From Lawsonella clevelandensis (GTDB lineage: Bacteria > Actinomycetota > Actinomycetes > Mycobacteriales > Mycobacteriaceae): a stretch of DNA of 64,000 nt. The notes under the pieces were generated by a model. The model was not told the origin of the DNA. It searched no databases and was given only the letters and a program-made list of their open reading frames with translations. Numbering within the stretch: the stretch's first letter is position 1; each line of letters starts with the position of its first letter. The DNA lies in assembly GCF_001293125.1 (NCBI RefSeq), contig NZ_CP009312.1, forward strand, positions 618,192 to 682,191, given 5' to 3'. This document shows positions 1 to 64,000 of this stretch, piece after piece. The translations under genes and the position numbers were made by a program.

Positions 1-104
1 GCGAGCACCTTGTGTCCGTTCTCTAGCTCGATGCGAAACATTGCATTCGGCAGAGGCTCGACAACGCGGCCCTCAACCTCGATGGCTCCCTCTTTCTTGG
101 CCAT
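1..104 (-). CDS. infA: Translation initiation factor IF-1, partial (cut by window edge)
   Basis: The minus-strand reading frame begins [20 protein letters not shown] and continues to the window edge, giving the first 34 residues of IF-1 (usual length about 72). The N-terminal half of the S1/OB fold is clear. IF-1 binds the ribosomal A site with IF-2 and IF-3 during initiation. It follows map in the conserved adk-map-infA order, with a 213-base gap. On the minus strand, positions 164-172 read TGTTATAGG, a weak extended -10, so infA may have its own promoter. A purine-rich AGAGGA lies only a few bases before the ATG. The rest of the gene is outside the window. Confidence 0.93.
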
Positions 105-317
105 ATCCTCTACTATCCAGACCGGTAGACGGTCTTTCTCGTTGACAATTATCTGGTGGATCACCTATAACACAAGCGCTTTCGAGACTCTTGGGAGAAC
201 CGCAAGCGATGCGCATGAGGCGCTACTGATCCGTTTGTGGGCACACTTATAGAAAGGTACCGACAAACAAGTCTAGCCATTCGCAGCTAAATGCCGCAAA
301 TCCTGCACAAATGGGGT

Positions 318-1115
318 TTAGGAATCCTCACGGATAGTGAGAATCCGGGGTCCTTCAGCCGTTGCGGCAACGGTGTGTTCCCAGTGTGCCGAGAAAGAGT
401 CATCGTCGGTGATGGTGGTCCAGTTGTCTGAGAGCTCCACCGTCCAGGGGCTTCCCAACGTCAACATGGGCTCAATTGCCAGTACCGAACCTTCTTCGAG
501 GAAGGGGCCGCGGTGGGGTTTACCCTCGTTGGGAAGGTAGGGATCCATGTGCATTTCTCGGCCAATACCGTGTCCACCGAACTCTTTCACGATGGCGAAC
601 GTATAGCCATAGCGACGGGAGGCCTCGTTGGCCGCGACTTCAATGGCGTGGGAGATATCCCCTAATCGGTTCCCCGGCACCATTTGGGCGATACCTGCCG
701 CGAGAACGTCATGAGTCGCGCGGTTGAGGGCAGCAACATCTGCGTCAACAGTGCCGATCTCTACAGTGAGGGCGGAGTCTCCGTGCCATCCATCGAGAAT
801 TGCTCCGCAGTCGATAGAGAGGAGATCCCCCTCTTTGAGGATGGTGCTACGTCGGGGGATGCCATGGACAACGACTTCATTGGGGGATGTACAAATGGAG
901 CCGGGAAAACCATGATAGCCCTTGAAGGAGGGAACGGCACCGGCGTCACGAATCACGCTTTCGGCGAGTGCATCGAGCTCTAATGTGTTCACACCCGGAG
1001 CCGCCGCGGCTTGAACTGCCAGGAGAGCCTGGCCGACGATGCGGCCAGCAGCTTCCATAGCGTCAAGTTCACCGGGGGTCCGGGTGGGAACAGTATGCTT
1101 TTTGAAAATACCCAT
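318..1115 (-). CDS. map: Type I methionine aminopeptidase
   Basis: 265 residues, matching the short actinobacterial MetAP1 form. It removes the initiator methionine from nascent proteins in the cytosol. All pita-bread-fold ligands are present: His84 (VVHG), Asp102 (SIDCG), Asp113 (HGDS), His182 (GGHGIG), Glu215 (AIEPM) and Glu246 (WEHT). There is no N-terminal zinc-finger extension. It lies 15 bases downstream of adk and is probably co-transcribed with secY-adk. Identification is secure. Confidence 0.96.
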
Positions 1116-1130
1116 GCGTTGGGCGGGCTC

Positions 1131-1676
1131 CTACTTCTGGAGAGCTGCCATGGTGCGCTCGTGAATATCTTCCACGGTGCCCACAGCGTTGATCGGGATG
1201 ATCACATCTTTGTAATAGTCGATGAGGGGTTCAGTCTCGGAGCGGTAGACAGCCATACGGTTGCGGATGACGTCTTCGGTGTCGTCTGCGCGTCCGCGAG
1301 CCAGCATACGCTCGACAACGGTATCTTCATCGACCTGGAACTCCACCACCGCATCAAGGGTAACGCCGCGCCCATCCAGCATTTCCTTGAGGGCATCGGC
1401 CTGCTCAACGGAGCGGGGGAAGCCATCCAGTAGGAAGCCATTCTGAGCGTCAGCTTCGTCGAGGCGTGCATCTACCATACGGTTGGTGAGTTCGGCGGGC
1501 ACGAGGTTTCCGGAGTCCATGTAGCTCTTGGCTTCCAGACCTAGCTCGGTGCCTTCGCCGATGTTGGCACGGAAGAGGTCACCGGTAGAGACGTGGGGAA
1601 TACCAAGCTTTTCAGCGAGGAGAGTGGCTTGGGTGCCTTTACCTGCCCCAGGAGGGCCGACGAGTACGAGTCTCAC
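1131..1676 (-). CDS. adk: Adenylate kinase (short-LID form)
   Basis: 181 residues. It catalyses ATP + AMP to 2 ADP in the cytosol. The P-loop GPPGAGKGT is at residues 7-15 and the NMP-site DGFPR at 84-88. The LID is the short type without zinc cysteines (about residues 127-140), as in mycobacterial Adk. The start is GTG; GTG and the secY stop overlap by four bases (GTGA), indicating translational coupling to secY. map follows 15 bases later. Confidence 0.97.
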
Positions 1677-3019
1677 TTGAGGAATCCTTCGTAGTTGCGT
1701 TGCATCTGCTGGCTTTCCAGCTGTTTAATCGTGTCGAGGCCAACACTGACAAGAATCAGCACTGCGGTACCACCGAACGGGAAGTTGTGGCCGGAGCCAC
1801 CGGACCCGATGCTGATCAAGAGGTTCGGCAGAATAGCGATAACAGCGAGGTAGAGGGAACCAACGAGGAGGAGTCGGTTCATAACGAAGCCGAGGTACTC
1901 GGCAGTGGGGCGGCCGGGGCGAATGCCGGGGATGAAGCCGCCGTATTTTTTCATGTTGTCAGCCTGCTCGGTGGGATCGAACTGCACCGACACATAGAAG
2001 TATGAGAAGAAGATGATGAGGATGAAGTACAGGAGAGTGTACTGCCAGGTAGAAGGCTGTGTCAGCCAAGTCATCACATGCTTATCCCACCAAGAAGCCT
2101 GCTCTCCAGTTCCCTGAGCTTGCTGCACGATGGTAGTAATGAGCACCGGGACGTAGATAAGGGAGGACGCGAAGATGACGGGGATAACACCGGCCTGGCA
2201 CACCTTCAGCGGCAGGTAGGTAGAGGCACCACCATACATGCGACGGCCGACCATACGCTTGGCGTACTGGACCGGGATACGACGCTGCCCCTGTTCCACG
2301 AAGGTAACGGCAATGATGATGAAAAGCGCAGCAATAACGACAGCCGCGAAACGGAAGCCACCCGACTGGCGGAGAATAGCGGAACCCTCCACCGGCATAC
2401 GGGACGCGATACCAGCAAAGATGAGGAGCGACATACCGTTACCGATACCGCGCTCGGAGACGAGCTCACCCAGCCACATCAGGAGGATAGCACCGGCGGT
2501 CATGACCAAAATAGCCGTGACCATTTCAAGAATCTGGATACCATCGCCTTCACCGGCATCAAAGACCTGTACACCGGGAAGGAACTGGCTGTTCGGAGAG
2601 GCTGCCATGGCCACCACACCGGCAGACTGCAGGAGGGCAAGGGCGACGGTGAGGTAACGCGTGTACTGCGTCATCTTTGTCTGGCCGGACTGACCTTCCT
2701 TCTTCAGCTCTTCGAAGCGAGGGATAACCACAGTCAACAGCTGGACGATAATCGACGCCGTAATGTACGGCATGATGCCGAGGGCAAAGATGGATAGCTG
2801 CAGCAGCGCGCCACCAGAGAACAGGTTAATGAGCTGGTAGACGCCGTTGGAGCCATCGCTCGACTGCATATTGTCGAGGGCGGCTTTCACCGCGGTGTAA
2901 TTCACGCCAGGAGACGGAATCTGGGCGCCAATGCGGTACAGAATAATAATGCCGAGGGTGAACAGGATCTTCCGACGAAGTTCCTTATTCTTCCAGGTGG
3001 CAGCAATGCGTGATGACAC
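1673..3019 (-). CDS. secY: Preprotein translocase channel subunit SecY
   Basis: 448 residues with about ten hydrophobic transmembrane segments, the pore of the Sec translocon for protein export. The plug/TM1 region (residues 18-35) and the conserved cytoplasmic loops, such as the one around [11 protein letters not shown], are typical. The start is GTG, six bases after a strong AGGAGG at 3024-3029. It is preceded by a 202-base gap from rplO holding a hairpin and a perfect TATAAT, so secY-adk-map probably has its own promoter. Its partner secE is at 37.2 kb in this window. Confidence 0.97.
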
Positions 3020-3140
3020 TTATCCTCCTGCCAGAGCAGCCCTGATAGAGCTGCAGCTGTGACATGTGTGTGACGGAGTGTCTCCGTCGACTAGGACTGC
3101 GGCTACGGGGGAACCGCAGCGACTATTCGAGAATATCAGG

Positions 3141-3200
3141 ATTATAGAGAAAGGGTGACCACGGGTCGCCTTCCAGTGGAAATGCGACCACGTGGTCACC
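3141..3200 (-). promoter_or_regulatory. Hairpin plus TATAAT promoter between rplO and secY
   Basis: Positions 3154-3200 form a long inverted repeat: arms 3154-3169 and 3184-3200 pair over 16 bp with one bulged base, and the loop contains a further TTCC/GGAA pairing. Just downstream on the minus strand a perfect TATAAT lies at 3141-3146. The -35 position (about 17 bases upstream) falls inside the hairpin arm and is a poor match. The tract after the hairpin (CTTTCTCT) is only moderately U-rich. It could be a terminator for the spc operon, a secY promoter, or both. Confidence 0.6.
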
Positions 3201-3221
3201 ACTACTGTCTCTGGGCGAAGA

Positions 3222-3668
3222 CTAGGCTTCGACGACGGTCACAGAACCGCCAGCAGCCTCAATCTTTTCCTTGGCAGCACCGGAGAACTTGTGGGCGCTT
3301 ACCTGGACGGCTACGTCGATGTCGCCCTGGGCGAGCACCTTGACGAGCTCGTTCTTCTTCACGAGGCCAACTGCCTGGAGATCGTCGAGGGATACCTCGC
3401 CGCCCTTGGGGAACAGGCGTGCCAGGTCGGTAACGTTGACAACGGCGTATTCCTTGCGAGCCGGGTTCTTGAATCCCTTGAGCTTCGGCAGACGCATGTG
3501 AATAGGCATCTGGCCACCTTCGAATGCCGGGGAGACATTCTTGCGGGCCTTCGTACCCTTGGTACCGCGTCCAGCGGTCTTACCCTTGGAGCCTTCACCA
3601 CGACCGACGCGAGTCTTAGCCTTGGTGGAGCCTTCTGCAGGCTTCAGATCATGCAGTTTAATGGTCAT
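3222..3668 (-). CDS. rplO: 50S ribosomal protein L15
   Basis: 148 residues with the basic glycine-rich N terminus typical of L15 ([18 protein letters not shown]) followed by the globular domain ending near [10 protein letters not shown]15 is a late-assembly protein of the large subunit. It lies 3 bases after rpmD in the spc operon and is its last gene; a hairpin and a 202-base gap follow before secY. Confidence 0.97.
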
Positions 3669-3671
3669 GTT

Positions 3672-3857
3672 TTACTCTCCCGCTACTTCTTCGACCTCGA
3701 CGAGGTGGCGAACAGCGTTGATCAGACCACGGACCTGCGGGGTGTCCTCGCGAACCACGGACTGATGGATTTTACGCAGACCGAGGGTACGCAGGGAAGC
3801 CTTCTGGTTTGCCTTGCTGCCCACGGTGCCGCGCACCTGAGTCACCTTAAGTGCCAT
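3672..3857 (-). CDS. rpmD: 50S ribosomal protein L30
   Basis: 61 residues, the normal length for bacterial L30. The frame starts [19 protein letters not shown], matching the L30 family, and has the conserved [10 protein letters not shown] segment. It lies between rpsE (2-base gap) and rplO (3-base gap), the conserved spc order. Confidence 0.95.
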
Positions 3858-3859
3858 GA

Positions 3860-4483
3860 CTATGCCTCCTGTCCTGCGGCGCGCTTACGCAGCATACCGG
3901 CCGGAGCAACCTCGTCCACAGCCTTGCCACGACGGGCAGCAACAGCTTCAGGACGCTGGAGTTGCTTGAGGGCATCTACAGTTGCGTGCACAACGTTGAT
4001 GGAGTTGTCACTACCCAGCGACTTGCAGAGAATGTCGGAGATACCGGCGGCTTCGAGCACTGCACGGGCAGCGCCACCAGCAATCACACCAGTACCTTCG
4101 GAGGCGGGACGCATCATTACGACACCAGCGGAATCCTCACCCTGGACCGGGTGGGGAATGGTGGTACCGATGATCGGCACGCGGAAGAAGTTCTTGCGAG
4201 CTTCTTCAACGCCTTTGGAGATGGCGGCAGGAACTTCCTTGGCCTTGCCGTAGCCCACACCGACCATGCCCTTGCCGTCGCCAACGACGACGAGAGCGGT
4301 GAAGCTGAAGCGACGACCACCCTTCACGACCTTGGCAACGCGGTTGATGGTGACAACGCGCTCGATGTAGTTGTTTTCCTTTTCCTCGTTCCGAGCGTTG
4401 TTGCGCTCATCACGACGACCGCGACGCTGCTCGCGGCTGTTGGCGGAATTCTCTCCGCCTTCACGACGCTGACGTTCTGCCAT
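3860..4483 (-). CDS. rpsE: 30S ribosomal protein S5
   Basis: 207 residues. A charged, low-complexity N-terminal extension (residues 1-38, rich in Arg/Glu/Asn) precedes the S5 double-stranded-RNA-binding domain ([21 protein letters not shown]) and the C-terminal domain. S5 acts in decoding fidelity and 30S assembly. The extension is typical of actinobacterial S5. The start codon overlaps the rplR stop by one base (TAATG). Confidence 0.97.
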
Positions 4484-4875
4484 TAGAACTCCAGACCTCC
4501 TTCACGAGCGGCATCGGCGAGGGCGGCGATGCGGCCGTGGTACTTGTTACCACCACGGTCGAACACGACGCTTTCGATACCTGCGGCCTTGGCGCGGGCG
4601 GCAATGAGCTCGCCAACCTTAGCGGCCTTGGCCTTCTTGTCGCCTTCCAGGGCACGCACATCAGCTTCGATGGAGGAAGCTGCGGCGAGGGTGTGTCCAG
4701 CCAGATCGTCGATGATCTGAACGTGGATGTTGCGGGTAGAGCGGTTCACGACCATACGGGGGCGTGCGGCGGTACCAGCAACCTTCTTGCGCAGACGGGC
4801 GTGGCGGCGGGCACGGGAGGCACGACGCTTGGTGGACTCGTCCTTACCAATATTCTGACGCTTGTCTTCAGCCAT
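4483..4875 (-). CDS. rplR: 50S ribosomal protein L18
   Basis: 130 residues. L18 binds 5S rRNA with L5 and L25. The basic N terminus and the core ([20 protein letters not shown]) are conserved, and the C terminus ([19 protein letters not shown]) is the usual one. It lies 2 bases after rplF and overlaps rpsE by one base. Confidence 0.97.
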
Positions 4876-4877
4876 GC

Positions 4878-5417
4878 TTACTTACCAGCCTTTCCGACCT
4901 TGCGGCGAATCTGCTCGCCTTCGTAACGGATGCCCTTGCCCTTGTAGGGGTCGGTCTTCCGCAGACGACGGATATTGGCGGCAACCTGGCCGACGAGCTG
5001 CTTATCAATGCCGCTCACGGCGAACTTGGTGGCGCCATCGGTGGTGAAGGTGATGCCTTCTGGAGCCTCGACGGGCACAGTGTGGCTGTAGCCGAGGGAG
5101 AACTCGAGGTCCTTGCCCTTCTGCAGCACACGGTAACCAACGCCGTAGATTTCCATCTTCTTGGTGTAGCCCTCGGTAACACCGATCACCATGTTGTTGA
5201 TGAGGGTGCGGGAAAGGCCGTGCAGGGCACGGTTTTCGCGCTCGTCATTAGGACGCTCAACGACAATGGCACCGTCTTCGTTACGAGACACCTTCATGGG
5301 CTCAGAAACAGTCAGAGAGAGAGTGCCCTTGGGACCCTTCACCTCGACGTCCTGGCCATCGATTTCCACTTCCACATTGGCCGGAACGACAATGGGATTC
5401 TTACCAATACGTGACAT
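4878..5417 (-). CDS. rplF: 50S ribosomal protein L6
   Basis: 179 residues, standard length. It starts [20 protein letters not shown] and ends with the L6 signature region ([20 protein letters not shown]). L6 lies near the factor-binding site and has two repeated L6 domains. The upstream gap to rpsH is 14 bases. Confidence 0.97.
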
Positions 5418-5431
5418 TGTGCCAGTCCTCC

Positions 5432-5830
5432 TTACCAGACGTAGGCGAGGACTTCCCCACCTACACCCTTCTCGGTTGCCTGACGGTCGGTCAGCAGACC
5501 CTGGGAGGTGGAGATGATGGCCACACCCAGGCCGCCCAGTACGGTCGGCAGGTTATCGGACTTGGCGTACACGCGGAGACCCGGCTTGGAGATACGACGT
5601 AGTCCAAGAATTCCCGGCTCACGGGAAGAGCTGTACTTAAGCTCGAGGGTGAGGGTCTTGCCAACCTTGGCGTCTTCGACGGTGTAGTTGGCGATGTAGC
5701 CCTCGTTCTTCAAGATCTCCGCAATGTTGATCTTGAGTTTGGAGGCCGGCATTGCGACCTCGCTGTGGAATGCAGAGCTCGCGTTACGAACGCGCGTAAG
5801 CATATCTGCGATCGGATCGGTCATCGACAT
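5432..5830 (-). CDS. rpsH: 30S ribosomal protein S8
   Basis: 132 residues from the start chosen at 5830 ([17 protein letters not shown]), the family length; the open frame extends 14 codons further upstream but that part does not resemble S8. AAAGG lies about 12 bases before this ATG; a second ATG two codons later is the other candidate. S8 binds the central domain of 16S rRNA and represses the spc operon in E. coli. rpsN, often found between rplE and rpsH, is absent here. Confidence 0.95.
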
Positions 5831-5955
5831 GAGCGATCTTCTACCTTTCTCGCCGTGGTTCCCATGCAACATGCGGCGGATTCCCGCCTCATCGTGGGCC
5901 TTCTGCGAAGTAATTTGGGAACCGAACTGGTTATCCAGTCCGGCAGGTTCTGCGT

Positions 5956-5984
5956 GGCTGGGTCAGCGTGTGCTGCTCCCAGCC
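5956..5984 (-). other. Hairpin in the rplE-rpsH gap
   Basis: GGCTGGG at 5956-5962 pairs with CCCAGCC at 5978-5984, and AGC/GCT inside extends the stem. It sits 16 bases after the rplE stop in a 169-base gap (5831-5999). No U-tract follows, so it is not a convincing intrinsic terminator. The gap holds no open frame resembling rpsN. It may be an RNA-processing or regulatory structure ahead of rpsH. Confidence 0.35.
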
Positions 5985-5999
5985 TCACAGCGCCTCAAC

Positions 6000-6563
6000 T
6001 TATTTGTTGTTCTTCTTGAAGGGGAAGCCCAGCTCACGGAGGAGAGCACGTCCCTCATCATCGTTCACCGCGGTGGTCACGACAGTGATGTCCATGCCGC
6101 GCGGGAAGTCAATCTTGTCAATGTCCAGCTCGTGGAACATAGACTGTTCGGTGAGACCGAAGGTGTAGTTGCCGTGGCCATCGAACTGCTGGTCAGACAG
6201 ACCGCGGAAGTCGCGAATACGCGGCAGAGCGGTGGTCAGCAAGCGGTCGAGAAATTCCCACATGCGGTCGCCACGCAGGGTGACGCGAGCGCCAATAGCC
6301 TGGCCTTCGCGCAGTTTGAAGTTAGCGATGGACTTGCGGGCACGACGGATTTCCGGCTTCTGGCCGGTGATGGCGGTGAGGTCTTCCACAGCACCGTTGA
6401 TGCGCTTGGCATCATGGGCGGCGGCGCCAACACCCATGTTGACGACAACCTTCGTGAGACCCGGGATCTGCATGACGTTCTCGTAGGTGAATTCCTTCTG
6501 GAGAGCGTCCTTAATCTCGGTCTGGTAGCGGGTCTTCAGACGGGGGGTAAGGGCATCGGTCAT
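6000..6563 (-). CDS. rplE: 50S ribosomal protein L5
   Basis: 187 residues. L5 binds 5S rRNA and contacts the P-site tRNA. Conserved parts include the [16 protein letters not shown] segment near residue 31 and the C-terminal [20 protein letters not shown]. It is 2 bases downstream of rplX. A 169-base gap without rpsN follows before rpsH. Confidence 0.97.
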
Positions 6564-6565
6564 GA

Positions 6566-6880
6566 TTAGAGATCCTTCCCACTCCGGCGAGAGATACGGA
6601 CATTCTTGCCGTTCTCGTCCTTGCGATAACCCACCCGGGTCGGGGTGCCGTCGGCGTCAAGAACCATGACGTTAGACACGTGGATGGGGGCTTCCTGAGT
6701 GACAATTCCACCGGACTGTGCGCCGACTTCGTTGGCAGAGTTAGCGGTGTGCTTCTTAATGCGGTTAACGCCTTCAACGAGGACCTTGTTGGTCTTCGGA
6801 TAGGCCTCGATGACCTTGCCCTCGACGCCCTTGTCCTTACCGGAGATGACGAGAACCTTATCGCCCTTGCGTACCTTCAT
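6566..6880 (-). CDS. rplX: 50S ribosomal protein L24
   Basis: 104 residues with the N-terminal KOW motif ([20 protein letters not shown]) typical of L24, an early assembly initiator of the 50S subunit. The start overlaps the rplN stop by one base (TAATG), and rplE follows 2 bases later. Confidence 0.97.
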
Positions 6881-7248
6881 TACAGCACCTCCGGAGCGAG
6901 AGAAATGATCTTCATGAAGCGACGGTCGCGCAACTCACGAGCGACGGGTCCGAAGATACGGGTGCCGCGAGGCTCGTTGTCATTCTTGATGATGACAGCA
7001 GCGTTCTCGTCGAAACGAATGTAGGAGCCGTCGGGACGACGGGTTTCCTTCTTAGCGCGAACGATGACGGCCTTGACGACATCGCCCTTCTTAACATTGC
7101 CGCCGGGAATGGCTTCCTTAACAGAGGCGACGATGACGTCGCCGATCCCGGCGTAGTGGCGGCCGGAACCACCGAGAACACGGATGCACAGCAGCTCGCG
7201 TGCACCAGTGTTGTCGGCGACCTTAAGCCGCGACTCTTGCTGAATCAT
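6880..7248 (-). CDS. rplN: 50S ribosomal protein L14
   Basis: 122 residues from the ATG at 7248 ([20 protein letters not shown]), the exact family length; AGGAG lies 6 bases upstream. The frame is open much further upstream but that part is not L14-like. L14 forms an intersubunit bridge and is the binding site of RsfS. It is the first gene of the spc operon here. The upstream neighbour is not rpsQ but a secreted protein gene, so rplN must have its own promoter or read-through transcription. Confidence 0.95.
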
Positions 7249-7470
7249 TGTTACTCCTGACCAGGAAATCTTGTACGTATATGAGATTTCCGACCTACAT
7301 ATACGCGGTCTAGTGAAATGTGTTGCTATCCAACTGGCACAAGCTAATTCACCTTGGGTAAGGCGATCCGATCCGCACACCGACAAAAGCGGCGATGGGC
7401 ACAGCTGTGCCCTGTACAGACAGCAACTTTTCAAGTATAGAATCCCGCAGGTAAATGACCAAATTTACGG

Positions 7471-8286
7471 TTACTGCAGCCAGGTCCCCTGCTGCGCGAA
7501 ATCCTCCAGATAGGCCGTCGTTACGCCGAAGCAGATCCCGATGGTGTCCAACGAAGTCGAGAGCATTGAGGTGTAGAGCCCCACGGTGGTATTGCGATTG
7601 ATGACCAGCGGGCTGCCGGGGATGGCAAAACGGGGTTCACAGCTGAATGCGAAGGTGGAGACTCCATCAGCATCGTCACTGGGGTAGCTGAGTACAAGTG
7701 GATTGTCAAGGCTGTGTGCGCCACGCCCGAAGTAGTCCAGCCGGTTGATGAACGGACGTGGGTGCTTTCCGCGGGGCAGGTTCGGGTAACTGTGGCCCTG
7801 CCGGACATGCTTGTCGAAGCGGATGACAGCGAGAAAGGAGTCGGCCTTGTCGTGAGCGACAATCTCTCCCACCCGCTGTGTTTGGCCGCGCTGTCCCAGT
7901 TTAGAGACGACGGTGCCGGTGGAGCCGCAGGCAGTGGTGGTGATGCCGTAGAACACTCCGTCGCGTTGAAAGAGGTATCCTGCCATGCACTCAGTAATGT
8001 GTAGACCATCCGTTTGTATGCTGGCGATATGTACGAGCGGATCAGTTTGGTGGACGACATTGAACTCGTCGACTGTTTCTCCGGTGGGTGCAGTGACGAG
8101 GGTTGGTCCAGGGAATTCGGAGTGGATCGGGGCAGCCGTAGCCACCGCTCCCCCGGCCAGCGAGCTCAGCAAAGAAAGAGCACTCGTGGCCGAGCACATA
8201 CGCCGAACTAGGCGCTGACGACGGTGTGAAACAGTGGCGTGAAAGGTGATCCAGGGGGAAAGGATGCGGGCGGCGCGGGACTTCAT
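7471..8286 (-). CDS. Secreted chymotrypsin-fold protein, probable inactive protease homologue
   Basis: 271 residues from the ATG at 8286. A long basic N terminus is followed by a hydrophobic stretch (about residues 31-47) and an Ala-rich cleavage site near residue 52, so it should be exported. The rest resembles actinobacterial trypsin/streptogrisin-like proteins: two cysteines at 100 and 120 bracket the usual His loop (TAGHC reads TTACG here), DSFLAVIRFD at 149-158 matches the catalytic Asp strand, and GSPLV at 224-228 matches the region after the nucleophile. By eye, His is replaced by Ala119 and Ser by Pro223 while Asp149 remains. The start has no clear ribosome-binding site but GATACT five bases upstream suggests a leaderless mRNA; ATG at 8199 is another possible start. 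It sits between the S10 and spc operons. Confidence 0.7.
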   Translation of the reverse strand: MKSRAARILSPWITFHATVSHRRQRLVRRMCSATSALSLLSSLAGGAVATAAPIHSEFPGPTLVTAPTGETVDEFNVVHQTDPLVHIASIQTDGLHITECMAGYLFQRDGVFYGITTTACGSTGTVVSKLGQRGQTQRVGEIVAHDKADSFLAVIRFDKHVRQGHSYPNLPRGKHPRPFINRLDYFGRGAHSLDNPLVLSYPSDDADGVSTFAFSCEPRFAIPGSPLVINRNTTVGLYTSMLSTSLDTIGICFGVTTAYLEDFAQQGTWLQ

Positions 8287-8468
8287 TGCGCAGTATCTAC
8301 TTATCTCGACTATGAAGAGGTGTGGATGGGGACTGAGCGATTGGATGGTGGGGAGTACACCAGCGAGAGATAGTGAGTGTGACAATACTGGGTTTACTCC
8401 ACCTTGGGGGAGAGAACAAGAGAGACCCGCTGTTTTCTTGTGCACTCCTTTACACTCCCGACATACCA

Positions 8469-8510
8469 CAGGGGAGACCCATCATCGTGGCCGGTGACGG
8501 GCCTCCCCTG
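8469..8510 (-). terminator. Hairpin downstream of the FGGY kinase gene
   Basis: CAGGGGAG at 8469-8476 pairs with CTCCCCTG at 8503-8510, extended inward by CCC (8478-8480) with GGG (8499-8501). It lies 40 bases after the kinase stop on the minus strand. No U-run follows, so termination would be weak or factor-dependent. The rest of the 8287-8549 gap shows no further gene. Confidence 0.45.
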
Positions 8511-8549
8511 AGACTAGGTGAGCATTCGTGCTTGGAGGAATTGCTGTCT

Positions 8550-10118
8550 TTAGCGGTCTGCTTCAGGAGCCTTTTCCTGCAGGTGGCTGTACTTATCAAG
8601 AACCTTGAAGGCATCCTTGTTCTTGTTGTAGTACGGCAGGTAGACATTGTTGTACAGATCTTCGTAGATCTTGACATTCTCAGGGTTCGGGGTGAATACC
8701 TTCACTTCTTCACGCATGGACTTGACGCCCTCTTCTGCGCTCTTGAAGACTCCCACTGCCATGCCACCGAGGATGGCGGCACCGATGGCACACACTTCAA
8801 CGGTGTCGAGGCGCACGGTCGGACGGTTGAGGATGTCTGCCGTGATCTGCATGCCCACGTCGGAGCGAGATCCGCCACCGCACACAACCACGCGCTTCGG
8901 CTGCTGCTTAGAGGCCTTCTCGATGACGTCAAGGCCTTGACGCATGGCGAACGCAATGCCTTCGAGGAAGCACCGGAAGATATCTGCCCGGTGGTGTGCG
9001 TCGGTGAGGCCGAAAATGGCGCCCTTACCACGTGGGTAGAAGCCCTCGTGAGGGGTGAAGAACGGGAAGAGGAAGAGCCCGTTGGAGCCAGCAGGCACAT
9101 ACTCAGCTGCTTCGTCCATCTCGCGGAGGAACTCACCGTGGTTGTCGTCGCGTCCGGTGTACTGACGGCAGAACCAGGTGATGAGCCAGTAGCCACGGTA
9201 GATGTTAAATTCAGCGTTCCACTTCTTCTCCAGGGCGCTGGGGAAAGTGTTGAACTTGAACTTGCTGTCGCTGACGGCCTTGTCCATCATGACGGACAGG
9301 GACGCCATGGTGCCGTAGGAGATGACGGCTTCTTCGGGGGTGAAGGCACCTGCGCCGAGGGATTCGACCTGCTTGTCACCGGCGGTGGCGACAACGGGGA
9401 GACCTTCGGGCAAACCAGTGATCTGGGCGGCTTCGGCGGTGATGTTGCCGAGGATACCACCCTGCTTGACGAGGTCAAACATCTGATCACGGCGGACGCC
9501 GAAGATTTCATAGATAAAGTCGTACTTGAACCAGTCTTCGGAGGCATTGTCGAAGGGGAGGAAGCCGCACTGCATGCCAGTGGCATCGGCAGTCTTTCCG
9601 GTGAGCTTAAGGGTGAGGTAACCGGACAGGGTGCAGTAGTAGGCAGCCTGCTGGTGGGTCTCTGGCTCGTTGTACTTCAGCCAATTGAACTTGGAGTTGG
9701 AGGCGACGTATTCCATAAGGCTACGAGCGACGCCGGAGACGACGCGGGTCTTCATGGTGGCCTTGTGGTGAATATCGTAGACGGCCTCGGGGGTCTGGCG
9801 CTTATCGAGCCAGATGATCCAGTCACGCATGGGCTTCAGGTTTTCATCCAACGGCATGATGTTGTCGCGGTTTGCTGTAATGGCGAGAGAGCGAATGTTG
9901 TTCTTTTCTTCGCCCATGTCGTCGGTGACTTCCTTGAGGATCACCTGGCAGTCGTTCCACACCTGGTCGGAGGGGAGCTCGGCCCAACCGGGTTGCTTGG
10001 AGTAATACGGCTTCGCTGTACGGCTTGCCTTGGAGATGACGTTTCCATGTGTATCGAAAACGATGACGCGGCTGCTCTGCGTGCCGATGTCAATAACGGC
10101 CAAATAGTCTTTGCTCAT
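8550..10118 (-). CDS. FGGY-family carbohydrate kinase
   Basis: 522 residues. The N-terminal phosphate-1 loop DIGTQSSR (residues 10-17) and C-terminal adenosine motif VVCGGGSRSD (about 410-419) place it in the FGGY kinases, which phosphorylate sugars or polyols with ATP in the cytosol. Other landmarks are WIIWLDKRQ (substrate-side region), the GTMA phosphate-2 segment and a conserved C-terminal lobe. I cannot tell xylulokinase, ribulokinase or glycerol kinase-like specificity apart by eye. GAAGGG lies about 8 bases before the ATG. It stands alone between the S10 terminator and the pseudo-protease gene; no transporter or sugar isomerase is adjacent. An inverted repeat upstream may be its operator. 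Confidence 0.85.
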   Translation of the reverse strand: MSKDYLAVIDIGTQSSRVIVFDTHGNVISKASRTAKPYYSKQPGWAELPSDQVWNDCQVILKEVTDDMGEEKNNIRSLAITANRDNIMPLDENLKPMRDWIIWLDKRQTPEAVYDIHHKATMKTRVVSGVARSLMEYVASNSKFNWLKYNEPETHQQAAYYCTLSGYLTLKLTGKTADATGMQCGFLPFDNASEDWFKYDFIYEIFGVRRDQMFDLVKQGGILGNITAEAAQITGLPEGLPVVATAGDKQVESLGAGAFTPEEAVISYGTMASLSVMMDKAVSDSKFKFNTFPSALEKKWNAEFNIYRGYWLITWFCRQYTGRDDNHGEFLREMDEAAEYVPAGSNGLFLFPFFTPHEGFYPRGKGAIFGLTDAHHRADIFRCFLEGIAFAMRQGLDVIEKASKQQPKRVVVCGGGSRSDVGMQITADILNRPTVRLDTVEVCAIGAAILGGMAVGVFKSAEEGVKSMREEVKVFTPNPENVKIYEDLYNNVYLPYYNKNKDAFKVLDKYSHLQEKAPEADR

Positions 10119-10237
10119 TTATAGCCCTTCAGGAGGGAGGTACTGATGTAGCTCTTACTCTAGGTTCATGAGCCAGATTATTCTTGGAGACGGCATGGCA
10201 GTTTCCATACCATGTAGTGCGACCTGTGGAAACACCG

Positions 10238-10268
10238 TTACAAGTTGACCACTTTTGAAAACTTGTAA
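10238..10268 (-). promoter_or_regulatory. Inverted repeat upstream of FGGY kinase, candidate operator
   Basis: TTACAAGTT at 10238-10246 and AACTTGTAA at 10260-10268 form a perfect 9-bp inverted repeat with a 13-base spacer, so half-site centres are 22 bp apart, two helical turns. It lies 120-150 bases upstream of the kinase start and 30 bases past the S10 terminator. A possible promoter (TTTCCA, 17 bases, TATGGA on the minus strand) lies just downstream. A dimeric sugar-responsive regulator is a reasonable guess; none is encoded next to it. Confidence 0.4.
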
Positions 10269-10297
10269 TGCATAGTGTTGGGGGAATAGACAAAACC

Positions 10298-10322
10298 ACC
10301 CCACACCGCTGCGGTGTGGGGT
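10298..10322 (-). terminator. Intrinsic terminator of the S10 operon (after rpsQ)
   Basis: Perfect 12-bp stem: ACCCCACACCGC at 10298-10309 pairs with GCGGTGTGGGGT at 10311-10322. On the minus strand it is followed by GGTTTTGTCT, a U-rich run. It lies 54 bases after the rpsQ stop and separates the S10 operon from the inserted kinase gene. Confidence 0.8.
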
Positions 10323-10375
10323 AGTTTCTATGAGCTCTTCAGTCTCACGGTAGTGAGGCCTCAAAAGGACAAAGG

Positions 10376-10660
10376 TTACTTGGCCTTTTCGAGGATCTCC
10401 ACGAGACGCCAGTGCTTGGTAGCAGAGAGCGGGCGGGTCTCCATGATCCGCACGCGGTCGCCGATACCAGCGGTGTTGTTCTCGTCGTGAGCCTTCACGC
10501 GGGAGGTGCGGCGGATGATCTTGTCGTACAGCGGGTGCTTAACGCGATCTTCCAGTTCCACAACGATAGTCTTGTCCATCTTGTCGGACACGACGTAGCC
10601 GATGCGGACCTTGCGACTTCCACGCTCTTGGGTGTCGTTAGCCACGGTATTTTCCTTCAT
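10376..10660 (-). CDS. rpsQ: 30S ribosomal protein S17
   Basis: 94 residues. The core ([20 protein letters not shown] through [20 protein letters not shown]) is the S17 OB fold that binds 16S rRNA helix 11; a 13-residue N-terminal extension is typical of actinobacteria. Its start overlaps the rpmC stop by one base. It is the last gene of the S10 operon here, ended by a strong terminator instead of continuing into rplN. Confidence 0.96.
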
Positions 10661-10890
10661 TACTCGTCACCACCCGGAACGGCGCTCAGACCGAGCTCAC
10701 GCTCGCGAAGCACGGTGTAGATGCGGGCGATATCCTTGCGGACGACACCGAGTCGACGGTTGTTATCGAGCTGGCCAGTGGCAAGCTGGAAACGGAGGTT
10801 GAACAGCTCCTCCTTGGACTCACGAAGCTTAGCTTCGAGGTCGGCATTGCTGAGCTCACGCAGCTCAGCGGCGGAAGTTCCGAGTGCCAT
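10660..10890 (-). CDS. rpmC: 50S ribosomal protein L29
   Basis: 76 residues, helical. It has the L29 pattern [20 protein letters not shown] and [13 protein letters not shown], then [17 protein letters not shown]29 lies at the peptide exit tunnel, a docking site for trigger factor and SRP. It overlaps rplP and rpsQ by one base each (TAATG). Confidence 0.96.
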
Positions 10891-11306
10891 TAGAACTGCT
10901 CCTCCCTAGCGACGATACGGGTCTTAATCGGAAGCTTGTGCTGAGCGCGGCGCAGGGCCTCGCGAGCAATAGCCTCATCCGGGTAGGAAATCTCGAAGAG
11001 AATTCGGCCGGGCTTGATGTTGGCAACCCACCATTCCACGGAACCCTTACCGGAACCCATACGGACTTCAGCGGGCTTCTTGGTCAGCGGGCGGTCCGGG
11101 AAGACGTTAATCCAGACCTTGCCACCACGCTTGATGTGGCGGTTAATAGCAATACGAGCAGCTTCGATCTGACGATTGGTCAAGTAGGTGGGCTCGAGAG
11201 CCTGGATACCGTACTCACCGAAGTTGATCTTGTTGCCACCCTTGGACATGCCGGAGCGGCCGGGGTGGTGCTGCTTGCGGTGCTTGACGCGACGAGGGAT
11301 AAGCAT
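10890..11306 (-). CDS. rplP: 50S ribosomal protein L16
   Basis: 138 residues, standard length. It starts [20 protein letters not shown] and contains [20 protein letters not shown], the L16 signature. L16 organises the A-site region of 23S rRNA. It lies 3 bases after rpsC and overlaps rpmC by one base. Confidence 0.97.
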
Positions 11307-11309
11307 GTG

Positions 11310-12071
11310 TTATGCCTCCTTCTTCTGGTCAGCTGCGCCAGCGCGGGAGTTGCGGCGGTTGGAGGGACGGCCACCACGACGGGGGCGTCCTCCGCGACGG
11401 CCACGCTCTGCTTCCTGCACAGCGAGGGCGGATTCGCGACGGCCACCAACGACGTCACCCTTGTAGATCCAGACCTTCACGCCAATGCGGCCGAAGGTAG
11501 TCCGGGCTTCAAAGGTGCCGTAGTCGATCTCAGCACGAAGGGTGTGCAGCGGCACACGGCCTTCGTGGTAACGCTCGGAGCGCGACATTTCGGCGCCACC
11601 CAGGCGGCCGGAGCACACAATCTTGATGCCCTTGACCTGCGGCTGACGCATGGCAGACTGAATAGCCTTGCGCATGGCGCGACGGAAAGCGACACGATTG
11701 GAGAGCTGCTCGGCGACAGACTGGGCAACCAACTGTGCGTCGGCATCGATGCTCTTCACTTCGAGGATATTGAGCTGAACCTGCTTCGAGGTGAGCTTTT
11801 CCAGCTCTCCGCGGATGCGCTCAGCTTCGGCGCCACGACGACCGATGATGATGCCCGGACGGGCGGTGTGGATGTCCACACGCACGCGATCACGGGTGCG
11901 CTCGATGTTGATGGAGGACACACCGGCACGTTCCAGGTTTTCGCGCAGGAACTTGCGGATCTTGATATCTTCAGCAACGTACTCGGCGTACTGTTTGTCG
12001 GCGTACCAGTGCGACTTCCAATCGGCGGTAATGCCCAGGCGGAAGCCCACGGGGTTAATTTTCTGACCCAC
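11310..12071 (-). CDS. rpsC: 30S ribosomal protein S3
   Basis: 253 residues. The N-terminal domain ([13 protein letters not shown]), the KH-2 domain (around [17 protein letters not shown]) and the C-terminal S3 domain ([20 protein letters not shown]) are followed by a basic, Arg/Gly-rich tail. S3 forms the mRNA entry site and helicase with S4 and S5. The start is GTG, overlapping the rplV stop by one base (TAGTG). Confidence 0.97.
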
Positions 12072-12472
12072 TAGCGAGCACTTCCCTTCTGGTTCTTGCG
12101 GCCGGCAACAGCGGAGCGCAGTGCGACCTCGACGGTGATGTGGCTCGTGCGTTTCCGGATGTGGAAAGCACGACCCTGGGCACGCGGCTGGAAGCGACGC
12201 ATGGTCGGGCCTTCGTCCGCGTAGGCGGCGGAGACAACGAGATCAGCGGGATCCAGGTTGAAGTTGTTCTCAGCGTTTGCGACTGCAGAAGCGAGAACCT
12301 TCGCCACCGGCTCAGATGCAGCCTGCGGGGCGAACCGCAGGATGGAAGCAGCTTCGTCGACGGACTTACCGCGGATAAGGTCGATCACGCGGCGGGCCTT
12401 GAACGGAGCCACGCGAACGAACTTGGCAGTTGCGCGAGCGCTAGTACGCTCAGTCATATTTTCAGTGCTCAT
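12071..12472 (-). CDS. rplV: 50S ribosomal protein L22
   Basis: 133 residues. The conserved core ([17 protein letters not shown]) and the loop that reaches the exit tunnel ([20 protein letters not shown]) are present. L22 lines the nascent-chain tunnel. The ATG overlaps the rpsS stop by four bases (ATGA). Confidence 0.96.
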
Positions 12473-12750
12473 CGACGCTTGCCCTTCCGGTCATCCTTAA
12501 TGTGACCCTTGAAAGTGCGGGTGGGAGCAAACTCGCCCAGCTTGTGACCAACCATGGAGTCGGTGACGAAGACGGGGACGTGCTTGCGGCCATCGTGCAC
12601 AGCGAAAGTGTGGCCGATGAAATCCGGCAGGATGGTGGAGCGACGGCTCCAGGTCTTAATAACCTGCTGGGTGCCCTTTTCGTTCTGGGCGTCCACCTTA
12701 GCAAGGAGGTGCTCGTCTACGAACGGGCCTTTCTTAAGGCTGCGAGGCAT
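12469..12750 (-). CDS. rpsS: 30S ribosomal protein S19
   Basis: 93 residues, standard length, starting [21 protein letters not shown]19 binds the 16S rRNA head near the A and P sites with S13. It lies 14 bases after rplB and overlaps rplV by four bases. Confidence 0.97.
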
Positions 12751-12764
12751 ACTTCATTCCCTCC

Positions 12765-13600
<836 letters not shown>

Positions 13601-13601
<1 letters not shown>

Positions 13602-13906
13602 TAGGAAGCCGCTCCTCCGAAGATTTCGATGGGCTCGCTACCCTCCACGAGGGTGACGATGGCGCGCTTGGTGCTCTTGCGCTGGCCGTAGCCGGTGCGG
13701 GAGCGCTTGCGCTTGCCCTGACGATTGGCGGTGTTCACGCTGGCGACCTTAACTCCGAAGATCTGCTCGACGGCAATCTTGATCTGAGTCTTATTGGCGT
13801 CGGGAGCAACGTAGAACGTGTAGACGTTCTGTTCCATGAGGCCATAAGCCTTCTCGGAGACTACTGGGGCCAAGATGATGTCGCGGGGATCTGCGATGGT
13901 GCTCAC
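13601..13906 (-). CDS. rplW: 50S ribosomal protein L23
   Basis: 101 residues. It contains [20 protein letters not shown] and the [18 protein letters not shown] segment, both L23 hallmarks. L23 lies at the exit tunnel and docks trigger factor and SRP. The start overlaps the rplD stop by four bases (13903-13906). Confidence 0.96.
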
Positions 13907-14550
13907 TTGGTCTCCTCCTTAGGCTGCTTTGCGGACACGAAGGTGTTGAGAGCTTCCACCGTGAAGACCACGTCATCAGCGTTCAACACATCGTAGGTGT
14001 TGAGCTGATCGGCGGCGATCGGGTGGACGTAGTCGAGGTTGGCGATAGACTTCCAGGCGGCCAGGTCTTCGCGTCCGAGGACGACGAGGAACTTGGTGCG
14101 CTCGGTCAGGGCAGCCAGGAAGTCCTGGGCGGCCTTGGTGGAGGGGGTCTGGCCTTCGACGAGCTCGCTGATCACGAAGATGCGATCATTGCGCACGCGG
14201 TCGGTGAGGGCACCAGCCAGGGCGGCAGCCTTCATCTTCTTGGGGACGCGCTTGGTGTAGTCACGGGGCTGCGGACCAAAAACGGTTCCACCACCGGTGA
14301 ATTGGGGAGCGCGGGTCGAGCCCTGACGGGCACGGCCGGTTCCCTTCTGACGGAACGGCTTCTTGCCACCACCGGACACCATGCCACGCGTCTTGGTGGC
14401 GTGGGTACCCTGGCGAGCAGCAGCTTGCTGGGCCACTACGACCTGGTGCATGAGGGCGATGTTGGGTTCCTTGTCGAAGATTTCGGCAGGAAGATCAACA
14501 GTACCGGCGGTCTTGCCAGCCGGGGTGCGGACGTCAAGTGTAAGAGCCAT
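13903..14550 (-). CDS. rplD: 50S ribosomal protein L4
   Basis: 215 residues from the ATG at 14550 ([16 protein letters not shown]); the open frame runs 15 codons upstream but that overlaps the end of rplC. AAGGGTGG inside the rplC end provides the ribosome-binding site. The tunnel loop segment [15 protein letters not shown] is conserved. In E. coli L4 also represses the S10 operon through its leader. Confidence 0.95.
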
Positions 14551-14552
14551 TA

Positions 14553-15212
14553 TTACGCACCACCCTTCACAGCGGACTTCACCATCACGAGGCATCCCTT
14601 AGGACCGGGGATGGCACCCTTGATGAGGATGAGGCCGGCTTCTGCATCGACCTTCTGGACTTTCAGGTTCTGGGTGGTGACACGCTCGCCGCCCATACGA
14701 CCAGACATACGCATGCCCTTGAAGACGCGGCCCGGGGTGGCGCAAGCGCCGATAGAACCGGGGCGACGGTGCACGGCCTGGGTACCGTGGGCGGCACCCT
14801 GTCCGGCGAAGCCGTGGCGCTTCATGGTACCGGCGTAACCCTTACCCTTGGAGGTACCGGTAACGTCGACGAAAGCACCAGCTTCGAAGATATCGGCGGT
14901 GAGTTCCTGACCCACCTCGTAGTTAGCTGCCGCATCGGCATCCGCAAAGCGGATCTCGGCGATGTGGCGACGCGGCGTAACACCGGCCTTCGCGAAGTGG
15001 CCAGCCACCGGCTTGGTCACCTTACGCGGGTCGATGGCGCCGAATGCGATCTGGACGGCGTTGTAGCCGTCGGTCTCTTCGGTGCGAACCTGGGTCACGA
15101 CACAAGGCCCAGCCTTGACGACAGTCACGGGGATAACCCGGTTCTGCTCGTCGAAGACCTGGGTCATGCCGAGCTTGTTGCCCAGGATGCCCTTGATCTC
15201 GGTTTCACTCAT
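14553..15212 (-). CDS. rplC: 50S ribosomal protein L3
   Basis: 219 residues from ATG at 15212 ([20 protein letters not shown]), close to related L3 proteins. A GTG at 15248 overlaps the rpsJ stop by four bases (GTGA) and would add 12 residues; it cannot be excluded. The L3 signature region [17 protein letters not shown] (methylated loop near the peptidyl-transferase centre) is present. Confidence 0.94.
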
Positions 15213-15244
15213 TGGTTTCTCTGCTCCGATGCCGTTGTCCAAGC

Positions 15245-15550
15245 TCACTGAATGTTGACGTCGACGCTAGCCGGAAGGTCGATACGCATAAGGGCATCAA
15301 CAGTCTTCGGCGTCGGGTCGAGAATATCGATGAGGCGCTTGTGGGTGCGCATCTCGAAGTGCTCGCGTGAGTCCTTGTACTTATGGGGCGAGCGGATGAC
15401 GCAGTACACGTTCTTCTCGGTAGGCAGCGGCACTGGGCCGACCACGCTGGCGCCGGTACGGGTAACCGTTTCGACGATCTTGCGCGCAGAAGCATCAATT
15501 GCTTCGTGGTCATAGGCCTTCAGCCGGATGCGGATCTTTTGTCCCGCCAC
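15245..15550 (-). CDS. rpsJ: 30S ribosomal protein S10
   Basis: 101 residues with a GTG start preceded by AGAGGA. S10 belongs to the 30S head and, with NusB, acts in antitermination. The core [20 protein letters not shown] and [20 protein letters not shown] are diagnostic. It is the first gene of the S10 operon (rpsJ-rplC-rplD-rplW-rplB-rpsS-rplV-rpsC-rplP-rpmC-rpsQ) and has a long structured leader. Confidence 0.97.
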
Positions 15551-15899
15551 GCTTGTCCTCTTCCTTCACCCACCAGGTGGGTCTGTCTTACTCTGTGCGA
15601 TCACTGGTATCGCACCTTTCCTCGGGTGATCGTCGGCTTCGACCGATGACACCGTCCCCCGGAAGAGCCGCGAGGGGTTTCCGAATCCGCTGTTCATCTG
15701 TCACGCCGTCGTTCCACGCGCTCGGGCGTGTCGCCCGATCACCTTTAACGATGTGTTCATCCGAGATCCCCGGGGAGCGAACTCGTGGGTATTCTCAGTG
15801 CTAGGAACACATCTCATGCGTGCTCGCTTTACCAGCGCTCCGCCGACCGTCGTGAGATGAGGCGCGGGCATCTGCCCTGTTAAAGCAACCTGAATAGTA
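15551..15899 (-). promoter_or_regulatory. S10 operon leader region with hairpins
   Basis: About 340 bases lie between rpsJ and a possible -10 (TACTAT on the minus strand, 15894-15899; no good -35). The leader contains three clear hairpins: TCGGGC/GCCCGA (15722-15738), GTGCGAT/ATCGCAC (15595-15615) and ACCCACC/GGTGGGT (15568-15582), the last just before the rpsJ ribosome-binding site. No open frame on either strand is convincing. A regulatory leader, possibly bound by a ribosomal protein, is inference. Confidence 0.4.
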
Positions 15900-16151
15900 T
15901 GCATTAATCTCAGCAAAAAGGCAAAATCAGTGCTTTTGTGAGGTTCCTTCAGTATCTTGGAAGTAAGGGAGCAGGGCCGTCCTCACTGGCACATTAAGTG
16001 ACACTCTCTCGGATAACCGCAGAGTAACTCGCTTCCTTACTCCGGAAATAAAACACGCAATTATTACCCCCATCGCTGCGCTGTTCACGGGGTTTCGCTT
16101 TTCCGGAGCGGACTTCCGCAACAGCTGGTCTAACACCACAAAGGAATGCTG

Positions 16152-16589
16152 ATGTCTGAAAACAAAAACACTCCCACCCCCCAGGCCGTCGAACCTGCCG
16201 ACCGCGGCCAGACCGTCATCGCCGACGTCGTGGTTGGTAAGGTCGCCGGCATCGCTGCCCGCGAAGTTCCCGGCGTCTACGACCTAGGTACCGGTGCCGC
16301 CCGCTTTGCCGGCTCCCTCCGTGAACGCATCCCCGGCTCCAACACCGATGTCCAGCAGGGCATCTCTGTCGAGGTTGGCGAAACCGAAGCGGCTGTGGAC
16401 GTCGACATTGTGGCGGAGTACGGTGTTGCTATCCACCAGCTGGCTGGCGCCATCCGCAAGAACATCATCTCCGCTGTCGAGGGCATGACCGGTCTTAAGG
16501 TCAACGAAGTGAACGTTTCCGTCCTCGATATCCACCTTCCCGAAGAGGACAAGAAGGAAGAGGAAAAGCAGGCGTCCCGCGTCAACTAA
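16152..16589 (+). CDS. Asp23/Gls24 family envelope stress response protein
   Basis: 145 residues from ATG at 16152; an ATG two codons earlier directly abuts AAAGGA (16140-16145) and has no room for initiation. The Asp23 domain covers about residues 18-125 (DVVVGKVAGIAAREVPGVYD, then DVDIVAEYGVAIHQLAGAIR and VNEVNVSVLDI). The C terminus is Lys/Glu-rich. Asp23 in staphylococci is a cytoplasmic protein anchored at the membrane by AmaP. First gene of a six-gene plus-strand operon ending with amaP. Confidence 0.88.
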   Translation: MSENKNTPTPQAVEPADRGQTVIADVVVGKVAGIAAREVPGVYDLGTGAARFAGSLRERIPGSNTDVQQGISVEVGETEAAVDVDIVAEYGVAIHQLAGAIRKNIISAVEGMTGLKVNEVNVSVLDIHLPEEDKKEEEKQASRVN

Positions 16590-16646
16590 GAGCGCCTGCC
16601 CCTCCTCCCTTTCGTCTACTCAGACGATTCCGCTCTGACAAAACGA

Positions 16647-16979
16647 ATGGTGGCACACCCCATGACAACTGTCCCTTTTACTCTCACCGACGACCTGGCG
16701 GCACAACTCGCTGCAGCGGTGTCCCAGGTTCCCGGTGTTGACCACCTCGATGGTGGACGCTTCGGGGAAACCTCGACCTATACGCCCACAGGCATCGTCA
16801 AAGGTATCTCATATGATGCCGATACCCGTCGTATCCGCGTGGCGATCGCGGTACGGTGGCCTCATAACCTCATAAAGGTAGCTCAAGCGGTTCGCCGTGC
16901 CCTGTACCGTGGAGTCCCCGTCCCCATCGATGTGTACATCAATGATCTGGTGGTTCCCGCTGCCGAATCACATACCTAG
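16647..16979 (+). CDS. Small Asp23-like protein
   Basis: 110 residues (105 if the ATG at 16662 is used; GGTGG precedes that one, and neither has a strong ribosome-binding site). The segments AAAVSQVPGVDHLDGGRFGE and VAIAVRWPHNLIKVAQAVRR follow the Asp23 pattern (a VPGV turn, a beta strand, an amphipathic helix, then a final VDVYINDLV strand), in a shortened form. Second gene of the operon; AGGAGG of the next gene overlaps its stop. Confidence 0.75.
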   Translation: MVAHPMTTVPFTLTDDLAAQLAAAVSQVPGVDHLDGGRFGETSTYTPTGIVKGISYDADTRRIRVAIAVRWPHNLIKVAQAVRRALYRGVPVPIDVYINDLVVPAAESHT

Positions 16980-16988
16980 GAGGAATCC

Positions 16989-17168
16989 ATGTCAATTACG
17001 TATTACGGCATCATTGTCGGCCTGTTGCTGACGATTGCCTGGGCAGCCGGAGGATTTTCCTTCTTCCTTGCCGCCCTTATCCTGGGTGCAATCGGCGGTC
17101 TTGTCGGCGCCCAGTTTGAAGGCAAGATCGACGTGCGGGCTATCTTTACGAATCGCGGACGTGGCTAA
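16989..17168 (+). CDS. Small membrane protein, DUF2273-like
   Basis: 59 residues, starting MSITYYGIIVGLLLTIAWAA at an ATG four bases after AGGAGGAA. Two closely spaced hydrophobic segments fill residues 4-43, followed by a short polar tail (FEGKIDVRAIFTNRGRG). DUF2273 proteins of this size accompany Asp23 genes in many Gram-positive bacteria. The stop TAA is immediately followed by the ATG of the next Asp23-like gene. The gene is short and easily missed. Confidence 0.75.
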   Translation: MSITYYGIIVGLLLTIAWAAGGFSFFLAALILGAIGGLVGAQFEGKIDVRAIFTNRGRG

Positions 17169-17636
17169 ATGGAGTCCACCGCTTCCGTAGCCACTGGCTC
17201 CCTCCGCATCGATCAGGCCGTCACCAACCGGATTATCCGGCAAGCGGCGTTGTCGGTTCCCGGATGCGTGGAAAAGGCTGCAGGAGTAGGGCGCCTCTTT
17301 GGCAAACCTCTCCCCCAGTCCGACATCACCACCGATGGCCCCTACATCGCCGCCGAAGTGCACATTGCCGTCAGCTGGCCTGCCCCAGTAGCGCAAGTCG
17401 CCCGGAGTGTGCGCGAAACAGTGCGCACTCACCTGGAGGCCTTTATGGATGCACAGGTGACGGAGGTTGCCGTGTTTGTGGACGTCATTACCACAGACCC
17501 ACAACCCGGTTCGAAAAATCGCCCCCCGCGAGTAACCTTCGAGGACCTCGCAGCGTTCGACAGCAGCCCGCACGTTCAGCATGTTGTCGCCCCCTGCGAT
17601 GTGGAGGAAGGAACAGACAATGAGCCAATCCGCTGA
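17169..17636 (+). CDS. Asp23/Gls24 family protein
   Basis: 155 residues. It begins at the ATG directly after the stop of the small membrane gene. The Asp23 fold is visible from SLRIDQAVTNRIIRQAALSV through VPGCVEKAAGVGRLFGK, AAEVHIAVSWPAPVAQVARS and VTEVAVFVDVITT. A hydrophilic tail of about 40 residues follows. It overlaps the next gene by 17 bases. The role is probably scaffold or stress related together with AmaP. Confidence 0.82.
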   Translation: MESTASVATGSLRIDQAVTNRIIRQAALSVPGCVEKAAGVGRLFGKPLPQSDITTDGPYIAAEVHIAVSWPAPVAQVARSVRETVRTHLEAFMDAQVTEVAVFVDVITTDPQPGSKNRPPRVTFEDLAAFDSSPHVQHVVAPCDVEEGTDNEPIR

Positions 17637-18186
17637 AAACTATGACCTCACCAAAGAACCCCGTCTGCCGAAGTCTCGACCCGGGGCCTCCGGATTCGTG
17701 TGGTTCCTTACTGTGGTGTTCCTCCTCGTCGCCGCCATCGCTATCCACGATGCAGCAGTCGCCCGTGGACACATCAGTGGCCCGTCGTGGTTAGGAACCG
17801 CCTCCCACACCATCGGCCACATGCAGTACGGCCAATGGGTTCTGCCGGCAGGTATCATTCTTGCCTTGGTCGGCCTCATCACCGTGGTTCGGTCACTACT
17901 TCCCGCCCGGGTGCGCTACTTCCCTATTCACAGTGAAGCTGCGGTCTGGATGCGCCCAGTAGACGTATGCCGCCTGTGCACCCATGCCGCCCAGGAAGTC
18001 TACGGCGTAACCCGTGCGAGCACTACAACCAACGACAAAAGAGTGATGGTGTCCATCTACACCGCCGGACCCGCCTCCGCGGATGTCGTCGAGCGCGTAC
18101 GCGAAGCCGTCACCGCTGAGCTGGAACACGTCGATCGCACCCTCACCCTCACTATCCGACCTGTGAACAAAGGAGGCGAGCAGTAA
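17620..18186 (+). CDS. DUF6286-like membrane protein with Asp23-like C-terminal domain
   Basis: 188 residues from the ATG at 17620, preceded by GGAGGAAGGAA. Hydrophobic segments lie near residues 25-42 and 72-91; the C-terminal part (about 100-186: HAAQEVYGVTRAS, RVMVSIYTAG, VDRTLTLTIRPV) has an Asp23-like arrangement. The family is usually found in actinobacterial Asp23 operons. The stop and the amaP start overlap by one base (TAATG). Confidence 0.75.
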   Translation: MSQSAENYDLTKEPRLPKSRPGASGFVWFLTVVFLLVAAIAIHDAAVARGHISGPSWLGTASHTIGHMQYGQWVLPAGIILALVGLITVVRSLLPARVRYFPIHSEAAVWMRPVDVCRLCTHAAQEVYGVTRASTTTNDKRVMVSIYTAGPASADVVERVREAVTAELEHVDRTLTLTIRPVNKGGEQ

Positions 18187-18851
18187 TGACCCGTGGTGCT
18201 GAAGCCTACGTACGCTTTATCACGTTCTTTGTTGGTCTCGTCCTCACCGGACTCGGCGTGGTCTGTATCCTGTGGTACGCCGGAGTGGAACCACTTACTG
18301 GATGGCTCAACGATAGCTGGCCGACAGACCACTTCGACGGCGCCGAGAACGCCAACTGGTGGTTCCCCGCTCTCGTCGTGGCAGCTATCCTCATCGTCCT
18401 GCTCTGTCTCCGCAGTATTACCCTGCTGACGAAGCGACGTAACGCCGACACTCTCGTGTTGGACGCCAACCAGCCAGGTGGAGCCATCCGCATTGAGCTT
18501 TCTGACGTCGGTCGGGCATTGGCTCGGGATCTGGAGACGCTTCCCGCTGTGCGGTCCGCCTCTTCACGTGCCATCAACGATCGGGGTGTTCCAACGCTGG
18601 ACATTGACCTGCAATCGCCTGCTGATGTCCCGATCACCACCCTTATCAAGATTGCGGAACAAGTCTCTGCTGACGTCCCTGCCGCAGTAAGCTATTGTGG
18701 CCCGACAACCCGAGTGTTCTTGCAACTTGATAAGGTCCGTCGACCCGATGGGACCACATCTTCTGCCCGCTACCGGGGAACTCAGGAAGTCCACACGGAT
18801 ATTCCGCACGACCTCGAGCCTGGTAAGAAGTCCACGTCGACCGTAGAGTAA
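18186..18851 (+). CDS. amaP: Alkaline shock response membrane anchor protein AmaP
   Basis: 221 residues. Transmembrane segments at about 9-31 and 60-80 flank a short external loop; the cytoplasmic part (about 97-190) carries an Asp23-like domain (IRIELSDVGRALARDLETL, VPTLDIDLQSPADVPITTL). In Staphylococcus AmaP anchors Asp23 at the membrane. It is the last gene of the operon and is followed by a terminator at 18885. Confidence 0.8.
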   Translation: MTRGAEAYVRFITFFVGLVLTGLGVVCILWYAGVEPLTGWLNDSWPTDHFDGAENANWWFPALVVAAILIVLLCLRSITLLTKRRNADTLVLDANQPGGAIRIELSDVGRALARDLETLPAVRSASSRAINDRGVPTLDIDLQSPADVPITTLIKIAEQVSADVPAAVSYCGPTTRVFLQLDKVRRPDGTTSSARYRGTQEVHTDIPHDLEPGKKSTSTVE

Positions 18852-18884
18852 CGGCGATCCGTCAGCGTTACCGCCCGGACACTT

Positions 18885-18914
18885 TTCAGCCCCCTACAGA
18901 GTATGGGGGCTGAA
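18885..18914 (+). terminator. Intrinsic terminator of the Asp23/amaP operon
   Basis: TTCAGCCCCC (18885-18894) pairs with GGGGGCTGAA (18905-18914), a 10-bp stem with a 10-base loop, followed by TTTGTCTG on the plus strand. It lies 33 bases after the amaP stop. Confidence 0.8.
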
Positions 18915-18947
18915 TTTGTCTGCAAAGAAAGTAACGGGTGCAGATAG

Positions 18948-18983
18948 CACGAATCCCGCCTCACCGTGGAGGCGGGATTCGTG
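18948..18983 (-). terminator. Hairpin downstream of tuf
   Basis: A perfect 15-bp stem: CACGAATCCCGCCTC (18948-18962) with GAGGCGGGATTCGTG (18969-18983) and a 6-base loop. It lies 47 bases past the tuf stop on the minus strand, between convergent operons. The following bases on the minus strand are not U-rich, but stem strength and position support a terminator. Confidence 0.65.
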
Positions 18984-19030
18984 TGAGCTTAATCTGTGCT
19001 CGGTGTGTTACCCCTGACGGAGCAGATCAC

Positions 19031-20221
<1,191 letters not shown>

Positions 20222-20310
20222 TTTGTTGTCCTCCTGGACGATCATGAATTACCAGCGGGCGCTAGTAATTCTTGTTTGGTTCAGATCTTTGGTCAGATGC
20301 TACTTGGTTA

Positions 20311-20316
20311 AGTGTA
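20311..20316 (-). promoter_or_regulatory. Candidate -10 of a tuf promoter
   Basis: On the minus strand TACACT lies 90 bases before the tuf GTG, inside the fusA-tuf gap; no good -35 lies 17 bases upstream. A small hairpin (TGGCA/TGCCA, 20319-20332) overlaps the upstream side. A separate tuf promoter within the str operon is known in related bacteria, so the assignment is plausible but weak. Confidence 0.35.
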
Positions 20317-20390
20317 GCTGGCATTTCTGCCAATTGCCTAGTCACAAGTTTCCCGCGACTAGGCAGTCAGCAGGGTCAGGGCCACGAAGA

Positions 20391-22499
20391 TTACTCTCCG
20401 TTAGCCTTCGCGATGATTTCCTTCCCCACATTCTGAGGAACCTCAGCATAGGATCCGAAGACCATCGTGTAGTTGGCTCGGCCCTGGGTCTTCGACCGAA
20501 GGTCTCCAACATAGCCGAACATTTCAGACAGCGGGACGTCGGCTTTCACCACACGTGCGCCACTGCGCTCTTCCATGGCCTTAACCTGACCACGGCGGGA
20601 GTTGAGGTCACCGATTACGTCACCCATGTACTCCTCAGGGGTAACAACCTCCACGTCCATAATGGGCTCGAGGAGGACCGGTGAAGCCTTCTTTGCAGCT
20701 TCTTTCAGCGCCATAGAGCCGGCAACCTTGAAGGCCATTTCCGAAGAGTCAACTTCGTGGTAGGCACCGTCAAGGAGCTCGCACTCGATGTCGACCAGCG
20801 GGAAGCCGGCCAGCACACCGTACTGCATGGCGTCTTGCACACCAGCGTCGACGGAGGGGATGTATTCCTTCGGAACACGGCCGCCGGTGACGGAGTTGAC
20901 GAACTTGTAGTGTTCGCCGTCTTCGCCAATCTCGGTGAGAGGAGCAAGCTTGATGATGACACGCGCAAACTGACCAGAACCACCGGTCTGCTTCTTGTGC
21001 GTGTACTCGTACTTGTCGACCACCTTACGGATGGTCTCACGGTAAGCAACCTGCGGCTTACCAACGTTAGCCTCGACCTTGAACTCGCGGCGCATACGGT
21101 CAACCAGCACGTCCAGGTGGAGCTCGCCCATGCCGCCGATAACGGTCTGGCCGGTCTGCTCATCGTTCTGCACGGTGAAGGTCGGGTCCTCTTCGGAGAG
21201 TTTCTGGATGGCGACACCCAGCTTCTCCTGGTCGGACTTGGTCTTGGGTTCGATGGCCACCTGAATAACGGGATCCGGGAAGGTCATAGACTCGAGGACG
21301 ACCGGGTTACTGGGGTCACACAGGGTGTCACCAGTGGTGGTGTCCTTGAGGCCGATGAAGGCGTAGATGTGGCCAGCAAAGGCCTCATCAACCGGGTTCT
21401 CCTTGTTGGAGTGCATCTGGAAGAGCTTTCCGACGCGCTCCTTCTTGTCCTTGGTGGAGTTGACGATGGTGTCGCCAGACTTCACATGCCCGGAGTACAC
21501 ACGCACATAGGTGAGCTTGCCGAAGAACGGGTGCGCAGCAACCTTGAAGGCGAGTGCCGAGAACGGCTCGGACATGGAGGGCTTGCGGTCAAGCTCAACG
21601 GACTCATCATTGACAGCGTGGCCGGCGATGCTGGGAACGTCCAGCGGGCAGGGAAGGTAGTCGGTGATGGCGTCAAGGAGAGGCTGCACACCCTTGTTCT
21701 TGAAAGCGGTACCGCAGATGACGGGGTAGGCCTCGGAGTTGATAGTGAGCTTGCGGATAGCACCCTTGATTTCATCGAGGGTAAGTTCTTCACCTGCGAA
21801 GTACTTTTCCATGAGTTCTTCATCGGACTCAGCAACGGTCTCGATGAGCTTCTCACGGTATTCAGCAGCACGGTCGGCGAGATCCGCGGGGATCTCTTCG
21901 ACGCTCGGCTCCTGGCCCGGCTCCACCTTGCCCGGCCACATGAGGGCCTTCATGGTGAGCAGGTCAACAACGCCGTCGAAGGCGTCTTCAGCGCCGATGG
22001 GGAGCTGCAGAACCAGTGGCTTAGCACCGAGGCGATCTTCAATGGTCTTGACAGAGAAGTAAAAGTCCGCACCCATCTTGTCCATCTTGTTGATGAAGCA
22101 GATGCGGGGGACGTCGTACTTGGAGGCCTGACGCCACACCTGTTCGGACTGCGGTTCGACGCCTTCCTTGCCGTCGAAAACGGCGACAGCACCGTCAAGC
22201 ACACGGAGGGAGCGCTCCACCTCAACGGTGAAGTCCACGTGGCCGGGGGTGTCGATGATGTTGAGCTGGGCGCCCTTCCAGTAGCAGGTGGTGGCCGCGG
22301 AGGTAATGGTAATACCGCGTTCCTTTTCCTGCTCCATCCAGTCCATGGTGGAAGCGCCATCGTGAGTCTCACCGATCTTGTAGTTGATACCGGTGTAGAA
22401 CAGGATGCGCTCGGTAGCAGTGGTCTTACCAGCATCGATGTGAGCCATGATGCCGATGTTGCGAACCTTACTCAGGTCCTTAAGCACTTCAAGTGCCAC
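20391..22499 (-). CDS. fusA: Elongation factor G
   Basis: 702 residues. EF-G drives translocation with GTP. The G1 motif AHIDAGKT is at residues 19-26 and DTPGHVDF and NKMDKMG follow; domains III-V are complete, ending in a short AKANGE tail. The start is GTG with GGAGAG upstream. It lies 129 bases after rpsG in the str operon. Confidence 0.98.
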
Positions 22500-22628
22500 T
22501 TCGAACTCTCCGTTCGATCATGGATCCGCGGGGGATCCTCTTTTGACATAGGTCAGTTGCGCGAACGCCGCTAAAGCTGAACGTTCTGGACAGTGCATCT
22601 CCTAGTGTAGTGAGGCACTGCCGTAGCG

Positions 22629-23099
22629 TCACCAGCGGTAGTGAGCGAAGGCCTTGTTGGCTTCTGCCATCTTGTGAGTGTCTTCACGACGCTTCACAGA
22701 GGCGCCAAGACCGTTGGAGGCATCGAGCAGCTCGTTGGCGAGACGCTCAGCCATGGTCTTCTCGCGACGCTGACGGGAGAAAGCGACGATCCAGCGCAGA
22801 GCCAGAGTAGTGGCACGGCCAGGACGCACCTCAACGGGCACCTGGTAGGTGGCGCCACCGACGCGGCGAGAACGAACCTCGAGGGACGGACGAACGTTGT
22901 CGAGAGCCTTCTTGAGGGTGTTGACGGGGTCGGTGCCAGTCTTCTCACGGCACATTTCCAGAGCGCCGTAGACGATGCGCTCGGCGGTGGACTTCTTACC
23001 GTCGACGAGAATCTTGTTCACGAGCTGGGTGACCAGCGGGGAACCGTAAACAGGATCGTTGACGAGAGGCCGCTTCGGGGCGGGACCTTTACGAGGCAT
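22629..23099 (-). CDS. rpsG: 30S ribosomal protein S7
   Basis: 156 residues, standard length, starting [21 protein letters not shown]7 nucleates assembly of the 30S head and contacts the E-site tRNA. The beta-ribbon region ([20 protein letters not shown]) is conserved. It is 2 bases downstream of rpsL. Confidence 0.97.
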
Positions 23100-23101
23100 G
23101 T

Positions 23102-23473
23102 TTACTTCTCCTTCTTGGCACCGTAGCGGGAACGAGCCTGCTTGCGACCCTTCACGCCCTGGGTATCCAGAGCGCCACGGACAATCTTGTAACGAACACC
23201 CGGGAGGTCCTTCACACGACCGCCACGGACAAGCACCATGGAGTGCTCCTGGAGGTTGTGTCCTTCACCGGGGATGTAAGCGGATACCTCAATGCCGGAC
23301 GAGAGGCGCACACGGGCAACCTTACGAAGGGCAGAGTTCGGCTTCTTAGGGGTAGTGGTGTACACACGAGTGCACACGCCACGGCGCTGCGGGCTGCCCT
23401 TCAAAGCTGCAGTCTTGGTGACTGCGGTCTTATCCTGGCGGCCCTTGCGGACCAGCTGCTGAATAGTTGGCAT
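23102..23473 (-). CDS. rpsL: 30S ribosomal protein S12
   Basis: 123 residues. S12 is part of the decoding centre. The loops [15 protein letters not shown] (Lys43) and [13 protein letters not shown] (Lys88) have the wild-type residues linked to streptomycin sensitivity. GAGGAAAG lies 8 bases before the ATG. It is the first gene of the str operon; a GC-rich hairpin (23534-23546) is in its leader. Confidence 0.97.
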
Positions 23474-24097
23474 GAACCGACTTTCCTCAATGTGTTAGTA
23501 ACCCGCACCTTGTGGCAACGGGAAGGGGCGTCTGGGGGTCTCCCCCATGCGCAATAAAAGCTAATGGGGCACAATGTCCAGATCAGAGCCGTTTTTTGTG
23601 TAAGAAAGAGCACGTCGGCCGCTCTCGCTGGCTTACCTGGGACAATAACCCGCCCACGTGTTGTGGGCACGGTTATCAATGCTAGTGTGAAAAACCCTGG
23701 AAACCAAACTCAAAGAATTTACGGACACCATCATCGATGCCTCTATACGTCCATTCCAGAGTGTCCGTATGCACCCGCTTTGACACCAAGGGAACCCCGT
23801 TTCCGTCACAGCGATACGGGGTCAGTGCCCATAAGAATCATGATAAATTCAGCGATCTCCCCACTCCATCACCAGATCGGGAGACATAGTTTTCCGGGAT
23901 TCTGTCAGTTCCACCCGCATCGAGCCGATGGACTCGTCACGTTGCTGAAGTGGAACACTACCGTGCCTTATGCCAGAAGACTGCCCCACTAGTGCTGTAC
24001 AGATCCGGAAGTTTCAACTCTTTGTTACCCGTTGATGGGATGCTGTTTGAACAGGACAGATAGTGTCGAGGAGACATCGTTGACACAAGGAGCTCCG
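23474..24097. other. 624-base intergenic region between rpsL and the alkaline phosphatase remnant
   Basis: No frame here resembles a known protein; a 142-codon open frame at 23564-23992 lacks a ribosome-binding site and homology. Seen in it: a GGGGG/CCCCC hairpin at 23534-23546 (rpsL leader), a 9-bp inverted repeat TACGGACAC/GTGTCCGTA at 23720-23728 and 23761-23769, and ACCCCGT/ACGGGGT near 23800-23825. It should contain divergent promoters for the str operon and the phosphatase gene, but I cannot fix them. Confidence 0.5.
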
Positions 24098-25310
24098 ATG
24101 ACTTTTACCACACCGCGGGCCCTCCGCACCCATACCCCGGCAAGCCCGTGGCGTTTCACCAAGCACGCCCTGGCTGCCGCCAGCGTCTCGGCCCTCGCAC
24201 TGGCCCCCTTCTCCCCCGTCGCACACGCTATGCCCGGGCTGGAGAACCCCACCGGGGTCCCCAAAAACGTCATCGTCATGATCGGTGACGGCATGGGCTT
24301 TAACACTCTCGACCTGTACAACCTGCACTACCGGAACAGCACCGGTTACTAGGTGTCCCGCGGCGGAATAAAAGCACACAACAAGCCCCAGCCTGGTTTC
24401 CAGCGCTGGCCATACGTAGCCCAATCCACTTATGCCGCCATTGGCGCCTACAACACCCAGGTGAACTGGTCTTCAGTTGTTGGGGCTAACCGCGTTCCTA
24501 CGGACTCGGCTGCAGCGGGAACCGCTATGGCTTCCGGCCACAAGACTTTCCAAGGCGTGGTGGGCATGGATATTCTCCAGCGCCCCGTAGAAAACCTTAC
24601 CGAGCGCGCCAAGAAACTCGGCAAATCGGCGGGTGTCGTATCCAGCGTGCCCTACTCCCACGCCACCCCCGCTACCTATGTGGCCCATGAACCGCAGCGC
24701 TCCAGCTACCACAACATCACCAACCAGATACTCAAGAGCCAGCTGGATGTTGTGATTGCACCTGGTCACCCACTATTCGACGATAACCACAAACGCCAGT
24801 CCCGCCCCAAATACACCTACATCTCAGAGTCAGACTGGATGGCTCTGAACACTGGGCGCGTTGAATGTTCTTGACGATAACCCGCGCGGAACATTCCTTA
24901 TGGTTGTGGGAGGCGCCATTGACTGGTCTGGCCACGCCAATGAGACCGCTCGCATTATTGAAGGGACCACCGAGTTCGTGAAGGCCGTCAATGACGTTGC
25001 CGCTTGGGCCGAAAAGTACTCCAGCTGGGACGAGACCCTTCTCATCGTCACTGCCGACCACGAAACCGGTTTTGTAAACAGCCCGTCGAAGATGGACTTC
25101 CGCCCGCTCAGCAAGGACACCTCCGGCGCTATCGAGATGGAATGGCTCTCCAAACAGCACACCAACCAACTGGTGCCGTTCTTCGTCCGCGGTGCGGGCT
25201 CCCGCACTGTTTTCAACCTGGCTAACCAGCAGGACCTCATGCGGGGTCGTTACTTGGACAACACCGAGTTCGCCCAGCTTGTCATACAGCGTTGGTGGGT
25301 GAAGCGCTAA
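24098..25310 (+). pseudogene. Alkaline phosphatase pseudogene (premature stop, internal deletion, frameshift)
   Basis: The start at 24098 has AAGGAG upstream and a good signal peptide (cleavage near residue 45, VAHA-MPG). The product would be an exported PhoA-type phosphomonoesterase: metal-site IGDGMG, nucleophile-region PTDSAAAGTAMASG, SHATPATYVAHE, GGAIDWSGHAN, TADHETG and the late HTNQLVPFF. The frame is broken by TAG at 24350-24352, 85 codons in, and continues in the same frame to about 24860. There the reading frame shifts by one, directly into the ALNVLDDNPRG region, leaving out what should be roughly a hundred or more residues. Only separate fragments could be made. Confidence 0.85.
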
Positions 25311-25350
25311 GCTTCCACTTCCTGTCTTTCTCGCAAAACTACAGACAGAA

Positions 25351-25392
25351 AGGCTGTGGGTGGTGTTCCCGTTGGAACACCACCCACAGCCT
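25351..25392 (-). terminator. Strong terminator of rpoBC (bidirectional with the phosphatase remnant)
   Basis: A perfect 19-bp stem: 25351-25369 pairs with 25374-25392 with a 4-base loop (CGTT). On the minus strand it is followed by TTCTGTCTGT. It lies 14 bases after the rpoC stop and 41 bases after the phosphatase remnant on the other strand, so it probably serves both. Confidence 0.85.
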
Positions 25393-25405
25393 TGTCTAAG
25401 CGGAA

Positions 25406-29359
<3,954 letters not shown>

Positions 29360-29454
29360 GTAACTTCCTTTCCCCAGTGGGATTGTGGCTACCCGGGCGG
29401 GTAACCGAGGTGAATGTCTCTTTGGTTCAGGTGGCTACAGGGAGCCGAAGACTC

Positions 29455-32400
29455 TTAGGCGAGATCTTCCACGGATGCGTTCTCATCGTGTGAGAGGTTG
29501 ATGCCCAGGTTGGAGGCGGCCCGCTCAAGGTCGTCATCGTCGTCAGACAGGCTGACAACGTCACCGTCTGCGGAGAGGACTTCCACGTTGAGACAGAGTG
29601 CCTGGAGTTCCTTGAGCAACACCTTGAAGGACTCGGGGATACCCGGGGCAGGGATGTTCTCACCCTTCACGATGGCTTCATAGGCCTTCACACGCCCCAC
29701 CACGTCGTCAGACTTGATGGTGAGGAGCTCCTGCAGGGTGTAGGCAGCGCCGTACGCCTGCATGGCCCAACATTCCATTTCACCGAAGCGCTGGCCACCG
29801 AACTGGGCCTTACCGCCGAGCGGCTGCTGGGTAATCATGGAGTAGGGGCCGGTGGAGCGAGCGTGAATCTTCTCGTCTACCAAGTGGTGCAGCTTCAGCA
29901 TGTACATGTAGCCGACCGAGACCGGGTAGGGGTAAGGCTCACCGGAGCGACCGTCGAACAGCGTGACCTTGCCGTCGGAACCCATCATATTCTCGCCGTC
30001 GGCGTTGGGACGGACGCAGCCCAGCAGGCCTTCAATCTCGTCGGGCTCAGCACCGTCGAACACGGGGGTAGCGGTCTTGGTATTCGGCGCCACATCAAGC
30101 ATTTCCGCAGGGAGCATCTTGGCCCACTCCGGGTCACCCTCGATCGTCCAGCCGTACTTGGCCAGCCAGCCTAGGTGGATTTCCATAATCTGGCCGATGT
30201 TCATACGACGGGGCACGCCGTGGGTATTGAGGACAACGTCGATGGGGGTGCCGTCTGCGAGGAAGGGCATGTCTTCGACCGGCAGAATCTTGCCGATAAC
30301 ACCCTTGTTGCCGTGGCGGCCGGAGAGCTTGTCACCGGGCTGAATACGACGCTTCTGGGCGACGTAGACACGCACCAGTTCGTTCACGCCAGGGGGCAGC
30401 TCATCGTCATCTTCGCGGGAGAAGACGCGCACACCGGTCACCTTGCCGGTTTCGCCGTGGGGTACCTTGAGAGAGGTGTCGCGGACTTCGCGGGCCTTTT
30501 CGCCGAAGATGGCGCGCAGCAGACGCTCTTCCGGAGTCAACTCGGTTTCACCCTTAGGCGTGACCTTACCGACCAGGATGTCACCGTCGCGGACGGTAGC
30601 ACCGATCCGGACGATGCCACGCTCGTCCAGGTCGGCAAGCACTTCGTCAGACACGTTAGGGATGTCGCGGGTGATTTCCTCGGCACCGAGCTTGGTATCG
30701 CGGGCGTCAATTTCGTGCTCTTCGATGTGGATGGAGGTCAGTTCGTCCTCTTCCACGACGCGCTGCGAGAGGATGATGGCGTCCTCGTAGTTGTAGCCTT
30801 CCCACGGCATAATGGCGACCAGCATGTTCTTGCCGAGGGCCATTTCGCCCTTGTCGGTGGAGGGGCCGTCGGCAATAACTTCGCCGGCTTCCACACGCTG
30901 CCCGGCGGCCACAATCGGAACCTGGTTGTAGCACGTGCCAGGGTTGGAGCGGACGAACTTTTGCAGCTGGTAGGTAGCACGGGTGCCGTCATCAGCCATG
31001 ACGGTGATGAAGTCAGCGCAGACTTCTTCGATGATGCCGGCTTTCTCACTAATGATGATGTCGGCGGCATCGTAGGCGGCGCGCATTTCCATACCAGTAC
31101 CGACCAGCGGAGAGTCGGTCTTCAGCAGGGGCACTGCCTGACGCTGCATGTTGGCACCCATGAGAGCACGGTTGGCATCATCGTGCTCGAGGAAGGGGAT
31201 CATAGCGGTTGCTACGGAGACCATCTGGCGCGGGGACACGTCCATGTAGTCCACTTCGTCGGGGGTAACGTATTCGACGTCACCGCCCTTCTTACGGACC
31301 AGCAGACGCTCGTCGAGGAACTTGCCGTCCGCATCCATCGGCGAGTTGGCCTGGGCCACAACGTGCCGATCTTCCTCATCTGCGGTGAGGTAGTCGACCT
31401 GGTCGGTAGCGCGGCCGTCGACGACACGACGATACGGGGTTTCGATGAAGCCAAAGGGGTTCACGCGGGCGTACACAGAAAGAGAACCGATGAGGCCAAT
31501 GTTCGGGCCTTCCGGGGTCTCAATGGGGCACATACGACCGTAGTGAGAGTTGTGAACGTCGCGGACTTCGAGGCCGGCACGGTCACGAGTGAGGCCGCCC
31601 GGGCCCAGGGCAGACAGACGACGCTTGTGGGTGAGGCCCGACAGCGGGTTGTTCTGATCCATGAACTGGGACAGCTGGGAAGTTCCGAAGAACTCCTTAA
31701 TGGCTGCCACCACGGGGCGGATATTGATGAGGGACTGCGGGGTGATGGCTTCCACGTCCTGGGTGGTCATGCGCTCGCGCACGACGCGTTCCATACGGGA
31801 GAGGCCGACGCGCACCTGGTTCTGGATGAGTTCGCCGACGGTGCGGAGACGACGGTTGCCAAAGTGGTCAATGTCGTCGGTTTCCACCGGGATCTCCATG
31901 CCGTCAGGGGCAGTCATGGTGGTTTCACCGGCATGCAGGCGCACCAGGTATTCGATGGTGGTGGCAATGTCCTGCTCGGTGAGGGTGAGGGCGTCGTTGT
32001 CGTCCTTGGGCAGGCCCAGCTTACGGTTGATCTTGTAGCGACCAACGCGCGCAAGGTCGTAGCGCTTTTCCTTGAAGAACAGGTTGGCGAGGAGGTTCTG
32101 GGCGCCTTCCTTGGTCGGCGGTTCGCCGGGGCGCAGCTTGCGGTAGATCTCCAGCAGGGCCTCATCCGGGGTGTCAGCGGTGTCCTTTTCAAGGGTGGAC
32201 ATCATGACTTCGGAGAAGCCGAAGCGCTCGGTGATGGATTCATTGGTCCAGCCGAGTGCTTTGAGGAGGAGGGTGACGGGCTGGCGGCGCTTGCGGTCGA
32301 TGCGGACACCGACAGTGTCGCGCTTGTCGACGTCAAACTCGAGCCATGCACCACGGGAGGGGATGATCTTCACAGCGTGAAGTTCCTTCTCCGTGGTCTT

Positions 32401-32925
32401 GTCGATGGACTCATCGAAGTAGACACCAGGAGAACGGACGAGCTGGGACACTACGACACGCTCGGTGCCGTTAATGATGAAGGTGCCCTTATCGGTCATC
32501 ATGGGGAAGTCACCCATGAAGACGGTTTGACTCTTGATTTCGCCGGTGGTGTTGTTCACGAACTCAGCCGTGACGAACAGCGGGGCGGAGTAGGTCATGT
32601 CCTTTTCTCGACATTCCGCGATGGAGGCCTTTACCTCATCGAATCGCGGATCCGAGAACGACAACGACATTGACCCGGCGAAGTCCTCAATGGGGGAAAT
32701 TTCGTCAAGAATGTCTTCAAGACCGCCGGTGACGCGCTGCTCACCGGTGACCTCGTCTGCATCGGACTGGGTGTACTTCTTCGTTCCGACTAGCCAAGCA
32801 AATGAGTCAGTCTGAATGCTCAGCAGATCGGGAACCTCAAGTGGTTCGCGAATGGTAGCAAACGACGGCCGCTTGGGGGCTCCAGGGATCTGGGCCTTCG
32901 AACTGGTCTGGCGAGAGACTGCCAA
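29455..32925 (-). CDS. rpoB: DNA-directed RNA polymerase subunit beta
   Basis: 1156 residues. The start chosen is TTG at 32925 ([20 protein letters not shown]), with GAAGGA 7 bases upstream; no in-frame ATG or GTG lies close upstream. The rifampicin pocket has the sensitive residues: Asp423, His433 and Ser438, equal to E. coli 516, 526 and 531 ([20 protein letters not shown]). The C terminus has the normal [18 protein letters not shown] motif and an acidic tail. Promoter at about 33200. Confidence 0.97.
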
Positions 32926-33508
32926 GGTGCGTCCTTCCAGGACCTCATGCGCAGAAGCATACGCAGCGACCCAGGACTCGAGCCGCCAGGAATGTTTCCA
33001 CGACGTAATCTACAGTGGTTCCGTTGTCAGCCTCTGCACTCTTTAGTACAGCAGTTTCCAGCTTCTCCAACTAAAGCCTTCCACTACCGAACAAAGCGTA
33101 CATTTTGCCTGTTCAAAAGGGGTTTTGGGAAGTCCCGAAAGTCACTTTCTGATCAGTAAGCCCAGTCTTGGGTACAATTCGGCCAACGCAAAGATCAATA
33201 GTATAACGAAATCCGACTCATGTCCACCGGCGGAGACACCGGTGCTCGCGTACTGCCTTCCATCTGCACCCGTGAGAACCCCACGATGGAAGGGAACATC
33301 CCTCCTGAATTTATGTGCCACGTCATGTGGTCACACCCATGGTCACTTGCATAGAGAGAATTGTCAAGGATATGCACGGAAACAAGGGAACAATTCACCT
33401 AAAGAAAGTGCTGGTAACTGCTTTTTAGTGCACTGTCCGGGGGGCGGGAGGTGTGCTCGCAGAGGGCGAAACTAGTATCTTTTCCAGTTTCTGTCGGAAA
33501 ATAGGGCA
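32926..33508. other. rpoB leader and rplL-rpoB intergenic region
   Basis: About 580 bases without a credible gene on either strand. The minus strand holds the rpoB promoter (33200-33226) and a roughly 270-base untranslated leader with small hairpins, for example CCCA/TGGG near 33162-33173. The part between 33230 and 33500 shows nothing I can assign. The open frames on the plus strand here have no ribosome-binding site or similarity. Confidence 0.5.
33200..33226 (-). promoter_or_regulatory. rpoBC promoter
   Basis: On the minus strand TGGACA (33221-33226) is a 5/6 match to TTGACA, followed after 15 bases by TATACT (33200-33205), a 5/6 match to TATAAT. It gives a leader of about 270 bases. The spacer is short, so an extended or activator-supported promoter is possible. 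Confidence 0.6.
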
Positions 33509-33541
33509 ATGCCCCTCCCGCGGTTGCGGTGAGGGGCATTA
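33509..33541 (-). terminator. Terminator after rplL
   Basis: AATGCCCCTC...CGC (33509-33522) pairs with GCGGTGAGGGGCATT (33527-33541) with one irregularity. On the minus strand CCCTATTTTCC follows. It lies 17 bases after the rplL stop and separates rplJL from rpoBC, so rpoBC has its own promoter. Confidence 0.7.
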
Positions 33542-33558
33542 GCGGTAAGTCGAAAAAC

Positions 33559-33945
33559 TTACTTGAGGACGACGGTGGCGCCGGCTTCTTCGAGCTTGGC
33601 CTTGGCAGCCTCAGCGTCATCCTTGCTGGCACCTTCGAGGACAGCCTTGGGGGCAGCCTCAACGAGGTCCTTGGCTTCCTTCAGACCGAGGCCGGAGACG
33701 ATCTCACGGACGACCTTAATAACCTGGATCTTCTTGTCGCCGACGGCCTCGATGACGACATCGAACTCGTCCTTCTCTTCCTCAGCCTCGGCAGCCGCGG
33801 CGGGTGCGCCAGCAGCGGCAACGGCGACGGGGGCAGCAGCGGTAACCTCGAAGGTGTCTTCGAAGGCCTTGACGAACTCAGAGAGCTCGATGAGGGTCAT
33901 TTCCTTGAAAGCATCGAGGAGCTCTTCGGTGGTGAGCTTAGCCAT
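33559..33945 (-). CDS. rplL: 50S ribosomal protein L7/L12
   Basis: 128 residues. The N-terminal dimerisation helices ([20 protein letters not shown]), an Ala/Gly-rich hinge (residues 45-60) and the C-terminal factor-binding domain ([20 protein letters not shown] pattern) are visible. L12 dimers on L10 form the stalk that recruits GTPase factors. It follows rplJ with a 105-base gap. Confidence 0.97.
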
Positions 33946-34050
33946 GGTGGCTTCCTTTCCTTTGGTCCTTGGTTATGGACTCTTACGTTTGTGATGGTAA
34001 GTGCCCGGGCAACCCCAGGCGGTATCCGCGCTAGGCGGCGGATAGATGAA

Positions 34051-34569
34051 CTACTCTGCGGACTTCTTTTCCTGCAGGGCGGCTGCGAGGCGAGCCACCT
34101 GGGATGCGGGAGCATTGAAGAGTCCAGCAGCCTTCGCCAGGTTGCCCTTCATCGCACCGGCGAGCTTGGCGAGGAGAACTTCGCGAGACTCGAGGTCTGC
34201 GAGCTTCTCGACCTGGTCCACGGACAGCGCCTGGCCATCCATGTAACCGCCCTTGATGACGAGTTCCTTGTGGTCCTTACCGAATGCACGGAAAGCCTTG
34301 GCGGCTTCGACGGGTTCGCCGTCGATGAATGCGATGGCGGTGGGGCCAACCAAAAGATCCTCGAGGCCTTCCACGCCAACTTCAGCAGCAGCGCGCTTGA
34401 CCAGGGTGTTCTTGGCGACGGAGTAAGTTGCACTCTCTCCGAGAGCGCGGCGCAGCTCGGTCATGGCCGGAACGGACAGACCACGGTATTCGGTGATGAT
34501 GGCGGCAGTGGAATTCTCGAACTGCTCCTTGATCGCGGCTACTGCGGTGACCTTCGTAGACTGGACCAT
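34051..34569 (-). CDS. rplJ: 50S ribosomal protein L10
   Basis: 172 residues from the ATG at 34569 ([20 protein letters not shown]), preceded by AAGGAGG with 6-base spacing; the open frame upstream is leader. L10 forms the stalk base with L12 and, in many bacteria, represses its own leader. The RNA-binding N-terminal domain ([20 protein letters not shown]) and the C-terminal L12-binding helix are present. Confidence 0.96.
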
Positions 34570-34610
34570 GCTTTGCCTCCTTCCTCTTGTCGTTCGCCCG
34601 AAATAAACGA

Positions 34611-34637
34611 ACGCCTTGCGCAGGAGACGCAAGGCGT
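34611..34637 (-). promoter_or_regulatory. Attenuator-like hairpin in the rplJ leader
   Basis: ACGCCTTGCG (34611-34620) pairs with CGCAAGGCGT (34628-34637), a 10-bp stem with a 7-base loop. On the minus strand it is followed by TCGTTTATTTCGG, U-rich. It lies about 40 bases before the rplJ start, inside the transcribed leader. L10-leader type control is known for this operon; whether this hairpin is part of it is inference. Confidence 0.5.
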
Positions 34638-34789
34638 GAATCACGGGCAAACACAACTATTTGCCGTCATCCTCGACTGAGTTCTACCTGCGTGGGCCGC
34701 CGAATTATTTCGGACCTTCAACTGCTAACGCCTGTTAACAGTGACCAACGGTCTTGGGTGAAACTTGATCGGGTCAAACTTCTTTATTG

Positions 34790-34819
34790 AGTGTAGCGAT
34801 TGATTCTGCTCAGTACCAA
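34790..34819 (-). promoter_or_regulatory. Candidate rplJL promoter
   Basis: On the minus strand TTGGTA (34814-34819) and TACACT (34790-34795) are 18 bases apart, each a 4/6 match. It directly follows the rplA terminator and gives a leader of about 215 bases containing the attenuator-like hairpin. Confidence 0.4.
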
Positions 34820-34859
34820 ATCGACCCCCATCCCGCCCTCTTGGCGGGTGGGGGTCGAT
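34820..34859 (-). terminator. Terminator after rplKA
   Basis: 34820-34837 pairs with 34843-34859 over 17 bp with one bulged T (ATCGACCCCCA and TGGGGGTCGAT at the base, CCCGCC/GGCGGG at the top), loop CTCTT. It lies 47 bases after the rplA stop. The downstream U content is low, but the stem is very strong. Confidence 0.65.
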
Positions 34860-34906
34860 GGTATAACACGTGAGATTAGTGCGAAGCACCGGTTCACGGG
34901 AAGAGA

Positions 34907-35623
34907 TTAGGCTTCTGCCTCACCAAGGTAGTGACGAGTGACGCTGGGGTCCACCGGGATGCCCGGTCCGGTGGTGGTGGACATCGTAATCTTCTTGACG
35001 TAGCGTCCCTTGGAGGAGGACGGCTTGAGACGCAGAACCTCTTCGTACACCGCTGCGTAGTTCTCCACCAGCTGCTTAACATCGAAGGAAGCCTTGCCGA
35101 TGATGAGGTGCAGGTTGGCGGCCTTGTCGACGCGGAAGGTAACCTTACCGCCCTTAATGTCCTTAACAGCCTTGGTCACGTCGGTGGTCACGGTGCCGGT
35201 CTTGGGATTCGGCATGAGGCCACGGGGACCGAGGATGCGGGCGATGCGGCCGACCTTGGCCATCTGATCCGGGGTGGCGATGGCGGCATCGAAGTCGAGC
35301 CAGCCGCCCTGGATCTTGGCGATGAGTTCGTCGGAACCAACCTCGTCGGCACCAGCAGCTTCAGCCTCAGCGGCCTTGTCTGCCACAGCGAAGACGATCA
35401 CACGGGCGGTCTTACCGGTGCCGTGCGGGAGGTTGACGGTGCCGCGCACCATCTGGTCAGCTTTGCGGGGGTCGACGCCCAGGCGCATAGCCACATCGAC
35501 GGTGGCATCCATCTTGGCGGAGGAGGTTTCCTTGGCGAGCTTGGCAGCCTGCAAGGGGGTGTAGAGAAGGGAACGGTCGACCTTCTCCGCAGCGGCCTTA
35601 TAAGCCTTAGAGTTCTTGCTCAT
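34907..35623 (-). CDS. rplA: 50S ribosomal protein L1
   Basis: 238 residues. L1 forms the mobile stalk at the E site and often represses rplKA. The segments [20 protein letters not shown] and [17 protein letters not shown] are diagnostic. It lies 73 bases after rplK. Confidence 0.97.
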
Positions 35624-35696
35624 TTGTTTCCATTCCTGTCACTGCTGTGACGGTTGGGGGTGGTTCGAGCCGAAGCGGGCTCTTCCACAGGGGTTG

Positions 35697-36131
35697 TTAT
35701 TCACCCTCGACGGTGATACCCATCGAGCGGGCGGTACCAGCGATGATCTTGGCGCCAGCCTCGATATCGTTGGCGTTGAGATCCGGTTCCTTGGTCTTGG
35801 CGATCTCACGGCACTGATCCATGGTCACAGAACCGACCTTGTTGGTGTGCGGAGTGGCCGAACCCTTGGCGATGCCAGCAGCCTTGAGGAGGAGCTTGGC
35901 GGCCGGAGGGGTCTTCAGAACGAAGCTGAAGGAACGGTCTTCGTAAACAGTAATTTCCACAGGAACAACGTCGCCGCGCTGATTTTCAGTGGCAGCGTTG
36001 TATGCCTTGCAGAATTCCATGATGTTGACACCATGGGCACCAAGAGCAGGGCCCACCGGCGGAGCAGGGTTGGCCTGTCCAGCCTGGATCTGCAGCTTGA
36101 TGAGCCCGGTGACTTTCTTCTTCGGGGGCAT
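35697..36131 (-). CDS. rplK: 50S ribosomal protein L11
   Basis: 144 residues. The proline-rich N-terminal stretch ([20 protein letters not shown]) and the C-terminal RNA-binding domain are complete. L11 is needed for the RelA stringent response and is the site of thiopeptide action with 23S rRNA. It starts a rplK-rplA unit; the 194-base gap to nusG holds a terminator and probably a promoter. Confidence 0.97.
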
Positions 36132-36283
36132 CCGTGCTTCCTTACTTGTGTTGACTGTTAGCGGCTTTTCGCATGTCGCGCTACGCCGCTACTTGTAACC
36201 TCATCACATATAGTGCTGACCAGCAGAAAATAAATTCCTGCCAAACAGATAGGTGACTAGGAGACACTACCCGATACGCACGG

Positions 36284-36308
36284 AAAACCCCACATCGAGG
36301 CGGGGCTT
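36284..36308 (-). terminator. Terminator after nusG
   Basis: AAGCCCC and GGGGTTT on the minus strand form a 7-bp stem with a 10-base loop, continued by TTTTCCG. It begins 18 bases after the nusG stop. The stem is short, so confidence is moderate. Confidence 0.5.
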
Positions 36309-36325
36309 CCGGGGTAAAGGGGGGC

Positions 36326-37048
36326 TTAGGAGATCTTCTCCACCTGGTCGAAACCGAGTTCCACGGGGGTCTCGCGACCGAAGATAGAGACCAATACCTG
36401 CAGTTTCTGGGTATTGAGATCAACTTCGCTAATTGTGGCAGGGAGGGTGGCGAAGGGGCCATCCATAACGGTGACGGACTCGCCGACCTCGTAATCCACC
36501 TTGATGACGGGGGCAGCTTCCTCTTCGGTAGCTTCCGGAGTTGCCGAAGTAGTGTCCTTTGGCATGAGGAACTTGACAACTTCGCGCAGCGACAGCGGAG
36601 TGGGGTTACTGGTGGCACCCACGAAACCGGTTACACCGGGGGTGTTACGTACCGCACCCCAGGACTCGTCATTGAGTTCCATACGCACCAGCACATAGCC
36701 GGGGAGGATCTTGCGCTTGACGGATTTCTTCTGCCCGTTCTTCAGCTCGATGACCTCTTCCTGCGGAACTTCCACTTGGAAGATGTAGTCACCCACGTCA
36801 AGGGTCTGGATACGGGTCTCCAGGTTAGTCTTTACCTTGTTCTCGTAGCCAGCGTAGGAGTGAATAACGTACCACTTACCGGGGAGGCGGCGGAGTTCCT
36901 TCTTGAACTCCGTAACCGGATCGACTGCGGGGGCAGGAGCGGCCTCAACGGCCAGCGGCTGCTCAGCAGAATCTCCCACTGGCAGTTCTACGGCGGCAGT
37001 GTCCGGCGTCTGCTCCTCAACCAGAGCGTTGTCGTCGGTGTTGCTCAC
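36326..37048 (-). CDS. nusG: Transcription termination/antitermination protein NusG
   Basis: 240 residues. An acidic N-terminal extension of about 52 residues (typical of actinobacteria) precedes the NGN domain ([20 protein letters not shown]) and the C-terminal KOW domain ([19 protein letters not shown]). NusG binds RNA polymerase and links it to Rho or ribosomes. The start is GTG with AAGGGAAG upstream. Confidence 0.96.
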
Positions 37049-37185
37049 TGTTCTCTTCCCTTCAGGCAGTACGGCCCGCAGCTAGGCGTGGCTCGGTCGT
37101 AGCAAACGTTGTGTTGTGCAGGTGATCGAGGAGGCTTGGTCACTCGTCCACCCGTACTAAGTCTATAAGTTCTGCAAAAACAATG

Positions 37186-37207
37186 AAGGCCCTCCGGAGA
37201 GGGCTTT
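37186..37207 (-). terminator. Hairpin between secE and nusG
   Basis: AAGGCCCTC (37186-37194) pairs with GAGGGCTTT (37199-37207) including one G-U pair, loop CGGA. On the minus strand CATTGTTTTTGC follows. It lies 11 bases after the secE stop and may partly terminate between secE and nusG. Confidence 0.6.
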
Positions 37208-37217
37208 CAGCGGAGAT

Positions 37218-37676
37218 TTACATTCCAGGCATTCCAGGCATTCCGGGTGGAACCATATCGGCACCACCATTGGGATTCTGGAAGATTACCCGGACCAGCT
37301 CACCTGCCCCAGTATCCACACCGAATACCAGAGCAACCGTGATGACCAGGAAGATGAAGACTGCGAGAACCGACATCAGCATCTGCTTCTTGGTGGGCCA
37401 AACGACCTTGCTCATCTGGTCCCAGACGCTCTTGAAGAAGTGTCCGAAGCGGATGAAGAAGGCCTTGATGGCTCGACCTGCGCGAGAGAAGAAACCGTCC
37501 TTGGTGTCCTTCTCCTCGGTTTCCACAGGAGCTTCAACAACCGGACGCTCGGGGGCACCCTTGCGGCGACGCTTACCGGTCGGCTGCACCGACTGGGCGT
37601 CAGTGTCAGCAGCGTCGGCTGCGGACACGACCGGGTCGACAATGTTGTCGTCCGGTGTGCTCTTCTCGTCGCTCAC
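37218..37676 (-). CDS. secE: Preprotein translocase subunit SecE
   Basis: 152 residues. A long charged N-terminal region (1-90), the amphipathic helix before the membrane (FFKSVWDQMSKVVWPTKKQ) and one transmembrane segment (about 99-119) are the single-span actinobacterial SecE pattern. It clamps SecY in the membrane. The start is GTG with GGAGG 7 bases upstream. Unusually, it ends with a Met-Pro-Gly-rich tail encoded by three 9-base repeats (37221-37247). Confidence 0.93.
   Translation of the reverse strand: MSDEKSTPDDNIVDPVVSAADAADTDAQSVQPTGKRRRKGAPERPVVEAPVETEEKDTKDGFFSRAGRAIKAFFIRFGHFFKSVWDQMSKVVWPTKKQMLMSVLAVFIFLVITVALVFGVDTGAGELVRVIFQNPNGGADMVPPGMPGMPGM
37221..37247 (-). repeat. Three 9-bp tandem repeats at the secE 3' end
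   Basis: CATTCCAGG occurs at 37221-37229 and 37230-37238 and as CATTCCGGG at 37239-37247 on the plus strand. It encodes the repeated Pro-Gly-Met of the SecE C terminus. Tandem repeats of this type can vary in copy number between strains. Confidence 0.8.
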
Positions 37677-37725
37677 TCGTTGTCCTCCATGTCTTCAACG
37701 GATGTCCTGCAATCCAACAGGGTCC

Positions 37726-37801
37726 TGGCAGGGGTGACAGGACTCGAACCTGCAACCTGCGGTTTTGGAGACCGCTGCTCTACCAATTGAGCCACACCCC
37801 T
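37726..37801 (-). tRNA. tRNA-Trp (CCA anticodon)
   Basis: On the minus strand AGGGGTG pairs with CACCCCT to form the acceptor stem. The D arm is GTGGCTCAATTGGTAGAG, the anticodon loop CTCCAAA with anticodon CCA, and the T arm GCAGGTTCGAGTCCTGT. The 3' end GCCA shows an encoded CCA. It lies just upstream of secE, as in mycobacteria and corynebacteria. Confidence 0.95.
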
Positions 37802-38032
37802 CTATTCACTGTCATCAGAGCACCTCGCTACCAGCCATAATAGTGGCAACGAATCCCTGCTGCGAGTCAACAAGGTGGCGTCTGCGTGCCGGGTTGGCGA
37901 CACACGGAACTACGCCTCCTGCGATGATACGCGAGGACTAGCGCTGCTGACAAACGCCGCGCTGGCAGCTCCTTCCTCATTGTGCCGAAAAACGGAGAGT
38001 TTGGCTCGTCTGTAAGAACCCGTGCTTCCGCC

Positions 38033-38048
38033 TGTGACATGTGTCACC
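38033..38048 (+). promoter_or_regulatory. CRP/GlxR-type binding motif upstream of the SDR gene
   Basis: TGTGA-CATGTG-TCACC at 38033-38048 matches the TGTGA-N6-TCACA consensus of the CRP/GlxR family in nine of ten positions. It ends 8 bases before the SDR start codon at 38057. At this distance it would overlap the promoter or the start of transcription, suggesting repression if it is used. Confidence 0.45.
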
Positions 38049-38056
38049 ATAGAGTT

Positions 38057-38827
38057 ATGACCAGAAAATCTATCTTCATTTCCGGTGCCGCCCGCGGAAT
38101 TGGCCGCGAAACCGCTGAGCTGTTCGCCCGTAACGGCTACCTCGTGGGCGCGTACGACATCTCCCCCGTCGACTGGGCCGACAACATGCCCACCGTCATT
38201 GCCGGCCACCTCGACGTCACCAGTCAAGAAGACTGGGATCGCGCTCTCGCCAGCTTCACCTCCCACACCGGTGGCACCCTCGACATCCTGCTCAATAATG
38301 CCGGCCTGCTCGTCGACGGTCCCTTCAATGAAGATGACCGCAAACGCGAAGACCTCATGGTGGACGTCAATGTGAAGGGCGTCTATAAAGGCTGCCACGC
38401 TGCGTTCCCCTACCTGCTCGTCACTCCCCACTCGCAGGTCATCAGCATGTGTTCCGCCTCCGGCATCGTCGGTACCCCCGACATGGCCGTCTACTCGGCC
38501 ACCAAGTTCGCAGTCCGCGGCCTCACCGAAGCTCTCAATGTGGAATGGGACCAATACGACATTCGCGTCGTCGACATGATGCCCCTCTACGTCAACAGCA
38601 AGATGCTCGACGGCGTCTCTACCCCCGGTACCCGCCGTATGGGTATCCGGCTGGAGCCCAAGGACGTCGCTAAGCGTATCTGGGAGGTGGCCACCGGCAT
38701 CACTACCAAGCTTCCCACCGTCCACCACCCCGTCGGCAAACAGTGCACCGCGTTCTACCTCTCCGAACAGGTGTCCCCCAACGTCATTGCACGCCTGGTA
38801 AACCGCATCCTCACTTACGGGAAATAA
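38057..38827 (+). CDS. SDR-family NAD(P)-dependent oxidoreductase
   Basis: 256 residues from the ATG at 38057; the upstream extension contains no SDR sequence. The classical SDR motifs are GAARGIG (10-16), NNAG (80-83), Ser133/Ser135, Tyr146 and Lys150 (YSATK), with substrate unknown. There is no clear ribosome-binding site, so a leaderless or weakly translated start is likely. It stands alone between tRNA genes, in a place where mycobacteria carry other genes. The long open frame on the opposite strand (37910-38728) is a shadow. Confidence 0.88.
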   Translation: MTRKSIFISGAARGIGRETAELFARNGYLVGAYDISPVDWADNMPTVIAGHLDVTSQEDWDRALASFTSHTGGTLDILLNNAGLLVDGPFNEDDRKREDLMVDVNVKGVYKGCHAAFPYLLVTPHSQVISMCSASGIVGTPDMAVYSATKFAVRGLTEALNVEWDQYDIRVVDMMPLYVNSKMLDGVSTPGTRRMGIRLEPKDVAKRIWEVATGITTKLPTVHHPVGKQCTAFYLSEQVSPNVIARLVNRILTYGK

Positions 38828-38902
38828 CAGTGCACTGCCGCCCCCTTCTCCGCGACTAGTGTCGATGCGAGAATATAGCGTAAGATACCTTCAGAGAAAT
38901 CC

Positions 38903-38939
38903 GAAAAGCCCTGGTTAACACTGTTAACCAGGGCTTTTC
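38903..38939. terminator. Bidirectional terminator between the SDR gene and tRNA-Met
   Basis: A perfect 18-bp inverted repeat: GAAAAGCCCTGGTTAACA (38903-38920) and its complement (38922-38939) around one C. A-rich and T-rich flanks lie on both sides, so it should end both the plus-strand SDR transcript and the minus-strand tRNA transcript. Confidence 0.85.
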
Positions 38940-38944
38940 TGTAG

Positions 38945-39018
38945 TAGCGATGGAGGGGATCGAACCCTCGACCTCACGATTATGAGTCGTGCGCTCTAAC
39001 CGTCTGAGCTACATCGCC
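38945..39018 (-). tRNA. tRNA-Met (CAT anticodon)
   Basis: Acceptor stem GGCGATG/CATCGCT, D arm GTAGCTCAGACGGTTAGAGC, anticodon loop CTCATAA, T arm GAGGGTTCGATCCCCTC. No CCA is encoded. The CAT anticodon fits elongator Met or Ile2; the neighbouring tRNA-Thr and the mycobacterial order (Thr-Met upstream of secE) favour elongator Met. Confidence 0.88.
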
Positions 39019-39072
39019 AAGTCTAGTTGTCAGTCGCAGCTCCGTAGCGAAGCGCTTTCAGAACAAAAAGAG

Positions 39073-39145
39073 AGCCCCCTGACAGAATCGAACTGTCGAC
39101 CTTTTCCTTACCATGGAAACGCTCTGCCGACTGAGCTAAGGGGGC
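39073..39145 (-). tRNA. tRNA-Thr (GGT anticodon)
   Basis: Acceptor stem GCCCCCT/AGGGGGC, D arm TAGCTCAGTCGGCAGAGC, anticodon stem TTTCC/GGAAA with loop ATGGTAA and anticodon GGT, T arm GACAGTTCGATTCTGTC. No encoded CCA. It lies 54 bases upstream of tRNA-Met on the same strand. Confidence 0.95.
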
Positions 39146-39262
39146 AATCTTGTTGGGAGAGGTTCACTCTCTCACCAAGCTTCTAGAAGATTACCGGACA
39201 GTTGCGTACATGACAAATCGCCTGCTTAGCGGTAATTTCTTGCTATTCATATATAAAACTCA

Positions 39263-39283
39263 ACCCCCGCTTGTGGCGGGGGT
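39263..39283 (-). terminator. Terminator after tRNA-Tyr
   Basis: ACCCCCGC (39263-39270) pairs with GCGGGGGT (39276-39283), loop TTGTG; on the minus strand TTGAGTTTTATATATG follows. It begins 7 bases after the tRNA-Tyr 3' end, so tRNA-Thr/Met are transcribed separately. Confidence 0.75.
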
Positions 39284-39290
39284 GTGAGAG

Positions 39291-39372
39291 TGCCAGGTCA
39301 AGGATTCGAACCTTGGTAGGCAATGCCGACGGATTTACAGTCCGCTCCCTTTGGCCGCTCGGGCAACCTGGC
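39291..39372 (-). tRNA. tRNA-Tyr (GTA anticodon)
   Basis: A class II tRNA of 82 bases with a long variable arm. Acceptor stem GCCAGGT/ACCTGGC, D arm TGCCCGAGCGGCCAAAGGGA, anticodon loop CTGTAAA with anticodon GTA, T arm CAAGGTTCGAATCCTTG. No encoded CCA. Confidence 0.95.
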
Positions 39373-39511
39373 GTGCACTGTAGAACAGGTGCTCACAAGA
39401 CTTTAGCGACTCTCCCAGCAATATGCCAAACCGGCAGCTAAAACCAACTAAAGTAGGGTCGGCTACGGGACATACACCCTGCCATCAACCACCCGCACGG
39501 AAGGATACACC

Positions 39512-40003
39512 ATGGCCGCAGGCTCCTCTTTCGACATCGTCAGCGAGATTGATCGCCAGGAAGTCGATAACGCCCTCAACCAGGCTGCCAAGGAAATCTC
39601 CACCCGCTATGACTTCCGCAATGTGGATGCCGGAATCGCCTGGTCTGGTGACGCCATCGTGGTGCAGGCGACTTCAGAGGATCGCGTACGGGCTGCTTTT
39701 GATGTATTCCAGTCCAAGCTGATCTGCCGAGGAGTTTCCTTGAAGGCCATTGCGGCAAGCGAACCGGCTACCTCCGGCAAACTGGTAAAAATGACCATCA
39801 CCCTGAAGCAGGGCATCGACCAGCCCACCGCCAAGAAGATTTCTCAACTCATTCGTGACGAAGGCCCGAAGGGTGTGAAAGTACAGATTCAGGGTGACGA
39901 ACTGCGGGTGAGCTCCAAGAAGCGGGATGATCTACAGGACACCATCGCACTGGTGAAAGCAGCAGATCTGGACGTGGCGCTGCAGTACACCAATTACCGC
40001 TAA
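39512..40003 (+). CDS. YajQ family cyclic di-GMP/nucleotide-binding protein
   Basis: 163 residues, family length. It starts [20 protein letters not shown] after GGAAGG and has the ferredoxin-like repeats seen in YajQ ([48 protein letters not shown] at the end). YajQ proteins bind nucleotides or RNA; the role in actinobacteria is not settled. It is single-gene, with its 3' end only 14 bases from the convergent polyprenyl synthase gene. Confidence 0.92.
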
Positions 40004-40017
40004 GCAGTGTCGTTAAC

Positions 40018-41046
40018 CTACCCGACGCGAGCGACAGTAAAGTCCACCAGCCGAAAGAAGGCTTCCTTGGCGGGGGAATCCTGGAAGATGCTCAGCGCGT
40101 CTTTGGCTTCACCACGGTAGGCGTACACCGTCTCACGGGCTTGCCGCATTCCTGCGGAGCCACGTAGCAAAGTCAGGGCTTCTTCCACCAGATTTTCGTC
40201 CGTCACAGGCCCAGTGAGAATCTCACGGAGCCGATCCCCCACCGGGCCTTCCTCATCTAGCGCATAGAGCACCGGCAAGGTGAACACGCCTTCGCGGAGG
40301 TCTGTGCCGGGGGTTTTGCCGGATTGGGTGGACTCGGAGGCAATGTCGATCACGTCGTCAACAATCTGGAAGGCCATCCCGGTAGCGTGAGCAGCCTTCT
40401 GCAAGGCGGCAACCTGCTCCTCGGAGGCACCTGCATAATGGGCGCCGAAGTGGCCAGCGGTGGCGATCAGCGAGGCAGTCTTCCCGTGAATCACCCGCAG
40501 ATAGGCTTCCGCGGATTCCATCGAGCCGGCGTGAACAGTTTCTTCCATCTGTCCGTTGACGAGCTCAGCGAATGTTTCGGAAATCCAGCGAACTGCCTGC
40601 GTGCCCATATCGGACATGATGGCGCTGGCGGCGGCGAAGAGGTAGTCCCCCGCCAGAATGGCGACAGAGTTTCCCCACCGGTTATTGGCGGAGTCCGTAC
40701 CGCGCCGCTGCGGGGCCTCATCCATCACATCGTCGTGATAGAGGGAGGCCAGGTGGATCATCTCAATCACCGCACCGGAGCGAATAACGTTGGCGGTGAA
40801 CTCTTCTGTAACGCTTGCGGGAGAATTTTCGGCGATGGCGACCTGTGCGGCCAACAGCACCATGAGGGGACGGAAGCGCTTCCCCCCAGCCTGGGCAAGA
40901 TAGGAGGCGGTGAGGGTGGGCATGGCGTGGCCGTTATCAAGGCTGCTGTACATCAGGTCCTCAACCTGCTGCATACCACGAGTGGTACGGGCGGCTAGCG
41001 CAGCATCACCGAGGTCGATACCAGAGACCTGAGTGTCTTCTGCCAT
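40018..41046 (-). CDS. Polyprenyl diphosphate synthase (menaquinone side chain)
   Basis: 342 residues from the ATG at 41046 (MAEDTQVSGIDLGDAAL) with AAAGGAAG 8 bases upstream; the frame extends 18 codons further but without similarity. The two Asp-rich motifs are DDVMD (105-109) with RR just after, and DDVID (230-234), typical of trans-prenyltransferases making long-chain polyprenyl diphosphates. The position next to menG matches grcC1 of mycobacteria, so it probably makes the menaquinone tail donor for MenA. Chain length cannot be read from the sequence by eye. Confidence 0.9.
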   Translation of the reverse strand: MAEDTQVSGIDLGDAALAARTTRGMQQVEDLMYSSLDNGHAMPTLTASYLAQAGGKRFRPLMVLLAAQVAIAENSPASVTEEFTANVIRSGAVIEMIHLASLYHDDVMDEAPQRRGTDSANNRWGNSVAILAGDYLFAAASAIMSDMGTQAVRWISETFAELVNGQMEETVHAGSMESAEAYLRVIHGKTASLIATAGHFGAHYAGASEEQVAALQKAAHATGMAFQIVDDVIDIASESTQSGKTPGTDLREGVFTLPVLYALDEEGPVGDRLREILTGPVTDENLVEEALTLLRGSAGMRQARETVYAYRGEAKDALSIFQDSPAKEAFFRLVDFTVARVG

Positions 41047-41177
41047 GCGTATTACTTCCTTTGAGAGGTCTGCGATACCCGCGGGAGCATCCGGGGCCAT
41101 CGGTGGAGGGCAACACCACCAGCCTAATTGGTGATGCGCAGTCTTGGGATAAATCCTACCGGTAGTTAGCGGTTTCG

Positions 41178-41870
41178 CTACAAGGGACGACGGCCATAAT
41201 GCAACGCCACAATGCCACCCGTTTCGTTCTGGTAGGTAGCACCATCACCCCAGCCCGCATCCTGCAACTCCACTAAAAGCTGCTCCTGGTTCGGCCAGGC
41301 GCGGATGGATTCCGCCAAGTACACATAAGCCTCCGGGTTGGAGGACACCTTAGTGGCGACCCACGGCAGCGCCTTCATGAGGTACTCCATGTACACCACC
41401 CGGAAGGGCTTCCAGGTGGGGGTGGAAAATTCGCAGACGACGAGCCGTCCACCCGGTTTCGTCACCCGCGCCATCTCGCGCAGACCTGCACGGAAGTCAG
41501 AGATATTGCGCAGGCCGAAGGAGATGGTGACAGCATCAAAGGAGCTATCCGCGAAGGGCAGGTGCATGCCGTCCCCGGCAACCTTGGGAACAGTGCGGCT
41601 CTTGCCTGCTTCCAGCATGCCGATGGAGAAGTCCGTGGCGACACACCAAGCACCGGACTTGGCCAGTTCTACGGTGGAGACGGAGGTTCCCGCGGCCAGG
41701 TCGAGGACGCGCTCCCCCGGCTGTAAGTTGAGGAGTTGGCGGGTGTGGCGACGCCACAGTTTGTCTTGGCCGAAGGACAGCACCGTGTTGGTGATGTCGT
41801 AGCGTTTGGCGACGCCGTCGAACATGCTGGCGACATCCTGTGGTTTCTTCTCTAGGCTTGCTCGTGACAC
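41178..41870 (-). CDS. menG: Demethylmenaquinone methyltransferase
   Basis: 230 residues from the GTG at 41870; the open frame is longer but overlaps the upstream gene. The SAM-binding motif [16 protein letters not shown] is at 55-70, followed by UbiE/COQ5 signatures ([37 protein letters not shown]). It methylates demethylmenaquinone, the last step of the pathway. TAACCT seven bases before the GTG suggests a leaderless transcript. It is 5 bases from the DUF3592 gene stop. Confidence 0.92.
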
Positions 41871-41875
41871 AACGC

Positions 41876-42541
41876 TCAGGTTACCCGTTTTGTGGGCAGA
41901 GCAGTAGCTGCACGCATCCGCAATATCGTGCGGGACTGGTTGACGTGGATCCCGGCGATGGTCCCCCCAAAGTGAGTGCGTCGAATGATGCCACCCGCCC
42001 GAATGCGGTAGCGGCCAATCACACAATAGGCCAGCGCGATCCAGGGGAGAACACACACCAGCAGGGACACTGCCGGCACAATAGACAGTGTCCAGCTGCG
42101 CCCGGAGATCCGCGCATAGTTGGGGTTGGTGTAGTCGTAGTCGACGCGAACTAGTTGTCCCTCCCGCACTCCGGTGGGGTAGAGGACACCGTTGCGGGGG
42201 TTCTGGACGTTGCCATCACGGTCAACGAAGCTGACATAGCGAGTGGAGCGTTCAGTGGATTCCACGCGGGCGTAGGTGCTGGCGAGGTGGCTATTGATAT
42301 GGAGATCGCTGATGGCACAACCCACCACCATGCTGACTGCCATAAGGAGCGCGAAACAGGCCAGTGCAATAAGTATAATTTGAGTGTAGCGCAACCCTTT
42401 ACGGAGACGAAGGCGGAGATAAGACATCTCGTAGTCGTCCGGCCGAAGTTCCTGTGGCAGAAGGCGAATAGTCTTCCCTAGCTTGGTAAACCAGGCCGCG
42501 ATCCGGTGTTGACGAGGAGCCGGTCTAGATGCTGCAGACAT
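41876..42541 (-). CDS. DUF3592 membrane protein
   Basis: 221 residues from the ATG at 42541 with AGGTAG upstream. Transmembrane segments at about 51-71 and 154-176 flank an extracytoplasmic domain (residues 72-150: [37 protein letters not shown]) typical of DUF3592. It starts 2 bases after the menD stop and ends next to menG. The mycobacterial counterpart (Rv0556) lies in the same place between menD and the methyltransferase. Function unknown. Confidence 0.8.
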
Positions 42542-42543
42542 CG

Positions 42544-44271
42544 CTACCTCCCCTCCAAAGTAGCCGCCAGTGCGTAGCGGTGACGACGCTGTGTGCGCAC
42601 CTCCACCAGCCGCACGCCAGCCGGTTCCGCATACCCGGTCAGGACACCCGGTAGTTCCGCCAGAGTGCACTGCTGGTAGGCCACTCCCCAACCAGCTGCC
42701 AACGCCGCAAAGTCGGCAGTGTGCGGCACTCCGAAGAGCCGCTCAAACTGGGCTTCATACGCGGGCGCACCCTGCTCCAAGGTGGCGAAAATACCGCCGC
42801 CAGTATCGTTGGCCACCAGAATCGTGAGGTTCTTGGGGGCATTTTCCAAGGTGGGCACAAGAAGCCCTCCACTGTCATGCAGAGCAGCCAAGTCGCCGAG
42901 GAACGCCACGATCGGGCCCGGGTGGTGGAAGGCTAAACCCATGGCAGTGGAGATATTGCCATCAATGCCGGAGGCGCCCCGGTTTACCCAGCAGCGAGGG
43001 CCAAGGTCTGGGTGGGTGACGGCGAGATCCCGTACTGGATTGGAGGAGCCCACGAAAAGGAGCAGCGCAGGGTCCGCGGCGACCGCCTCCCCTACCGCAT
43101 ACGCCACCTCCAGGCCACTGGGTAGCCGACCCGGGTTGTCCTCTCGTTGCCCGGCGCGCAATCTGGCCACAACATCCAGTACATGGGCATGGGCAGCCCC
43201 GTCAGCTTCCGCACAGGTAGCCAACCAGTGCTGCGGGCTCTCTCCAACGGTGGTGAGGTGAGTACAGGCCGTTTGCGCCTGCCCGGCAACATCAGCCCAC
43301 TCTGTGGGGGCAGTGGGAGCGGTAACGACGATCTGCGGAAGCGCAGGGTCCGCAAGCAGCCGGGTGACGGAGCGGTGCAGGGTGGGTTTGCCTACCACCA
43401 CAAGCTGCTGCGGGGCGTGGGCGGGGTCGGCCAGCAGTGCTGAGACACAAAGTGGGTTGAGCAGAACGCCAGATGCTCGACCACCTGGTTCACAGAGGGT
43501 GGGAACACCAGTTAAAGCGGGTAGCTCCCAACTCCCCTGTCCCGCGATCACCAATGTCCGAAGTGAGAGATCCACAGTGGCGGTGTCACGAACTTCTGTC
43601 CAAGGACGCTGCGCAGAGCGGCCCTGCCAGCAGGGGGGAAGAGGTGTCTCATCCACTGGTGGTAGTGCTGTACTTACCGGTGGTACTGCACTATCTATCG
43701 GTGATACTAGGGGCTCTCGAAAAGGCACATCAATATGGACTGGGCCGGCACTCGCCGCTGCACGCGCCATGGTTCGGCAGAGAGCAGCCCGCCAATGCGC
43801 GTTCCATCCGTGTGCATCCGCCTCTGCTACGACGTCGGAGCCGGCTGCAGGGAGTACCAGTTCGTCGACAATATCGTGGGCGAAGATACCGCGCTGCACA
43901 ATCGTTTGCTGCGCCCCCACACCCTCCATTTCGGGTGGGCGGTTAGCTGTTAAAAAGACCACCTGCCGGTGGTTGAAACGGGCCTCTACGGCGGCGGGAT
44001 GGAGATTGGCCACCGCTGACCCAGAAGTGCACACCACCGCCACTGGGGTACCGCTAGCCGCTGTCAATCCCAGTGCCAGAAAACCTGCGCTGCGCTCATC
44101 CACTCGCACATGGAGGGTAAGCCGGCCGGCAGCCTCGGCTGCGGCTAACGCAAAGGCTAGGGGCGTGGAGCGCGACCCCGGGCAGAGCACGGCCTCCTGC
44201 ATCCCGTTGCGGATGAGCTCATCCACCACCACGCGGGCGTGCAGTGTCGCAGGGGACAGGTCTAACGTCAC
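42544..44271 (-). CDS. menD: 2-succinyl-5-enolpyruvyl-6-hydroxy-3-cyclohexene-1-carboxylate synthase
   Basis: 575 residues. Start GTG 44271 is chosen because it overlaps the upstream stop by four bases (GTGA) and has GGTGAG upstream; GTG at 44286 would add five residues. MenD is ThDP-dependent and joins isochorismate to 2-oxoglutarate. Typical parts are ARVVVDELIRNGMQEAVLCP, PGSRSTPLAFAL, SANRP-like TANRPPEM and the ThDP motif near GASGIDGNISTAMG with GDLAALHDSGG. It is co-transcribed with the epimerase-like gene before it. Confidence 0.95.
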   Translation of the reverse strand: MTLDLSPATLHARVVVDELIRNGMQEAVLCPGSRSTPLAFALAAAEAAGRLTLHVRVDERSAGFLALGLTAASGTPVAVVCTSGSAVANLHPAAVEARFNHRQVVFLTANRPPEMEGVGAQQTIVQRGIFAHDIVDELVLPAAGSDVVAEADAHGWNAHWRAALCRTMARAAASAGPVHIDVPFREPLVSPIDSAVPPVSTALPPVDETPLPPCWQGRSAQRPWTEVRDTATVDLSLRTLVIAGQGSWELPALTGVPTLCEPGGRASGVLLNPLCVSALLADPAHAPQQLVVVGKPTLHRSVTRLLADPALPQIVVTAPTAPTEWADVAGQAQTACTHLTTVGESPQHWLATCAEADGAAHAHVLDVVARLRAGQREDNPGRLPSGLEVAYAVGEAVAADPALLLFVGSSNPVRDLAVTHPDLGPRCWVNRGASGIDGNISTAMGLAFHHPGPIVAFLGDLAALHDSGGLLVPTLENAPKNLTILVANDTGGGIFATLEQGAPAYEAQFERLFGVPHTADFAALAAGWGVAYQQCTLAELPGVLTGYAEPAGVRLVEVRTQRRHRYALAATLEGR

Positions 44272-45689
44272 GGTTCGCTCACCCACTCTGCCACAACCAC
44301 CGAGCTGTCCCCCACTGCGGCCAGTTGCAGCGTGTATCCATGTGGCATGTCCAGGAAGGGCATCCCCTGCGGGTCTTTGTGAAGGGGCTCTTCGGTGAGT
44401 TCTTCGGCAAGCTCTTGGGCGATGCTCGGCTGGTCCTTCTCCGGTAATTCACCGGTAGCCGCCACTAGTACGACCTCCGGGAAACTGGGAAGGGTGAGCT
44501 CTGCTGTGCCGGACAGTACCGCCACTCGGTGCAAGCCCTCCAGGACACCCACCAGTTCCAGTGTCTCCCCCGGCGCCACCAGATGCACCCGGCTGGTTAC
44601 CTGTGGGAGCTCCGTCACGACAGTGGCTGTAGGCAATTGAGGAAGCACATGCCGGCCGGCGGACAGGGCACGAAGTTGTGCTGCCCGCAACGTGGAGTAG
44701 AGCTGGAAGAGTAACTCATAGCGGGAGGAGTCGATGTGGTCGGGAATACGCCCGTCGACTGCCATCTGGCCGATCTCGTTGAGGATGATCGCGAGTTCTC
44801 CCGTCGGTTCCTTCGAGCTTTCCGCCATGGACATGGCGAAATCAGGCATTTCGCTGGTGAGAATTCGCGCTGCTTCCTGCGCGTACATGATGGTCATGGG
44901 GCGGTCTTGGGACACTCGCGGGTGTTTACCGGTGGCGACTGCTGCACAGAGCTGGGAGATCAGTGCCCCTTTGAGGGAGGGGAAACCTTCCCCAAAAATC
45001 TGGGGGAACTGCAGTTCCATGTAGCGGGCGGCGTAACCGCTGGTGGCTTGCTCTACCAACACCCCAGCTTCCGCCAATGCCTGGCCCACCTCCGTCGTAT
45101 TGCCGGCGCTGATGGAACTGGCCAACACGATAGTTTCGGGCATAGTAGGAAGGGTTTCCAGAATCTCCACCACGGTGTCGGTGGCGGTGCGAATCTCCTG
45201 GGCGAGCTCTTCATCAGTGGGGGCGTGGGTGGGATCCGGTGGGGACCACAGGCGCGCATCCGCAAGGTAGATAAGGCTGTCGTAGTGGAAGGGAGGAAGC
45301 TGCTGTGGCTCAGCTGCGCCCAGCGGTACCGCCGGCTCACTCAGCACTTCATCTGTGGCTACTGTGTCCGCCTCTGCCCCGTTCGGCTCATCGGCGCTGG
45401 TGATGGCGGGGGTGTCGACAACGGGTGCGAGTGCCTCGCTGCCGGCAGCGGCAAGTTCTTCCTCACTGGCCAAGGGGGTTCCGTCATCAGCACTATCGGA
45501 AAAGAAGTCATCGCCGTCATCAGCCACCTCCTCGCCGTCATCGACGATCACATCGATGTCATCGTCGGTGGGAATAGTGGGGAGGAACTCCAACGGATCC
45601 ACCACCTCTAGCGTGCGCCCCACGTGGGCGGCTTGCACCTGCATATGCCAGGCCAGCACACTGCGACTGCCACACACTAGAGATGCCAT
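44268..45689 (-). CDS. Degenerate NAD-epimerase/Cap5F-like protein with acidic insert and cupin-like C terminus
   Basis: 473 residues from ATG 45689 (GAGG 9 bases upstream; an ATG at 45704 would add five residues). The N terminus (SLVCGSRSVLAWHMQVQAA) looks like a Rossmann beta-alpha unit whose glycine motif is lost. Residues about 40-130 are an Asp/Glu/Ala-rich, probably disordered insert. Residues 185-280 (TIVLASSISAGN, YMELQFPQIFGEGFPSLKGA) resemble the extended-SDR domain of WbjC/Cap5F polysaccharide enzymes, but the Tyr-x-x-x-Lys pair is not present where expected. A cupin-like part follows (VAPGETLELVGVLEGLHRVA). The comparison is by eye; function is unknown, perhaps a pseudoenzyme for surface polysaccharide. 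It is coupled to menD by a 4-base overlap. Confidence 0.6.
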   Translation of the reverse strand: MASLVCGSRSVLAWHMQVQAAHVGRTLEVVDPLEFLPTIPTDDDIDVIVDDGEEVADDGDDFFSDSADDGTPLASEEELAAAGSEALAPVVDTPAITSADEPNGAEADTVATDEVLSEPAVPLGAAEPQQLPPFHYDSLIYLADARLWSPPDPTHAPTDEELAQEIRTATDTVVEILETLPTMPETIVLASSISAGNTTEVGQALAEAGVLVEQATSGYAARYMELQFPQIFGEGFPSLKGALISQLCAAVATGKHPRVSQDRPMTIMYAQEAARILTSEMPDFAMSMAESSKEPTGELAIILNEIGQMAVDGRIPDHIDSSRYELLFQLYSTLRAAQLRALSAGRHVLPQLPTATVVTELPQVTSRVHLVAPGETLELVGVLEGLHRVAVLSGTAELTLPSFPEVVLVAATGELPEKDQPSIAQELAEELTEEPLHKDPQGMPFLDMPHGYTLQLAAVGDSSVVVAEWVSEP

Positions 45690-45749
45690 GGTCTTCATCC
45701 TCATTCTGCGGCCTTGCGGCCGCGGTCAAGTAACCCGTGTGGTCTCAGA

Positions 45750-46847
45750 TTACCCAGAAACACTTGTCCCTGGGGAGTGGCCAGCCTCCACAACACCCTG
45801 CTCCGCATCCGCTTCGCCGGAGGGATCCGGTGCAGTATGGTTCGCAGGCGGGTCTGGGATAGGCCAGGCCGAGAAAATACAAGCAGGCACCATTACCGGC
45901 ACAATCGCCCACAAGGGTGCATCCGCCCCACCACAGGCATAGGCAATTCCCACCGACACCAGCTGCACCAGCCCTACGATCCCCACGGTTTTACGGTGCG
46001 ACCCAAAATACCGTTGCAGCTTCTGGTAGTTATGCTCGCGGTGAATAAGCATCGGGTTGAGCCGATAGAACATTCGATAAATAAAGGTAAAGAGCACATC
46101 CGTCCAGTAGACGGCAAGTGGGGCAATAGTGGCCGGAATGGACACCCCCCGCACCATCAGTACCACGCACATCACCAAGGTGGCCGCACCGGCTACATAG
46201 GCGCCGCTCTCCCCTGGGAAAATGCGGGCCCGCGGAAGGTTCCACGGCAGGAATCCCAGAAAGCCGGCAATGAAGATGAGAGTGAGAATCTGCAGTGTCT
46301 TATCGGTACAATCGCGGCACAAATAGAGTGTCCACACACCACAGATGATGACGTAAAGCGACGTGATGCCATTAATACCGTCCATGAAGTTGGCGGCATT
46401 CGTTACCCACACCGTAAACGGCACGATGAGGATGGCTGTCGTCACCATGGAGGCCATGCTGTACTCGATGGGACCCGTCACCATGAGATAGATGGTGGTT
46501 CCGGACATTGCCACCCCGCCCAAGGCCAACAGCACCACACCGGCAGTCGTATTGAGGCCATAAATGTCGTCGAAGATACCCACTGCGGTGAACCACGCCA
46601 CCACGATGCCCACCAGCATGAAGAGCGGCGGAATTTGTTCCCACCCCTCCACAATAAGGTCGATGACATGCACCATAATTCCGAACAGGATGGCGAGGGA
46701 AATACCTATACCGCCGCCGCGCACCGTGGGAATAGAGTGTGCGCGGCGATTTCCCGGCATATCCACCAGGCCTTGGCCCCCGAGGAAGGGCAACAGGAGA
46801 ATTGGCGCAATAAGGGACAGCACCAGCGCGATAAGCGGTCCCAACAT
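45750..46847 (-). CDS. Polyprenyl-phosphate sugar-1-phosphate transferase (WecA/MraY family)
   Basis: 365 residues with about ten membrane segments. The family motifs are present: DMPGNRRAHSIPTVRGGG (29-46), the Mg-binding VGIFDDIYGLN (89-99), NAANFMDGINGIT (150-162) and FPGESGAYVAG. This superfamily moves a sugar-1-phosphate from a UDP-sugar to a lipid phosphate to start a glycan; WecA/TagO/WbpL-type. It is most likely not MraY itself, which normally lies in the murein cluster. The neighbouring epimerase-like gene supports a role in surface polysaccharide. The C-terminal 40 residues are polar. GAAGGTAG precedes the start. Confidence 0.8.
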   Translation of the reverse strand: MLGPLIALVLSLIAPILLLPFLGGQGLVDMPGNRRAHSIPTVRGGGIGISLAILFGIMVHVIDLIVEGWEQIPPLFMLVGIVVAWFTAVGIFDDIYGLNTTAGVVLLALGGVAMSGTTIYLMVTGPIEYSMASMVTTAILIVPFTVWVTNAANFMDGINGITSLYVIICGVWTLYLCRDCTDKTLQILTLIFIAGFLGFLPWNLPRARIFPGESGAYVAGAATLVMCVVLMVRGVSIPATIAPLAVYWTDVLFTFIYRMFYRLNPMLIHREHNYQKLQRYFGSHRKTVGIVGLVQLVSVGIAYACGGADAPLWAIVPVMVPACIFSAWPIPDPPANHTAPDPSGEADAEQGVVEAGHSPGTSVSG

Positions 46848-46943
46848 ACGTTTCTACCTTCGTCTCGGGGAATACGGGAGGGCACCTGCCCACCCACCAT
46901 GCGCACCGGGTGGTGTGCATTCTTCAGTGCTCAGTCTACGTGG

Positions 46944-48011
46944 CTAGCAGGGGGAGGTGACGACGTTCGCGAGATGAGTTGCGAGCGGGTAGCAGCGCTC
47001 CAACCTCTCCCTCCACCACTGTTCACGCCCCACAGGAGCACGCAGCTCCTCCAGTCGGGCAGGGGCAGGGGCTGCTATCCGATAGGGCAAGTGGCCATCA
47101 ACCAGCTGATGCGGTTCACAGACGTCCGCAGTGAAGAAACTGCCCGTGCCCAGCCCACAATCCGCCACCACCGGGAGGGCGGCGGCAGCGGCCAGGCCCG
47201 CGTTCATTCCGACCGCCGAGTCGAGAGCACTGGACACTGTAAGAGGGTACGGAATGTGTGAGGCAAGGCGCAGCAGCGCCCGTGGACCTCCCAGCGGGGC
47301 CGCTTTCACGACCACGCGATCCACTGCCCCAGCGGCGATAACGCGGAGCGGGTCGGTAGCGCGGCGGATTGACTCGTCAGCGGCTAGTGGGATGCTGCCG
47401 GCTAATGTGTCGTGGAGTTCCACAAGCTCGGGGACGGTGCGGCAGGGTTGTTCGGCATAGTCGAAGAAATCGCTGCCGCCGGCCGCCTCCACAATGCGGG
47501 GGAGGATGCTGCGGGCCTCCGCAACTGTCCACCCCATATTGGCGTCGACACGCAGCCGTGCGCTGGGTGCATAGTGGTGGACGAGGGCCACCCGGGCAAC
47601 ATCATCCGCCCAGCTCTGCCCACGTTCGGCAACTTTGATTTTGAAGGTGCGTACCCCGGCAAAGTCCTGCTGCACGAGGCGCCGAATAGTGTTCTGTTGA
47701 GTGACGACGTCGAGCGCCGGGATAGTGCCGTTGACAGGGATCTGGGTGCGGACTGCGGGGGGTGGGCCAAGCCATGCCATCTCGAGGCCGCTGGCTAACC
47801 AGTGGGCAGCCTCCTCATCCCCGTATTCGGGAAAGGCTCCGAACTCTCCCCACCCGGCGGGTCCCGCGAAGAGCAGCATTTCGCGGTGGTTGACACCCCG
47901 GAAGGTGACCCGCATGGGCAGGCTCACCACGAAGGCCCGCTCCTGCAAGTCGGCGAGGGTGGGTAAGGGGGTGACGGAGAATGTGGCGGAGGTGGGTGTA
48001 TCGGCGGGCAT
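46944..48011 (-). CDS. menC: o-succinylbenzoate synthase
   Basis: 355 residues. MenC is an enolase-superfamily dehydratase that forms o-succinylbenzoate. The catalytic Lys pair KIK (124-126), the metal ligands Asp156 (RVDANMG), Glu187 (YAEQP) and Asp212 (AADES), and Lys236 (VVVKAAPLGG) are all conserved. The ribosome-binding site is weak. It is divergent from menB with a 76-base gap that should hold both promoters. Confidence 0.94.
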   Translation of the reverse strand: MPADTPTSATFSVTPLPTLADLQERAFVVSLPMRVTFRGVNHREMLLFAGPAGWGEFGAFPEYGDEEAAHWLASGLEMAWLGPPPAVRTQIPVNGTIPALDVVTQQNTIRRLVQQDFAGVRTFKIKVAERGQSWADDVARVALVHHYAPSARLRVDANMGWTVAEARSILPRIVEAAGGSDFFDYAEQPCRTVPELVELHDTLAGSIPLAADESIRRATDPLRVIAAGAVDRVVVKAAPLGGPRALLRLASHIPYPLTVSSALDSAVGMNAGLAAAAALPVVADCGLGTGSFFTADVCEPHQLVDGHLPYRIAAPAPARLEELRAPVGREQWWRERLERCYPLATHLANVVTSPC

Positions 48012-48087
48012 AGTCCCACTCTACTGGTCTCTTTCTGGTTCTTTGGCTGCGTACATAACAGTAAGGCAGTGCAGTAGGCTGGAGTAC

Positions 48088-49107
48088 ATGGATCCTTCGG
48101 CCAACATCAAACGCTCTGGTGCGGATGCTCTTCACCCGGTAGAGCCGCAGCCTCGGCTCACCACCAATCCTTTCGACCCGGCACAGTGGCGTACAGTCCC
48201 TGGCTTCGAGGGCCTGACGGACGTCACCTATCATCGGCATGTGGGTGAAGGGCGCGAGTATGGCATCGTTCGGGTGGCTTTTGCCCGACCGGAGGTCTAC
48301 AACGCCTTTCGCCCCCACACGGTGGATGAGCTGTTGCGGGTGCTGGACCATGCACGCTGCACTCCCGACGTGGGTGTAGTGCTGCTCACCGGCAACGGGC
48401 CGTCTCCGAAGAACGGTGGTTGGGCCTTCTGTACTGGGGGCGACCAGCGTATCCGCGGAAAGTCGGGGTACCAGTATGCGCAGACTGATGCGGACGGCGC
48501 CCCGGTGGGGGAAGATGTGTCCACTGTTGATGCCGCACGGGCGAAGGCAGAGGGTGGCCGGCTCCATATCCTTGAGGTGCAGCGGCTTATTCGGACAATG
48601 CCAAAGGTGGTGATGTGTCTGGTGAATGGTTGGGCTGCCGGCGGCGGGCACTCGTTGCATGTGGTATGTGATCTCACTCTGGCGAGCCGGGAGTGCGCTC
48701 GCTTTAAGCAAACTGATGCCGATGTGGGGTCGTTTGATGCCGGTTTCGGTAGTGCCTACCTGGCAAAGCAGGTAGGACAGAAGCGAGCGCGGGAAATTTT
48801 CTTCTTGGGCCGTTCGTATACTGCCGCGCAGATGTATGCGATGGGTGCTGTCAATGAGGTTGTCGATCACGCTGATCTAGAGACAGTGGCAATTGAATGG
48901 GCAAGGGTTATTAATAAAAAGTCTCCGACGGCCCAGCGGATGTTGAAGTTTGCTTTCAACTTGGCTGATGATGGTTTGGTGGGCCAGCAGGTCTTTGCTG
49001 GTGAGGCTACTCGTCTGGCCTATATGACAGATGAGGCGATGGAGGGCCGGGAGGCATTTTTGGAGAAGAGGACCCCGGAATGGGAGCAGTTCCCGTTCTA
49101 TTACTAA
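48088..49107 (+). CDS. menB: 1,4-dihydroxy-2-naphthoyl-CoA synthase
   Basis: 339 residues from the ATG at 48088, GGAG four bases upstream; the frame is open far upstream opposite menC but that is not coding. The crotonase motifs are AFCTGGDQRI (113-122), NGWAAGGGHSLHVVCDLT (180-197) and TDADVGSFDAGFGSAYL. It closes o-succinylbenzoyl-CoA to the naphthoyl-CoA ring. The N-terminal 40-residue extension and the insert near 124-160 are the longer actinobacterial form. Confidence 0.95.
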   Translation: MDPSANIKRSGADALHPVEPQPRLTTNPFDPAQWRTVPGFEGLTDVTYHRHVGEGREYGIVRVAFARPEVYNAFRPHTVDELLRVLDHARCTPDVGVVLLTGNGPSPKNGGWAFCTGGDQRIRGKSGYQYAQTDADGAPVGEDVSTVDAARAKAEGGRLHILEVQRLIRTMPKVVMCLVNGWAAGGGHSLHVVCDLTLASRECARFKQTDADVGSFDAGFGSAYLAKQVGQKRAREIFFLGRSYTAAQMYAMGAVNEVVDHADLETVAIEWARVINKKSPTAQRMLKFAFNLADDGLVGQQVFAGEATRLAYMTDEAMEGREAFLEKRTPEWEQFPFYY

Positions 49108-49351
49108 TGTCGTAGGTGTGATTTATTCATCTGGTGTTCACTCGGCAAATCTGTGATTTTTTGATGCTGGTAAATCCCTATTTACCTGTTTCCTTTATGC
49201 ATAAAGATTTCTTTAGATTTATTGTGCCACATCCTGTTTAACTATCTTTCCAAGTTGCAGATCAACCATCCTAAACAATTGAATTACTTGTCCTCCTTAT
49301 CTTTTAGACGTCTTACACGGAAGACCAGGATAAACGAGGGGTGAACTGCGT

Positions 49352-49380
49352 TGTGAATCGTCCAAAGTTAGACGATAATC
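49352..49380 (+). promoter_or_regulatory. Promoter of pitA, predicted to give a leaderless mRNA
   Basis: TTGTGA (49352-49357) and GATAAT (49375-49380, 5/6 of TATAAT) are 17 bases apart. Seven bases later is the pitA GTG at 49387, so transcription should begin at or next to the start codon. No ribosome-binding site lies before the GTG. Confidence 0.65.
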
Positions 49381-49386
49381 ATCTCC

Positions 49387-50775
49387 GTGAGTCCTGAATT
49401 AATCATTCTGTGCATCGTGGTCGTTACCGCTCTGGCTTTCGACTTCACCAACGGATTCCACGACACAGGCAACGCAATGGCTACCTCCATTGCCACCGGC
49501 GCACTGAAACCCAAAGTTGCCGTCTCCCTATCCGCAGCATTGAACCTCGTCGGCGCATTCCTCTCCGTCGAAGTCGCCGCCACCGTCGCCAAAGGCATCG
49601 TCAATCTCGACAAAGTGAGCGTTGACCCAGCAGACGGTAAAAACCACATGTTGCTCCTCATCGTCTTTTGCGGTCTTGTGGGCGGCATCCTCTGGAACCT
49701 CCTAACCTGGCTTTTCGGCCTTCCCTCCAGCTCCTCCCACGCCCTCTTCGGTGGCCTCATCGGCGCCGCACTAGTCTCCTTGGGGACGAGTGGCGTTGTG
49801 TGGGGCGGTGTCGTCGGCAAGATCATCATCCCAGCCGTCCTCGCTCCCGTCGTCGCCGGTATTATTTCTGCTGTCGCTACCGCACTGGTCTACCTCATTA
49901 CCCGCAACGTCGAACATGAGAAGCAGATCCGCGGCTTCCGCTGGGGCCAAATCCTTTCCGCGTCACTCATTTCCCTCTCCCACGGCACCAATGACGCCCA
50001 GAAGACAATGGGTGTTATTTTCCTAGCCTTAATCGCCTATGGCAAAGTCAACCCAGATGACGGCATTCCTGCCTGGGTCAAGGTGTGCTGCGCCTTTGCC
50101 ATCGCTCTCGGCACCTACATTGGTGGTTGGCGCGTTATCCGAACCCTCGGTAAGGGCCTGGTAGAAGTTGAATCTCCACAAGGTATGGCAGCTGATATGG
50201 CCACCGCCTCGGTCATTCTCGCCTCCTCCCACTTTGGCCTTGCCCTCTCCACCACCCACGTCGCCACCGGCTCTATCCTCGGTACTGGCCTTGGCCGCAA
50301 GGGTGCAGAAGTACGCTGGGGCGTGGCCGGCCGTATGGTCATCGCCTGGGTCATTACCCTTCCCGCCGCTGCCATCGTTGGCGCCCTGACCTGGTTGCTC
50401 GGCCACTATGTGGGGCTTCACAACGAGATGCTCGGCGTTATCGTCGTCTTCGCTGTGCTCGTTGCTGCCGCCGGCTATATCTACCATCACAGCCGCAAAG
50501 CCCCCATCAACGCCAACAACGTTAACGACGACTGGGACGAGCACAGCAACCCAGGCCAGCTCAGCAGCGCAGAGGGCAAGGACCCTACGAGCTTCAAAAC
50601 TCGTAGGTCTCGCAAACTCGGCACAGCCACCAAGCAGGACGCTGTTTCTGCCGACCCGGCAACAGGCACAGACCCCGCCGCAACAGCGTCCACTGACCCG
50701 GGCCCCAACGCCTCCGTGGCCGAGGTGGTCGCCGAACCTCTTAACACTCCGCAGCAGCAGGGAGGTCACCGCTAA
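49387..50775 (+). CDS. pitA: PiT family inorganic phosphate transporter
   Basis: 462 residues with about ten membrane segments. The two PiT signatures, ALAFDFTNGFHDTGNAMATS near residue 15 and SHGTNDAQKTMG near 200, are repeated as expected. Low-affinity phosphate uptake driven by ion coupling. The last 90 residues are a hydrophilic cytoplasmic tail with Ala/Pro/Thr repeats. The start is GTG, probably leaderless. It ends with TAATG overlapping the next gene. In Corynebacterium a pit gene also lies among men genes. Confidence 0.92.
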   Translation: MSPELIILCIVVVTALAFDFTNGFHDTGNAMATSIATGALKPKVAVSLSAALNLVGAFLSVEVAATVAKGIVNLDKVSVDPADGKNHMLLLIVFCGLVGGILWNLLTWLFGLPSSSSHALFGGLIGAALVSLGTSGVVWGGVVGKIIIPAVLAPVVAGIISAVATALVYLITRNVEHEKQIRGFRWGQILSASLISLSHGTNDAQKTMGVIFLALIAYGKVNPDDGIPAWVKVCCAFAIALGTYIGGWRVIRTLGKGLVEVESPQGMAADMATASVILASSHFGLALSTTHVATGSILGTGLGRKGAEVRWGVAGRMVIAWVITLPAAAIVGALTWLLGHYVGLHNEMLGVIVVFAVLVAAAGYIYHHSRKAPINANNVNDDWDEHSNPGQLSSAEGKDPTSFKTRRSRKLGTATKQDAVSADPATGTDPAATASTDPGPNASVAEVVAEPLNTPQQQGGHR

Positions 50776-51068
50776 TGTTGATGGAAACTCTTCGTAACCT
50801 GCCCGCCGTTCTCCTCGCTGGTCTCCTCTTCGGCGCCGGGCTACCTGTCCTCTTTGCCTTCGCCATGGCCGCCGGTTCCGGCAAGACTGAAGAAGTAGAC
50901 GGCGAAATGATGGAAGTGAAGCCTCCGGCTCTCCCCATGCGGATCCTTTCCTACCTGCTTTTTGCACTCGTCATCGTCCTCATTGTGGTGGGCGTGCTGT
51001 GGGTCTCCCAGCACTTCATCTACACCACCTTCGGACTCGATATCTTCCAGAATGGCGGCAAGGGATAA
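50775..51068 (+). CDS. Small membrane protein downstream of pitA
   Basis: 97 residues. Two transmembrane segments (about 12-33 and 55-77) are joined by an acidic cytoplasmic-type loop (TEEVDGEMMEVKPP). GGGAGG precedes the ATG, which overlaps the pitA stop by one base, so it is translated with pitA. It may assist or regulate the phosphate transporter, but I do not recognise the family. Confidence 0.75.
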   Translation: MLMETLRNLPAVLLAGLLFGAGLPVLFAFAMAAGSGKTEEVDGEMMEVKPPALPMRILSYLLFALVIVLIVVGVLWVSQHFIYTTFGLDIFQNGGKG

Positions 51069-51122
51069 CCACCCGCTACACCAATAACCACATAACTCTT
51101 CAACAGGAAGCGGCGTCTTCCC

Positions 51123-52382
51123 ATGCGACTCCAGGTACTCACCCTCGCCCCCACGCGAGATAGCTACCGCCAAGCAGAACCCTGCTTAGCGAACATGTTG
51201 CAGGATGACGCCGCTGCCGCCTATTTACCCGCCCCCACCACCGCGGCCGGAACCACCGCCCTCACCCAACTCACCCCCTACCTCCCCCAGCTCACGGCAC
51301 GTGCCACCCTCGTCGTCGCTACCTCTGGTACCACCGGAGACCCCAAATATGCGCAACTGGGAGCAGCCCAGCTCCGCGCCTCTGCCACTGCCACCCACCA
51401 GGTACTCGGCGGCCCTGGTGTCTGGCTTCTTCCCCTTCCTCCCCACCACATCGCCGGGATACAAGTACTCCTCCGCAGTCTGGCCGCCGGGTATGAACCC
51501 GCTCTCCAAGACACGCGCGGCGGCTTTTCCCTGGACAACTTCGCTGCCATCACCCACCAGCTCCTGGAACGTACCCCAGACTCCCGGCACTACACCAGCA
51601 TCGTCCCCACCCAACTCCACAAGATCCTCACCGCCTCCACCCACGGCGAACCTGCCGGACGGGCAGCCCTCCAGGCACTCACCAGCTTCGACGCCATACT
51701 CGTGGGTGGCGCCGCCCTCTCACCTGAGCTGCAGCGCCAAGCAACCGACGCTGGTGTCCGCCTTGTCCACACCTACGGGGCCTCCGAAACCGCCGGTGGA
51801 TGCGTCTACGACGGCGTTCCCTTACCAGGTGCACGAGTAGAAATTGATGCCGGAACCGGGCGTATCTGGCTCGGTGGAGACACTATCGCCACCGGCTACC
51901 TCAACAAACCCCACCACGTTGCCTGGCAGCGTCCTGGCTGGTTCCGCACCGACGACCACGGCCACTGGGATACCACCCACACCCCACCACGCCTCCATAT
52001 AGACGGCCGTCTGGACGACGCCATCTCCAGCGGCGGGCTCACCATTTTCCCGGATGCCGTAGAAAACGCCCTCGCCACCCATCCGGCTATTGCACAGGTC
52101 GTCGTCCTCGGCCGGCCCGACGAGCGCCTCGGTGAACACGTAGCAGCCGTCATCGTGCCAGCCACCACTCCACAGGCAACGTCCTCCCCTCCCCCCACCC
52201 TGGCAGAACTCCGCACCTGGGTGATGAATGCCGGGCTCCCCGCGACTGCCGCTCCCCGCGAACTCATCGTCCGCACCAGCCTCCCCCTGAAAGGCATCGG
52301 CAAAGTCGACCGGCGGGCCCTCCAGGACAGTCTGAGGGAAACAGCCGCACCGGCGCGAGCTTTGCGTTCCCGCCGCTCATAG
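51123..52382 (+). CDS. menE: o-succinylbenzoate-CoA ligase
   Basis: 419 residues, shorter than average acyl-CoA ligases but typical for actinobacterial MenE. Motifs: the P-loop ATSGTTGDPKY (66-76), TYGASETAGG (217-226), DGRLDDAISSGG and the C-terminal Lys394 in KGIGKVDRRAL. It activates o-succinylbenzoate for MenB. AGGAAG lies upstream at a long distance, so initiation may be weak. menA follows 33 bases later. Confidence 0.93.
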   Translation: MRLQVLTLAPTRDSYRQAEPCLANMLQDDAAAAYLPAPTTAAGTTALTQLTPYLPQLTARATLVVATSGTTGDPKYAQLGAAQLRASATATHQVLGGPGVWLLPLPPHHIAGIQVLLRSLAAGYEPALQDTRGGFSLDNFAAITHQLLERTPDSRHYTSIVPTQLHKILTASTHGEPAGRAALQALTSFDAILVGGAALSPELQRQATDAGVRLVHTYGASETAGGCVYDGVPLPGARVEIDAGTGRIWLGGDTIATGYLNKPHHVAWQRPGWFRTDDHGHWDTTHTPPRLHIDGRLDDAISSGGLTIFPDAVENALATHPAIAQVVVLGRPDERLGEHVAAVIVPATTPQATSSPPPTLAELRTWVMNAGLPATAAPRELIVRTSLPLKGIGKVDRRALQDSLRETAAPARALRSRRS

Positions 52383-52415
52383 GAGCACCCGTACGGAAAG
52401 TGCAACAATAGACCC

Positions 52416-53384
52416 GTGAACAACGCCACCCCTCCCACCACCCCCAGCCCGGACACCCCGCACTACGCCGCCACCTTCCACGACTGGCTCATCGGTGCCC
52501 GCACCCACACCTGGCCCAACGCTATCGCCCCGGTCCTCGTCGGCACCGCTGCTGCCATCCGTATCATGGGTGCGCACTGGCTACAGGATCTCATCTGGGT
52601 GCGTGCCCTCCTCGCTATGGTGGTGTCCTGGGCACTCATCGTGGGAGTGAACTTCGCCAACGACTATTCCGATGGCATCCGCGGCACCGATGACGACCGC
52701 GTCGGCCCGCAACGCCTCACCGGCTCTGGGCTAGCCAAACCCTCTCATGTGAAAGCAGCCGCGTTTGGCTTCTTCGGCCTCGCCGGTGTGGCCGGCATCG
52801 CCCTCTGCCTCATCTCTGGCTTCTGGTGGCTCATCCTTGTGGGTATCTGCTGTGTCCTCGCTGCCTGGTTCTACACCGGCGGAAAGCACCCCTACGGCTA
52901 CCGTGGCCTGGGAGAGGTGATGGTTTTCATCTTCTTCGGGTTAGTCGCCGTCATGGGCACTCAGCTCACCCAGCTGGGCCACATCAGCTGGGAAGGCGCC
53001 GTGGCTGCCGTTGCCGTCGGTGCCTTCTCCTGCGCCAACAACCTGGTGAATAACCTGCGCGATATTCCCTCCGATAGTGCCTCCGGCAAGATCACCCTGG
53101 CGGTACGCCTCGGCGACAAGCGCACTCGCATTCTGGACGCATTCCTAGTGTTCGGACCATTCATCCTCAGCTGCGTCCTGGCATTGAGTTCTGTATGGAC
53201 CCTCCTCTCGCTGCTCGCCCTCCCCCTCGCGTGGAATGCCTATACCCCAGTCCGTACCGGACAGGTGGGGCACGGCCTGGTGGTGTCGCTGAAACAAACT
53301 GGCAAAGCTATGCTCGTCTGGTCCCTGCTCCTGGGCGTGGGACTAGCACTGGGAACCATCAGCCTGGGCGTGGCAATTGGTTAA
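52416..53384 (+). CDS. menA: 1,4-dihydroxy-2-naphthoate polyprenyltransferase
   Basis: 322 residues with eight to nine membrane segments. The prenyl-diphosphate binding motif NDYSDGIRGTDDDRVGPQRL begins at residue 82, and the second Asp-rich region NNLVNNLRDIPSDSASGKIT is complete. It attaches the polyprenyl tail made by the synthase at 40 kb. The start is GTG with no strong ribosome-binding site. Third gene of the menB-(pitA)-menE-menA run. Confidence 0.94.
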   Translation: MNNATPPTTPSPDTPHYAATFHDWLIGARTHTWPNAIAPVLVGTAAAIRIMGAHWLQDLIWVRALLAMVVSWALIVGVNFANDYSDGIRGTDDDRVGPQRLTGSGLAKPSHVKAAAFGFFGLAGVAGIALCLISGFWWLILVGICCVLAAWFYTGGKHPYGYRGLGEVMVFIFFGLVAVMGTQLTQLGHISWEGAVAAVAVGAFSCANNLVNNLRDIPSDSASGKITLAVRLGDKRTRILDAFLVFGPFILSCVLALSSVWTLLSLLALPLAWNAYTPVRTGQVGHGLVVSLKQTGKAMLVWSLLLGVGLALGTISLGVAIG

Positions 53385-53476
53385 AGTGGGGAGGTAGGAG
53401 TTCTCCGACGCCCTGCGGCCCCTATGTGGCCCCTATACGGCCACCCGGCAGCTGTCCGACTGGAGGAGTGATCTCA

Positions 53477-53773
53477 ATGGGTCGTCTCATCATCGTTATT
53501 GCCCTTATTGCAGTAGCGGTACTGCTGTGGTTCGCCTTTGGACCCCAACGCCGATCCTCCGGCAGCTCTCCCCGAGGGCTCTTCGGGCGCGGGCAGGCTG
53601 CCGACACTACTCCCCCCTGTGACCCCTCTGTCAATTATCCACAGGGTTGGAACGGGCGGGGAGGCTCCTACTGGTATCACTCCACGGACGACGGTGACGA
53701 TGGCAACTCCGACAACTCCGGAAAACGCCCTCTCGGCCCCGACGATGACCCAGATTTTTTGAACAAACTCTAA
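53477..53773 (+). CDS. Small membrane-anchored hydrophilic protein
   Basis: 98 residues from the ATG at 53477 with GGAGGAG 8 bases upstream. One N-terminal hydrophobic segment (residues 3-21) is followed by an Arg/Ser-rich stretch and a Gly/Asp-rich tail (STDDGDDGNSDNSGKRPLGP). I do not recognise the family. It follows menA by 92 bases in the same direction. The open frame extends upstream into menA but that part is a shadow. Confidence 0.65.
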   Translation: MGRLIIVIALIAVAVLLWFAFGPQRRSSGSSPRGLFGRGQAADTTPPCDPSVNYPQGWNGRGGSYWYHSTDDGDDGNSDNSGKRPLGPDDDPDFLNKL

Positions 53774-54300
53774 CGTCCAAAACTCCTGCTAGCTTCTACT
53801 TCTCTCGCGGCAGTGAGAGCACCCTCACCGGATCACCACGTGATGCAAGGAGCGACAATCACGACGGTACAGTATCGTCGTCTATCCCATCGGCACCTCA
53901 CGCTGGCAAGTGCGCGCACTCTCGGCCTGGCCACTACGCTCCCCTCCCTCTCCACCCCCTCCCTCTCCACGTCTATCGGAGGTGACTGTTCAGCAGTAGC
54001 GACAACCCACCATCCCTGGGTACGCCGGTCAACTTTCTACAGGGTTACGGCAATGGTTGCCGTCGCTGCGGCATGGCGAAAATCTCGTCTCCCATTCGTA
54101 AGTATTTTTTCGCTTTTCCGAAACTCAGCAGGTCACGGCAAAGATCGATTAAGAAACTGTGACACGCCCTTTCTGAAGTGCGATATACACTTGCCATCTG
54201 TGCACGTCAGAGTACGAAAAGCAGGGTTCTACTTTTCGATAAGGTGAAGGAGACACCGTGTTCTCGCCACGGCACCACAACTCTGCGTGAGGAGCAAAAC
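53774..54300 (+). other. 527-base region before the GH35 gene
   Basis: A 144-codon open frame (53813-54247) has no ribosome-binding site or similarity and is not called. There is a short direct repeat CCCTCCCTCTCCA near 53942 and 53955. The last 150 bases should hold the GH35 promoter: TGTGAC, 17 bases, CGATAT (about 54151-54179) is a possible but weak match. Otherwise nothing is recognised. Confidence 0.4.
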
Positions 54301-57300
54301 ATGGCATTTGCCACCAAGCACCCGATGTCTCGGGTGGTTTCCTTGGCAAGCGCTGTAGCTCTGAGTTTGGCCACCCTGGTTCCCATGTCCTCCATGGCAC
54401 CAGCCTCCGCCGCACCTCAGGCTGCGCCGTCTTCCCAATGGATCAAGTCAACCAACTATAAGTACCCAGGAAACGATGGCAAACGCCACAAAGTCACCTG
54501 GGATAAGTACTCCTACAAAGTCGACGGCCAGCGCCTCAACATCTGGTCCGGCGAAGTCCACTACTGGCGGCTTCCCTCCCCCAACCAATGGCGTGACGTC
54601 CTCCAGAAGATGAAGGCCGCCGGCTTCAACGCCGTCTCCTTCTACTTCTTCTGGGGCTACCACCAGAGCGCCCCTGATGCCCCCTTCGACTTCTCCGGCG
54701 TCCGCGATATGGACCTGCTGCTCCGCATGGCTGCAGAGGAAGGCCTCTACGTTATCGCCCGCCCCGGCCCCTACATCAACGCCGAAATCTCCATGGGTGG
54801 TATGCCCGCCTGGCAGACCAACAGTGCTCTGCCGCTCCGTACCGCCTGGGATAAGACCAACTGGAAAGAGCAGCGTGCCTGGCTGCGCGCCATCAACCGC
54901 ATCCTGGCCCGCCACCAGGTAACCAATGGCGGCGGCTCCGTCCTCATGTACCAGGCGGAGAACGAAGAACTATTCTCCCTCGGCCCCTACGCCGACTACG
55001 TAAAGAAAATCATCAAGGCAGCCAAGGAAGACGGCATCAACGTCCCCATCTTCCACAACGACTACGCCCCCTTGAGCAACTGGGCCTTTAACACCAAGGA
55101 CACCGGGCTAGATGTCTACTCCTACGACGACTACCCCATCCGCTTCGACTGCTCCGCCGAACGCCAGGAACTCAGTGACCACAACTGGCACATTGACCCG
55201 GCGTTCAAGGCAGCCAACAATTCCCCGCACTTCATCGCAGAAGCCCAGGGCGGCGCCTTCACCCCGTGGGGTGCCTCCTTTAACGCCTCCGCCTGCGAGA
55301 AGTTTGTGGATGCCAACTTCTACCGCCAGTGGGCGGCTCTGAACAACGGCGCCGGTGTTACCGCCTTCAACTACTACATGATCTTCGGCGGCACGAACTG
55401 GGGCTGGACCGGCTCCGCCCACTCCGGCTTTACCTCCTACGACTACGGCGCCTCCATTACCGAGGACCGCAACCTGCGCGACAAACTGTCCGTGCAGAAG
55501 GAAAACGGCTACTTCCACCGCGCCTTCCCGCAGCTGGTGGTTATGGATGCCACCTCCGACCCGGCCGTCAACAATGTGTACGGCGCCAAGGTGAAGAGCT
55601 ACCTGCGAACCTCCGCTGGTATGCGTAACCTGTCCATGTCCGGCAAGGGCTCGCAGTACATGGCATTCCGACTGGCCAGCTCCAATGACACCACCCTCAC
55701 CAAGTTCACCACCAGCCTGACCACCTACGCCCCGAACGGACAGAAAGTCACCTTCAACCGGGTGCCGCAGGAAGGCCAACTCATTCTGCACGGCCGCGAC
55801 GCCCTGCAGATGCCGGTGGACTTCACGATCGGCGATTGGGGAGCCTACTACTCCACCGGCCTGCTGTTCTTCAATTCCTCCATGAAAGGCCGCCCGCTAG
55901 CCGTGCTGACCGGCACCGCTGGCGACCGTGGCGAAATTGTGCTGCACGCCCCCACGAAGCCAGTGGTGAAGAGCGGCAACAAGTCCGTCACCTACACCTG
56001 GGACAAGACCAAGAAGCAGCTGCGCATCAACTACGACTGGGGCTTCCCCTACGACATCAAGGTATCCATGAAAGGTAAGGCCCCGCTGACCCTCCGCATC
56101 GCGGACCGTCACAGCCTCATCCGCTCCTGGTCCCCGCAGAACTGGCTGAACGGCAAGATACAGGGCATCCTCGTGGAGAACGCGGACCTCGTCCGCTCCG
56201 TCCGCTACGAGGGCACTACCGCGCACCTGGTGGGCTCTACCACCAAGCCGCAGAACATCAAGATCTGGCTCCCCCAGGGCATCACCAATGCCACCTGGAA
56301 TGGCCAAGCCCTGCCGTTGGAAAAGGCTGGAACCCACTACCGCGCTGCCCTCCCCGGACCCGCCGCTGTCTCCGTTCCGAGGCTGAAGTGGGTGAAGCAC
56401 GAGGAAGGCTACGAAGCCAACCCGAACTTCGACGATTCCCGGTGGCGCGTCGCCAACATCAAACATCCGAAGAACTTCCGGCAGGGCCCAGGCTTCTTCC
56501 AGGATGTTGTCCTGGATGCCAACGCCTACAACTTCCATGAAGGTGACATTTGGTACCGCGCCCACTACACCGCCGCCACTGACGACCCCGCTATCTGGGT
56601 GAAGGCCTTCGGCGCCCCGGGCTCCAACTTCCTGGTGTGGATGAATGGCAAGTACGTGGGTGCCTCCGCTGCCGTGAAGGGTAGCGTAGCAGACACCGGC
56701 CTGGACAACGAGTCCTCCAAGGACCCGACCGCCAACCTATCGGAAAGCCCCAAGTCCATCAGCTTCACAGTGCCACGTGGCACTGTGAAGAAGGGACAGA
56801 AGGTTGTCCTCTCAATCCTGCTGCGTAACAACGGCCAGCGTGTGGACTGGGAAGGCACCGGCAACAACCTGCATGCGATGGGTGTGCTGGATGCCCGCCT
56901 GGGTAACCAGGGCAAGGTGACGTGGAAGATCCAGGGTGCCCGCGGCGGCATCCACCCGGTTGATAATGTTCGTGGAATCTACAACAACGGTGGTCTCTAC
57001 GGCGAGCGTGCTGGCTGGCACCTGCCGGGCTTCCCCGACAACACTTGGAAGCCGGCTGCCACCATGCACGCCAGCAAGCCGGGTGTCACCTGGTACCGCT
57101 CCGACTTCACCCTCAACTTCCCCGCCAACCAGGACGTCATGCTGCGGCTGAACGTCAAGTCCAAGCGTTTCCACCCGAATCGCAAGGACAAGGCACGCAC
57201 CGTCATGTTCGTGAACGGCTGGAATGTGGGAACCTGGGTGGGCAATGTGGGCCCGCAAGAGTCCTTCACCATCCCTGCCGGTTTCCTTAACCGCAACGGC

Positions 57301-57495
57301 AAGAACGAAATTGCTATCGCGGTGACGGCAGAGGGTACCGGCTACGGCCCGGAAACCATCCAGCTTGGTGTCATCGGCAACTGGCTGGGTTCCATCCCGT
57401 GGAAGGAGAACAAGGCTCCTGGCTACCAGCAGCTGAAGCACAACCTGATGGCAGCCTATCCGCAGATTCGGATGGCAACCGTCAAACAGAGCTAA
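54301..57495 (+). CDS. Secreted glycoside hydrolase family 35 beta-galactosidase
   Basis: 1064 residues from the ATG at 54301 (GAGGAG 6-7 bases upstream). A signal peptide covers residues 1-38 (cleavage ASA-APQ). The GH35 TIM barrel (about 70-400) has WSGEVHYWRLP, the acid/base Glu222 (MYQAENEE), the nucleophile Glu314 (HFIAEAQGGAF) and MIFGGTNWGWT. Several beta-sandwich domains follow, including jelly-roll galactose-binding types near 730-1050. There is no LPXTG or other anchor, so it is released. It should remove terminal beta-galactose from host or other glycans. It is a single gene closed by a strong terminator. Confidence 0.9.
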   Translation: MAFATKHPMSRVVSLASAVALSLATLVPMSSMAPASAAPQAAPSSQWIKSTNYKYPGNDGKRHKVTWDKYSYKVDGQRLNIWSGEVHYWRLPSPNQWRDVLQKMKAAGFNAVSFYFFWGYHQSAPDAPFDFSGVRDMDLLLRMAAEEGLYVIARPGPYINAEISMGGMPAWQTNSALPLRTAWDKTNWKEQRAWLRAINRILARHQVTNGGGSVLMYQAENEELFSLGPYADYVKKIIKAAKEDGINVPIFHNDYAPLSNWAFNTKDTGLDVYSYDDYPIRFDCSAERQELSDHNWHIDPAFKAANNSPHFIAEAQGGAFTPWGASFNASACEKFVDANFYRQWAALNNGAGVTAFNYYMIFGGTNWGWTGSAHSGFTSYDYGASITEDRNLRDKLSVQKENGYFHRAFPQLVVMDATSDPAVNNVYGAKVKSYLRTSAGMRNLSMSGKGSQYMAFRLASSNDTTLTKFTTSLTTYAPNGQKVTFNRVPQEGQLILHGRDALQMPVDFTIGDWGAYYSTGLLFFNSSMKGRPLAVLTGTAGDRGEIVLHAPTKPVVKSGNKSVTYTWDKTKKQLRINYDWGFPYDIKVSMKGKAPLTLRIADRHSLIRSWSPQNWLNGKIQGILVENADLVRSVRYEGTTAHLVGSTTKPQNIKIWLPQGITNATWNGQALPLEKAGTHYRAALPGPAAVSVPRLKWVKHEEGYEANPNFDDSRWRVANIKHPKNFRQGPGFFQDVVLDANAYNFHEGDIWYRAHYTAATDDPAIWVKAFGAPGSNFLVWMNGKYVGASAAVKGSVADTGLDNESSKDPTANLSESPKSISFTVPRGTVKKGQKVVLSILLRNNGQRVDWEGTGNNLHAMGVLDARLGNQGKVTWKIQGARGGIHPVDNVRGIYNNGGLYGERAGWHLPGFPDNTWKPAATMHASKPGVTWYRSDFTLNFPANQDVMLRLNVKSKRFHPNRKDKARTVMFVNGWNVGTWVGNVGPQESFTIPAGFLNRNGKNEIAIAVTAEGTGYGPETIQLGVIGNWLGSIPWKENKAPGYQQLKHNLMAAYPQIRMATVKQS

Positions 57496-57515
57496 CGCTC
57501 GGTTACTGACAACAC

Positions 57516-57551
57516 CAGAAGGGGAGCATCCCACCGGATGCTCCCCTTCTG
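57516..57551. terminator. Terminator after the GH35 gene
   Basis: A perfect 16-bp stem: CAGAAGGGGAGCATCC (57516-57531) with GGATGCTCCCCTTCTG (57536-57551), loop CACC, then TTATGCATTCTGTT. It lies 21 bases after the GH35 stop; the minus-strand phosphatase gene ends 72 bases further on and may share it. Confidence 0.85.
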
Positions 57552-57622
57552 TTATGCATTCTGTTATGAATAGTGCCGCTTACACCAGTATGGCTATCAC
57601 AAGGCCAGTACGACGTGTGGTG

Positions 57623-58345
57623 TTAAGCCTGCAAACCCCGTTTGAAGTCGGACTTCAGGCTAGCAGGATCCGACATACCGGAGGGTTCCTGGTACTCAAT
57701 AGCAATAATGATGTCGCCATCAAACACCAGGGTGGTAATGGAACCAAGGGAGCACATGCGCTTGCCGGGATGGTGCCCTAGGCTCTTCTCCTCGGCGAAA
57801 AGCCGCAGTACCCAAATGACGCACTGGTGGCAGACACACACGGCCTCGTGTCCACGGTTTTCCCAGACAGCCTGGTGGGCTATTGCCAGCATGCGCTCCA
57901 CCATCTTGGTGTAGTGCTCGCCCCAGGAGGGAGTCCGCAAGCTCCCCAAGTGTTTCCAGATACGGGGAGTGGTAAGAATCCCCTTGGGGGTAAGGAGTTC
58001 ATTCTCCAGATACGAGCCTGCCTCAATGAGCAGCGGGCTAGTGACAATATCCAGGCCGAAATCCTGGGCAATCGGATAGGCGGTCTGCTGGGCACGCTTC
58101 AGCGGCGACGCATAGACACCCGTAATATCGTTATTGTGCAAGGATTTTGCCACATTGATGGCATGTTGCTCACCACGCTCCGTGAGTTTAAATCCACGTT
58201 GGCGGCCATACAGGCGGCCGGAAGGGTTGTCGACCTCGCCGTGACGCACAAAGTGCACCTTGGTAATGGTCCCCGACGCTCCCGGCGGATACTGCCATTC
58301 CTGGTCTTCTCCAGGCAAGGGTGACGGGTACGTGGACTCAGTCAT
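57623..58345 (-). CDS. Histidine phosphatase family protein
   Basis: 240 residues. The RHG motif with the phosphorylated His is at VHFVRHGEVDNP (His35), with YGRQRGFKLTERGEQHA, SPLKRAQQTA and the second His region VCVCHQC. These belong to the phosphoglycerate mutase-like fold; the substrate is not known (mycobacterial relatives of this type are broad phosphatases). AAGGAG lies 8 bases before the ATG. The N-terminal 27 residues and the C-terminal tail are extra. Confidence 0.85.
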   Translation of the reverse strand: MTESTYPSPLPGEDQEWQYPPGASGTITKVHFVRHGEVDNPSGRLYGRQRGFKLTERGEQHAINVAKSLHNNDITGVYASPLKRAQQTAYPIAQDFGLDIVTSPLLIEAGSYLENELLTPKGILTTPRIWKHLGSLRTPSWGEHYTKMVERMLAIAHQAVWENRGHEAVCVCHQCVIWVLRLFAEEKSLGHHPGKRMCSLGSITTLVFDGDIIIAIEYQEPSGMSDPASLKSDFKRGLQA

Positions 58346-58467
58346 CGAAGAGACTCCTTAACGAGCTACCCCACAGCCACCACCAGCCAGGCGGCAACTG
58401 TGCAGCAAGCTGCACACGGATGTTTGTACTCTCTGCAGTCTACCGAAACAGTAGCAAGAGCGAGGTG

Positions 58468-60798
58468 TTAGCCCCGGCGCAGGCGCAAGGAATTACCTAC
58501 CACAAACAGGTCGGAACACACCATCGCAAACCCGGCCATCATTGGATTAAGGTAGCCAAACATGGCCAGCGGAATCATGGCGACGTTGTAGATAAACGCC
58601 CAGAACAGGTTTCCTCGCACGATACGGCTCATACGGCGCGCCAATTGCAGTGCCTCGGGGACAACCTCCAGGTCGCCGCGTACTAGGGTAAGATCGGCGG
58701 CCTGCATTGCCGCATCGGTACCTGTCCCCATGGCGATCCCTAGGTGGGCCAGTGCCAGTGCGGCAGCATCGTTAATGCCGTCACCGACCATTGCCACAGT
58801 CTTTCCCTGCTGCTGCAGTTCCGCAATCTTGTCGGCCTTCTGGGTAGGGAGCACACCGGAGATAACATTCTTCGCCGGGATGCCCACTTCGTCCGCAATA
58901 TGCTGGGCAGCTTGTGCATTGTCGCCCGTCACCAGGACAGTGTGGCAGCCCTGCTCGTGCAAGGCACTAATGGCCGCTGCAGAGGTGGGTTTCACGGTGT
59001 CGGCAACAACAATGCTGCCGATAAACTCGTCATCCCGGTAGACCGCCACCTGCGAGGCAGCCAGGCTGAGCTCAGCAGTAGATAGGCGCAGTGCCTCAGC
59101 ACCCACCTTATCCCGCGGCTTGCCCACAAACACCCGGGCGCCGGACACGTCACCAACCACACCTTCCCCCGGCACGGCAGTAATGCCGTCGGCCATCTCT
59201 ACAGTCTCGCTGCTGGTTGCCCGCACAATGGCCGCGCCAAGGGGGTGCTCAGAACCCCGCTCCACAGCCGCCGCCCACTGCACAACCTGGGCGGAGGAGA
59301 AGCCACTCACCGGTACCACGTCCACCACCGACATTTCGCCGGTAGTAATGGTGCCTGTCTTATCGAATACGACGGTATCGATGTCCCGCACCTTCTCCAG
59401 GGTTTCCTGGGAGCGCACGATAATGCCGCGTTGAGCAGCTCGGCCGGTACCCACCATGAACGCCAGCGGTGTCGCCAACCCAAGCGCACAAGGACAGGCG
59501 ATGATGAGAACAGCCACACCGGCGGTAAAGGCCGCCGCCACCGACTCGCCCGCCACCAAATGACCACCCAGAGCAACGAACGCCAGCAGAATCACAATGG
59601 GAACAAAGACACTGGAAATACGGTCGGCCAGGCGCTGCGCATTCGATTTGCTCTCCTGCGCTCGCTTCACCGCCTCCGTAATAGCAGCCAGCTGCGTGTC
59701 CGCCCCCACGGCTGTTGCGCGCACCAGCAGAGTGCCGGTGGTATTCACGCATCCGCCAATAACCTCATCGCCCGGCGCGACGGGCTGCGGCATAGACTCT
59801 CCTGTCATGGCAGAGGCGTTAACAGAGCTCACACCTTCGACAACCACACCATCAGTAGCGATCTTGTCGCCCGGCAGCACGCGGAAGAGATCATCCTTCG
59901 ACAACGAACTCACTGGGATACGGTGTTCTACCCCCTGAGCATCGACGAAGAGAGCATCCTTCGCCCCCACATCCATGAGTGCGGTAAGCCCGGCGCGGGC
60001 CGAGCGCTTCGCACGGTGCTCCAGATAGCGACCCAGCAGGAGAAAGACGATGACGCCGGCAGCGGACTCAAAATAAACCTGCCCACTGGGGTCCACATTC
60101 GGGTTCCACAGCTGCATACTGTGGTGCATTCCGATGTGGCCCGCCGTTCCAAACAGCATGGCTCCCAGGCTCCAGAAGTAGGCGGAGAGCGTGCCGAGGC
60201 TCAGCAGGGTGTCCATGCTGACGGTGTGGTGTTTGGCATTAGCGATGGTGGCGCGGTGGAATACCCAGCCAGGGTAGAACACCACAATGGTGGTGAGAAC
60301 CAGACACAGCCACTGCCAGCCCGGGAACTGAGCGGACGGCACCATCGAGATAACCATGACGGGCAGGGTGAGAACCGCTGCGACGATGAGGCGGGTGACG
60401 AGATCGCGGCTAGCTTTCTCCTCCGCCTCTACGATCTGCTGGTCCGCATCGACGGCGGAGATGCTATTGCCGTCAGAGAGAAGCCGGGCGTCGTAGCCGG
60501 CCCCCTTCACCGCCTCGATGAGATCCTGGGCACTGTAGCTGTCGGCTGCTTCCAGGGAGGCGCTTTCGGTGGCGAAGTTGACCATGCACTCCACCCCCTC
60601 AAGTTTGTTGAGGGTGCGCTGCACATGGTTGGCACAATTAGCACAGGACAAGCCCAGCAGTGCGAGTTCAACATGGCGATAGTCCGCGGTGGACGCCGGC
60701 ACATGTGCGGTGGACGCCGGCGCAGTCTGCACCGCGGAGGCGGCAGGCGCCGGGCAACTGTCTTCAGCCGAGGATGAGCGAGGTGTAGAGGAAGGCAT
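58468..60798 (-). CDS. Copper-translocating P-type ATPase
   Basis: 776 residues from the ATG at 60798, AAGGAG six bases upstream; the frame extends further upstream without similarity. One N-terminal heavy-metal domain with CANC (52-55), eight membrane segments, TGES, the ion-binding Cys435-Pro-Cys437, the phosphorylation motif DKTGT (Asp479), the SEHPLG His-Pro and GDGINDAA. CPC and partner CopZ indicate Cu(I) export. The first 45 residues are Ser/Ala/Pro-rich. It is in operon with the chaperone gene 122 bases upstream. Confidence 0.92.
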   Translation of the reverse strand: MPSSTPRSSSAEDSCPAPAASAVQTAPASTAHVPASTADYRHVELALLGLSCANCANHVQRTLNKLEGVECMVNFATESASLEAADSYSAQDLIEAVKGAGYDARLLSDGNSISAVDADQQIVEAEEKASRDLVTRLIVAAVLTLPVMVISMVPSAQFPGWQWLCLVLTTIVVFYPGWVFHRATIANAKHHTVSMDTLLSLGTLSAYFWSLGAMLFGTAGHIGMHHSMQLWNPNVDPSGQVYFESAAGVIVFLLLGRYLEHRAKRSARAGLTALMDVGAKDALFVDAQGVEHRIPVSSLSKDDLFRVLPGDKIATDGVVVEGVSSVNASAMTGESMPQPVAPGDEVIGGCVNTTGTLLVRATAVGADTQLAAITEAVKRAQESKSNAQRLADRISSVFVPIVILLAFVALGGHLVAGESVAAAFTAGVAVLIIACPCALGLATPLAFMVGTGRAAQRGIIVRSQETLEKVRDIDTVVFDKTGTITTGEMSVVDVVPVSGFSSAQVVQWAAAVERGSEHPLGAAIVRATSSETVEMADGITAVPGEGVVGDVSGARVFVGKPRDKVGAEALRLSTAELSLAASQVAVYRDDEFIGSIVVADTVKPTSAAAISALHEQGCHTVLVTGDNAQAAQHIADEVGIPAKNVISGVLPTQKADKIAELQQQGKTVAMVGDGINDAAALALAHLGIAMGTGTDAAMQAADLTLVRGDLEVVPEALQLARRMSRIVRGNLFWAFIYNVAMIPLAMFGYLNPMMAGFAMVCSDLFVVGNSLRLRRG

Positions 60799-60920
60799 GG
60801 GCGACTCCTTGTGAGATAGAGAGGACCTGTCTGATGCCGATGGGTGGCGCCAGACAGGCGGGGAAACTTCTGGTCTCGATCGCTGCGGCGGTACATGCCG
60901 CACGACCGAGAAGGCGAGCG

Positions 60921-61124
60921 TTAGACAAGGGTGAAACCAGCCTCTTCGACGGCTGCGGCGAGGGCGTCACGGGACACGTCACCTTCCGCATCAAAGGTCA
61001 CGTTGCCGGAGGCGAGATCGACAACGACGTTGGAGACACCGGGGACCTTGGAGACTTCATCGGTGACGCGCTGGACGCAGTGTCCGCAGGTCATGCCGTC
61101 AACTTTTACGGTGGTGCTAGCCAT
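60921..61124 (-). CDS. copZ: Copper chaperone (heavy-metal-associated domain protein)
   Basis: 67 residues, a single HMA domain with MTCGHC at 11-16. It hands Cu(I) to the ATPase encoded next. AAGGAG lies 7 bases before the ATG. About 60 bases further upstream CTAT-CCGGGT-ATAG (61180-61193) is a partial dyad that might be a metal-regulator site; no CsoR or CueR gene is adjacent. Confidence 0.9.
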   Translation of the reverse strand: MASTTVKVDGMTCGHCVQRVTDEVSKVPGVSNVVVDLASGNVTFDAEGDVSRDALAAAVEEAGFTLV

Positions 61125-61229
61125 GAGGATACTCCTTACAGATCAAAAGGCCAACGTGGATATGCAGGCAGCCATCCGACTATCCGGGTATAGCGGCTCC
61201 TAGTCGGCACAACGTGGGAACTGAGGTGA

Positions 61230-61655
61230 CTATTCCGGCTTCGGCCGACGGCCAGGAGTGAGAAACGTCACATCGGGGTAGAACCAGCGAACCGTAGTGG
61301 GCCACACCAACAGCACCAACACCGCCAGCACGACGAAGAGATGCAGCAAAGGCATCCCACCCCGCCCCACAATCGCGACGATCGCCAGCGCAATCACAGA
61401 CACTGCCGTGACCCCGACCTGGATCTTCCAGCCCAGCGTAGACTTCTGATGTGTCGCACCTGCCAGCGCCCCCACTGCTAATCCGCTGACGATACAAATA
61501 ATGGCAGCAGTTCGAGCCTCCGTCACCTGGAAATCCGACTCTGCATACGTGCTGATAGTACGTAGCATGATGAAGCCACCAGCAACTCCTAGTAAGGTGG
61601 CAACGAGAGATAGATAATAGGCGAAGGACACACTTGCCGGACGGATTGTCTTCAC
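61230..61655 (-). CDS. Four-helix membrane protein, function unknown
   Basis: 141 residues from the GTG at 61655, AAGG 8 bases upstream. The open frame reaches further but would overlap the divergent hemD start. Four hydrophobic segments lie near 9-29, 46-64, 76-95 and 104-126, then a basic tail (TPGRRPKPE). The layout resembles DUF2537-type actinobacterial membrane proteins, but I am not sure of the family. It is divergent from hemD with a 63-base gap. Confidence 0.7.
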   Translation of the reverse strand: MKTIRPASVSFAYYLSLVATLLGVAGGFIMLRTISTYAESDFQVTEARTAAIICIVSGLAVGALAGATHQKSTLGWKIQVGVTAVSVIALAIVAIVGRGGMPLLHLFVVLAVLVLLVWPTTVRWFYPDVTFLTPGRRPKPE

Positions 61656-61718
61656 ACTAGCTACCTTAACGGAAAAGCCCTTCGTCTCGCCTTTCTTAGC
61701 ATGCATCAGGAGATGACC

Positions 61719-62591
61719 ATGGTCGACTCTCATCAGCCTCAGACAGACGACGCTGCCCAGACGCCACGTCTGCTGGTGAGCCGCCCCGCCGGTGACCCCT
61801 TCAGCAAGGCCCTCGAACAGGCTGGATACCACGTGGTCTCCACCCCTTTCAACCACTGCTGCACCGCCGGTGACCCCCACGGTCCCGGCCTTTCCGCTGT
61901 CTGTGCCTGGGAAGAACCCCTCCGCGCCGGCCACGTCATGTGGGTGGTCTTTGCCTCCCGCCGCGGAGTTGAAGTCCTCAACAAACTTCTTCCCGATGCC
62001 CTCGCCGACGCTGCCAAAGCCGGCACCAAGTTCGCCGTCGTCGGCCCTGCCACTGGTGCCGCCCTGCGCCGCCTCGGCCTCGAGCCCGACCTAGAGATGC
62101 CCGCCTCTGCCGCCACCGGCCAGCAGCTAGGCAAGGCGCTTCGCGAGAAGGTGGACTACCCGCCGGCAAAGCCCACCAAGAAGAAGCCCCCCGTCCCCAC
62201 CCTGCTGTGCATCGGCTCGGCCCTCTCCCGCTGGGATTCCGCCGTAATGCTGCATGAGGCCGGCTGGGACGTTACCTGTTTGCCCGTCTACACCATGCTG
62301 CCGTTGGAAGCGGAAGAACTCCCCGCCGGCACCATTGACGACTGGCGGCACGGCGTATTTGCATGCGCGGTGGTGACGGCCCCGTCCGCTGCCCGCGTTC
62401 TTTCCGACCTGTGTGGTAAAGGCACCGTGGTGTGTATTGGCGACACAACTGCCGCCACCGCCAAGAAAGTGGGCCTAAAGGTGAGCCGGGTAGCCAAAAC
62501 CGCCGACCCGACCGGTGTCCTGGAGGCGGTTGAGCAGGCGTTCCCGCTGGAGGAGAGTACTGTCTCCGCTTCCCCCGCCCAGTCTTTCTAG
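61719..62591 (+). CDS. hemD: Uroporphyrinogen-III synthase
   Basis: 290 residues from the ATG at 61719, CAGGAG six bases upstream; ATG at 61701 and 61713 are less well placed. The two-lobed HemD pattern is visible: LLVSRPAGDPFSKALEQAGY, VVFASRRGVEVL, FAVVGPATGAALRRLG, then LLCIGSALSRWDSAV, ACAVVTAPSAARVLSD and VVCIGDTTAATAKKVG. It closes hydroxymethylbilane to uroporphyrinogen III. Many actinobacteria carry HemD fused to a methyltransferase; here it stands alone. The next heme gene, hemB, is broken. Confidence 0.82.
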   Translation: MVDSHQPQTDDAAQTPRLLVSRPAGDPFSKALEQAGYHVVSTPFNHCCTAGDPHGPGLSAVCAWEEPLRAGHVMWVVFASRRGVEVLNKLLPDALADAAKAGTKFAVVGPATGAALRRLGLEPDLEMPASAATGQQLGKALREKVDYPPAKPTKKKPPVPTLLCIGSALSRWDSAVMLHEAGWDVTCLPVYTMLPLEAEELPAGTIDDWRHGVFACAVVTAPSAARVLSDLCGKGTVVCIGDTTAATAKKVGLKVSRVAKTADPTGVLEAVEQAFPLEESTVSASPAQSF

Positions 62592-62619
62592 AGGCTCTCA
62601 CTGTGTATCCTGTGTAACG

Positions 62620-63030
62620 CCCGCGCCGCCTATGCTCCACTGCCGCGCTGCGTGATCTCGCCCAAGAGACTCGTATCTCCCCAAACAGCTCATCTATCCC
62701 GCTTTTGTTCGTGACGGGATCAGTAGACCCGTCGCCATCTCCTCTCTCCCCGGCCAGTATCAGCACACGCTGGACTCGCTGCGCCGGCTGGCGGTGGAAT
62801 GTGCCGAAGCGGGGATCGGAGGTATCGATCTGTTCGGTGTGCCCCGCGAGGAGGATAAAGATGAGTGCGGATCACAGGCCTGGGCAGAGGATGGCATCCT
62901 CAACCGGGGGCAGCGGGGGTGGTTGGATCGCCAACGAGTGGTGCTGGAGTCGGTGACGGGCATTGTGCGTGCCGGTGCGGATATTGCCCTCACATACTGG
63001 GCGCCTGAGATTGCCAACTGGCTGCGCTGA
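62620..63030 (+). pseudogene. hemB: hemB (delta-aminolevulinic acid dehydratase) remnant with frameshift and large internal deletion
   Basis: Translation in two frames gives the beginning of HemB: ALRDLAQETRIS (62645-62680), then after a one-base loss in CCCCAAACAG the frame QLIYPAFVRDGISRPVAISS and HTLDSLRRLAVECAEAGIGG, up to EDGILN. Directly after this comes the very C-terminal end of HemB (RGWLDRQRVVLESVTGIVRA and TYWAPEIANWLR, stop at 63030). About 220 central residues, including both Schiff-base lysines and the zinc/metal region, are missing. The junction lies in a G-rich stretch near 62907-62921. No start codon with a ribosome-binding site remains. It follows hemD directly, the usual heme gene order. 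Confidence 0.8.
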
Positions 63031-63044
63031 GAACTGGTGAAGAT

Positions 63045-63692
63045 TTAGCGGGGGCGCTGTGGGCCGTTCGGGGGAACAGGCGGCAGCGGCGGCATGGGCG
63101 GACGACGCTGTGCTGTCATCTCGTTGAACCACTGGTCCGCTTCCAGTTTGCGCATTTGAAAGAGGGCAGCCATGGCCACGATTCCCTGCAGGATGACCAC
63201 GCAGAGGACAAAGAAGGAGAAGACACGGGAACCTGTGACCCCGTCTGCTTGGGAGAGGTAGTAGGCGATGGGGCTGAAACTTCCAGAGAGCCCTTGGGTG
63301 GACATAATGATGCCGGAGAGTGTCTGGAAGCCCATGTAGCAGGCGAAGAAGATGAGGGCGAAGCAGGCCCACTTGCGCCCCAGGCTCATCCGCCAGATGA
63401 CGAGTGCTAGCAGTAGCGCCAGGAGAAACTCCATGAAGATCCCTGCGAAGGGAACGGCAGCCGACATGAGGTGTACTTCGTTAGCGCTGTAGTGCAGGCC
63501 CGGGGTGGAGCCTTGTTCCTGCAGTGTGGTGAGGCGGGTAGAAAGGTCCTCGGCGATGACGGCTGTGAGGGTCTGTGAGTAGAGGATACTCACCACGATC
63601 TCGGAGAGGATGTGCAGCGCGGAGAGTGCCAGCACTCCGATCCAGAGGAGGAGGGCAGTGTCGACACAGTACGGGCGGCGCAGTTTTTCCAT
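63045..63692 (-). CDS. Membrane protein of unknown function with Pro-rich tail
   Basis: 215 residues. Hydrophobic segments lie near 13-38, 77-100, 106-126 and 155-180; a large loop between the first two (about 40-75) is probably outside. The last 25 residues are a proline-rich cytoplasmic tail (PPMPPLPPVPPNGPQRP). Similar membrane genes follow hemB in mycobacteria and corynebacteria, which supports the idea that hemB once worked here. It is convergent with the hemB remnant. Confidence 0.75.
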   Translation of the reverse strand: MEKLRRPYCVDTALLLWIGVLALSALHILSEIVVSILYSQTLTAVIAEDLSTRLTTLQEQGSTPGLHYSANEVHLMSAAVPFAGIFMEFLLALLLALVIWRMSLGRKWACFALIFFACYMGFQTLSGIIMSTQGLSGSFSPIAYYLSQADGVTGSRVFSFFVLCVVILQGIVAMAALFQMRKLEADQWFNEMTAQRRPPMPPLPPVPPNGPQRPR

Positions 63693-64000
63693 AGCCTCAG
63701 ATTATCGGAATAAGGGGAATGCTGCCCGGTCAGGAGCACTATGCCGCCTCGTCCTGCTCTTGCGGGGGTTTAGACGAGTGATCCACATGGCGGCCGAGGC
63801 GCGCACCACGCGCGGCATTGTGGTGAGGTATTCGCGGTGTCGTGAATTGGCGTGACAGGTTGTGACAGGGCAGTGACGGCACACCATCATGGTGTGCCGT
63901 GGGGGGAGCTCCTTTTCGTAGAAAGAACTGTGGCCACCCTGGTCATTGAAAAACAACCAGGGTGGCCACGCAGAATTCATACTGTCAAGCTACGCAGAGC
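63693..64000. other. Right-edge intergenic region with two strong hairpins
   Basis: No credible gene. ACGGCACACC (63876-63885) pairs with GGTGTGCCGT (63891-63900). GTGGCCACCCTGGT (63930-63943) pairs with ACCAGGGTGGCCAC (63956-63969), a 14-bp stem; on the minus strand AGTTCTTTCTA follows, so it looks like the terminator of a minus-strand gene beyond the window. The 92-codon open frame here is not supported. Confidence 0.45.

Follow-up and report, generated by a model that had tools for sequence, protein, structure and literature searches.

The window, a 64,000-nucleotide stretch of Lawsonella clevelandensis DNA, is part of a single-contig genome of 1.86 Mb. Its men genes on the minus strand are arranged in the order menC, a gene for a 365-aa transferase, a gene for a 473-aa protein, menD, a gene for a small membrane protein, ubiE, and a polyprenyl synthase gene. 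The two ORFs between menC and menD lie exactly where an initial annotation of this DNA had placed them (Table 1). The ORF preceding menD encodes 478 aa from its first ATG (45704) and 473 aa from the ATG at 45689. Its stop codon and the GTG start of menD (44271) share four bases, GTGA, in agreement with the overlap described in that annotation. The comparison was made between two species only, the window genome and a sister metagenome-assembled genome (MAG), 'Mycobacteriales bacterium AS05jafATM_72' (85% complete), in which the shared bases are ATGA. Both frames are open and without internal stops in the window and in the sister genome.

Table 1. Genes and protein parts of the menC-menD region (window coordinates).
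Feature	Position	Strand	Basis or remark
menC	46944..48011	-	NF002782; upstream neighbour
MraY/WecA-superfamily (PF00953) transferase, 365 aa, putatively WbpL/WbcO type	45750..46847	-	PF00953, motif HREHxYQ
Cap5F/WbjC-like protein, degenerate	44268..45704	-	ORF, PDB match, profile, structure model
Rossmann beta-alpha-beta start, residues 1-45	45555..45689	-	Alignment; NAD loop degenerate
Acidic insert, residues 46-136	45282..45554	-	Composition, pLDDT
SDR core, residues 137-345	44655..45281	-	Alignment
Cupin-like C-terminal domain, residues 346-473	44271..44654	-	Alignment, structure model
menD	42544..44271	-	GTG start; 4-base overlap with the stop of the degenerate Cap5F-like gene

The 473-aa protein is homologous to, though far diverged from, the two-domain (SDR and cupin) capsule enzyme Cap5F/WbjC. 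No family of Pfam, NCBIfam, or PHROGs was matched by its sequence, and in a phmmer search of the PDB it matched only Cap5F of S. aureus (E 0.0014). Using hhalign, the profile of the two orthologues scored 99.1% against ten bona fide Cap5Fs and 99.6% against Mycobacteriales Cap5Fs (residues 1-473 versus 1-351), and the controls (Cap5E, RmlB, RmlD, another SDR, Cap5G, and reversed queries) gave 0-0.4%. The family guess of the initial annotation was thus borne out by the profile match against the reversed and other-SDR controls, with CapF also at the top of the structure search. The model NF047837 and the PDB entries 3ST7 and 2ZKL represent Cap5F/CapF/WbjC, the UDP-2-acetamido-2,6-dideoxy-beta-L-arabino-hexul-4-ose reductase. 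The 473-aa protein was not matched by NF047837, PF14667, or PF01370, the first two giving no match at E<=1. True Cap5Fs were above the cut-off of PF14667 (about 1e-43 to 1e-45), and the one true Cap5F tested against NF047837 reached 233 bits, which is below that model's own 500-bit cut-off. The branch between the protein and all other Cap5Fs is 3.3 changes per site long. A plasmid search with the 473-aa protein returned one weak match, an ordinary Cap5F in Deinococcus. Intact-looking Cap5F homologues are encoded by IMG/VR viral contigs (L111-L119).

An AlphaFold2 model built with nine Cap5F rows (from viral contigs) in the alignment had a pLDDT of 68.5, with most of the core at 75-90, and a pTM of 0.66; owing to these rows it is biased to the CapF fold and is not independent of the sequence-based assignment. 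It comprises a Rossmann-type N-terminal domain, a low-confidence insert within this domain (residues 46-131 in the model), and an all-beta C-terminal domain. CapF (3st7) was the top match of this model in Foldseek (E 3e-18) and in VIA-align (Z 18.1, 294 residues, rmsd 13.1, model residues 1..472), and the rmsd is read as the two domains being oriented differently in the model. With the two orthologues alone, the order of helices and strands was similar, at a confidence too low for use (pLDDT 43.9).

The domain composition proposed in the initial annotation, namely a Rossmann unit without its glycine motif, an acidic insert of about 90 residues, an SDR-like core without Tyr-x-x-x-Lys, and a cupin-like end, was recovered in all four parts. 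The NAD loop, GAxGFLGWH in the Cap5Fs compared, is GSRSVLAWH in the window and GDRSFLSWH in the sister genome. In both species, V201 and L205 stand in place of the Tyr and Lys of YGxxK (V201-GQA-L205 in the window), and Ser192 preserves the Ser/Thr of the SDR triad. The cupin fold is backed by the profile and the structure model, and a further loss, unstated in the initial annotation, concerns its metal ligands: the HxH, the Glu, and the later His (pattern RGxHxHxxKxER; His290 of CapF and its partners) are conserved in neither species. The glycine loop, YGxxK, and the cupin pattern are kept in all 14 further Mycobacteriales Cap5Fs that were read, one of which has Phe in place of the Tyr. In CapF, the cupin Zn ion (His290) is required for epimerisation, and the SDR domain carries out the NADPH reduction (PMC5393024). 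Since the known catalytic sites are gone in both species, loss of the known catalysis is strongly expected from the alignment, and we infer a loss of all catalysis. The acidic insert has 25 D/E and no K/R, with a pLDDT below 50 in the model, and is probably disordered.

The Cap5F-like proteins of the two species are 47.6% identical overall. Identity is highest over residues 137-290 (62.7%), falls to 42.7% in the cupin, and is lowest over residues 51-136 (24.6%); the SDR core holds a nearly invariant 20-residue segment, GKxPRVSQxRPMTIMYAQE. The corresponding values are 53.1% for the transferase and 61.6% for MenD. The Nei-Gojobori dN/dS estimates, with dS close to saturation, were 0.50/1.88 for the Cap5F-like protein (dN 0.36 for its core), 0.45/1.91 for the transferase, and 0.35/2.11 for menD. 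This substitution pattern indicates purifying selection on the Cap5F-like protein, and dN far below dS together with intact frames makes decay of its gene unlikely.

The neighbouring gene had been annotated as a glycan-initiating transferase of the WecA/MraY type, which is consistent with its match to PF00953 (78.7 bits, cut-off 27). The genome has three PF00953 proteins: this transferase beside menC, a canonical WecA adjoining the ATP synthase genes, and a canonical MraY in the division cluster. More precisely, the transferase appears to be of the WbpL/WbcO type, judging from a shared motif and a tree with long branches. It has HREHxYQ, corresponding to HRxHxYQ of the WbpL/WbcO group versus HxHH of WecA, and groups with WbpL-like sequences at 89/89 (83/84 for the WbpL/WbcO placement) in a tree where long branches meet. 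At the catalytic site, the GD motif has Asp in every sequence compared except those of the two species, which have Glu (GESGAY / GEAGAY); as this site is otherwise invariant, the transferase may itself be inactive. Among the genomes searched, its closest match outside the genus (about 26% identity) is placed divergently beside Cap5E-F-G in genome G034. A P. aeruginosa plasmid carries wbjB, wbjC, wbjD, wbpL, and wbpM, identified by order and products, in one O-antigen-type cluster. From these two arrangements, both genes plausibly come from one FucNAc module, and we infer a modular origin of the pair.

The question raised in the initial annotation of whether the pair is conserved next to menD received a divided answer. 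Within the genus, 2/2 genomes keep the gene order (menC-transferase-protein-menD) and the 4-base overlap with menD; outside it, neither gene was found near menD in any of the 19 other genera examined, some of which carry unrelated genes between menC and menD. Synteny led to the rejection of vertical inheritance of the pair within the order's men cluster. No wider degenerate family adjoining menD emerged from searches of 301 family-level and 397 order-level genomes, in which the sister genome was the only strong match besides the window. An MgtA-like glycosyltransferase gene sits between the small membrane protein gene and ubiE in some other Mycobacteriales genera. It is missing here (41178-42691), and elsewhere the genome has only distant homologues, of which the best is 35% identical across roughly half the length. 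The presence of a glycan gene among the men genes is thus not unusual in Mycobacteriales, and simple gene clustering, one of the options of the initial annotation, is the more economical explanation of the location.

Neither genome of the genus has the WecB/Cap5G family (PF02350), which the control genomes do have, and Cap5E was not found in the genome, the best Cap5E-like match being RmlB; the absence of these enzymes in the sister carries less weight because it is an 85% complete MAG. With WecB/Cap5G absent and no Cap5E found, UDP-L-FucNAc synthesis is not expected, and an active FucNAc pathway was rejected. The missing partners also weaken the proposal of a new surface-polysaccharide module made in the initial annotation.

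Since the catalytic residues are gone and yet purifying selection acts, the Cap5F-like protein is regarded as a pseudoenzyme. The best explanation, held with moderate confidence, is that it was retained from an L-FucNAc capsule module and probably serves as a non-catalytic partner of the transferase. Its ancestor would have been a Cap5F/WbjC enzyme of UDP-L-FucNAc synthesis, bifunctional as cupin epimerase and SDR reductase, and its gene would have become part of the men operon in the common ancestor of the genus. Together with the WbpL/WbcO-type transferase, the protein would be the remnant of a module for surface polysaccharide that has lost its remaining enzymes. It now lacks the residues that bind NAD(P)H, transfer the proton in the SDR domain, and hold the cupin metal, and yet is under purifying selection. 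Conservation in two sister species suggests that the protein has been retained for some non-catalytic function. A partner or scaffold role for the transferase is the most likely mechanism, with about an even chance of being correct, and is suggested by adjacency, co-retention, and the precedent of MAT2B, an SDR-fold regulatory subunit of methionine adenosyltransferase and partner of MAT2A (PMC3793261). A regulatory role of MAT2B, in contrast to a stabilising one, is itself disputed (PMC8638259). By binding a UDP-sugar, or the transferase on its cytoplasmic side, the SDR-cupin scaffold might stabilise, localise, or tune the adjacent enzyme, as MAT2B does for MAT2A. The menD overlap would then reflect shared transcription and coupled translation without a biochemical role in quinone synthesis, and the men location is probably a matter of operon sharing.

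The strong conservation of the SDR core with its nearly invariant segment, and the retention of Ser192, would also suit a repurposed enzyme, in which the SDR-cupin fold does another reaction, or senses a nucleotide sugar, through new active-site residues (e.g., those of this segment), and the transferase uses the product. Such repurposing is considered unlikely, because the dinucleotide loop, the Tyr, the Lys, and the cupin ligands are all lost in both species and the precursor enzymes of the known pathway are missing. It is rather improbable that the Cap5F-like protein is a regulator or partner of menaquinone synthesis, binding MenD or another Men enzyme in a ratio fixed by the overlap. Gene order and the stop/start overlap are indeed kept, but 4-base overlaps are common in operons, and the position predicts little, given the unrelated genes between menC and menD and the downstream MgtA-like glycosyltransferase in other genera. 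The regulatory module linked to quinone synthesis that the initial annotation had envisaged is likewise improbable, with adjacency and overlap as its evidence.

Slow decay, with both genes as passengers left over from a lost capsule locus and retained only because disrupting them would be polar on menD, is improbable. The motif loss in the Cap5F-like protein, the Asp-to-Glu change in the transferase, and the fast divergence of the cupin domain and the insert (43% and 25% identity) would fit this course. Against it, dN is well below dS over the core, the cupin, and the transferase, the core is highly conserved, and both frames are intact in species whose MenD differs at 38% of residues; moreover, dead genes would be expected to disappear from a genome of 1.86 Mb. 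A more elaborate variant of the partner role appears very improbable: the acidic-armed two-domain pseudoenzyme would be a dedicated regulatory or scaffold subunit of the transferase, and its co-translation with MenD would link two users of one polyprenyl supply, menaquinone synthesis and glycan synthesis with its demand for polyprenyl carrier. An intact, highly diverged Cap5F still making the UDP-L-FucNAc precursor is strongly disfavoured: its two-domain order equals that of Cap5F, but every tested catalytic site fails, the three family models are unmatched while true Cap5Fs match, and the WecB family is absent.

Compared with known systems, the pseudoenzyme reading concerns a protein that shares with Cap5F/CapF/WbjC an SDR domain followed by a cupin over the full length, with a specific profile and structural match. 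It differs in the loss of the glycine motif, Tyr-x-x-x-Lys, and the cupin metal ligands, in the acidic insert after the first beta-alpha-beta unit, and in the location of its gene in the men operon without CapE/CapG, whereas Cap5Fs elsewhere are found with WbpL-type transferases in capsule or O-antigen loci. The putative WbpL/WbcO-type transferase has the DD, NFMDGxxG, and HRxHxYQ motifs of these polyprenyl-phosphate sugar-1-phosphate transferases, which elsewhere are partners of FucNAc pathway genes; unlike them, it has GE for GD and a men-operon site, and canonical WecA and MraY are also present. The likeness to MAT2B, an SDR-family protein acting as a partner subunit and not as a free enzyme, is an analogy only, as the Cap5F-like protein belongs to another subfamily, has a cupin, and occurs in another domain of life with another partner. 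A Cap5F homologue with both active sites lost and yet selectively maintained would be a bacterial bifunctional sugar enzyme turned non-catalytic, in an organism that probably is a clinically relevant anaerobe associated with the skin. If the transferase is controlled by this protein, control of the first step of glycan synthesis by a pseudoenzyme could be put to the test at this locus; if the protein is only a passenger, the interest would be modest.

Just downstream of menE-menA, the window also encodes a large predicted secreted protein of up to 1105 aa (54178-57495) that is beta-galactosidase-like and has a counterpart at the equivalent place in the sister genome (L050 11546-14713).
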